Assembly (NCBI GenBank): GCA_017453465.1
Contig: JAFTEV010000008.1
Coordinates: 1-35,606, forward strand
Direction of reading: 5' to 3'
DNA: 35,606 bases
DNA from: Bacteroidaceae bacterium
GTDB lineage: Bacteria > Bacteroidota > Bacteroidia > Bacteroidales > Bacteroidaceae
Shown: positions 1 to 35,606 of the stretch, in pieces
Layout: each line of letters opens with the position of its first letter
How positions within the stretch are numbered: position 1 is the first letter of the stretch
The notes under the pieces: generated by a model
What the model was told of the DNA's origin: nothing
What the model saw: only the letters and a program-made list of their open reading frames with translations
Database searches by the model: none
Position numbers and translations under genes: made by a program

Positions 1-270
1 CCGCAGGCGTCCGGCACAGACCGATAGCAGAGGACGCAGATCCAGTTCATTCTGAGAAGGTACGACTTCAATGGCGTGTCCACAGAACAGTAGTTCCTGC
101 AGATGTTCCTCATCCAGACGGAGCAATTCGTTAATACTCTTTCCGAGTTCCTGATAGGACCGGATATACATTCTCTCTGTGTTACGCGACAGGTCAAGTG
201 TCGCACTAATAGACTTTATGCCCATTCCGTGGCTGTAAAGTCGTAGAATTTTTGTAATTTTGCCGTGCAT
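1..270 (-). CDS. istA: IS21-family transposase IstA, N-terminal part (runs off the window)
   Basis: Minus-strand reading frame open from ATG at 270 to the window edge, 90 codons. The product begins MHGKITKILRLYSHGMGIKS and continues with SISATLDLSRNT, the N-terminal helix-turn-helix of IS21 transposases that recognises the element's terminal repeats. The DDE catalytic core would lie upstream of position 1 and cannot be checked. The gene is too incomplete to know whether it is functional. The start is supported by its position just inside the repeated terminus and downstream of a TATATTTG box on the same strand. Confidence 0.8.
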   Translation of the reverse strand, partial: MHGKITKILRLYSHGMGIKSISATLDLSRNTERMYIRSYQELGKSINELLRLDEEHLQELLFCGHAIEVVPSQNELDLRPLLSVCAGRLR

Positions 271-333
271 TATCACAACAATGTTTTAATGTTAGTATAT
301 TTGTCAAAGCGCGCCCCTCCAAAAGACGCTTGG

Positions 334-341
334 CAAATATA
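334..341 (-). promoter_or_regulatory. Possible istA promoter, -7 box
   Basis: TATATTTG on the minus strand matches the Bacteroidetes -7 consensus TAnnTTTG and lies about 64 nt upstream of the istA ATG. A -33 box at the usual 19-21 nt spacing is not clear, because that region is occupied by the hairpin at 349-381. Confidence 0.4.
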
Positions 342-348
342 CAAAAAA

Positions 349-388
349 GCCCCCACAAATTGCATGAATTTGCGGGGGGGCATTTTTT
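349..388. terminator. Hairpin with A/T flanks inside the IS21 end
   Basis: GCCCCC-ACAAATT pairs with AATTTG-CGGGGGGGC (349-381), with a run of A on the left and a run of T on the right. It has the form of a bidirectional intrinsic terminator and sits between the terminal repeats and istA. Such a structure would block transcription entering the element from outside; that role is inference. Confidence 0.55.
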
Positions 389-516
389 TATCGTTACAGA
401 GGGGTCAGTAGCTAATCGTTATCAGGGGTCAGTACCTTACAATTTTCAGGGGGCCATTTTCACAAAATTCTCCAGATGGGTAAGATGTGGTCTTTTTCGG
501 CAAAAAGTGAAAGAAG

Positions 517-550
517 ACCCGAAATTATTATCAGAATAGTTTCGGGTTTT
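517..550 (+). terminator. Terminator-like hairpin upstream of the aldo/keto reductase remnant
   Basis: ACCCGAAA (517-524) pairs with TTTCGGGT (540-547) and is followed by a short T run. No intact gene precedes it in the window; the IS21 end at 464 may have displaced the gene it served. It also lies just upstream of the TAATTTTG box at 556. Confidence 0.4.
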
Positions 551-555
551 CTGTG

Positions 556-1194
<639 letters not shown>

Positions 1195-1197
<3 letters not shown>

Positions 1198-1530
1198 TTT
1201 GCCGTAGTCGTTGCCCGTGCCGGTGATGGTGCCCGCCGTGTGCAGGTTCTTGATGGTGGCGCCGCTGACGCACTTGAACGGTGCACCGAAACGGCTCTGC
1301 TTGCTCCGGTTGATGGTCAGTGTGTGGCCGTCGCCGTCGAAAGTGCAGCTGAATGGCTTGTAGTCGGTATCGCGGCTGAATTGCAACTGCCCGCCGACTG
1401 CGAAACGCTGATGTCGCTGGTCAACTACACGTACTGGCCGCTGTAGCTATTGCCGTTGCTGACGTTTGTGGTGAATGTGCTCCGGTCGTGCGCGCTGCTG
1501 ATGAGGTAAGATGACGGATGAACTTGGGGG
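1195..1530 (-). pseudogene. Decayed fragment of a secreted GLUG/adhesin-type repeat protein
   Basis: Minus-strand translation in two frames gives a recognisable but broken N-terminal module. From about 1520: SSYLISSAHDRSTFTTNV, then SNGNSYSGQYV, an in-frame stop, and LTSDISVSQSAG. After a frame change comes FSCTFDGDGHTLTINR, then FKCVSGATIKNLHTAGTITG to about 1200. The FDGDGHTL and GATIKNL motifs match the module seen in the gene at 34484-35490 (FDGNGHQI, GATIKNL). At least one nonsense codon and one frameshift are present, and both ends are missing. The left end meets the truncated aldo/keto reductase at about 1195, marking a rearrangement junction. Confidence 0.7.
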
Positions 1531-1557
1531 GCCAACGCGGAAAACAGGTGGCGCGCC

Positions 1558-1579
1558 CTCTCTGCTGTTATGCAGAGAG
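1558..1579 (-). terminator. Hairpin downstream of the Fib_succ_major-type gene
   Basis: CTCTCTGC pairs with GCAGAGAG around a 6-nt loop, 24 nt after the stop codon of the minus-strand gene ending at 1603. No T run follows on that strand, so terminator function is uncertain. Confidence 0.3.
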
Positions 1580-1602
1580 AGCACACCACTAATTATTTCA
1601 AG

Positions 1603-2637
1603 CTATTGACACACTGCACGGATGCTTCTTCCTTCGTATCGGTATGGAGCAGTAAAATATTTATACTCTGGACTAAAATAGAAACCTGAGGCATAATAGG
1701 GAAGACGATAATCTGATCCGAGTGAATTTGACCAAAAAGCTCCTGACTTACGAACATCATTAGGCCATTCATCATCTGGATAAAAATAATATCCAGCTGC
1801 TGGCAAAAAGATTGATTTACCCGAAGGGCCTAAAACATTCATTCCGTTCACACCGTTCAGGGAAGTCCATGTCCATGTACACTTTTCCTGCAGTTCCTTT
1901 ATTTCCTCAATGGAGGGTATTCGCCATGTGCCACCCCAATTGACACTGGCTGCATCGTCACACAACTCAAGTTTGGTTTTGTTATCAACAATTCCACAAT
2001 TTTCCGCTGTACAATATTTAGTTAAGGTATAATGATTGCCAAACTTATAATTCGCCCAGTTGTATGGTGGCTTTTTTGTTGTAGTTTCTCCCCATGCAAA
2101 ATAGTCCCCATAGTCTTCAGGAGAACTTGCGCCAACATTCATGGTCGCCCACTTCACGGAGAGGCCAAGGTCAACATACTCATACCCGTTATTCAGGGGT
2201 TGCAACTCTGCTGTTGTGTATATAACAAAGTCGTTGCTGCCCAAAGGCAACACAGCAATAAAGTTCTTCGTGATGTATGGCACAACCAAACTTGTCACAG
2301 GAATGCCATCAGCATTTAAGAAAATAATTCGGCTTTGCAAAGGCAGATACTTGTAAGTACAGTCGGGCAGGTAATCTGTCGTGCCGTCTTCACGGAACGT
2401 GATACTCTCTGTCGGGGATTTGTACCATGTACCAACAATGCGGTCATTGCTTTCTTCAAAAGGGTTAACACTGATTAACTCTGATTCGCCCGTGAGATAA
2501 CCGTCAATAAGCATCGTCACATCACCAACATCAAGGGTGTTGTTATGGTTCAAATCGCCATTGATGGTTTGTGCACGATTCGTTGCGGGCAACATCGTAG
2601 CTGCCAAAAGCAACCAAAAGGATACAATTGTTTTCAT
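1603..2637 (-). CDS. Secreted protein with N-terminal dockerin-like repeat and C-terminal Fib_succ_major-type domain
   Basis: 344 residues. A signal peptide (about 1-22, MKTIVSFWLLLAATM...) is followed by one dockerin-like repeat at 27-48 (GDLNHNNTLDVGDVTMLIDG), with the Asp/Asn-rich calcium loop largely preserved. The middle (about 55-140) starts RIVGTWYKSPTESITFREDG and looks like a lipocalin-type beta domain. The C-terminal half starts YEYVDLGLSVKWATMNVG and contains YGDYFAWGETT, WRIPSIEEIKEL, SIFLPAAGY and a final RAVCQ, the pattern of the Fib_succ_major paralogous domain common in Bacteroidetes. ATG at 2637 is chosen because the promoter lies at 2674-2705, between it and an upstream in-frame ATG at 2808. 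The protein is probably exported; its function is unknown. No partner gene is adjacent on the same strand. Confidence 0.8.
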   Translation of the reverse strand: MKTIVSFWLLLAATMLPATNRAQTINGDLNHNNTLDVGDVTMLIDGYLTGESELISVNPFEESNDRIVGTWYKSPTESITFREDGTTDYLPDCTYKYLPLQSRIIFLNADGIPVTSLVVPYITKNFIAVLPLGSNDFVIYTTAELQPLNNGYEYVDLGLSVKWATMNVGASSPEDYGDYFAWGETTTKKPPYNWANYKFGNHYTLTKYCTAENCGIVDNKTKLELCDDAASVNWGGTWRIPSIEEIKELQEKCTWTWTSLNGVNGMNVLGPSGKSIFLPAAGYYFYPDDEWPNDVRKSGAFWSNSLGSDYRLPYYASGFYFSPEYKYFTAPYRYEGRSIRAVCQ

Positions 2638-2673
2638 AAGTATAAGTTTTTTTTCTTGATTTCTATTCCGTTG

Positions 2674-2705
2674 CAAAGTTATCAAATTAATGGCAAACTC
2701 ACAAA
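2674..2705 (-). promoter_or_regulatory. Bacteroidetes-type promoter for the gene at 1603-2637
   Basis: On the minus strand TTTG (2702-2705) is followed after 20 nt by TAACTTTG (2674-2681), matching the TTTG-N19-21-TAnnTTTG consensus. The start codon lies 36 nt downstream. Confidence 0.75.
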
Positions 2706-2760
2706 CTTGTGAGCAATAAAATGAGGAAAAGAGCACACGACATTGGCATTTCGTCCCACT

Positions 2761-2840
2761 CGCATAGGCAATGCATCGCTCTCGCGTAGGCAATAAAACC
2801 TGGCGCATTGCCTACGCGAGAGCGGCGGATTGCCTATGCG
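2761..2840. repeat. Long palindromic intergenic repeat (TAGGCAAT family), copy 1
   Basis: Arms 2761-2794 and 2807-2840 (34 nt each) pair at 31 of 34 positions around a 12-nt loop. Each arm holds two TAGGCAAT / ATTGCCTA blocks, for example CGCATAGGCAATG and CGCGTAGGCAAT. It lies between two divergent promoters (2705 and 2951). A related palindrome with the same 12-nt loop is at 32992-33069, and a diverged one at 14868-14985. Confidence 0.8.
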
Positions 2841-2950
2841 GTACAGACAGTTTGTATGCGTCAAATCAGTTTTGAAGTGACTTATAGACTATTTATTTAA
2901 TATAAAAAATGTGTAATTGACCCTTTACAGATGAAAAAAGTTGAAAAAAG

Positions 2951-2982
2951 TTTGGAGCGTAAAACACAAATCATTACCTTTG
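2951..2982 (+). promoter_or_regulatory. Bacteroidetes-type promoter for the gene at 3015-3797
   Basis: TTTG (2951-2954), 20 nt, then TACCTTTG (2975-2982). This places the transcript start near 2989 and rules out the in-frame ATG at 2931 as the start codon. Confidence 0.75.
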
Positions 2983-3014
2983 CGCCCAAATATAAACTAA
3001 AACACGTATCAATT

Positions 3015-3797
3015 ATGAAGAAACTTTACTTTATTGCTGCCTTGGCAGTATCTGCTTTGACAGCAAATGCACAGGGAACTCTGAATCTGAGTACTTATAG
3101 TGGCACAAACCTTGAAAAGTATGACGGCAAGGCTCTGAACGTGTCTGTTAGCCGTTATGTGTTCAATGGTTGGAACACCATTTCTTTGCCTTTCAGCGTA
3201 AGTGCAGAAGAACTCAATGAAATTTTTGGCAGCGACTGCAAGCTGGAGAGACTGGTTGGCGTAGAAAACGATGGCACCAACATCAAGCTGAACTTTCAGG
3301 ATTGCAAGGAAGATGGTCTGAAGGCTAATGTCCCCTACATTCTTTATTATAATGGAGAGGCTGGAACAAAGAAACTGGCTGTTAGCAACGCTTTGATTCA
3401 GGACGAAGACGCTTCTCTCACTTTCACAGCTGAGGGAACGGGTGAAACTGTGACTATGTCTTGCGCAAAGAAGCAGACCAATGCAACAGGTCTGTACGGC
3501 GTGCTGGCCAAGGACAACGCAGAGGCTAAGTTTGTCAACGTAGATGATGTAAAGAACGGATTCTTTGCTACTCGTTGTTTCATTCAGCTCTCTTCGGGCA
3601 ACAGCACCATGCTGACAACGAACCACATTTCTGCTGACGACGCTACAAGCATCACATCCATTGCCAACGAATCGGACATCGTGGATGTTTACAACATTTC
3701 GGGCGTAAAAGTGGCTTCAGGCATCAAGGCAACAGAAGTTAACCGTCTGCAGAAGGGCATCTACGTTGTAAAGGGTCAGAAGGTTTTGGTTAAATAA
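3015..3797 (+). CDS. Secreted protein with T9SS-type C-terminal sorting domain
   Basis: 260 residues. A signal peptide MKKLYFIAALAVSALTANAQ (cleavage near 20) is followed by a beta-rich region with no enzyme motif I recognise; it contains WNTISLPFSVS and VPYILYYNGE, seen in many Prevotella surface proteins. The last 35 residues have the T9SS CTD pattern: VDVYNISGVKV, a variable stretch, then KGIYVVKGQKVLVK. Such tails direct export through the type IX system and are usually removed or used for surface attachment. The start at 3015 is set by the promoter at 2951-2982. The Trp leader gene begins 38 nt after the stop on the same strand, but I see no terminator between them, so some readthrough into the trp leader is possible. 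Confidence 0.75.
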   Translation: MKKLYFIAALAVSALTANAQGTLNLSTYSGTNLEKYDGKALNVSVSRYVFNGWNTISLPFSVSAEELNEIFGSDCKLERLVGVENDGTNIKLNFQDCKEDGLKANVPYILYYNGEAGTKKLAVSNALIQDEDASLTFTAEGTGETVTMSCAKKQTNATGLYGVLAKDNAEAKFVNVDDVKNGFFATRCFIQLSSGNSTMLTTNHISADDATSITSIANESDIVDVYNISGVKVASGIKATEVNRLQKGIYVVKGQKVLVK

Positions 3798-3835
3798 ACA
3801 CATCGTTTCACCATAGAGAAACAACAATTTTTGTG

Positions 3836-3901
3836 ATGAAGAGGAACAACAGCACATATTGGCGTTGGCAGAGCTTGGGATTAAAAATAATCGTAAGTTA
3901 G
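3836..3901 (+). CDS. trpL: Trp operon leader peptide, 21 residues, with a Trp-Arg-Trp core
   Basis: ATG at 3836 opens a 21-codon frame, MKRNNSTYWRWQSLGLKIIV plus Ser, ending at TAG 3899-3901. Two Trp codons (3860-3862 and 3866-3868) stand one codon apart. Trp is normally rare, so a WRW core directly before a conditional terminator and trpB is the mark of a leader peptide for ribosome-mediated attenuation. The codons for the last three residues (3890-3898) are also the 5' arm of the proposed antiterminator. A ribosome stalled at Trp would leave that arm free, and one that reaches the stop codon would cover it. No strong promoter box was identified immediately upstream. Confidence 0.75.
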   Translation: MKRNNSTYWRWQSLGLKIIVS

Positions 3902-3991
3902 CTGGTCACGCCCCTATGCCCCCTTCACAACAAACATAGCATAGAAGAAAGGAAAGCCTGTCGTACTTACGATGGGCTTTCTTCGTTTTTT
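3890..3991 (+). promoter_or_regulatory. Trp attenuator: mutually exclusive antiterminator and terminator
   Basis: ATCGTAAGT (3890-3898) is the exact reverse complement of ACTTACGAT (3965-3973). The second segment contains the loop and 3' inner arm of the terminator hairpin at 3952-3981, so the two pairings exclude each other. A further stem, CTATGC (3914-3919) with GCATAG (3939-3944), lies between them and may act as a pause or spacer hairpin. With the leader peptide this gives all parts of a classical attenuator: stall codons, antiterminator and terminator. Low charged tRNA-Trp should allow readthrough into trpB. Confidence 0.7.
3952..3991 (+). terminator. Attenuator terminator upstream of trpB
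   Basis: GAAAGCC (3952-3958) pairs with GGCTTTC (3975-3981), with an inner TCGT/ACGA stem (3961-3964 / 3969-3972), followed by TTCG and six T to 3991. trpB starts 91 nt further on, so this is a conditional terminator within the operon leader. Confidence 0.75.
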
Positions 3992-3993
3992 AT

Positions 3994-4024
3994 GGGCGGT
4001 TGGGCGGTTGTACGGTTAGGCGGT
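3994..4024 (+). repeat. CGGTT simple repeat in the trp leader
   Basis: GGGCGGTTGGGCGGTTGTAC then GGTTAGGCGGTT lies between the attenuator terminator and trpB. It is the same kind of 8-9 bp repeat as at 21194-21251. A short palindrome CAAACC-CT-GGTTTG follows (4030-4043). Confidence 0.55.
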
Positions 4025-4082
4025 TACTACAAACCCTGGTTTGCAAGAAACAGAGTAATAACAAATAAACAAGAAAAACAAA

Positions 4083-5285
4083 ATGACTTATCAAGTTGAC
4101 GAGAACGGCTTTTATGGAGATTTCGGTGGTGCATACGTGCCCGAAATTCTCTTCAAGACCGTAGAAGACCTCAAGAAGGCGTACCTGCCTATCATTGAGA
4201 GCGAAGATTTCAAACAAGCGTATCATGCCTTGCTGAAGGACTATGTGGGTCGCCCTTCCCCACTCTATCTGGCTAAACGGATGAGCGAAAAGTATGGCTG
4301 TCAGCTCTACCTGAAACGCGAAGACCTGAACCACACAGGTGCACACAAGATTAACAATGCACTCGGACAGATTCTGCTGGCCAAGAAGATGGGCAAGAAG
4401 CGCATCATTGCCGAGACGGGAGCCGGCCAGCACGGTGTGGCCACAGCTACGGCCTGTGCGCTGATGAATATGCCCTGCACCGTCTATCAGGGAGCACTGG
4501 ACGTGCAGCGGCAACACGTGAACGTGGAGCGCATGAAGATGCTGGGCGCAACGGTTGTGCCTGTAGAGTCGGGCAACAAGACACTGAAGGATGCTACCAA
4601 CGAAGCCATCCGCGACTGGTGCTGCCATCCGGCTGACACATTTTATATTATAGGCAGCACCGTGGGGCCTCACCCCTATCCCGACATGGTGGCCCGTCTG
4701 CAAAGTGTCATCTCGGAAGAAATCAAATGGCAGTTGCAGGAAAAGATTGGACGCGACTATCCCGACTACCTTGTGGCCTGTGTGGGTGGCGGAAGCAATG
4801 CAGCCGGCACCATCTATCACTACATCGACGACGAGCGCGTGAAGATTGTGCTGGGCGAAGCCGGTGGACTGGGGCTCGACAGCGGACAGACAGCCGCCTC
4901 GCTGCAAGTGGGCAGCGTCGGCATCCTGCACGGCAGCCGCATCAAGTTGATGCAGACCGAAGACGGCCAAATCGTTGAACCCTACTCCATTTCCGCAGGT
5001 CTCGACTACCCCGGCACAGGTCCCATCCACTGCAACCTCTACGAAACAAGCCGCGCACAGGTGTTGGCTGCCAACGACGGCGAAGCACTCCGTGCCGCCT
5101 TTGAACTCACCCGCATGGAAGGCATCATTCCTGCCCTGGAAAGTGCTCACGCACTGGCACTCCTGCCAAAAATCAAAAACCAGTTCACACCAGACAGCGT
5201 CGTAGTGCTGACCGTCAGCGGTCGTGGCGACAAAGACCTCGACACTTACCTGAAATATCAGAAAGACATCTCCAATCAACTATAA
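4083..5285 (+). CDS. trpB: Tryptophan synthase beta chain
   Basis: 400 residues, the usual TrpB length. Catalyses the PLP-dependent condensation of indole with L-serine to give L-tryptophan, in an alpha2beta2 complex with TrpA. The PLP lysine is K89 within [28 protein letters not shown], the phosphate-binding GGGSNA (235-240), [11 protein letters not shown] and ESAHAL are all present. The N-terminus [12 protein letters not shown] is typical of the TrpB1 type that pairs with TrpA. It is the first structural gene after the attenuator and is followed by trpE after 13 nt. TrpB first and TrpA last in the operon is the arrangement I know from Bacteroidetes. Start ATG follows an A-rich leader; no Shine-Dalgarno is evident, as is common in this phylum. 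Confidence 0.97.
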
Positions 5286-5298
5286 TACACACACAGCC

Positions 5299-6699
5299 AT
5301 GACACAATACAAATATCACACGACAACACGCAAAATCCTGGGCGACCTCAACACTCCCGTCAGTGTCTATCTCCGTGTGCGCGATGCCTATCCGCAGAGC
5401 GCACTGATGGAAAGTTCCGACTACCACGACAACAAAAACGCCCGCTCCTTCATCTGTCTGCACCCCATTGCCAGCGTCAGTGTGGAGCACGGCATGGGCA
5501 TCTGCAAATATCCCGACGGTAAGCAAACCAGCACCCCTATCACGCAGAACTACAACACTGCCAGCTGCATCAACGACTTTCTGAGCAGCTTTCAGGTCGG
5601 CGGCGAACTGAACAAATACTGCGGCATCTATGGTTACACGTCCTTCAATGCCGTGCGCTACTTCGAGGACATTGCCGTGAAGGACGAAACGCAGAGCAAG
5701 AACGATGCGCCCGACTTGCTCTACATTCTCTACAAGGTCTATATCATGTTCGACCACTTCAACAACGAACTGACACTCATCGAACTGCTTGAAGACGGTG
5801 AACAGGATGACCTCGACCAGCTGGAGCGCGATGTGAACAGCCGCCCATATCAGACCTTCGACTTCCATCCCGTGGGCGAACCACAATCCACCCTCACCGA
5901 CGACGAACACCGCGAGAACATCCGCCGAGGCATACAGCATTGTCTGCGCGGCGATGTTTTCCAGATTGTGCTTTCGCGCCGATTCTGTCAACGCTACGAA
6001 GGTGACGACTTCAAACTCTACCGCGCCCTGCGCAGTGTCAATCCCTCCCCCTACCTTTTCTACATGGACTTCGGCGGTTTCCGCATCTTCGGTTCCAGCC
6101 CTGAAACCCACTGCCGCATCGAGGACGGCAAAGCCTTCATCGACCCCATTGCCGGCACGACCAAGCGCACAGGCGACAGCGAGCAGGACAAGCAGAACGC
6201 CCTCTACCTGCAGAACGACCCGAAGGAAAATGCCGAACACGTCATGCTGGTCGATTTGGCACGCAACGACCTCTCGCGCAATTGCCACGGCGTACAGGTG
6301 GATTTCTACAAAGACATGCAGTTCTACAGCCACGTCATCCACCTTGTCAGCCGTGTCAGCGGCCAGCTGAACGAAGGTGCCGACCCCGTGCAGACCTTCA
6401 TCGACACCTTCCCTGCCGGCACACTCTCAGGTGCGCCCAAGGTCCGTGCCATGCAACTCATCAGCCAGTACGAGCCGCACTGCCGTGGAGCCTACGGCGG
6501 CTGCATCGGCAACATCGGTTTCAATGGCTACATCAACCAGGCCATCACCATCCGCACGTTTGTCAGTCGCAACAACGAACTCTGGTTTCAAGCTGGCGGC
6601 GGCATCGTAGCCAAGAGTGACGTGGAGTACGAACTGCAAGAAGTCAACAACAAGCTTGGCGCACTGCGCAAAGCCATCAGCATTGCAGAACAATTGTAA
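5299..6699 (+). CDS. trpE: Anthranilate synthase component I
   Basis: 466 residues. Converts chorismate to anthranilate using ammonia supplied by TrpG. ALMESS (35-40) corresponds to the LLESS-type segment that binds tryptophan for feedback inhibition. The chorismate-binding half has GSSPETH, DPIAGTTKRTGD (the PIAGT form typical of anthranilate synthases rather than the PIKGT of aminodeoxychorismate synthases), DLARNDLSR, TFPAGTLSGAPKVRAM, and RGAYGGCIG. Slightly shorter than the roughly 500-520 residues of enterobacterial TrpE but in the usual range for this phylum. trpG starts 22 nt after the stop, consistent with coupled expression of the two subunits. Enzyme-level feedback would complement the transcriptional attenuator upstream. 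Confidence 0.96.
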   Translation: MTQYKYHTTTRKILGDLNTPVSVYLRVRDAYPQSALMESSDYHDNKNARSFICLHPIASVSVEHGMGICKYPDGKQTSTPITQNYNTASCINDFLSSFQVGGELNKYCGIYGYTSFNAVRYFEDIAVKDETQSKNDAPDLLYILYKVYIMFDHFNNELTLIELLEDGEQDDLDQLERDVNSRPYQTFDFHPVGEPQSTLTDDEHRENIRRGIQHCLRGDVFQIVLSRRFCQRYEGDDFKLYRALRSVNPSPYLFYMDFGGFRIFGSSPETHCRIEDGKAFIDPIAGTTKRTGDSEQDKQNALYLQNDPKENAEHVMLVDLARNDLSRNCHGVQVDFYKDMQFYSHVIHLVSRVSGQLNEGADPVQTFIDTFPAGTLSGAPKVRAMQLISQYEPHCRGAYGGCIGNIGFNGYINQAITIRTFVSRNNELWFQAGGGIVAKSDVEYELQEVNNKLGALRKAISIAEQL

Positions 6700-6721
6700 A
6701 ACTGTAATTGTCCAATTAGTT

Positions 6722-7285
6722 ATGAATATCGTAATCATAGACAACTACGACTCATTCACCTACAACCTGAGTCACCTTGTCAAGGAGCTGGGCGCAGAAG
6801 TTACCGTCCTGCGCAACGACAAATTCACGCTGGATACGCTCCAGCCCTTCGACAAAATCATCCTTTCCCCAGGCCCCGGCATCCCCAGCGAAGCAGGACT
6901 GCTGCTCGATGTCATCAAGACCTACGCAGGACAGAAACCCATCCTCGGCGTATGCCTTGGCCACCAAGCCATCGGCGAAGTCTTTGGCGGACGGCTCACC
7001 AACCTCAGCGAGGTCTTCCACGGCGTAGCCACCCCCTGCACCATCACCCAGCCAGACTACCTCTTCCAGGGGCTACCCACCCAAATAGAAATAGGCCGCT
7101 ACCACTCCTGGGTGGTTGACCGAGAAAGCCTGCCCGACTGCCTGGAAGTGACCAGCCAATCGCCCGAAGGCTACATCATGTCATTGCGCCACAAGCACTA
7201 CGACATCCGAGGCATCCAGTACCACCCCGAAAGCGTACTCACGCCCCAAGGAAAACAAATCCTCCGCAACTGGCTCGCCCACTAA
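6722..7285 (+). CDS. trpG: Anthranilate synthase component II (glutamine amidotransferase)
   Basis: 187 residues, a free-standing class I glutamine amidotransferase. It hydrolyses glutamine and passes ammonia to TrpE. The catalytic triad is visible as C78 in GVCLGHQAIGEVFGG and H168/E170 in IQYHPES; the oxyanion-loop motif SPGPGIPSEAG is at about 49-59. The start ATG at 6722 gives MNIVIIDNYDSFTYNL, the standard N-terminus. In some bacteria such a subunit also serves p-aminobenzoate synthesis; its position inside the trp operon argues for tryptophan as its main role. A 91-nt gap with an internal hairpin separates it from trpD. Confidence 0.95.
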   Translation: MNIVIIDNYDSFTYNLSHLVKELGAEVTVLRNDKFTLDTLQPFDKIILSPGPGIPSEAGLLLDVIKTYAGQKPILGVCLGHQAIGEVFGGRLTNLSEVFHGVATPCTITQPDYLFQGLPTQIEIGRYHSWVVDRESLPDCLEVTSQSPEGYIMSLRHKHYDIRGIQYHPESVLTPQGKQILRNWLAH

Positions 7286-7296
7286 AAGCCCGGAAA

Positions 7297-7322
7297 GCCC
7301 AGACATCCCGGATATTCTGGGC
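7297..7322 (+). other. Hairpin in the trpG-trpD gap
   Basis: GCCCAGA (7297-7303) pairs with TCTGGGC (7316-7322), flanked by GGAAA/ATTCC, and is followed by two copies of AAAGCCGGAA. There is no T run, so it is not a terminator. It may influence mRNA processing or stability between the first three and last four genes; function not shown. Confidence 0.45.
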
Positions 7323-7376
7323 ATTCCAGAAAAGCCGGAAAAAGCCGGAAAAAACCACAAAAACCCCAACACACAA

Positions 7377-8372
7377 ATGAAACACTACCTTCAAAAACTC
7401 ATCAACGGCGAGACCCTCTCGCAGGAAGACACCCACAAAATCATGCTGGGCATCACCCAAGAACAGTACAACGTACAGCAAATCGCAGCCCTGCTCATGG
7501 CCATCCAGACACGCGGTGTCACCGTGGCCGAAATGCTCGGCTTCCGTCAAGGACTGCTCGACACAGGCAAGTACATCAACCTGGAGGACTACAACACGCT
7601 CGACATCGTCGGCACTGGCGGCGACGGCAAGAACACCTTCAACATCTCCACCTGCTCGGCATTCGTCATCGCTGGAGCTGGCTACAAGGTGACCAAGCAC
7701 GGCAACGGCGGCAGCACCTCGGTGAGCGGAGCCAGCAACGTCCTCGCAGCCCACGGCGTGAAGTTCACCGACGACGAAACCACCCTGCGCCGCAGTCTCG
7801 ACGAAGCAGGCATCTGCTATTTCCACGCACCCCTCTTCGCCTACGGCATGAAGTACGTAGGCCCCACACGCAAAGCCATGGCCGTGCCCACTTGCTTCAA
7901 CCTGCTCGGCCCCATGGTCAACCCCTGCCACCCCAAGAACTCGCTCCACGGCACCGCCACACAGGGCCAGCTGCGCCTCTACACCAACCTGCACCAGAAG
8001 ATTGGCGACAACTACGGTGTCATCACCAGCTACGACGGCTACGATGAAATCAGTCTGACCAGTGGCTTCAAAATCTGCACCAACTACTTCGAGAAAGTCT
8101 ATACACCCAAGGAACTCGGCTTCAACTACATCAAGCCCGAAGAAATCTACGGCGGCGACACACCCGAAACAGCCAAGACCATCTTCGACTCCGTGCTGGA
8201 AGGCACAGCCACCGAAAGCCAAAAGAGTGTCATCCTGGCCAACGCCGCCTGTGGCATCACCATCATGGACCCCAACCTCAGCATCGAAGAGTCGGTAGCC
8301 ATCGCCCGCGAATCGCTCGAAAGCGGCAAAGCACTCTCCGCCTTCAAGAAGTTCGTCCAGCTCAACTCCTGA
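7377..8372 (+). CDS. trpD: Anthranilate phosphoribosyltransferase
   Basis: 331 residues. Transfers the phosphoribosyl group of PRPP to anthranilate. The PRPP-binding motif GTGGDGKNTFNIST (79-92) and the following KHGNGGSTSVSGASNVL (107-123) are intact, as is GPTRKAMAVPTCFNLLGPMVNP, which binds anthranilate. Length agrees with free-standing TrpD proteins (about 330-345), so there is no fusion to TrpG as in enterobacteria. Follows trpG after 91 nt and precedes trpC by 9 nt. ATG at 7377 gives the expected short N-terminal helix MKHYLQKLI. Confidence 0.96.
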   Translation: MKHYLQKLINGETLSQEDTHKIMLGITQEQYNVQQIAALLMAIQTRGVTVAEMLGFRQGLLDTGKYINLEDYNTLDIVGTGGDGKNTFNISTCSAFVIAGAGYKVTKHGNGGSTSVSGASNVLAAHGVKFTDDETTLRRSLDEAGICYFHAPLFAYGMKYVGPTRKAMAVPTCFNLLGPMVNPCHPKNSLHGTATQGQLRLYTNLHQKIGDNYGVITSYDGYDEISLTSGFKICTNYFEKVYTPKELGFNYIKPEEIYGGDTPETAKTIFDSVLEGTATESQKSVILANAACGITIMDPNLSIEESVAIARESLESGKALSAFKKFVQLNS

Positions 8373-8381
8373 TTACCTATT

Positions 8382-9185
8382 ATGCAAGACATCCTCCAAG
8401 AAATTGTTGCCCACAAGCGCATCGAAGTAGCCCGACAAAAAGAAGCCGTCACTCCGACAGTCCTCCACAGACAAGTGGAAGAACTGCTGGCCACGGCCAC
8501 CGCCCCACACTCCATGCGCCAGTCGCTGGCCCAGTCCGCATCGGGCATCATTGCCGAGTTCAAACGCAAAAGCCCCTCGAAAGGCTGGATAAAAGAAGAC
8601 GGCCTGCCCGACATCATTCCACCCGCCTACGCACATCACGGAGCTGCAGCCCTCTCCATCCTGACCGACGAGCACTACTTCGGCGGCAGCCTGAGATTCC
8701 TGCAAAAGGCACGTCCCCTCGTAGGCTCCTGCCCCATCCTGCGCAAAGACTTCATCATCGACGAATACCAACTGTTCCAAGCCAAGGTCGTAGGAGCCGA
8801 TGCCGTGCTGCTCATTGCCGCCGACCTCACCAAGGACGAATGTCGCCAGCTGGCACAGACAGCCCACCAGCTCCAGCTGGAAACCCTGCTGGAGGTCCAC
8901 ACCGAGGCCGAACTGGACTACCTCTCCGACCACATCGACATGGTAGGCGTGAACAACCGCAATCTCGGCACCTTCCACACCGACGTGCAGAACTCCTTCC
9001 GCCTGTCCGCACAGCTGCCGCAAGACTACCTGCTCGTCAGCGAGTCGGGCATCAGCCAGCCCCAGACCGTGCGCCAGCTGCGCGAAGCAGGCTTCCGTGG
9101 ATTCCTCATCGGCGAAACATTCATGCGCACACCCGACCCAGGCCAGGCCCTGCAAACATTCATCCAACAAGTCACAGCACCATGA
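8382..9185 (+). CDS. trpC: Indole-3-glycerol-phosphate synthase
   Basis: 267 residues, a single-domain TIM barrel rather than the TrpC-TrpF fusion of enterobacteria. Catalyses ring closure and decarboxylation of the Amadori product CdRP to indole-3-glycerol phosphate. Substrate-binding and catalytic segments are visible: IIAEFKRKSPSKGWI (56-70), LTDEHYFGGSL, LRKDFIIDEYQ, VGADAVLLIA, GVNNRNLGTF, and VSESGI with the C-terminal phosphate-binding GFLIGE. Its TGA overlaps the trpF ATG (ATGA), indicating translational coupling. Confidence 0.96.
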   Translation: MQDILQEIVAHKRIEVARQKEAVTPTVLHRQVEELLATATAPHSMRQSLAQSASGIIAEFKRKSPSKGWIKEDGLPDIIPPAYAHHGAAALSILTDEHYFGGSLRFLQKARPLVGSCPILRKDFIIDEYQLFQAKVVGADAVLLIAADLTKDECRQLAQTAHQLQLETLLEVHTEAELDYLSDHIDMVGVNNRNLGTFHTDVQNSFRLSAQLPQDYLLVSESGISQPQTVRQLREAGFRGFLIGETFMRTPDPGQALQTFIQQVTAP

Positions 9186-9805
9186 TTCTGAAAGTATGCG
9201 GCATGAAGTATGCCGACAACATCCGCCAGCTCGACGAAGCCCAGATAGCACAGTGGATGGGCTTCATCTTCTACCCCCGAAGTCCGCGCTACGTGGGCGA
9301 ACCGCCAACCTACCTGCCACGCCACAGCCAGCGCGTGGGCGTGTTCGTGGACTCCACCATCGACGACATCATGGCACATCTGGCCGACTACCAACTGAAC
9401 CTCATCCAGCTGCACGGTAACGAATCCCCGGCCTTCTGCCAAACGCTCCGCAGTCAACTCGACAAGGACGTGCGCCTCATCAAAGCCCTGCAAGTGTCCA
9501 GCGCGACATCCTTCCAAGCCGCAGAAGCCTACGCCCCCGTCATCGACTACTTCCTCTTTGAAACACAATGCAACAGCTACGGCGGCAGCGGCAGACAGTT
9601 CGACTGGACGCTGCTCCACAGCTACCACGGCAACACCCCCTTCCTCCTCACGGGCGGCATAAGCCCAATCGATGCAGAGAGAGTCCGTGCCTTCCGCCAT
9701 CCGCAGTTCATCGGCATCGACCTTAACTCACGCTTCGAGACGGCCCCTGCCCGCAAAGACATACAAGCCATACAAACATTCACGCAACAAATCACACACC
9801 CATGA
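9182..9805 (+). CDS. trpF: Phosphoribosylanthranilate isomerase
   Basis: 207 residues, free-standing TIM-barrel isomerase converting N-(5-phosphoribosyl)anthranilate to CdRP. KVCGMKYADNI contains the catalytic cysteine C6. GFIFYPRSPRYVG, VGVFVD, QLHGNESP, and the phosphate-binding FLLTGGI and GIDLNSRFE are all present. The start ATG at 9182 overlaps the trpC stop by four bases, and its own TGA overlaps the trpA ATG at 9802 in the same way, so trpC-F-A form a coupled block. Confidence 0.95.
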   Translation: MILKVCGMKYADNIRQLDEAQIAQWMGFIFYPRSPRYVGEPPTYLPRHSQRVGVFVDSTIDDIMAHLADYQLNLIQLHGNESPAFCQTLRSQLDKDVRLIKALQVSSATSFQAAEAYAPVIDYFLFETQCNSYGGSGRQFDWTLLHSYHGNTPFLLTGGISPIDAERVRAFRHPQFIGIDLNSRFETAPARKDIQAIQTFTQQITHP

Positions 9806-10575
9806 ACAGAATAAACCAACTCTTCAAGACAAAGACAGAGAACATCCTCTCCATCTACTTCTGCGCCGGCCACCCCACACTGCAAGGCACGGCACACACC
9901 ATCAAGACCCTCCAGCAGCGAGGCATCGACATGATTGAAATAGGCATCCCCTTCAGCGACCCCATGGCCGACGGCCCCGTCATACAGAACGCTGCCACCA
10001 AAGCATTGCGAAACGGCATGAGCCTCAAGACACTCTTCAGCCAGCTCGAAGGCATACGCCCCGAAGTCTCCATTCCACTCATCCTCATGGGCTACCTCAA
10101 CCCCATCATGCACTTCGGCTTCGAAGCCTTCTGCCAACGCTGCACGGAAGTAGGCATCGACGGCATGATTATCCCCGACCTTCCCTTCCGGGACTACTTG
10201 GAGACCTACAAGCCCGTGGCCGACCGCTACGGTCTGCGCATCATCATGCTCATCACGCCCGAAACCAGCGACGAGCGCATCCGCTTCATCGACCAGCACA
10301 CAGACGGCTTCATCTACATGGTCAGCTCAGCCTCCACCACAGGCGCACAACACAGCTTCGACGACACCAAGCAAGCCTACTTCAACCGCATCCACAACAT
10401 GCACCTGCAGCACCCCTGCATGATTGGCTTCGGCATCAGCAACCGTCAGACCCTCCTTTCGGCCCAAGCCAACGCCGCCGGAGCCATCATCGGCAGCAAG
10501 TTCGTCAGTCTGCTCGACCAGACCGGCGACCCAGCCCAGGCCACCGACCTACTGCTCAAAGCCCTCGAAGCATAA
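9802..10575 (+). CDS. trpA: Tryptophan synthase alpha chain
   Basis: 257 residues. Splits indole-3-glycerol phosphate to indole and glyceraldehyde-3-phosphate, channelling indole to TrpB. The catalytic Glu (E46 in DMIEIGIPFSDPMADGP) and Asp (D57) are intact; ILMGYLNPI, PDLPFRDY, and the phosphate-binding GFGISNRQT and GAIIGSKFV follow. Slightly shorter than E. coli TrpA (268). Last gene of the operon, followed 21 nt later by a strong intrinsic terminator. It lies about 4.5 kb from trpB even though the products form one complex. Confidence 0.96.
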   Translation: MNRINQLFKTKTENILSIYFCAGHPTLQGTAHTIKTLQQRGIDMIEIGIPFSDPMADGPVIQNAATKALRNGMSLKTLFSQLEGIRPEVSIPLILMGYLNPIMHFGFEAFCQRCTEVGIDGMIIPDLPFRDYLETYKPVADRYGLRIIMLITPETSDERIRFIDQHTDGFIYMVSSASTTGAQHSFDDTKQAYFNRIHNMHLQHPCMIGFGISNRQTLLSAQANAAGAIIGSKFVSLLDQTGDPAQATDLLLKALEA

Positions 10576-10596
10576 CGTCCCTACAAAACGGGAAAC

Positions 10597-10640
10597 AAAC
10601 AGAAAAGCGATTTGGCACTTGTCAAATCGCTTTCCTGTTT
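10597..10640 (+). terminator. Terminator of the trp operon
   Basis: AAACAGAAAAGCGATTTG (10597-10614) pairs with CAAATCGCTTTCCTGTTT (10623-10640) with a single mismatch around an 8-nt loop. The T-rich 3' arm and A-rich 5' arm make it a plausible terminator in both directions; the convergent minus-strand gene ends two bases away at 10642. Confidence 0.85.
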
Positions 10641-10641
10641 A

Positions 10642-10848
10642 TCAGACACCTCTGTATTCCGCTATCACCTCGTCAGCAATATACTTATCTCCAAAAGTAT
10701 AGAGCAAAGTGTCAGGATTGTGAAGCTCCTCACAAGTCTTCGACGTATAGAACAAATCCAGAGCCTTCTCTGGTGAAACATTCAATTGGGCTGCAAGTTC
10801 CGCAACAACATTACCAATTTTATACCACATCTGATCTGGACGCAACAT
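10642..10848 (-). CDS. DUF3791-type small protein
   Basis: 68 residues, cytoplasmic, no signal peptide. The pattern WYKIGNVVAELAAQLNVSPEKALDLFYTSKTCEELHNPDTLLY matches the DUF3791 family: a predicted helical protein with a conserved (L/F)FY-S-T---L--P-T-LY core. It starts 5 nt after the stop of the DUF3990 gene and is the third member of a DUF3791-DUF3990-DUF3791 cluster. These small proteins are repeatedly found beside DUF3990 in Bacteroidetes and Firmicutes; a role as antitoxin or accessory is my inference. It converges on the trp operon and shares its bidirectional terminator. Confidence 0.75.
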   Translation of the reverse strand: MLRPDQMWYKIGNVVAELAAQLNVSPEKALDLFYTSKTCEELHNPDTLLYTFGDKYIADEVIAEYRGV

Positions 10849-10853
10849 AAGGA

Positions 10854-11336
10854 CTAAAGAATTATTGATTCAACAAAATGTAAATACTGGTCAATCACGG
10901 CTTGGCTAAGAATGCAAATCTGATTATTAGGCTGATGCTTCGACAACTCTACCAATGCAGCCTCAGCCGACATCCTGCCATTCATGTAGTCTTCCACCGT
11001 GTCAATGACATTATCATTGGCAACCCCGCCTTCTATGACATCAAACGCTTGCCACTCCGTCCGTCCCTTCCGGCTTGCCACAATGAAGTCAAGCCAGGCC
11101 CTGTCGTAAGCACCGAAACGCATGTAACGGCAATTCGCCTTTGCCTTTTCCTTGTCAAAATCATAGACACTAACAATCGGAGAAACCAATCGCCTCGCAC
11201 CCATCCGTTTTGCCCAGCGTTCAGCCTGTTCACGAATGTCAGTGACATAGAATCCCCGACCAAAGTCCAGATTTCTGCGCCCCAAGGAAGCCAGCGGCGC
11301 AGCGACCTCCATGATTGAACCATGATAGACAATCAT
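10854..11336 (-). CDS. DUF3990 protein, predicted ADP-ribosyltransferase-like toxin
   Basis: 160 residues. MIVYHGSIMEV at the N-terminus and LDFGRGFYVTDIREQAERWA (23-42) are the DUF3990 hallmarks. The YHGS strand followed by GxGFYxT resembles the NAD-binding His/Tyr signature of ADP-ribosyltransferases, and DUF3990 has been proposed to belong to that fold. WLDFIVASRKG and GGVANDNVIDTVEDYM are further family segments. A conserved C-terminal NNQICILS stands where these proteins usually have a (D/N)QI(C/S)F strand; no third-motif glutamate is evident to me. The start at 11336 overlaps the upstream gene's TGA (ATGA), preferred over a longer in-frame ATG at 11363. Toxin activity is predicted, not shown. 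Confidence 0.75.
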   Translation of the reverse strand: MIVYHGSIMEVAAPLASLGRRNLDFGRGFYVTDIREQAERWAKRMGARRLVSPIVSVYDFDKEKAKANCRYMRFGAYDRAWLDFIVASRKGRTEWQAFDVIEGGVANDNVIDTVEDYMNGRMSAEAALVELSKHQPNNQICILSQAVIDQYLHFVESIIL

Positions 11337-11632
11337 TTCGCGCCTCCTTTCCGAGCCTCCCAATAGAGCAGCGTTTCAACGATGTCCGCAGTGACATTAG
11401 CCCTGCTCTCCGTGTGCAACGTATCGTAGCAAGCCACGATATAATCCTGTATCAGCCCCACCCCCTTCATGCGCCGATAAGCCTCCGACGGCTTTATGCC
11501 AAGAGCCAAAGCCACAGACTCAATGCACGAACAAACAAAAGTCAACTTCCGCTGTTCTTCCGTAGGATACGCATAGCCCTCATTCCAAATGTAAGTCTCC
11601 GAAGCAGGGCGATTACTTGTATTTTGCATCAT
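11333..11632 (-). CDS. DUF3791-type protein upstream of DUF3990
   Basis: 99 residues (98 if the adjacent ATG at 11629 is used). The C-terminal half KLTFVCSCIESVALALGIKP, SEAYRRMKGVGLIQDYIVAC and YDTLHTES fits DUF3791, a helical family that accompanies DUF3990. It shares a family-level pattern with the smaller protein at 10642-10848 but is clearly diverged. Promoter boxes at 11649-11680 lie immediately upstream, which excludes the longer in-frame start at 11728. The stop overlaps the DUF3990 start by four bases, so the two are translationally coupled. First gene of the three-gene operon. Confidence 0.7.
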   Translation of the reverse strand: MMQNTSNRPASETYIWNEGYAYPTEEQRKLTFVCSCIESVALALGIKPSEAYRRMKGVGLIQDYIVACYDTLHTESRANVTADIVETLLYWEARKGGAK

Positions 11633-11648
11633 AACCGAAACTTTGATG

Positions 11649-11680
11649 CAAATATCAGAAAATCTTTTGACATAAACAAA
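11649..11680 (-). promoter_or_regulatory. Promoter of the DUF3791-DUF3990-DUF3791 operon
   Basis: On the minus strand TTTG (11677-11680), 20 nt, then GATATTTG (11649-11656), one mismatch from TAnnTTTG. Transcription would begin about ten bases before the ATG at 11632, so the leader is very short. Confidence 0.6.
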
Positions 11681-11866
11681 AACAAACACAAAAAACTGAC
11701 AGCTCACACAAAAAAGCAGTTCCTGCACATCACTGCGGAGGAACTGCCCTAAATCTGTCTATGAAGTCCACCCAGCAAGGGGAGGAACATCAACAAATTT
11801 AATCAACCTAATGCCCGGCGAACCTCACGGCTGGCCTGTGTTGTGGGCATATTAACTTAATTATAT

Positions 11867-11899
11867 GTTGTCGTCCCCTTGTATAGGGGGCGGAACAAC
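11867..11899 (-). terminator. Hairpin downstream of the 59-residue protein gene
   Basis: GTTGT..CCCCT (11867-11879) pairs with AGGGG..ACAAC (11885-11899). It begins 9 nt after the stop codon of the minus-strand small gene; no T run follows, so it may be a stabilising 3' hairpin rather than a terminator. The stretch 11760-11866 otherwise shows nothing I can name. Confidence 0.35.
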
Positions 11900-11908
11900 C
11901 CTGTGTAT

Positions 11909-12088
11909 TTACCAGAGGTCGCCAAAGCTGGCATCGTCTTCTGGCTCGTAGTCGCCACGGTCCTTGCCTTGATTTACGAAGTTTGGATTACTGGTGTCTG
12001 TACTGTAAAGCTTTTGTGATTCACAAATCATCAGTTCTGCGCTGATTTCGTTCACCTCAACGCGGGGTGCAATATATACTTTTTTCAT
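11909..12088 (-). CDS. Small conserved-type protein, 59 residues, function unknown
   Basis: ATG at 12088 opens a 60-codon frame to TAA at 11909-11911. The product starts MKKVYIAPRVEVNEISAELM, continues ICESQKLYSTDTSNPNFVN and ends in the acidic DRGDYEPEDDASFGDLW. I recognise the layout (MKK-Y--P-(V/I)EV--I--E-M(I/L), then a short polar linker and an Asp/Gly-rich tail) from many small Bacteroidales proteins with no assigned function. There is no classical signal peptide or membrane helix. It lies 38 nt after the stop of the large secreted protein gene at 12127-14085 on the same strand, so co-transcription is likely. The single Cys at residue 22 follows the conserved front part. Codon structure and context make it a real gene rather than chance. 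Confidence 0.75.
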   Translation of the reverse strand: MKKVYIAPRVEVNEISAELMICESQKLYSTDTSNPNFVNQGKDRGDYEPEDDASFGDLW

Positions 12089-12126
12089 TGTTCTGATTCC
12101 TTTCTGTTATTAGTTTTGTTGCCGAT

Positions 12127-14085
12127 TTACTTGTTAATATACTTCTTGCCGTTCTTGATGATGATGCCCTTGTAAGCAGCATTCACGCGCTGACCAGCCA
12201 CGTTGTAGATGGCACCGTCTTGGGCAGCCTCTGTTGCAATGGCCTTGATAGCAGTTGCATCATCACCTTCGAAGACGAAACGAAGCTTAGCACTGCTACC
12301 AGTTGTTTTCAGGTAAGCCTTGCCTGCTGCAAGTTCATAACCACCTGCTGCTACTTTGTGGAAACCAACTTCTGTATATTCTTCGCCACTCTGAATAGCA
12401 CCAAAGACATAGTTACCTTCTGTAATAGTAGTTGTTTCAGTCAAGCCTACCAGCATATTGCCGTCCAATGCAGTACCTTCTGCTGCAACAGGAATATTGT
12501 AGGTTGCGCCAGCAGTACCCTTCAACAACAGACCTTCACCAGCAGGAACAGCTGTATTAGCTTCAGCCAATGTAGCATACTCACCTGATACAGAAGAAAC
12601 ATAGTAAGCTGTCAGACCATCTGGCAATTTTGAAAGGTCAAGAGCAGCAGAAGAAGCAAAGGTAGCATAGCCTGTAGCACCGATTGTGGCTGGAACAGAT
12701 TTCAGCACAGCAATGATAACATCATAGTCGTCTCTTGTTTTGCTACCTCCAGCAGCAATCGTCAGTTTACCTGCTGTAGGAACGTTTACATCTGATATTG
12801 TAACATTACTCCAAGAACCCTTGCCTAAACCTGCAAGCACGTCAAACTCTATATCACCAATCTTGATCTTAGAGCCACGATTTTGGGATTGTACTCTGCA
12901 TATTAATGTATAGACACCGGCGGGGAGATCTTCAGAAGAAGTATAAGCAGTGTTGTCGTATGCACTACAATATGAAGCACGATAGTTTGCATTTTGTGCT
13001 GTTGTCATATCTAAGTCTTCGAAAAGAACAACTGTTCCGCCACCTAAATCTACTGGTGTTACAGCCTTTTCAACAACATTATTAGCAATCAAAGTAGTAG
13101 GTTCGCCATAATATGGGCTGCTTCCCCTTTGTGTAGATTGATATAATGTACCATCTTTCATAACATACATGCGGAATGGAATATTATAGCTATCACCTAC
13201 ATACAGACCAGCGACAGAAGGTTGTGCCTCAGAGAAAACAACTTCATCGTTATATGTGTAGTTTACAGTTATAGAGGTTATAGGAGTCTTAGCTGTCATT
13301 GCGAATTCTACATTTTTATCTGCTCCGCTGACAGTAAAGTTACCATTGTAAGTTTCATAACCATCAGCAGTAGCAGTGAAAGAATAGTCTCCATCAACTA
13401 ATATTGTTCCTGATGTAACATCAGTGTCACCAATCTTTACTGTAGCAGCTACACTATTTGTCTCAGTAAAGGTAACATTATGTGGAGTCGCAAGAGTATA
13501 AGTAACTGTAACTGCGGGATTCTTTATATAACAACCTGCTGCTTCTGTCTCATAAAGCAAAATAGTAACAACATTATCAGCGTCACCTGTAAAAGCGGAT
13601 GTAATATTGATTTCTTTATCCTCAAATACACTTGCTGATTTGGTTGATGTCCCAACAAGACCGCCTAATGTCGTTATACTTTTATCAGCGGTGTTATAAG
13701 TCATTGTGTTAGACCATGTTGAGCTGTTATAACCTGCACCAACAGTAGTTGTACGCTTGCTGTCAGTAGAACCAGACTGTTGGAAAGAAAGGGTGGCTGC
13801 GGTGATGGTTGCTCCAGAAGGAAGAGCAGAAGCATCAACCTGTAGGTATGTGATATAGTTCACATTCCATCCCAGGGTTTTAAATTCAACAGAACCACCA
13901 CTAATGTTGTTATAACCAGTTCTTGCTGTTTCTCCTGCCGCAATTTCGCCGTATGAAGTATCAGCTTTGTCATAATCTACATACGTCATTTTAACTGTGG
14001 CATTAAGCGACTCTGCCCACGCATTTACGCTTCCCACGCACAAAGCAGCAGCCGCGAGAAGCGTCTTAAAAGTAAATTTTTTCAT
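12127..14085 (-). CDS. Large secreted protein with T9SS-type C-terminal domain
   Basis: 652 residues. Signal peptide at about 1-24 (MKKFTFKTLLAAAALCVGSVNAWA). Residues about 28-200 form a beta-sandwich reminiscent of DNRLRE/CBM-type domains (YITYLQVDASALPSGATIT, then SSTWSNTMTYN and DVTITAY-like strands). A PEGA-like stretch (HNVTFTETNSVAATVKIGD, GDYSFTATADGYETYNGNF) follows at about 200-265. The C-terminal third has IGATGYATFASSAALDLSKL, seen in many Prevotella surface proteins, and the tail GAIYNVAGQRVNAAYKGIII, NGKKYINK, a T9SS sorting domain. No catalytic motif is evident, so an adhesin or carbohydrate-binding role is only a guess. Codon use is more AT-rich than in the trp and SusCD operons. 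It is followed by the 59-residue gene. Confidence 0.75.
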   Translation of the reverse strand: MKKFTFKTLLAAAALCVGSVNAWAESLNATVKMTYVDYDKADTSYGEIAAGETARTGYNNISGGSVEFKTLGWNVNYITYLQVDASALPSGATITAATLSFQQSGSTDSKRTTTVGAGYNSSTWSNTMTYNTADKSITTLGGLVGTSTKSASVFEDKEINITSAFTGDADNVVTILLYETEAAGCYIKNPAVTVTYTLATPHNVTFTETNSVAATVKIGDTDVTSGTILVDGDYSFTATADGYETYNGNFTVSGADKNVEFAMTAKTPITSITVNYTYNDEVVFSEAQPSVAGLYVGDSYNIPFRMYVMKDGTLYQSTQRGSSPYYGEPTTLIANNVVEKAVTPVDLGGGTVVLFEDLDMTTAQNANYRASYCSAYDNTAYTSSEDLPAGVYTLICRVQSQNRGSKIKIGDIEFDVLAGLGKGSWSNVTISDVNVPTAGKLTIAAGGSKTRDDYDVIIAVLKSVPATIGATGYATFASSAALDLSKLPDGLTAYYVSSVSGEYATLAEANTAVPAGEGLLLKGTAGATYNIPVAAEGTALDGNMLVGLTETTTITEGNYVFGAIQSGEEYTEVGFHKVAAGGYELAAGKAYLKTTGSSAKLRFVFEGDDATAIKAIATEAAQDGAIYNVAGQRVNAAYKGIIIKNGKKYINK

Positions 14086-14337
14086 AAAAAGAAATAAGTT
14101 AATTTGTTAGGATTAATAAAAATATTGGATGTTGTTGTTGTTTGTCAAGTATTTGTTTGCACCGGGCGGAGGGGCACAACAGAGCCACAGGCCGCCAAGT
14201 TTTCTGGTAGGTTAATAAATCTTGGATGTTCTTCTGGTCATGGTTGTGCAGTCGCTCAGTCCCTTGCGGTGCTACTATATATATAAATAATGTGGGACAA
14301 AAAGAAGCGTAGAACTGTGCGTGCTCTACATCTCTGT

Positions 14338-14457
14338 CCTGAGGTCCTGGAATTCACCCATAGCAAAAGATATAGTGATACAACAATTCCACGCTAACCA
14401 GCGTGGAGAAGTTCACTATGCCATCTTGTTGCTATTTGAAATTTTCCAGGTTTCAGG
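14338..14457. repeat. Imperfect 120-bp palindrome in the divergent spacer
   Basis: Centre: CCACGCT (14389-14395) pairs with AGCGTGG (14400-14406). Outward, TAGTGA pairs with TCACTA, TAGCAA with TTGCTA, and CCTGAGGTCCTGGAATT with the reverse complement of AATTTTCCAGGTTTCAGG. A transcript would fold into one long imperfect hairpin. No open reading frame of note. It could be a structured RNA or a miniature transposable element remnant. Confidence 0.55.
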
Positions 14458-14662
14458 GCACAAGAAAAAGCATACGCTCCTCTAAATTACCAAAATGTCT
14501 GCCGCCTCGTCCTCACTGGCCTTGGGCTTGCTGCCGTTGGCGCGGATTCCGATTTGACGCTGCAAAAATACGGACTTTTTTCTTCACTGCCAAACATTTG
14601 TGCCTTTTTTTCTGCATTGAATGAAATTATAGAGCTGGACGTGGCAGAAAAAACAAAAGATT

Positions 14663-14791
14663 TATACCGCTGGGCGGTCTTTAGAAAAACAAGAAAAAAC
14701 AAAAGAAAACAAGAAAAAACAAGCCTTGTTTGTCCATGGGCAGGTTTTCTTTGGTTTTTTCTTGTTTTTTTCCAGACCGCCCAGCGGTATA
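14663..14791. repeat. MITE-like inverted-repeat element, 129 bp
   Basis: Perfect 18-bp terminal arms, TATACCGCTGGGCGGTCT (14663-14680) and its reverse complement (14774-14791), flank further A-rich/T-rich arms (14683-14710 with 14743-14773) that continue the pairing. The ends read TA-TACC...GGTA-TA, compatible with a TA target duplication as in IS630/mariner-derived miniature elements. No coding capacity. A role as a large bidirectional terminator is the alternative. Confidence 0.6.
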
Positions 14792-14867
14792 TTGGGGAGG
14801 GACGAGCCTGTAATTTTTCAGGCAGGATGAGGGATGTATTGGGCGGGAGTGAGGAACGGAAGCAGCG

Positions 14868-14985
14868 AGATAGGCAATAAAACTAAGAATCATTGTTTGA
14901 TTCTTGTAAATCATTGTTTGATTCTTAAGAATCATTGTGTGATTTATAAGAATCAAACAATGATTTATAGAATATTTGCCTATCT
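14868..14985. repeat. TAGGCAA-bounded repeat with four 21-bp palindromic units
   Basis: AGATAGGCAA (14868-14877) and TTGCCTATCT (14976-14985) form the ends. Inside, four consecutive 21-bp units start at 14888, 14909, 14930 and 14951. Each begins AATCA and carries TGATT ten bases later, so each is itself a small palindrome (for example AATCATTGTTTGATTCTT). The outer motif and the following ATAAAAC match the palindrome at 2761-2840. Confidence 0.65.
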
Positions 14986-15065
14986 GAGCGGGAAGGACAG
15001 GAAGCGGGAGAAAGTTGGAAATGTTAATTTGACGGGAACAGAGTGGTTTTCTCGCTGATTTCATG

Positions 15066-15073
15066 TATCTTTG
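15066..15073 (+). promoter_or_regulatory. -7 box for the gene at 15120-16964
   Basis: TATCTTTG fits TAnnTTTG and lies 46 nt before the ATG. The -33 region is not a clear match. The remainder of 14086-15119 holds the three repeats listed and no gene I can support. Confidence 0.5.
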
Positions 15074-15119
15074 CACAGCGTTTTGAATTGAATCAAACAA
15101 CTACTCAACTTTTATTTTT

Positions 15120-16964
15120 ATGGTGAAGAAATTACTTTTCATGGTGGCACTGGCGGCGGTAAGCATCGCTGCCAGAGGTGCCGAGACGTGGTGGGGCTAC
15201 TGGAATCCCGAACAGGGAATGGAGGCGAAGGGTGCGCTGAGCCGTGGAGCCAACGACATGGCTGTGTTTGTGCCGCAGGGACATCCCTTGCTGGGCGGAA
15301 GCACGGTGAAGGCCGTCAGGTTCTGGCTGAGCGACAAGACGGCTGTCATCCGTCTGCGCGTGTGGATTTCGACGAAGGTGTTCGACTGGTCGTGGGGTCG
15401 CCCCGACATTGCACTGCAAGAGGTGAACGTGGCTGACGTGTTGGACATGGACCACGACGGAGAGGCCACGACGGTCTATTTCGACGAACCGGCCACATTG
15501 CCCCAGTCGGGTGCCTACATCGGTTTCAGCGTGACGCTGGGCAGCAGCTACAGCACGAGTCCGTGTGAGGTGTATGGCTCCAGCGACGGAGGTGGCACGA
15601 AGCACGGATTCTACTATATGTGGGGCGACATGTACAGCTACATGGGCAACCTGGCCATGCAAGCGCTGGTGAGCAGCGATGGGCTGGCGGAGTACAGCGT
15701 CAGTCCGTCCGGCCTGGGTACGCAGACGATGGCGAGGGGCACCGACCGGCAGCTCAGCGTGACACTGACCCCGACGGGCACCGAGCCTGTGAAGACTGTG
15801 GGCTATGTGCTGACGGTGGGCGACACGGAGCTGGCTGAACGCGAATACACTCTGCCTGAGGGCAGCGAACTGACGGCTTACCTTGCGCCGAAGACGGTGA
15901 CCCTGCCTGTTGACCTGCCCCTGAGCGCGGAGGCGTATGCCACTACGCTGAGCATCACCAAGGTGAACGGACAGCCCAACGCGAGCGCACAGGCGAGCAC
16001 AGCGGGCAGCATTGTGCTGCTGGAACGGCTGGGCACACGGCGCAGCGTGATGGAGGAGTTCACGGGCACGTGGTGCACGTGGTGTCCTCGCGGCATTGTG
16101 GGCATGAGACGACTGGAGGAGGAGTTTGGCGACCGCTTCATCGGCATCGCCGTCCACATTGACGACCTGATGCAGGTGGGCGACTATGCGCGCAGCAGGG
16201 TGAAACGGATGGCTTCGGGTCTGCCCAACAGCGTGATTGACCGCACCGTGGTGTGCGACCCCTACGGCGGCATCAACAACGAGAAGCACTTCAGCGTGAA
16301 CCAGGATTTGGCGCGTGCGCTGGCTGTGCCCGCTGTGGCCGACCTCGGTGTGGAGGCGCGGTGGAGTGAGCAGCAGACGGATGTCATTGAGGTGGGTGTG
16401 CAGACCACGTTCTGGTACACCGACTTCGCGAAGAGCCAGAACTACAGCATCGCGCTGGTGCTGGTGGAGGATGGCATGAAGGGGGAAGGCACGGGCTGGC
16501 AGCAGGCCAACCGCTATGCACAGGCGAACAGCGGATATGACGATGACGACATGGCCGAGTTCAGGAATGCGCCCCACTACATCACAGACATCGCCTACAA
16601 CCACGTGGCTGTGGCTGTGGCTGGCATCGACAACGGGCTGGGCGGCATTGAGGCTCCTATCCTGAACGGTCAGCTCCAGTTGTTCAGCTACCAGTGGGAC
16701 TTGAGCCAGAACACGCTGATTCAGGACCGGAGCAAGCTGAGCGTTGTGGCCCTGCTGCTGAACCCGACGAAGGGCACCATTGAGAACGCGGCCAAGGTGA
16801 AGGTAAGCGGCGGCAGCAGCACGGGCATTGCTGGCATCAAGGTGCAGGAGGGCACGCAACCCACCGACTACTCCATCAACGGCCAGCAACTGGCACAGCC
16901 CCAGCGCGGCGTGAACATCCGCCGCATGGCCGACGGCACTGTGCAGAAGGTTGTAGTGAAGTAG
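15120..16964 (+). CDS. Secreted Omp28/thioredoxin-fold protein with T9SS-type tail
   Basis: 614 residues. Signal peptide 1-20 (MVKKLLFMVALAAVSIAARG). Residues about 22-190 form a beta domain starting ETWWGYWNPEQGMEAKG. Residues about 195-300 look immunoglobulin-like (VGYVLTVGDTELAEREYTLP). An Omp28-like thioredoxin-fold domain begins at RRSVMEEFTGTWCTWCPRG with cysteines at 319 and 322, followed by GDRFIGIAVH. The C-terminus YSINGQQLAQPQRGVNIRRM plus KVVVK is a T9SS sorting domain. A close paralogue sits at 18974-21187 on the other strand, where the tail is dockerin-like instead. The CTWC motif suggests thiol/disulphide activity at the cell surface, although Omp28-family function is not established. 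It is a single-gene unit with its own promoter and terminator. Confidence 0.8.
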   Translation: MVKKLLFMVALAAVSIAARGAETWWGYWNPEQGMEAKGALSRGANDMAVFVPQGHPLLGGSTVKAVRFWLSDKTAVIRLRVWISTKVFDWSWGRPDIALQEVNVADVLDMDHDGEATTVYFDEPATLPQSGAYIGFSVTLGSSYSTSPCEVYGSSDGGGTKHGFYYMWGDMYSYMGNLAMQALVSSDGLAEYSVSPSGLGTQTMARGTDRQLSVTLTPTGTEPVKTVGYVLTVGDTELAEREYTLPEGSELTAYLAPKTVTLPVDLPLSAEAYATTLSITKVNGQPNASAQASTAGSIVLLERLGTRRSVMEEFTGTWCTWCPRGIVGMRRLEEEFGDRFIGIAVHIDDLMQVGDYARSRVKRMASGLPNSVIDRTVVCDPYGGINNEKHFSVNQDLARALAVPAVADLGVEARWSEQQTDVIEVGVQTTFWYTDFAKSQNYSIALVLVEDGMKGEGTGWQQANRYAQANSGYDDDDMAEFRNAPHYITDIAYNHVAVAVAGIDNGLGGIEAPILNGQLQLFSYQWDLSQNTLIQDRSKLSVVALLLNPTKGTIENAAKVKVSGGSSTGIAGIKVQEGTQPTDYSINGQQLAQPQRGVNIRRMADGTVQKVVVK

Positions 16965-16975
16965 GCACAACAAAG

Positions 16976-17021
16976 AGAGCCACGCCTTCGGGACGAAATA
17001 CGTTCCCGAAGGCGTGGCTCT
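16976..17021 (+). terminator. Hairpin downstream of the Omp28-like gene
   Basis: AGAGCCACGCCTTCGGGA (16976-16993) pairs perfectly with TCCCGAAGGCGTGGCTCT (17004-17021), 11 nt after the stop. The T run is poor, so termination may be Rho-independent but weak. It also lies 21 nt past the end of the convergent gene at 17043. Confidence 0.7.
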
Positions 17022-17042
17022 GTATATACTTTTCCATGGCCG

Positions 17043-17336
17043 TCAGTCGTCTAAGTTCACTTCACGCAATCCATCGTGTGCGCGACATTCCTTCACTGCG
17101 GCCTCCATGCGGGCAGCATCTTCTGGGTCGTTGGCCCAGCAACCAGCCAGTGCCATCAGTCCCGCCTTGCGTTCCTCTTCAGTCAGTTCTGGCTCTGCAT
17201 CCTCTTCGTCATCGAAAGCCAGCGAGTTGCTCAGCAGAGCCATCAGCTCTATCTTCACGGGCTTGCTTAGTCTGCGCAACATTCCCCAGTATGGCACACT
17301 CGCGGCAGAGGGTTTTCTCAATGAAGTTCCATTCAT
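17043..17336 (-). CDS. Small antitoxin-like protein without a partner toxin
   Basis: 97 residues. YWGMLRRLSKPVKIELMALLSNSL resembles the short (W--L--L----KLELI--L--S) helix of small Bacteroidetes antitoxins that precede PIN-domain toxins. The following acidic linker and LMALAGCWANDPEDAARMEA with a final REVNLDD match the C-terminal toxin-contacting part of such antitoxins. No PIN or other toxin gene lies downstream; the gene is followed only by a terminator hairpin and the convergent 15120-16964 gene. The start at 17336 is fixed by a consensus promoter at 17364-17394, so a longer in-frame start at 17405 is excluded. The assignment rests on pattern only; a solitary regulator is possible. Confidence 0.6.
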   Translation of the reverse strand: MNGTSLRKPSAASVPYWGMLRRLSKPVKIELMALLSNSLAFDDEEDAEPELTEEERKAGLMALAGCWANDPEDAARMEAAVKECRAHDGLREVNLDD

Positions 17337-17363
17337 ATTGCTAAGATGTTTAGTTTCTGCGTG

Positions 17364-17394
17364 CAAAGATAGTGCAAACCAAGTGGAACACAAA
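17364..17394 (-). promoter_or_regulatory. Promoter of the antitoxin-like gene
   Basis: On the minus strand TTTG (17391-17394), 19 nt, then TATCTTTG (17364-17371): an exact TTTG-N19-TAnnTTTG match, 27 nt before the ATG. Confidence 0.75.
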
Positions 17395-17442
17395 ATAAAA
17401 TGCAAGCTATTTTTATGATTATCGCAACAGTATCACCAAGAT

Positions 17443-17496
17443 TTACATAAAAAGCGTTTCCAGCTCTGGTGTGAGCTGGAAACGCTTTTTATGTAA
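17443..17496 (-). terminator. Terminator of the ten-gene SusCD operon
   Basis: Two 24-nt arms, 17443-17466 and 17473-17496, are perfectly complementary (TTACATAAAAAGCG... against ...CGCTTTTTATGTAA) around a 6-nt loop. It begins 14 nt after the last stop codon of the operon. Symmetric A/T runs allow it to stop transcription from either side. Confidence 0.9.
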
Positions 17497-17510
17497 CCGA
17501 AAGGTGGGGA

Positions 17511-18935
17511 TTATTTCTGTGAGAGGTATTTGTCGATGAGCTGGGTGATGTCCTCGATGGTGACGGGGTCGCCGCTGAGGTAGCTGTCGATGAGGCGGGA
17601 AATGTCTTCCACTGTGATGAGGGGTTCTTCAATGTCTTCACCGTTGTAGATTTTCATGCCCAGTTCGTAGGCTTCGGGAGTGAGGCCGATGACCTTGGGA
17701 ATGTTGACTTCGCTGCCTTTCACAAAGGTACGGACTGGCAGCCACAGGTAGGCTACGTCCATGGGGAGCTTGATGGAGGTGGGAGCAGAGGGGTCGGCAA
17801 AGCGGTCGGTGTGGCCATAGAGGATGAAGGCTCCAGCTTTTTCATTGAACACGTAGGCATAGTAGCCTTCGCCGGCTGTGTCGTCCTTCACGATGGGGCG
17901 CGGGTTCTGCGCGCTGCCCGTGGTGCTCCAGAGAATGTCGTTGTAGCCCACCAGTGCATCTAAGGACTTCTTGGCAAAACGAACCTGCCCTTTTCCCCAC
18001 ATGATGGTGGGGTGGCTCATCGTTGGGCGCAGATATTCGATGCGGCAACCAACGCCCCAGCGTCCATAGCCGTCTTCCTCCAGTCCTTTCATGTAGAACT
18101 GCCCAGCCTCGTTCTGTGTGATGTCTTCTGCACTCACCTGAACAACGTAGGCATCGTTGAGGTCGCTGTAGGAAGGCAACCAGTAGTAGCGGTCGAAGGG
18201 AAGCACCTTCCAGCCACCCTGAGCGGGAAAGTCGATGACGGGAGCCGACTGGTCGCAGAAGTTGGCATAGTAGTGTTCGCCGCCCTGTGAAACGAATGTG
18301 AAGGGATTCTCGCGACTCACGACGTTGCTGTCAGCATCAGTCCAGGCATCAAAGGCAAAGCCTTCGTCGGGGATGGCAGTCAGCGAGACGGTTTCTCCCT
18401 TTGCGTTGGGAGAGCTGACCTTGACTGTGCCGCCATCTTCACGCATGATTTCGTGCAGGGGTTCGGCTACTACACCATCGGTGAAATAGACGAAGAGGGT
18501 CTGCTGGGGTTCGGTGGGCTGTGCACCCATTGATGCTTGGAGGTCGTCGTCGAAGAGGTACTTCTCGTCTATTTCGTCCACACTGAACGCATAGAGGATT
18601 GGGGGTGTGATGCTCCCGTCGAAGAGTTGGTCCTTGGTGATGTCGAACACGCCGTCGCCATCGTCAATATATACTCCGCCAACGGTGTAGCCCGCAGCGG
18701 CACGTGTGTAGATGTACATCATGACGACAGTGCCGTAGGTGATGGGGACAGTGCCCTTTGCGTCGTACTCCTTGACGGTCTGTGGGGGATTGGACGTTGC
18801 CATGAATGCAGCCGACACGCGGCCTTTGTTTTCTGGCACGGGCTTTACCTTAATCCAGGTGTTTACGTAATCTTGGGCAGAGGCTGCAAGGCTGAACATC
18901 AATAAGAATGATGCGAGGTAGGATTTGATTTTCAT
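17511..18935 (-). CDS. Secreted protein with InlB-like B-repeat and dockerin-like C-terminal tail
   Basis: 474 residues. Signal peptide 1-20 (MKIKSYLASFLLMFSLAASA). A stretch at about 160-220 (GGTVKVSSPNAKGETVSLTA, GFAFDAWTDADSNVV, YYANF) matches the divergent InlB B-repeat. The remaining body is unrecognised. The C-terminus carries two helical motifs, LITVEDISRLIDSYLSG and VTIEDITQLIDKYLSQ, resembling a degenerate dockerin duplication that has lost the Asp-rich calcium loops. The same tail ends the neighbouring 737-residue protein, so both may share an anchoring partner. Last gene of the ten-gene minus-strand operon, 38 nt after its neighbour and directly before the 24-bp terminator. Binding or scaffold function is inference. 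Confidence 0.75.
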   Translation of the reverse strand: MKIKSYLASFLLMFSLAASAQDYVNTWIKVKPVPENKGRVSAAFMATSNPPQTVKEYDAKGTVPITYGTVVMMYIYTRAAAGYTVGGVYIDDGDGVFDITKDQLFDGSITPPILYAFSVDEIDEKYLFDDDLQASMGAQPTEPQQTLFVYFTDGVVAEPLHEIMREDGGTVKVSSPNAKGETVSLTAIPDEGFAFDAWTDADSNVVSRENPFTFVSQGGEHYYANFCDQSAPVIDFPAQGGWKVLPFDRYYWLPSYSDLNDAYVVQVSAEDITQNEAGQFYMKGLEEDGYGRWGVGCRIEYLRPTMSHPTIMWGKGQVRFAKKSLDALVGYNDILWSTTGSAQNPRPIVKDDTAGEGYYAYVFNEKAGAFILYGHTDRFADPSAPTSIKLPMDVAYLWLPVRTFVKGSEVNIPKVIGLTPEAYELGMKIYNGEDIEEPLITVEDISRLIDSYLSGDPVTIEDITQLIDKYLSQK

Positions 18936-18973
18936 GTTCTTTGTGTGTGTTTACGGTTATGAGTTAGTGAGTT

Positions 18974-21187
18974 TTATTTTTGTGTGAGATAACGCTCGAT
19001 GAGGGCGGTAATGTCGCCTACGGTGATGGTGCCATCGTCGCTGTCCAGGTATTGGTTGATGAGCTGGGTGATGTCTTCGATGGTGATGCGCTTCATGACT
19101 GGGGCCTGGGCTGCGTTGACCACCTTGCCCGTCTCGGTGTCGAGCAGGAGGACAATGCCTCGGAGGTTGTCCTTGTTGCCGGCAATGAGGTTCTGCACGC
19201 TGGTGCTCAGCGGGATGGTTGTCGTGGTGGTGATTTCCTTGCCGCTGACAATGGAGGAGCCGAAGGCTGAGGCATCGCCCTGTGTGACGGACTGGCCAGC
19301 AATGGCTACGTGGTTATAGACAAGCCCTTCGACGGGGTTGGCTGCATTGCGGAAGAAGCCCAGGTCTGCATCGGTGTACTGACTGCCGGGCAGGAAGTTT
19401 ACTTGGTTCCACTTGCTGCCTGTACCCGTAAGGCCGTCGGCAACAATGAAATAGGCGAGGCTGTAGGATGCGTTGTTGGTGCTGTAGAGGAAGGTAACAG
19501 AGGGGGAGAGATTGATTTCTGTGCAGTTGTCATCGCTCCATGTGGCGAAGAGGCTGAGGTCGGCCTCGGTGGGTGTTTCGAGCGCACGGCGGAAGTCGAT
19601 GTCGGAGGCGAAGGTGGTGCCACGGGCTGTGCCCAGGTAGGGTTCGCACTCAACGGTGCGGTCAATGCGGCAGCTGGGGAAGCGGCCAGTCATCAGACTG
19701 CTGAAGACGGACTGCTCCATGGGGTCGGCGTTGTGCATGGCAATGCCAATGAAGCGGTCGCCGAAGTCGCGCTCCAGATTGGTCATGCCGACCATGCCTC
19801 GCGGACACCAGCCACACCATGTGCCTGTATATTCCTCCATCACACTGCGGCGTGTGGCTGTGCGGTCGAGGGTGAGCATCGTGGCTGTGGCCTTGGTGAT
19901 TTCGGCAAGGTTGGATTGGCCGTTGACCTTCGTAATCTGCAGGTCGTAGGAGTAAGTGCCAGAGGTGGCTGGAGCCGTGAACTCCACAGGGAAGGTGAAG
20001 CTGGCACCGTATGCCGTGACTTGCTGTGGCAGGGTGTAGTGGCGTTCTGGCTGTGGTGTGCCGCCGATGCTGACGATATAGTCGATGCTCGTGACACCAG
20101 CCAGGCCGTCGGTCATGCCTGTGGCCATCACGGTGCCTTGCTGGGATTTCACTCCAACGGCCTTGGTGAGGTTGTTGACCGACACTGAGTTGGTCTTCAG
20201 GTTGGGGTTGCTGATGAGCAGCTGTGTAGTGAGGTTGCCATACCATGATGTGTAGTTTGTCCACGAGGTCTTGCCCACGTGAAGCCAGAATCCGTCGGCC
20301 ATCTTCGCCGAGCAATAGAGCACGGGGTTCTTGTCGTAGTCGGTTGCCAGAGTGTTCACCTTGAAGGAGTAGCCGACATAAACGTCTTTCTCCACAGCAT
20401 AGGCTGAAGGAAGCTGGACTTCCATCATCGCTCCGTCGTGGACATAGTCCTTCAGCTGGCTCTGGTCCACACTGACACAGGCTATGTCGGCCTTGTCAGC
20501 CGATGCTGGACGAGTGGTAGAAAGCCACACCTTGACATCGGAGAGGTTGGTCTTGTCGTTCAGATAGAAACGCACGCCGTGGATGGTGGCTCCCTTGAGT
20601 TCGGTGCGTGAGGCACGGTAGAGTGCTGCGCAGTCGTAGGTGTCCTTGGTGCTGGCACCGACAGACTTCAGCGTGGAGCCGTCGGCATAGTTGCCCCACC
20701 AAGCCTGGTCGGGCACGTTGGCGCAACGGACTGTGACGGAGATGCGGCGCAAACCTACCATGGCTGCAATGGTTGCCTCCAGCACGCCTTCCCGTGTGGG
20801 ATAGACATCGAACTGCACCTGAATGGAACCATTGGCGGGCAGCGTGAAGTTCTTGGTGTGCTCGGTGTCGGTGAAGCGGTCGCACAAACCACCCATGCAC
20901 CACTGAAGGGGGTCGGTGGTCAGCGTGTTTTTTTCCACCGTGAGCATGGAGACACCCGACAGCTTTGCATCTGTAAGGTTGACAAGAATCAGTCCGTTCA
21001 TGGGATTCTCGGAGGGGTTGGAAGAAAAGAATGGAGGGTCGATTTCAAAGGGGTCTTCCTCCATGTCGAGTGTGACAACTGCGCCATCGGCCAAGGGCTG
21101 GCCATGGAAACGAAATTCGGCTGACTGTGCCCATACCGAGAGGGTTGTGAGGACAGAGAGCAAGAATGAGGTAAATAGTCTATTCAT
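18974..21187 (-). CDS. Large Omp28/thioredoxin-fold protein with dockerin-like tail
   Basis: 737 residues. Signal peptide 1-20 (MNRLFTSFLLSVLTTLSVWA). About 22-160 is an N-terminal beta domain; from about 162, AWWGNYADGSTLKSVG starts a region paralogous to the N-terminus of the 15120-16964 product. The Omp28-like domain starts RRSVMEEYTGTWCGWCPRG with the WCGWC motif at 457-461 and GDRFIGIAMH. The end carries ITIEDITQLINQYL and ITVGDITALIERYLTQK, dockerin-like helices without acidic calcium loops, in place of a T9SS domain. It is the ninth gene of the SusCD operon, preceded by an Omp28 lipoprotein. Surface or periplasmic disulphide chemistry is plausible but unproven. Confidence 0.8.
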   Translation of the reverse strand: MNRLFTSFLLSVLTTLSVWAQSAEFRFHGQPLADGAVVTLDMEEDPFEIDPPFFSSNPSENPMNGLILVNLTDAKLSGVSMLTVEKNTLTTDPLQWCMGGLCDRFTDTEHTKNFTLPANGSIQVQFDVYPTREGVLEATIAAMVGLRRISVTVRCANVPDQAWWGNYADGSTLKSVGASTKDTYDCAALYRASRTELKGATIHGVRFYLNDKTNLSDVKVWLSTTRPASADKADIACVSVDQSQLKDYVHDGAMMEVQLPSAYAVEKDVYVGYSFKVNTLATDYDKNPVLYCSAKMADGFWLHVGKTSWTNYTSWYGNLTTQLLISNPNLKTNSVSVNNLTKAVGVKSQQGTVMATGMTDGLAGVTSIDYIVSIGGTPQPERHYTLPQQVTAYGASFTFPVEFTAPATSGTYSYDLQITKVNGQSNLAEITKATATMLTLDRTATRRSVMEEYTGTWCGWCPRGMVGMTNLERDFGDRFIGIAMHNADPMEQSVFSSLMTGRFPSCRIDRTVECEPYLGTARGTTFASDIDFRRALETPTEADLSLFATWSDDNCTEINLSPSVTFLYSTNNASYSLAYFIVADGLTGTGSKWNQVNFLPGSQYTDADLGFFRNAANPVEGLVYNHVAIAGQSVTQGDASAFGSSIVSGKEITTTTTIPLSTSVQNLIAGNKDNLRGIVLLLDTETGKVVNAAQAPVMKRITIEDITQLINQYLDSDDGTITVGDITALIERYLTQK

Positions 21188-21193
21188 GAGTTT

Positions 21194-21251
21194 TTGTGGT
21201 TTTACGGTTTTGCGGTTTTGCGGTTGTACGGTTATGCGGTTGTACGGTTAA
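21194..21251. repeat. Short tandem repeat between two operon genes
   Basis: TTTTACGGTTTTGCGGTTTT and GCGGTTGTACGGTTATGCGG run on as an 8-9 bp periodic (NN)CGGTT(NN) repeat. Similar runs occur at 3994-4024 (GGGCGGTTGGGCGGTTGTAC) and 29242-29278 (TTTGCGTTTTTACGTTCTTG...). All three lie in short leaders or gaps before genes. Confidence 0.6.
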
Positions 21252-22066
21252 AGGGGAGACTCTGTCACTTGCAGAACTCCGTTGTCATTGTAGAGGAAAG
21301 CAACAGTGGAGATGTCGGCTGGTTTCCATGCCTCGTCTATGGGAACCGTAAAGCTGACGGTTTTGGTTTCGTCCTTGCTGAGCGCAAAATCATCGCCCCA
21401 TGTGCCATTGACTGCGGTGCGGAAGACGTGGTTGTGGACGTAGTCGCGGTTGAGTGTGCCGTCGGGCATCATCTGCATGGCCACGATGTTGCTCTCTGTG
21501 AGCCAGACTTGCAGTTTGCCGGTGACGGCTTCGCGGCCATAGGCTTCTACCTGAATCGTCAGTGTACGGGTGTCGGCATCGTATGTGTTTTTTGCCGCAA
21601 GACGGACATTGGCTGTGCGCTGCAAAGCGGCACGCACCTGTGTCTGCCAGAGGTCCATGGTGGAGATGGTGCCTGTGCGATTGATGTAGCCTGTGGGTTC
21701 GGCCTCGATGTTCCAATACTGATAGTAGGCATCGCCTGTCTCTGTGCGCAGACCTACGACTTTGGCCGTCGGGAACACGGCCAGGGGGCCGCTGTGAATG
21801 CCGACTGCGACAATCATGTCTTCGCCGTACTGGGACTTCAGGTTTTCTATTTCTTTGGAGGCATTGGGACAATTGACGCAACGTTGGCCCGTGAAATCCT
21901 CAATCAGGACACAGGGCTTGATAAAGACAACATCGTCGTCGGGCGTGTCTGGAGGGGGCACAACGACAGGAGGTTCCACATAGATAAGGCGGTCTTCCAA
22001 ATCCACATTGGAACAACTGGACAGGCAGAGAATGCCAAGAATGTATGGGATGAGTTGGTTTTTCAT
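21248..22066 (-). CDS. Omp28-family outer-membrane lipoprotein
   Basis: 272 residues. Lipobox LSSC with C18 as the lipidated residue. After a Pro-rich linker (VEPPVVVPPPDTPDDD) the Omp28 domain starts CVLIEDFTGQRCVNCPNASK with a CxxC pair at 63 and 66, then MIVAVGIHSGPLAVFP. Omp28 proteins are thioredoxin-fold, surface or outer-membrane associated, with uncertain function. A second beta domain (VRLAAKNTYDADTRTLTIQV onward) fills the C-terminal half. It is encoded 17 nt after the DUF6029-like barrel gene; pairing of DUF6029 and Omp28 genes is familiar in Bacteroidetes, suggesting they act together. Confidence 0.85.
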   Translation of the reverse strand: MKNQLIPYILGILCLSSCSNVDLEDRLIYVEPPVVVPPPDTPDDDVVFIKPCVLIEDFTGQRCVNCPNASKEIENLKSQYGEDMIVAVGIHSGPLAVFPTAKVVGLRTETGDAYYQYWNIEAEPTGYINRTGTISTMDLWQTQVRAALQRTANVRLAAKNTYDADTRTLTIQVEAYGREAVTGKLQVWLTESNIVAMQMMPDGTLNRDYVHNHVFRTAVNGTWGDDFALSKDETKTVSFTVPIDEAWKPADISTVAFLYNDNGVLQVTESPL

Positions 22067-22083
22067 CGTTGTGCTAACTGTGT

Positions 22084-23733
22084 TCAGAAATTATAATTAT
22101 AGGACACCGACAAGCCTCTGCTGGCTGGCACATAGCGACAAACTCCGCCAGAGCAGTTGAAGCCCGCACGAGTTCGGCCATAGCCCAGCTGGAAGCGGTG
22201 GGCACCGGCATTGAAGGTGACAAGACCTTGATAATAGTGCACGTGGGTAGAGCCTACGTTGTATTCGTCGCTCAACGTAAACATCCAGCGCGGACTGATG
22301 GAGAGTTCGGCAAGGGCAAAGGCCCAGTCGCCCTCGTCGTCCTTCGTAAAGAGGTATTGCAGTTCGCCACGCAAAGTGAGTTTGCGGCTCATGCGCCACT
22401 TGACTTCGCCCACAAGTATGTCGCTGTGAATCATTCCGCCTTCGCCCTCAACAACGGTCTTGTTGTAGAACTGATTCATGTACATAAAGTTCAGCTTCAA
22501 CTTGTTCGACAGTTTCTTGTCTATCTGCACATTGAGGTCTTGATAGAAGACTTGGTCGCCCCACTTGAAGAAGGATGATTTGTAGCCGTTGCTGCCCTTG
22601 CGATATTCGCCTTCCAGCAAATCGGGCGTGGTGTTCAGGCTGTGGATGTGGGAGAAATTCAGCTTGATGCCTGTGCCATATTTGCCGCCGAGCCACGTTT
22701 TCTTCTTGAAGGTGTAGGCCAGTTCTGCTTGATAAGCCCACTCGCCATCGGGGTTGGTGGCGTATGGATAGAGCGCGACCAAGGCATAGGTGTGCTCCAT
22801 TGTAAAGGCTGGCAAATGGTTAATCATGGAGGATGTGCCCCGCATGGTTCGACGGCTGCGGAAGCCCATGTTGTCGCTACGCTTTGCTTGCAGCAGGATG
22901 CTCATGCCACGCTGGGAATAGCTGGCAGAAAGCATGGCGACATTGCCGTGGCGGTAGATGTAGCCGTTGTCGTAATTGGGGTCTTGCGTCTTGTGGGCAT
23001 ATTCGGCCAGCACATTGAGACCGCCGTGCTGCACACGGGCCCGCACATCGAATGCGTTGACGTTGAGCGGCAGGTTCAGCTTGTGGTCTTGCTTGTCGGA
23101 GAAGATTTCTTCGTCCGCTTCGTGCTTGTTCACCCACGAACCGCCCAATGTGATGTAGGTGCCTTTGCGGTTCAGCGAAGGAATCCATTCGTCCATGCTG
23201 AGTTCCAGGTCTGCACCAGAGATCCACGCCTTGTTGTGTTCCCAGTAGCAGCGTTGACGGCCCGTGAGTGCTTTGAGCCTGACACCAGCTAAGGGCTTTA
23301 AGGTCAAGCGTCCGCCACGCAGGGAATTGTCAATGCCAAGGCTGCGTTCTTCGTAGGTGCGGAGGATGAAGCCGGAACCAAATTGCTCGTAATAATCACC
23401 TACTGTAAATTCGGCAAACTTCAGTTTACCTTTCAGATAAAAATAGGGAACGCCCCAACCTGCAAAATCGTTCTCGTATCCAGGCAGTGGGTGTTCGAGG
23501 TATTCCAGGCGTGCACCTGCATCCACATCGCGGCTTTGCAAATGGAGTTCGGCGTAGATGTTGGTCAAAGCCCAATCGCTATAATGGGGCGCACCGATAG
23601 TCTTGTCTTCTTGTGGAATCAGGATGTTGCTCTGAATACTCCCTTTAAGCGCGATGCCTTTTTGCCCTTCCTGTGCGTTTGCAAGGAAAGGCAAAAAGGC
23701 AACTAAAACGAGTATGCTTTTCAGAATTTTCAT
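22084..23733 (-). CDS. DUF6029-like outer-membrane beta-barrel protein
   Basis: 549 residues. Signal peptide 1-20 (MKILKSILVLVAFLPFLANA). Nearly the whole remainder alternates amphipathic strands with aromatic girdles (VPYFYLKGKLKFAEFTVGDY, FNAGAHRFQLGYGRTRAGFN) and ends in the aromatic strand GLSVSYNYNF, the terminal-Phe outer-membrane insertion signature. GSGFILRTYEERSLGIDNSL is the segment I associate with DUF6029. It is probably a porin-like or export-linked barrel; transported ligand unknown. Located between the TlpA-like gene (15 nt upstream) and the Omp28 lipoprotein gene (17 nt downstream) within the operon. Confidence 0.75.
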   Translation of the reverse strand: MKILKSILVLVAFLPFLANAQEGQKGIALKGSIQSNILIPQEDKTIGAPHYSDWALTNIYAELHLQSRDVDAGARLEYLEHPLPGYENDFAGWGVPYFYLKGKLKFAEFTVGDYYEQFGSGFILRTYEERSLGIDNSLRGGRLTLKPLAGVRLKALTGRQRCYWEHNKAWISGADLELSMDEWIPSLNRKGTYITLGGSWVNKHEADEEIFSDKQDHKLNLPLNVNAFDVRARVQHGGLNVLAEYAHKTQDPNYDNGYIYRHGNVAMLSASYSQRGMSILLQAKRSDNMGFRSRRTMRGTSSMINHLPAFTMEHTYALVALYPYATNPDGEWAYQAELAYTFKKKTWLGGKYGTGIKLNFSHIHSLNTTPDLLEGEYRKGSNGYKSSFFKWGDQVFYQDLNVQIDKKLSNKLKLNFMYMNQFYNKTVVEGEGGMIHSDILVGEVKWRMSRKLTLRGELQYLFTKDDEGDWAFALAELSISPRWMFTLSDEYNVGSTHVHYYQGLVTFNAGAHRFQLGYGRTRAGFNCSGGVCRYVPASRGLSVSYNYNF

Positions 23734-23748
23734 TCGCGTAAGAGTGCG

Positions 23749-24228
23749 CTATTGAATCAATTCTCGAACTTTCTCTATCAATTCGTCCTCTGCACCATCA
23801 GTATAGCCACTATGCTGATAAACAATCTTCCCTTGTCCATCGACAATCAGCGTGTGGGGTATCAAGTTGATGCCCAAAGCTCGCTTGAAGTCGCTGTTCT
23901 GGTCAAGCAGCACATCATATTCCCAGTTGCGCGAATCGACCAGCGGCTTTACTTTGTTGACATTCTGAGCTTCATCAATACTAACGGCAAAGATTTTCAC
24001 ACCTGTCTCTTCTTGCCATTCTTCATAGACATCGCGAATAGCGTCCAACTCACGATTGCAGGGATGGCACCACGTGGCAAAGAAGTCGATGATGAACGGC
24101 TTGCCGTTGTTCGACAATGTGTCGGTGCTGACAGGCTTTCCCGTAATGTCCTTGATAGTAACCTTTGGCAATTGCGCAAAAGCTGTTACGGACAGAAGCC
24201 AAAGGAACAGTAATGATATGCGCTTCAT
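23749..24228 (-). CDS. TlpA-like periplasmic thioredoxin
   Basis: 159 residues. Signal peptide 1-18 (MKRISLLFLWLLSVTAFA). Thioredoxin fold with the active site WCHPC (C54, C57) in FIIDFFATWCHPCNRELDAI and the cis-proline P124 in GINLIPHTLIVDGQG. It belongs to the TlpA/ResA-type AhpC-TSA/Redoxin branch, which reduces disulphides in exported proteins. It is the first of three thioredoxin-fold proteins in consecutive parts of this operon (with the Omp28 lipoprotein and the 737-residue protein). No membrane-bound electron donor of the CcdA/DsbD type is encoded nearby, so its reducing power must come from elsewhere. Confidence 0.9.
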   Translation of the reverse strand: MKRISLLFLWLLSVTAFAQLPKVTIKDITGKPVSTDTLSNNGKPFIIDFFATWCHPCNRELDAIRDVYEEWQEETGVKIFAVSIDEAQNVNKVKPLVDSRNWEYDVLLDQNSDFKRALGINLIPHTLIVDGQGKIVYQHSGYTDGAEDELIEKVRELIQ

Positions 24229-24260
24229 GGGGCGTTACGTTGTTAAGTTATTGCGTTGTC

Positions 24261-25346
24261 TTATTCGTTACTTTCATCCAGCACACCTAAGGGGCCAACG
24301 CGCAGAATATAGAGATCTGTCAAGTTTACAAGTGTCTGCACAAGCAAGCCTTGCAGTACCGACTTTCTGATAACAAAGCCCGACAAGGTGTGGCCAGGCC
24401 ATGAACCGTCGTCCTCCAATGTTCCGTAGGAAGCATTATAGAAGAGCGGATTGCTATACAGATAGGACACCATGCCCACGGTGTTGCTCATGGCGACAAT
24501 GCCTGAAGTATCGTAGAAAAGGCCTCTTTCGTAGTCGCCATTGTTATAAAAGTATTCCATGTAGGAAGGAATCGTAATGGCACACCTTTCAGCATCAAAT
24601 TTGGCAGGGAAAACAGCTGTTTCCCACCCTTTATGCGATGACCAGTCTGTGTAGAACTGTCCGTCCTTCTGATAAAACTCAAAGCTGATGCCGTATGGAG
24701 AGCCTGCATAGTTACCACCGAAATAGTAGGTGCCTATGACATTTTCCTTGAGGTCGTACTGTACGATGTTGAGTGTATCGACCACACCAGCACAGGCAAA
24801 CTCCATTGAACCACGGCGAATCTGGGCAGTCTCGTTGGGGTCAATCGTAATCTTCAGTGTGTCACCATCCATGACGGGATGAATCCAATCGTCTTCGGTG
24901 GTGAGTTTCACATCAAAGTCGTGCTGAATCACAAACGATTTCTTTGCGCCCGCATTCTCTGCATGATAGTTGTAGATGGGCAGAGTGGCCAACGCCATGC
25001 CACGTTGCTGAACTGGTATCTTGACGCTGTAGTCTTCAGAATTCAGCGTAAGAATAGCTACACGCCCTTCAATGTCAGTGTTGTCCACAACGGAAACCTT
25101 CACTTTGTTGCCTTCCATAGTGGCAGTACACCAGTCGGACACTAAGGATGCCATGACAGCACCGTCGCACTGAAATTCCAAAGTGCCAGTGCCAGCCTTG
25201 GGACCGAAAGTCAAATCTTGGCTAACGATGGCAATCGGGGAGCCTGAACCTGAATCACACCCATCGTCCTCGCTACTGCAAGAACACATGACCAAAGTAA
25301 GCAGCAGTGGCATTGCCATGCTCAAGAATATTTCAAGTCTTTTCAT
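24261..25346 (-). CDS. BACON-like lipoprotein
   Basis: 361 residues. A hydrophobic leader ending LLTLVMCSCSSEDDG carries a lipobox (probable lipidated Cys at 21 or 23) followed by acidic residues, which favours outer-membrane or surface retention in Bacteroidetes. Two BACON-like beta-sandwich repeats follow: LTFGPKAGTGTLEFQCDGAV ... SDWCTATMEGNKVKVSV, then KKSFVIQHDFDVKLTTEDDW ... PVMDGDTLKITIDPNETAQIRRG. The C-terminal third (IGTYYFGGNYAGSPYGISFE on) is unrecognised. BACON domains are thought to bind glycans, mucin or protein ligands; here a ligand-binding surface lipoprotein role is inferred from the SusCD context. Confidence 0.75.
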   Translation of the reverse strand: MKRLEIFLSMAMPLLLTLVMCSCSSEDDGCDSGSGSPIAIVSQDLTFGPKAGTGTLEFQCDGAVMASLVSDWCTATMEGNKVKVSVVDNTDIEGRVAILTLNSEDYSVKIPVQQRGMALATLPIYNYHAENAGAKKSFVIQHDFDVKLTTEDDWIHPVMDGDTLKITIDPNETAQIRRGSMEFACAGVVDTLNIVQYDLKENVIGTYYFGGNYAGSPYGISFEFYQKDGQFYTDWSSHKGWETAVFPAKFDAERCAITIPSYMEYFYNNGDYERGLFYDTSGIVAMSNTVGMVSYLYSNPLFYNASYGTLEDDGSWPGHTLSGFVIRKSVLQGLLVQTLVNLTDLYILRVGPLGVLDESNE

Positions 25347-25354
25347 ACTTCTTT

Positions 25355-26689
25355 CTAATTACTAAGTTTTGTCAACGAGTTAAGATATGGGAAATAATAC
25401 ATCTGGTTGGTCAACCATTCCATGTCGGTGACTTCATCACCTCGCAGAATTTCATCCTCATCATAATAAAGAATCATCAGTACACCCGAATTGCATGGAT
25501 ACTTCACGGGGGCAACGGCTTCAAACGTGAAGGCTGGATATACCATGTTTTTATTCCATATCAATTTCAGGGCACATTCCTCACCAATCCAAATGTCATC
25601 CATATAACCTTCTGCGGATATATTCGATGTCAGGAAATACACTGCCCTGTCGTTAATCACACCTATCATTTGGGGAGACAACGTCAGTTCACCTGTATTG
25701 AAATCATAATTCAGAATCAGCTCATACTTTGAACTCAGTCCTTTCAAATGATAAGTTGCGTCAATGCGGCTGGGAACAAGCGAAACATTTGCTTCAAGCT
25801 GGTTGTTAAAGTAGTGGAGCTTGTAATTGCCAGCATACATGCTGAACGGAATGTAATTTTCATCGTGAGGAACACCCTGGAAAGAGATGTCTTCAGAGCC
25901 TTCATCCACACACTTCAGCACATTGGTTTCGGCATCAAAAGTAAAGGTCTGTGCTGAAACGCCGCCAATTCTGAGTGGAGCATAGAGGCGAATGCCCTGG
26001 TCGTTGAATACAAAATGAGAGGTTATCGTGTCATTGCCATGAATAAACTCAATACTCTTGGTGTTCAAATCCACATCGCCCGTCACTTCGTCTGTTCCCA
26101 TCGTACCGCTCAGAGACTGCACAAAATTCTCGCTAATGGCAATTGTCTTCGCTGCATATTCTTGAGGGCTGTACTTCAGTTTCCTCAAGTACATAGTGTT
26201 GAGGGTCTTCTTGCCATACAGCACAATCAAGTCCTCGCTGATGCTATGAATGACAAATTCAAAGTCGCCGTCCTTTGCCTGATATTCACTGGCACTGGGC
26301 GTAGCAAAGAAATGAAGCAGCGTGTTGTATGTGTCGAATGTCAACACGGGGCCATTGTCATTTGTCAGCCTGTAATAAGTGGTAACGGTAGAGTCAGGAA
26401 TCAGCGAGCAAGCCACCGTCGCCATCAGAGAGTCGAACTTCACTGTATAAACCAAACCGCCATACGTCAAAGTGCGGTCTGGATAATATTCAAACTCCCA
26501 GCCATACTCAGAATTGAGCAGTATTTCTTTTGTCTGATTGATGGTTTTAGACATTCGGACTGTAGCCGAGTCTTCAAAATAATCCTCCTGGTTCTTCAAG
26601 CACGAAGTGAGCAGCAACGATGCCATAAAGAACAAGCCTAATGCCTGAAGAACAGCATTCTTTGTTATTATATTATTGTTCATGTCCAT
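25355..26689 (-). CDS. DUF4302 family lipoprotein
   Basis: 444 residues (two fewer if ATG at 26683 is used). Lipobox LLTSC with C30. DUF4302 features are the segment MSKTINQTKEILLNSEYGWE, then FEYYPDRTLTYGGLVYTVKF and ITLVLYGKKTLN-like YGKKTLNTMYLRKL. DUF4302 genes are regularly next to the zinc-binding metallopeptidase of the Peptidase_Mx1 type and a SusC/SusD pair, exactly as here (24 nt after the peptidase gene). Biochemical function is unknown; being a lipoprotein encoded beside a lipoprotein protease suggests an accessory at the outer surface. Confidence 0.8.
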   Translation of the reverse strand: MDMNNNIITKNAVLQALGLFFMASLLLTSCLKNQEDYFEDSATVRMSKTINQTKEILLNSEYGWEFEYYPDRTLTYGGLVYTVKFDSLMATVACSLIPDSTVTTYYRLTNDNGPVLTFDTYNTLLHFFATPSASEYQAKDGDFEFVIHSISEDLIVLYGKKTLNTMYLRKLKYSPQEYAAKTIAISENFVQSLSGTMGTDEVTGDVDLNTKSIEFIHGNDTITSHFVFNDQGIRLYAPLRIGGVSAQTFTFDAETNVLKCVDEGSEDISFQGVPHDENYIPFSMYAGNYKLHYFNNQLEANVSLVPSRIDATYHLKGLSSKYELILNYDFNTGELTLSPQMIGVINDRAVYFLTSNISAEGYMDDIWIGEECALKLIWNKNMVYPAFTFEAVAPVKYPCNSGVLMILYYDEDEILRGDEVTDMEWLTNQMYYFPYLNSLTKLSN

Positions 26690-26713
26690 TATCTATATAA
26701 TAAATACACTAAA

Positions 26714-27622
26714 TCATTTCACGGTCAGGTCCATCAAATCAACCCTGCCAGCCACAACGTCTTTCTGACGACGCTGAATGGCAGCCCTGAGTTTATCAAT
26801 ATCTGTATTGAATGCTGTCATCATGTAGTCTCTGACCATATCGAGCTTGGCAGCCAAAAGCTGGGAACCCGTCGAACCTGCCTGAGCCATATAACCATCC
26901 CACACAGATTCAGAATTGCAAATGTACATGGACAGCATTTCAGCAAAGTCTTCCACATCAGAATGCTGAGCATAAGCCGTGATGAAGCCGCGCTGCAGAT
27001 AGCCATCGACCAAACCTATTTCACTCCAAGAGTCAGCCACATAGGAAGAACCCGTGATGAGCTTGAAGTCTGCCGGATAGTCCTTTGTCTGGTTCAGGAT
27101 GTGAGTAAACTCATGGTGGATGGTACGCAGGTAGTATTCGTTCAGGTCATCGGCATTGCCCATATACTGCTCAACATAGTTTGTGCCCGAAAGCAGAATC
27201 TTGCGCCCGCCTTCTGCTGTACCCAGAATGAACGTACCATTGTTGCGGTATTCCCATTCGCCGATGGTGAAAATCATCTTCGGGAAATAAGAACGGGTAA
27301 ACTCAATGCCAGCCACCTCGTCGTATGCCTCAATGCACAGATACTTCACAAGGTGTGCCAGAATGACAGACGCATCATAGCGTGCCGGAATGGTGTAGTA
27401 GTCCATGTCAGACTCCTTGTCGTCATAACGGTACTTAAACTCAATGTTGTAGGGAGCCACATAGTTACGTTGCAGCCAATAGTCGAAGGGCGTGTAGTCC
27501 ACCTTGTCCACAGTAATGATACTTTGTGGATCCAGCTCCTCTTTGCTGCAACTGCTGAAAGAAGCAAGCATCGGAAATGCAATAACTGCAAACCACTTCA
27601 CATTATATAATATCTTTTTCAT
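26714..27622 (-). CDS. Zinc-binding metallopeptidase lipoprotein (Peptidase_Mx1 type)
   Basis: 302 residues. Lipobox FSSC with C25. The zincin motif HEFTH (170-174, in TIHHEFTHILNQTKDYP) supplies two zinc ligands and the catalytic Glu; EDFAEMLSMY at 224-233 probably provides the third ligand or the conserved downstream Glu. This is the putative zinc-binding metallo-peptidase family often encoded after SusC/SusD in Bacteroidetes. An outer-membrane protease next to a TonB-dependent importer suggests processing of a protein substrate before uptake. It lies 22 nt after susD and 24 nt before the DUF4302 gene. Confidence 0.85.
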   Translation of the reverse strand: MKKILYNVKWFAVIAFPMLASFSSCSKEELDPQSIITVDKVDYTPFDYWLQRNYVAPYNIEFKYRYDDKESDMDYYTIPARYDASVILAHLVKYLCIEAYDEVAGIEFTRSYFPKMIFTIGEWEYRNNGTFILGTAEGGRKILLSGTNYVEQYMGNADDLNEYYLRTIHHEFTHILNQTKDYPADFKLITGSSYVADSWSEIGLVDGYLQRGFITAYAQHSDVEDFAEMLSMYICNSESVWDGYMAQAGSTGSQLLAAKLDMVRDYMMTAFNTDIDKLRAAIQRRQKDVVAGRVDLMDLTVK

Positions 27623-27644
27623 GTTGTTCTATTGTTTTTAAGCA

Positions 27645-29240
27645 TTATCTCGGATTTGGAGTCATTCCTGCGGTGCGCACTCTCGGAGGAATCTGAACAG
27701 CGCGGCGAGGATCGTCAACCTTCAAGTAGTCGGTGCGGCTCTCTGGACGGCCCGCTTCGTTCATCACACGGCGCACAATCTCAATGCCATAACGCTTGAT
27801 GTCATACCAGCGCATACCCGTCTGAAGTGTTTCGAGGCGGCGGAAGCCAAGCACACACTGGAGCATGGTCTCCTGCACACTACCCTCTTCATCAATGGCG
27901 AAGGCCGGATGCAGGTGCTTCTTGATGGTCGATTCTATGCCCTTCTCGTCACTGTAGCAATATTTCAGGTCGGGGTTGCCATAAAACGCCTGTATAGACT
28001 CTGGTGTCAACACCTTCAAGGTCTTCACAATGTTCTGCATCCAAAGGGTGAGGTCGGCAGCAGCCTTGTCAAACTGGCGGGTCATGACGTAAGCCTCGGC
28101 CCGGTTGAGCAAACATTCGTCTGCAGTGAATGCGGGGTACACGGTGCGATAGTAGCCTGTTCCCGACACGGCATCATAATACTCAGACAGGTATGGCAGC
28201 TTCCAGAAGATTACCTTGTCAAGGTTTGTAGCAGAGTAAGTGCTCATGTCCTGATAGAACACGTCCCTGCCCCAGATGTTTTCTGCCTCTCCATCCTCGG
28301 TGGCTGCCAGATATGCGCCATGCGAATAGCGAGACAAGTAGCGGTAAGGGCCAAAGGTCAAGCCCATGTAGGAATAAGCAGTCATCAGCATCAGATTGCA
28401 GTTCAGCGTGGCATCAATATAGTGCTGCGTGATGGCATCGCTCTGCTGCACCATTTCGCTGGTAGCCTTCCAGTCGCGCAACATGGATGCTGGCGAACTG
28501 CCCAGACAGCGATTGGCATACTCAATGGCCTTGTCCCACTGCTCATAATAGAGGTAGAAGCGGCAGGCAAAAGCGTAAGCAGCACGCTGATTGAAGTGAT
28601 ATTTCACAGCGGCAGCAGCATCATTGAAGTGTGCATCGCCCACCATAGGCAGGGCTTCCTGCAAGTCACGCTCAATCTGCTGATAGACTTCAGCCACGGT
28701 TCCACGCTCATATTTCACGCCGATGGTTGTTTCGGGCTTTGTCACGTAGGGTATGCCAAGGTCGGTCTGGCTGGTCTCCTTATTATAATTCAGGCAGAAG
28801 AGGTTGACCAGCATAAAATGTGTGTAGGCACGGCAGAGCAAAGCCTCGGCCTTTGCCTCGCGCAGATTCTGCGTGGTCGTACCGCCCAGCCCTTCAATGG
28901 CATGAAGAACTTCATTGGCGGTAGCAATAGAGCGGTAAGCATCTTCCCAGAAATATTCAGGACACTCATTGTCTGCCTCAGTCACGTCGCTCCAGCTATA
29001 CACCTGGTCGGCAAAACGGCTGGTGTTCGGGTTGTTCAGGCCGTAGTTGTCCACATTGTCCGACATATACTCTGCCACAAACAGGGGTTCATTGGTGAAA
29101 TAGGCAGACCCCAGCAACTTCAGCACCTTGCTTTCCGAGTCAATATCCGTGCGGTTGTCGGGCAGCGTGTCCAGATATTTGTCACAGCCTGTGAACAGGG
29201 CTGCGCAAGCAGTCATCAATATATAATAGAGTTTTCTCAT
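27645..29240 (-). CDS. SusD-family outer-membrane lipoprotein
   Basis: 531 residues. Lipobox LFTGC with C19, then KYLDTLPDNRTDIDSE typical of SusD N-termini. The TPR-like helical scaffold is visible as YFWEDAYRSIATANEVLHAI, REAKAEALLCRAYTHFMLVN, GTVAEVYQQIERDLQEAL, and AYAFACRFYLYYEQWDKAIE; the C-terminal RRLETLQTGMRWYDIKRYGI is also diagnostic. SusD proteins form the lid over their SusC transporter and bind the ligand. Ligand class cannot be read from the sequence. Because the neighbour genes encode a protease and thiol proteins rather than glycoside hydrolases, a peptide ligand (as in RagAB) is more likely than a glycan. Separated from susC by 36 nt. Confidence 0.92.
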   Translation of the reverse strand: MRKLYYILMTACAALFTGCDKYLDTLPDNRTDIDSESKVLKLLGSAYFTNEPLFVAEYMSDNVDNYGLNNPNTSRFADQVYSWSDVTEADNECPEYFWEDAYRSIATANEVLHAIEGLGGTTTQNLREAKAEALLCRAYTHFMLVNLFCLNYNKETSQTDLGIPYVTKPETTIGVKYERGTVAEVYQQIERDLQEALPMVGDAHFNDAAAAVKYHFNQRAAYAFACRFYLYYEQWDKAIEYANRCLGSSPASMLRDWKATSEMVQQSDAITQHYIDATLNCNLMLMTAYSYMGLTFGPYRYLSRYSHGAYLAATEDGEAENIWGRDVFYQDMSTYSATNLDKVIFWKLPYLSEYYDAVSGTGYYRTVYPAFTADECLLNRAEAYVMTRQFDKAAADLTLWMQNIVKTLKVLTPESIQAFYGNPDLKYCYSDEKGIESTIKKHLHPAFAIDEEGSVQETMLQCVLGFRRLETLQTGMRWYDIKRYGIEIVRRVMNEAGRPESRTDYLKVDDPRRAVQIPPRVRTAGMTPNPR

Positions 29241-29241
29241 G

Positions 29242-29278
29242 ATTTTGCGTTTTTACGTTCTTGCGTTCTTACGTTTTT
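29242..29278. repeat. GCGTT/ACGTT simple repeat between susC and susD
   Basis: TTTGCGTTTTTACGTTCTTG, then CGTTCTTACGTTTTT fills almost the whole 36-nt gap. On the coding (minus) strand it reads as AACG/AACGC repeats spaced 8 nt apart. It is positioned where the susD ribosome-binding region should be. Confidence 0.6.
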
Positions 29279-32200
29279 AAAGTCCTAATCTCAGTGTCAG
29301 CGTAAACTGCTTGGGCATTGGCACAGCCACACCACCGGCATTGGCAAATTCAGGGTCTTGTCCGTTCAGCTTCTTGTCAGCATAAATCAGGAACAGGTTG
29401 GTGGCCTGCAACTTCAGCGAGAGAGAGTTAATCTTCAGCGGGCTGATGAGCGACTGCGGGAAGTCGTAGCTCAGCGAGATTTCCTTCATGCGGATGAAGT
29501 CGCCCTTTGCCACACGTGCCGTAGAGTAATTGTATGAACTGTAGGCAATGCCCAGGTCTGTGTCGTTACGGTTCTGGCGCGTGCTGGCAATGACGGGGAT
29601 GTCAGTAAATTGTTCGTCACCCGGCACAACCCAGCGGTTCTTGAACTCCTTAGGCATAGCCACGAGGTCGTTGTAGCGGCTGGAGAACACGGGGTCGAGA
29701 CGCACCTTGTTGCCAAACGAATAAGTAACGAAAAGGTTCAGCGTAAAGCCCTTAAACTTGAACACATTGCCAAAGCTACCCATGTCTGTGGGGTCGGCAC
29801 TGCCCGAATACTCCAGGAACTTCAGCATCTCTGGGTCGGTCTCCTGGAAGAAGACACCAGTAGTTGTGGGCTGTCCGTCGTGTCCGGCAAAGACAGGGAA
29901 GCCCTCCTTGTTCAGTCCGAGGAACGGGATGGAGAACACGCTACGGACCGGATAGCCTTCCATCGTGAAGCCACTGCCCGATACAAGGTCAACCAGTCGG
30001 CGTGAAGACTCCAGGCTGGTCACCTTGTTGCTCGTGTGAGAATATACAAAGCTGGTCGTCCAGCTGAAACTCTTTGTCTTGATGTTCACGGTGGAGAGGC
30101 TCACTTCAACACCGTTTGAAGTCATCGTGGCAATGTTGCCCATACGCTGCAGCTCGCCACCCACGCCCTGTGTGCTCTGCGGGCCAATCAGGTCGTAGTT
30201 GTTACGCTTATACCAGTCAAACGACAGGCTGATGCGGTCGTTCAGGAAACCTGCCTCCAAGCCCACATTGAACTCATGCTTCTTTTCGTAAGTAAGGTCT
30301 TCGTTGGCCAAATCTTCAAGGTAGAGGTAAGTCTCCTTCACGCTGGCAAACGGACGCCACGGACTGGCACTGCCAATCACGGTGCGCGAGTTGGTCACCG
30401 ACGATGGGCCACGGTCGGCTGTCAGCGAGTATGACAACTTGAGCATGAGGTTCGACAGAGCCGGCTGCAACTTCTCGAAGAAGCTCTCCTCATGAACATT
30501 CCATGCGGCAGCCACGTTCCATGTGGGCAACCAGCGTGCACTGCGGCTCTTGCCCAACTTGTTGGTACCCTCGTAGCGCAAGGTTCCGTTCAGCGTGTAA
30601 CGTCCCTTGAACGAGTAGGTGGCATTGGCGAAGAACGCAGCACTGCGCTCGCGAGTGTTTTCCAGAGAGTAGTAGTTGTTGTTCTGCTCAGCACCCTTCT
30701 TGAAAGCCTGGTAAGCGTAGGCAGGAATTTCGCCCTGCGAATACTGCATACCCCAACCACGGAACCACGTGGCATGACGGTCCACGCTGTTGGTCTCCAT
30801 ACCGCCATATAAATTAATAATGTGCATATCGTCATTGAACGCATCATTATAGCTGACAGCAGCGCGGAAGTCGTAGCCCAACATGCGGTTGTCGGTGCGC
30901 TCCTCAATACCGCCATTAGGCAGGATGGAGATAGGCAGCGCATAGATGTTGTCGGGGTCGGTGTAGAGGTAGCTGTTCTGCTTGCGAATGGTCGAAGTGC
31001 CCATGGCACGGTAAGCCAGAGCCTGGTTCGAGTTGTCCAGGATGTCATGCTCCTGGGTGCTGGCCGAATACTTCACAGCACCCAGCACACTCAGTTCCAC
31101 CTTGCGAATGGGCTTGTAGGACAGCTTGCCCTGCAAACGGAAGTCTGCCACATTGATGCCAATATAGTTGTTTTCCAGCTCCTGGAAGATATTGAACGGA
31201 GCATAGTTGCGCGTGTACTCAGTGTAGGGGTCCAGCGCACGGCTCGTGTTCAGAGCGTAAGAATAGGGGTTGATATCGAAGCTGCGGCTCACTTCGCCCG
31301 ACAGGGGGTCGGTCTGTCGGCTCAGTGTACCCGGAGCCTCCTGCTTACGATAGGAAGCATTGCTGATGACATCGAGTGTCAGCTTGCTCGAAATCTTATA
31401 CGTAGAATTCAGGTTTGCCGTATAGCGTTCCACGGAGTTGCGCTTTGTCCAGCCTGGGTCAACCATCGCGCTGACCGATGCATAATACTGCATCTTGTCG
31501 GTACCACCCGACATCGACACCGAGTGTGTGTGTTGGATGGAGTTCTTGAAGAGCAAGTCGAACCAGTCGGTGTTACGCATCTCAGCCGCACGCAGGTAGT
31601 CGGCGCGAGCCTCCGGGGTGTTGTTCAGCGCATACTGGCCCGTCGTGGGGTTATACTGGCTCAACATCTGATACATCTTGCCATACACACCCGTCTCGCT
31701 GGCATTGGCAGTCTCGGCATAATTCAGGTAGCCCTTCTGCTCCAGTTCCTGATAGACGGACATCTGGTCCTGCGAGTTCATGATGTTGAACGTAGAGTAG
31801 GAAGGTTTCAGGCGCAAGGTGTACTCACCCGTATAGTTGATGCGCGTCTGGCCAGCCTTACCCTTCTTGGTGGTCACGACAATCACACCCGCCATCGCAC
31901 GCGCACCATAGATAGAGGTAGCACTACCGTCCTTCAGAATCTGGAAACTCTCGATGTCGTCGGAGTTCAATCCGGCAATGGCAGAAGAAACCAGCGTGTT
32001 GGCATCGCCCGAACTCAGGTCGTCGGCACTCACGTCAATCACGTCCTCCATGATGACACCATCGACTACCCACAGCGGCTTCGACGAGCCATAGATAGAC
32101 GTGGCACCACGCACACGAATCTTCGGGGCTGCTCCAAACGTACCGCTCACGTTCTGCACGCTGACACCGGCAGCACGACCTTCCAGCGAGCGGCTAATGT

Positions 32201-32609
32201 CGCTCACACCGTCAATCTTTGCGTCGCTGGCATCAATCTTGGTCGTCGCACCCGTAAACAGTCGCTTGTCCATCTTCTGCATACCTGTAACGACCACCTC
32301 GTTCAGCTGTTCATCACTCGACTTCAGTTGCACCTTCATGCCCTGTTTCGGCGAGAGCGTCACGCTCTCCATGCCAATGTAGCTGAAGACCAACTTCTTT
32401 CCCTTCGGAACGGCCAAGCTGAACTTTCCATCAAGGTCAGTAACGACCCCCATCTTTTCACCCTGCACCATGACCGATGCGCCCACAACGGGCTCACCGT
32501 CATCCATGAACACTACCGTTCCCGAAATGTTACTCTGCGCCATCACACTGCCCACATTCAGCAAGAGGAGCAGCAGCCACAAAGAAAACCTTTTTGTGTA
32601 AAATTGCAT
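29277..32609 (-). CDS. SusC-family TonB-dependent transporter
   Basis: 1110 residues. Signal peptide about 1-24; carboxypeptidase-regulatory-like domain at about 27-105 (ISGTVVFMDDGEPVVGASVM, GVVTDLDGKFSLAVPKGKKL); the TonB-box-like EVVVTG near 105; plug domain with RVRGATSIYGSSKPLWVVDG and the signature SFQILKDGSATSIYGARAM followed by GVIVVTTKKG; then a 22-strand-type barrel ending in FTLTLRLGL. It is the first gene of the ten-gene operon and is expected to import the SusD-bound ligand using TonB energy. No adjacent anti-sigma/sigma pair or hybrid two-component regulator is present in the window, so regulation is probably from a distance or by the leader. Promoter -7 box at 32694-32701. Confidence 0.95.
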   Translation of the reverse strand: MQFYTKRFSLWLLLLLLNVGSVMAQSNISGTVVFMDDGEPVVGASVMVQGEKMGVVTDLDGKFSLAVPKGKKLVFSYIGMESVTLSPKQGMKVQLKSSDEQLNEVVVTGMQKMDKRLFTGATTKIDASDAKIDGVSDISRSLEGRAAGVSVQNVSGTFGAAPKIRVRGATSIYGSSKPLWVVDGVIMEDVIDVSADDLSSGDANTLVSSAIAGLNSDDIESFQILKDGSATSIYGARAMAGVIVVTTKKGKAGQTRINYTGEYTLRLKPSYSTFNIMNSQDQMSVYQELEQKGYLNYAETANASETGVYGKMYQMLSQYNPTTGQYALNNTPEARADYLRAAEMRNTDWFDLLFKNSIQHTHSVSMSGGTDKMQYYASVSAMVDPGWTKRNSVERYTANLNSTYKISSKLTLDVISNASYRKQEAPGTLSRQTDPLSGEVSRSFDINPYSYALNTSRALDPYTEYTRNYAPFNIFQELENNYIGINVADFRLQGKLSYKPIRKVELSVLGAVKYSASTQEHDILDNSNQALAYRAMGTSTIRKQNSYLYTDPDNIYALPISILPNGGIEERTDNRMLGYDFRAAVSYNDAFNDDMHIINLYGGMETNSVDRHATWFRGWGMQYSQGEIPAYAYQAFKKGAEQNNNYYSLENTRERSAAFFANATYSFKGRYTLNGTLRYEGTNKLGKSRSARWLPTWNVAAAWNVHEESFFEKLQPALSNLMLKLSYSLTADRGPSSVTNSRTVIGSASPWRPFASVKETYLYLEDLANEDLTYEKKHEFNVGLEAGFLNDRISLSFDWYKRNNYDLIGPQSTQGVGGELQRMGNIATMTSNGVEVSLSTVNIKTKSFSWTTSFVYSHTSNKVTSLESSRRLVDLVSGSGFTMEGYPVRSVFSIPFLGLNKEGFPVFAGHDGQPTTTGVFFQETDPEMLKFLEYSGSADPTDMGSFGNVFKFKGFTLNLFVTYSFGNKVRLDPVFSSRYNDLVAMPKEFKNRWVVPGDEQFTDIPVIASTRQNRNDTDLGIAYSSYNYSTARVAKGDFIRMKEISLSYDFPQSLISPLKINSLSLKLQATNLFLIYADKKLNGQDPEFANAGGVAVPMPKQFTLTLRLGL

Positions 32610-32693
32610 ATTTATAAATAAATTAGTACTTTAGCACATGTATCAATACCTTACTTTGAATACACGTACACACATTTATCCAAAAACAGGGTG

Positions 32694-32701
32694 CAAAGTT
32701 A
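32694..32701 (-). promoter_or_regulatory. Promoter -7 box of the ten-gene operon
   Basis: TAACTTTG on the minus strand matches TAnnTTTG, 84 nt upstream of the susC ATG; the region upstream is T-rich with no exact TTTG at 19-21 nt. No other comparable box was found in the short gaps of the operon. Confidence 0.55.
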
Positions 32702-32782
32702 CAAAAAATAAACGAAAGAATGTTAATCTAACAGCATTTTTTTCAAAAAGACGCATTTTTTTTGAATCAGAGTGGCAAAATA

Positions 32783-32867
32783 ACAATTATCAATTCACAA
32801 TTATCAATTCACAATTATCAATTCACAATTTGAGTATCCATTCCCAATTCCCAATTCCTAATTCCCA
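32783..32867. repeat. 14-bp and 7-bp tandem repeats upstream of susC
   Basis: ACAATTATCAATTC is repeated three times (32783, 32797, 32811) with a partial fourth, followed by a 7-bp run CCAATTC / CTAATTC (32841-32867). Such AT-rich short repeats are frequent in intergenic DNA of this group. The rest of 32868-32990 shows no gene. Confidence 0.7.
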
Positions 32868-32991
32868 AACAGCATTTTCCGTTAAGGACCGTTAAACTCT
32901 TCCGAAAAATCTTTTTTCAAAACAAAAAACACGCCTGAAATTCAGTAAAAAGAACAATCTGAAACACTTACACTTACAATGCACCGCAGCG

Positions 32992-33069
32992 GCGTAGGCA
33001 ATGCGTCGCTCCCGCATAGGCAATCAACCCCACACAATTGCCTACACGAGCGCGACGCATTGCAAACTC
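32992..33069. repeat. Palindromic intergenic repeat (TAGGCAAT family), copy 2
   Basis: Arms GCGTAGGCAATGCGTCGCTC... (32992-33024) and ATTGCCTACACGAGCGCGAC... (33037-33069) pair imperfectly around a 12-nt loop. Organisation and sequence match the palindrome at 2761-2840, including a TAGGCAAT block at each end of the left arm. It lies between the divergent susC operon and the 33248 gene pair. Confidence 0.7.
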
Positions 33070-33191
33070 GGCACAACAAAACTTTGCACACAACCGAAAA
33101 ACCAGCCCCACTTTTTCTCCCCAAATAAAAATTTCTGCCCCTAAATATAAAAAGGTATAGCAACTTTGTGATAATTTCCCCGAAAATGTTG

Positions 33192-33199
33192 TAACTTTG
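33192..33199 (+). promoter_or_regulatory. -7 box for the gene pair at 33248-34152
   Basis: TAACTTTG, 48 nt before the ATG at 33248. A TTTG at 33165-33168 is 23 nt upstream, slightly beyond the usual spacing. Confidence 0.55.
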
Positions 33200-33247
33200 C
33201 AGCCGTTATAGCAAAGGAGTCCAAATTATTACCAAGCCCAAGGGATT

Positions 33248-33670
33248 ATGCTGACACCATACAAGATTGCCGACTACTGCAAGGAATACCATCCCGCATG
33301 GACTTGCACGATGCCCGACGGATGCCCGCCAGAAGACGTACTTGTCCCCTCGGAACATCCTTTTTTCCGATTGGCAAAACAGGCCGAATCATACAGCGAG
33401 GCCGACTTCAAGTCCTACGCAGAAACCGACCCGAAGCATCACTGGGGCAAGCAGTTGCCACTGGCCGTTGGCCTATCGCTGATAGACAATGAGACGAAAG
33501 CCCGCCGCAATCTTAAGCTCCCCATGTTTCGTCAATACAAGGGAATCATTTCCCTCGTACTAAATCCGACGGATGGCGTTGTCAAACAAACAGGCATTCA
33601 CCGCTCGCACTACACATGGTGGCGTACACAGCACTTCCTTGTGTCAAACCTCAAAATGCTACAGATATGA
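33248..33670 (+). CDS. Hypothetical protein, first of a coupled pair
   Basis: 140 residues, no signal peptide or membrane segment, so probably cytoplasmic. I do not recognise the family. It begins MLTPYKIADYCKEYHPAWTC and has a patch rich in acidic and aromatic residues (SEADFKSYAETDPKHHWGKQ) and a C-terminal SHYTWWRTQHFLVSN. Its TGA overlaps the ATG of the next gene (ATGA at 33667-33670), so the two products are probably made in a fixed ratio. Promoter box and start agree with a 5' leader of about 40 nt. Confidence 0.65.
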   Translation: MLTPYKIADYCKEYHPAWTCTMPDGCPPEDVLVPSEHPFFRLAKQAESYSEADFKSYAETDPKHHWGKQLPLAVGLSLIDNETKARRNLKLPMFRQYKGIISLVLNPTDGVVKQTGIHRSHYTWWRTQHFLVSNLKMLQI

Positions 33671-34152
33671 GAGCACTCACCCTGACCAATACTCTCGAAT
33701 ACTACGATGTGCCACAGATTGTCACTGCCACAGATGCTACTGGCACACGCTACCTCTGCACACTCTATGAGCAGACTGCCGATGGCTACCACTATCTGGG
33801 CGTACAGATTTCAGAGCCTCGCCTAATGGCATTCGTTGGCGGACAACTCGACCTGCGCGATGCCTATCTGCATCCCGAAGTGGACAATGCCCTTTATAAG
33901 GTCGAGACCAACAACGACAAGCTAATTGCCTCGACACTCTTACAGCCTTCCGACGTGACTGAGAAGATGTTGCCCGAAGTAGGTTACTATTACGATGCTA
34001 CCGACCTGACGGATGAAGCTGAATCGGCCACCGACACCTACCAGCTGGAGGTACCAGCCCGCGACCGCATCACGTTTTCCACACTGATTGCCCGCATGGG
34101 TTGGACTGCTCTCTCGCTTCGTAAGACCATCGGAAAAGTGGCAGCACTATAG
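33667..34152 (+). CDS. Hypothetical protein, DUF6575-like, second of a coupled pair
   Basis: 161 residues, no signal peptide. MRALTLTNTLEYYDVPQIVT and ATGTRYLCTLYEQTADGYHY, then LGVQISEPRLMAFVGGQLDL and RDAYLHPE, resemble the DUF6575 type (a small beta-rich domain in which 'yydvP...' and 'G..YL' are recurrent), though I am not certain. The C-terminal part ends with helix TLIARMGWTALSLRKTIGK. The start at 33667 is set by the 4-base overlap with the upstream stop; an in-frame GTG/ATG at 33616 lies inside the upstream gene. Function unknown; two-gene cassettes of this layout include toxin-antitoxin and anti-phage systems, but nothing here proves that. Confidence 0.65.
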   Translation: MRALTLTNTLEYYDVPQIVTATDATGTRYLCTLYEQTADGYHYLGVQISEPRLMAFVGGQLDLRDAYLHPEVDNALYKVETNNDKLIASTLLQPSDVTEKMLPEVGYYYDATDLTDEAESATDTYQLEVPARDRITFSTLIARMGWTALSLRKTIGKVAAL

Positions 34153-34337
34153 TTCTCCACCCCCTTCATACCCCAGCCACAAATTAAAAACAGATGGCAA
34201 GACAGACCTACATACACCATTTGACTAAGGGCGACCGCAGGAGTGCGGGCGGCGTAGAGGTGTGCATATTTACCCCTCCCCCATAGTTCGTAAATGGTTT
34301 AGAATCAACAAACTCTACAAAACCATCAAAATACAGG

Positions 34338-34380
34338 CAAGGCGCGTTTACGTCCCGTTATGGGGCGTAAACGTGCCTTG
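34338..34380 (+). other. Strong RNA hairpin in the 34153-34483 spacer
   Basis: CAAGGCGCGTTTACGTCCC (34338-34356) pairs along all 19 positions with GGGGCGTAAACGTGCCTTG (34362-34380), counting two G-U pairs, around a 5-nt loop. No T run follows. It could be a terminator remnant, a structured leader of the gene at 34484, or part of an inserted element. A 30-codon frame from ATG 34193 (MARQTYIHHLTKG...) lies in the same spacer but is not convincing as a gene. Confidence 0.5.
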
Positions 34381-34483
34381 TCTGCATAGTGGTTTACATA
34401 TAAGGCCACCGACAAGAGGACAGCAACAGAACATGAAATATTTTCCCAACATTATTTATAAACCATTAAAATCAAAAACAATT

Positions 34484-35490
34484 ATGAGAAAAACAAAAGT
34501 ATTTTCAATCTCGCCCTCCTGCTCACAGTGACGCAGGGGGCATGGGCTTTGAGCGGTTCGGGAACGAGCAGTAATCCGTATCAGATAAATTCGTATAACG
34601 ATTGGATTTCGTTCTGTCAAGGTTCCTGGGGAACGGCTTATATAAAACTGAATTGCGATGTCAGTGGAACAACATATATACCAAGCACCACATTCCAAGG
34701 AAACTTCGACGGCAACGGACACCAGATTTCCAGAGGCTCTGGTGCTGCTGGTACCCCCATCTTCCCCGCCGTCAACGGTGCCACTATCAAGAATTTGGTG
34801 ATTGGTGGATCGTTCTCGTTTTCTTCAACCAAAATGGGCGCACTCATCGGAACATCCACAGGAAACACCACGGTAGAGAATTGTCGCGTCGGCGCAAATG
34901 CTACTTACAACATTACAGGTGTCAATAGCGGCACCATCGTGGGTTATGCAAATGGTGGTTCACTCACCATGCGCGGTTGCGTCTTCGCCGGTTCCATCAC
35001 CGCACCCAATGGATTTACTGATTTTGGCGGTCTCATAGCCAAAAACTCTTCCGCGACTGCGACTATCCAGAATTGCGTAGTCAATCCTTCTAGCGTAAAA
35101 GGAACTCCCTCCATTTACAACGATCATTTCAGTCGTGGTGGAGGTTCACTTAGCAATAACTATTACCTTTGCGAGCCTACCGCATACATCGCTTCTGGAA
35201 GTTCCAACTTGGATGTGAACCTTAAAGCTCGCAGCATCAGTGCAGCCAATAGCGACGTGACCATCAGCGGGCTTGGCACGGCCATGGCCACATACAACGT
35301 CAGCGGTATCACTGCATACAGCAAGGGCATCAAGTATAACAGTGTTTACTATGCTGGTAATGGCCAAAGTGTAAGCCTCACGCTGAGCCACGCCGACAAG
35401 ACTGGCTATACCTTCAGCGCATACACTGCTTCGGCTGGTACGCTGAGCGGCACAACTCTGACAATGCCTAACCCAACTTTGACGCTTTGA
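34484..35490 (+). pseudogene. Secreted GLUG-type repeat protein, frameshifted in the signal peptide and truncated
   Basis: ATG at 34484 starts MRKTKVFSISPSCSQ and stops at 34531. One extra A in the run at 34495-34498 would instead give MRKTKSIFNLALLLTVTQGA followed by WALSGSG, a standard signal peptide joined in frame to the 320-codon reading frame ending at 35490. The body has FDGNGHQI, GATIKNLVIGGSF, then GLUG-like repeats (MGALIGTSTGNTTVENC, SGTIVGYANGGSLTMRGC, FGGLIAKNSSATATIQNC). The C-terminal module YNSVYYAGNGQSVSLTLSHA and GTLSGTTLTMP normally continues into further repeats and a T9SS tail, absent here. The coding change after LTMP at about 35470 suggests truncation. Calling it phase-off rather than dead is possible. 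Confidence 0.65.
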
Positions 35491-35606
35491 ACTTGATTTT
35501 TCTTGCTAATCAGCGACTTTCACATTCTTGTTATGGTGACTGTGTTCTACAGATTTTGATTTTTCGGAACGGCATTTTCTTGTAGTTCAACATGGAGTAG
35601 ATGTCA
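35491..35606. other. Window-edge stretch, possibly the end of an insertion element
   Basis: No gene can be assigned. A minus-strand frame open from 35605 to TAA at 35531 encodes DIYSMLNYKKMPFRKIKICR plus four residues, which could be the C-terminus of a transposase or other protein entering from outside. The abrupt end of the repeat protein just before it is consistent with an insertion, but no inverted-repeat end could be confirmed. Confidence 0.2.

Follow-up and report, generated by a model that had tools for sequence, protein, structure and literature searches.

A probable tryptophan attenuator upstream of trpB in a Bacteroidaceae genome: a divergent relative of the Bacteroid-trp leader with a candidate antiterminator on the terminator loop and 3' arm

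We analysed a stretch of 35,606 nucleotides (hereafter the window) from a gut member of the family Bacteroidaceae (order Bacteroidales), the genome of which (G000) comprises 3.16 Mb in 108 contigs. The window contains a trp operon in the order trpB-E-G-D-C-F-A (Table 1). TrpG, TrpD, TrpC and TrpA scored above the curated cut-off, and TrpE and TrpF are named by their best matches below it. Upstream of trpB, direct reading gives a small open reading frame (ORF) of 21 sense codons, with an ATG at 3836, a TAG stop codon at 3899-3901 and two TGG codons, at 3860 and 3866, with an Arg codon between them. From the end of this ORF to the trpB start codon are 181 nt, and from the T-run of the hairpin that follows the ORF to the same start codon are 92 nt. 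The upstream gene, at 2931-3797, lies on the same strand as the leader and has a weak match, far below cut-off, to a model of a T9SS-dependent surface endonuclease; the terminator hairpin lies ~150 nt past its end. A DNA search of the window's own genome did not detect a second copy of the leader, and in this genome model R1, which we built from 45 leaders of the genus and its near relatives, gave 1 match only.

Table 1. Features of the trp leader region and operon in the window
Feature	Positions	Strand	Basis
Leader peptide ORF, MKRNNSTYWRWQSLGLKIIVS	3836-3901	+	Sequence; Trp-rich leader also 5' of trpB in relatives
1:2 (protector) helix, outer part: 3855-3867 with 3906-3918	3855-3918	+	Folding; alignment of 45 leaders
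1:2 (protector) helix, inner part	3869-3904	+	Folding; paired cells in 45 leaders
Candidate antiterminator 5' strand, ATCGTAAGT, formed by the final codons of the ORF	3890-3898	+	Sequence; pairing comparisons
Hairpin CTATGC (3914-3919) : GCATAG (3939-3944)	3914-3944	+	Alignment; folding
Predicted intrinsic terminator: stem 3950-3964:3969-3983, loop ACTT 3965-3968, T6 3986-3991	3950-3991	+	Sequence; folding; alignment
Candidate antiterminator 3' strand, ACTTACGAT, terminator loop and upper 3' arm	3965-3973	+	Sequence; pairing comparisons
trpB, first gene of the operon	4083-5285	+	TIGR00263 above cut-off
trpE, trpG, trpD, trpC, trpF, trpA	5299-10575	+	NCBIfam matches

The segment 3836-3995 folds at -55.7 kcal/mol compared with a mean of -35.35 kcal/mol for shuffled sequences (z = -5.75; 0/200 shuffles as good). 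In the predicted structure, the inner 1:2 helix pairs 3869-3877 and 3879-3883 with 3888-3892 and 3894-3904 and sequesters the 5' strand of the candidate antiterminator, while the outer 1:2 helix overlaps the Trp codons. The hairpin at 3914-3944 competes with the outer 1:2 helix and forms in the folding when the Trp codons are covered. The terminator has a core of 13 pairs (3952-3964:3969-3981), and its stem is followed by CG and the six T. The last codons of the ORF form a run of 9 Watson-Crick pairs with the terminator loop and upper 3' arm, which was equalled in 18/20,000 shuffles of the leader end. A first-pass annotation of the window had reported the 21-codon frame ending at 3901 with its two Trp codons, a terminator hairpin at 3952-3981 with six T, and exact complementarity between 3890-3898 and 3965-3973. 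Direct reading confirmed each of these, with a terminator stem that can be extended to 3950:3983. The same annotation regarded the attenuator as complete; the parts that it listed are present, but it had overlooked the 1:2 helix and the hairpin at 3914-3944, which emerge from folding and alignment.

Promoters in Bacteroidetes carry a -7/-33 motif. Between 3797 and 3836 of the window, no clear promoter of this type was detected before the leader; AATTTTTG ends 2 nt 5' of the leader ATG and is not convincing as a promoter. Upstream of the leaders of relatives, a TAnnTTTG-type promoter was found in 60/103 cases compared with 8 in one round of shuffling, and in many of these relatives, unlike in the window, TTACTTTG lies 8-51 nt upstream of the leader. 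The idea of a 'leaderless leader' was dropped as unproven; a -7-like element at a distance of no more than 14 nt was present in 14/40 genus-like leaders and in 43/800 shuffled ones.

The leader is conserved. All 45 genomes of the genus contain trpB and, in the 44 genomes read (G003, in which trpB is cut by a contig end, is left out), every upstream region of this gene holds a Trp-rich leader ORF followed by a terminator, with the ORF containing YWWW in 28 and YWRW in 16 genomes. In a wider set of loci, a leader with WW or W.W was found upstream of trpB in 131/153 loci, i.e. 132 calls by our script minus L094, in which the ORF lies behind trpA. Thirty loci (L032-L061, 28 with trpB) were retrieved with the Rfam family RF01692 itself and, therefore, are not independent evidence for the presence of the leader; among the loci retrieved by trpB alone, some of which represent the same genome in two collections, the leader was present in 102/124. 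No credible leader was detected in 22/153 loci, of which 10 (including L094) carry trpA ahead of trpB and the other 12 begin with trpB (L107, L111, L112, L115, L117, L121, L122, L123, L124, L127, L136 and L141). Several of the latter 12 instead show a promoter-like TTTGC element near the start, and these 12 relatives may have lost the attenuator. In the 21 loci that were leaderless according to the script, model R1 found nothing below E 0.01 (L141, 0.17).

Leaders were chosen by the WW or W.W rule and terminators by a simple stem finder. Among the 132 called leaders, those with a terminator call gave 105 distinct leaders after removal of duplicates; L094 and L137 had no terminator call and were dropped. 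Alignment A1 contains 45 of these 105 leaders, from the genus and near relatives. In most members of the genus, the core TCGTAAGT is read TCG TAA and, thus, contains the stop codon, whereas a shifted frame in L031, L144 and the window reads the same nucleotides as ATC GTA AGT TAG. That the nucleotides of the core are kept despite the shift in frame points to selection on the RNA.

Leaders of this type also occur in other settings. In L156 and L157, the trp operon is divided into two units, trpBEG and trpDCFA, with a similar Trp leader before each of them (matches at 31664-31797 and 36612-36738 in the L156 record, and at 25544-25672 and 32119-32248 in L157), which suggests that copying of the attenuator accompanied the split of the operon; G234 has two matches to model R1 with a spacing like that in L156 and L157. 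A leader of the same type is found before a gene for a TrpB-like PLP enzyme, a second tryptophan synthase beta-like gene, in L159 (16444-16562, minus strand), L160 (25801-25919) and L163 (720-842). A family search, performed on L163 alone, placed its gene above cut-off in PRK12391/TIGR01415. Finally, L082, L083, L087, L088, L095, L098, L099, L101, L103 and L105 have short leaders (e.g. MNNRAYWWWRLS), in which the candidate antiterminator strand lies at or after the stop codon and has a different sequence, yet matches the terminator loop and 3' arm.

The Rfam family RF01692 is named Bacteroid-trp ('Bacteroidete tryptophan peptide leader RNA') and goes back to Weinberg et al. (2010; PMC2864571); a term search of the main text of that paper meets the name in a row of Table 1 alone. 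The window leader resembles RF01692 in its occurrence in Bacteroidetes upstream of trpB (28 of the 30 RF01692 loci retrieved lie near trpB), in an NTYWWW/NTYWWR-type peptide, in a 1:2 helix around the 3' end of the leader ORF, the 3' strand of which contains GUCGUAAG, and in a terminator 5' arm that begins like the end of the RF01692 model, GGCUUGUC. It differs in that its two Trp codons are separated by Arg and in that the Rfam model ends in the terminator 5' arm and lacks the antiterminator pairing. RF01692 did not match the window at the gathering cut-off, nor up to E 10. Other Rfam matches in the window (mir-433, PyrG leader and others) were far below their cut-offs and were rejected.

Across the genus, the curated RF01692 cut-off of 49 bits was reached in 0/45 genomes (best score, 43.1 bits), and sub-threshold matches with E up to 4.1 were located at the trpB leader in 28/45 genomes, the window not included; at the E limit of 10 used for these matches, the control gave a match in 4/14 genomes. 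One genome has a second sub-threshold match (G012:C29:20492-20636) with 33.3 bits, the same score as that of its trpB leader. Conversely, model R1 found the RF01692 loci L032, L048, L055, L057 and L060 at E 6.4e-12 or better. Because RF01692 matches the genus weakly and R1 matches RF01692 loci strongly, we treat the window leader as being of the RF01692 kind by descent; formally, it is outside the Rfam cut-off. Among 301 genomes of the family, R1 matched 198 (at E 0.01) and RF01692 matched 70 (at E 0.001; 52 over cut-off), with the caveat that the thresholds differ and that weak R1 matches may be bare terminators.

Within the 45 aligned leaders, the 1:2 helix and the terminator together had 95.6% of cells paired, and 8/28 pairs had changed on both sides, with 0/500 shuffles as good; sliding the partner strand lowered pairing to 32-51%. 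By element, the cells paired were 98.1% for the terminator stem (both-side changes in 5/13 pairs), 98.6% for the inner 1:2 helix (8 pairs counted) and 87.6% for the outer 1:2 helix (both-side changes in 2/7 pairs). The hairpin CTATGC:GCATAG was paired in 91.9% of cells. The candidate antiterminator helix was 97.3% paired and, together with the extra hairpin, 95.1% of cells were paired, with 12 cells changed on both sides (0/500 shuffles). The number of pairs changed on both sides in the antiterminator structure was only 4, which was equalled in 82/500 shuffles, and the number of pair types was equalled in 84/500; therefore, the evidence for the antiterminator within these 45 leaders is mostly conservation.

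The wider set of 105 leaders adds joint change. Between lineages, the two pairing sequences are swapped together, as in TCGTAAG:CTTACGA and TCGTGAG:CTCACGA, and further jointly changed pairs are GCTGTAAGTC:GACTTACGGC, ACGTTGTG:CACAACGT and ACAGTTGTG:CACAACTGT. The loop contains CTT in 51/68 leaders with TAAG and in 5/19 with TGAG, while it contains CTC in 0/68 and 9/19, respectively; 2 leaders have CGAG and 16 have no such core. When terminators were permuted among 48 types, 0/20,000 permutations reached the observed pairing of 835 (mean, 686; maximum, 767), a result that, like the shuffle tests, is inflated by kinship among the sequences. In many of the RF01692-retrieved leaders, the match is just 5-7 bp (L034, L038, L040, L042, L044, L045, L047, L056 and L059) and the loops (ACCAA, ACCT and others) of many are unmatched to the leader end; L032, L033 and L041 have a match of 8-9 bp. 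In total, the sequence comparisons indicate that relatives retain four elements: the leader ORF, the terminator, the 1:2 helix and the pairing of the leader end with the terminator loop and 3' arm. This pairing is maintained also where its two strands have changed jointly. Regarding the checks that the first-pass annotation had proposed, a Trp-rich leader frame is present in 44/44 genomes and the terminator stem compensates within the genus and near relatives; compensation in the antiterminator was borne out in part, since this helix is mostly invariant in the genus and near relatives and changes jointly in the wider set.

In classical attenuators, the terminator 5' arm is segment III, with which the antiterminator pairs. 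The leader could follow this enterobacterial geometry if an antiterminator on the 5' arm had escaped recognition and if the match to the loop and 3' arm merely reflected a resemblance of segment 2 to the 5' arm; indeed, segment 2 and the 5' arm both hold TCGT(A). For each of the 105 leaders, we determined where in the terminator the leader end finds its best helix. This helix involved the 5' arm in 6 leaders, i.e. without the loop in L034, L036, L037 and L039, which were all retrieved with RF01692 and have CGACAG or CGGCAG opposite CTGTCG, and with the loop in L085 and L128; in 6 more, it involved the 3' arm alone and no loop bases, which also speaks for this explanation. By contrast, the loop and the 3' arm were both part of the best helix in 93/105 leaders (80 with these elements only and 13 with an additional 1-2 nt of the 5' arm). 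Moreover, the loop bases, which are unpaired inside the terminator, change with segment 2 (CTT/CTC versus TAAG/TGAG). We consider the enterobacterial geometry unlikely.

Two other explanations concern the role of the hairpin. Instead of working through an intrinsic terminator, the leader could use Rho or affect trpB translation, and the start of trpB only 92 nt past the T-run would be compatible with this; however, a covarying terminator stem and the T-rich sequence are kept, which a translational or Rho-dependent mechanism would not need, and we regard this explanation as very improbable. Still less credible is that the hairpin is the ordinary terminator of the gene at 2931-3797 and that the small ORF is incidental. 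The position and orientation of that gene fit such a role and, among the leader-positive loci with more than 1.4 kb of upstream sequence, a relative of it was found in 33/112, which makes it a conserved neighbour for some of the loci. However, the 79/112 loci in which no such gene was found still keep the leader before trpB, and the same leader type precedes trpD in split operons as well as TrpB-like genes. Having weighed these explanations, we favour, with a probability of about 0.9, that the leader controls the trp operon by ribosome-mediated transcription attenuation and is a divergent relative of Bacteroid-trp (RF01692).

We examined the competition between the structures by staged folding, in which the RNA covered by a ribosome with an assumed front edge is hidden and the 3' end emerges stepwise. 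For the window, folding without a ribosome gave the 1:2 helix and then the terminator, and with a ribosome at the stop codon it gave the terminator. When the ribosome was placed at the second Trp codon, the extra hairpin formed and the candidate antiterminator was the best structure for exposed ends 3968-3976; it tied with the terminator at 3978 and lost beyond. With a ribosome at the first Trp codon, it was best only for ends 3972-3974. Thus, the antiterminator of the window folds only under two joint conditions, namely a ribosome at a Trp codon and incomplete exposure of the terminator. The same pattern was observed for the 105 leaders: with a stalled ribosome, the antiterminator was best in 101/105 at the end of its own partner strand and in 99/105 two nt on, compared with 88/1050 two nt on with shuffled spacers, 13/105 and 5/105 at the same two points without a ribosome, and 1/105 with a ribosome at the stop codon.

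Once the whole terminator of the window is exposed, it is more stable than the antiterminator even with a stalled ribosome (-26.8 versus -19.4), and the complete terminator wins despite the stalled ribosome in 102/105 leaders. In these models, the greater stability of the completed terminator is the main weakness of the attenuator reading. Equilibrium folding was rejected as the whole explanation, and the switch would therefore have to be kinetic, with the terminator loop as the likely toehold. According to a passage in PMC1183508, RNA polymerase hides 8 nt of RNA; with this value, the two states are about equal as the polymerase reaches the T-run. Stalling at Trp would give the antiterminator a head start of several nt, just before or as the polymerase crosses the T-run, the exact timing depending on the number of nt that the polymerase hides. 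In principle, the lower terminator stem could form as a pseudoknot beside the antiterminator.

We suggest the following mechanism. When Trp is plentiful, the ribosome would run to the stop codon and cover 3890-3898 or, if it has already left, the 1:2 helix would re-form; in either state, the terminator would fold and transcription would stop near 3991. When Trp is scarce, a ribosome stalled on W9 or W11 would cover the 5' side of the 1:2 helix. In this state, 3914-3919 would pair with 3939-3944, which may serve to shorten the antiterminator loop, and the free 3890-3898 would capture the emerging terminator loop and extend the pairing along the 3' arm ahead of hairpin closure. The terminator would then be blocked and RNA polymerase would read into trpB. 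Of these steps, ribosome stalling, the kinetic decision and the outcome for transcription are inferred. We also favour, with some reservation, a more general proposal, namely that in such 'loop-first' attenuators the leader strand mimics the terminator 5' arm, the loop is the toehold, and a short kinetic decision near or across the T-run takes the place of a stable capture of the 5' arm; this could be the general arrangement of trp leaders in a large part of the Bacteroidaceae as delimited by GTDB, some of the RF01692 members among them.

The leader has in common with attenuators an ORF with Trp codons as well as a candidate antiterminator and a terminator that exclude each other and are kept in relatives; it departs from the classical arrangement in that the antiterminator uses not the 5' arm but the loop and 3' arm. 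In layout, which is the sole basis of this comparison, it resembles the E. coli trp attenuator (trpL) in its control codons, the 1:2 helix, the competition between antiterminator and terminator and the masking by a ribosome at the stop codon, and differs from trpL in the part of the terminator that is captured. The first-pass annotation had recognised the logic of enterobacterial attenuation, and the relatives support this logic, but with the antiterminator on the loop and 3' arm, not on the 5' arm. In the general scheme given in PMC1183508, segment III is common to the antiterminator (II:III) and the terminator (III:IV). The same source describes a his attenuator with one more hairpin, located after the pause hairpin and before the terminator; the window likewise has an extra hairpin (3914-3919:3939-3944), which follows the 1:2 helix and precedes the terminator, with the difference that it competes with the outer 1:2 helix. 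A literature search, judged by titles and the beginnings of abstracts and with thin coverage of subscription journals, found no experimental Bacteroidetes trp attenuator.

In total, the sequence evidence indicates that the window leader is very probably a real and well-conserved trp attenuator and that the first-pass annotation recognised it correctly. The kind of leader is ordinary and already catalogued for the phylum (RF01692); what is possibly new is an antiterminator on the terminator loop and 3' arm instead of the 5' arm. Our analysis extends the catalogued Bacteroidetes trp leader to lineages missed by the Rfam model and supplies a candidate antiterminator with an unusual geometry. If confirmed, this would be a case of control of an amino-acid operon in Bacteroidetes by coupling between ribosome and RNA polymerase.
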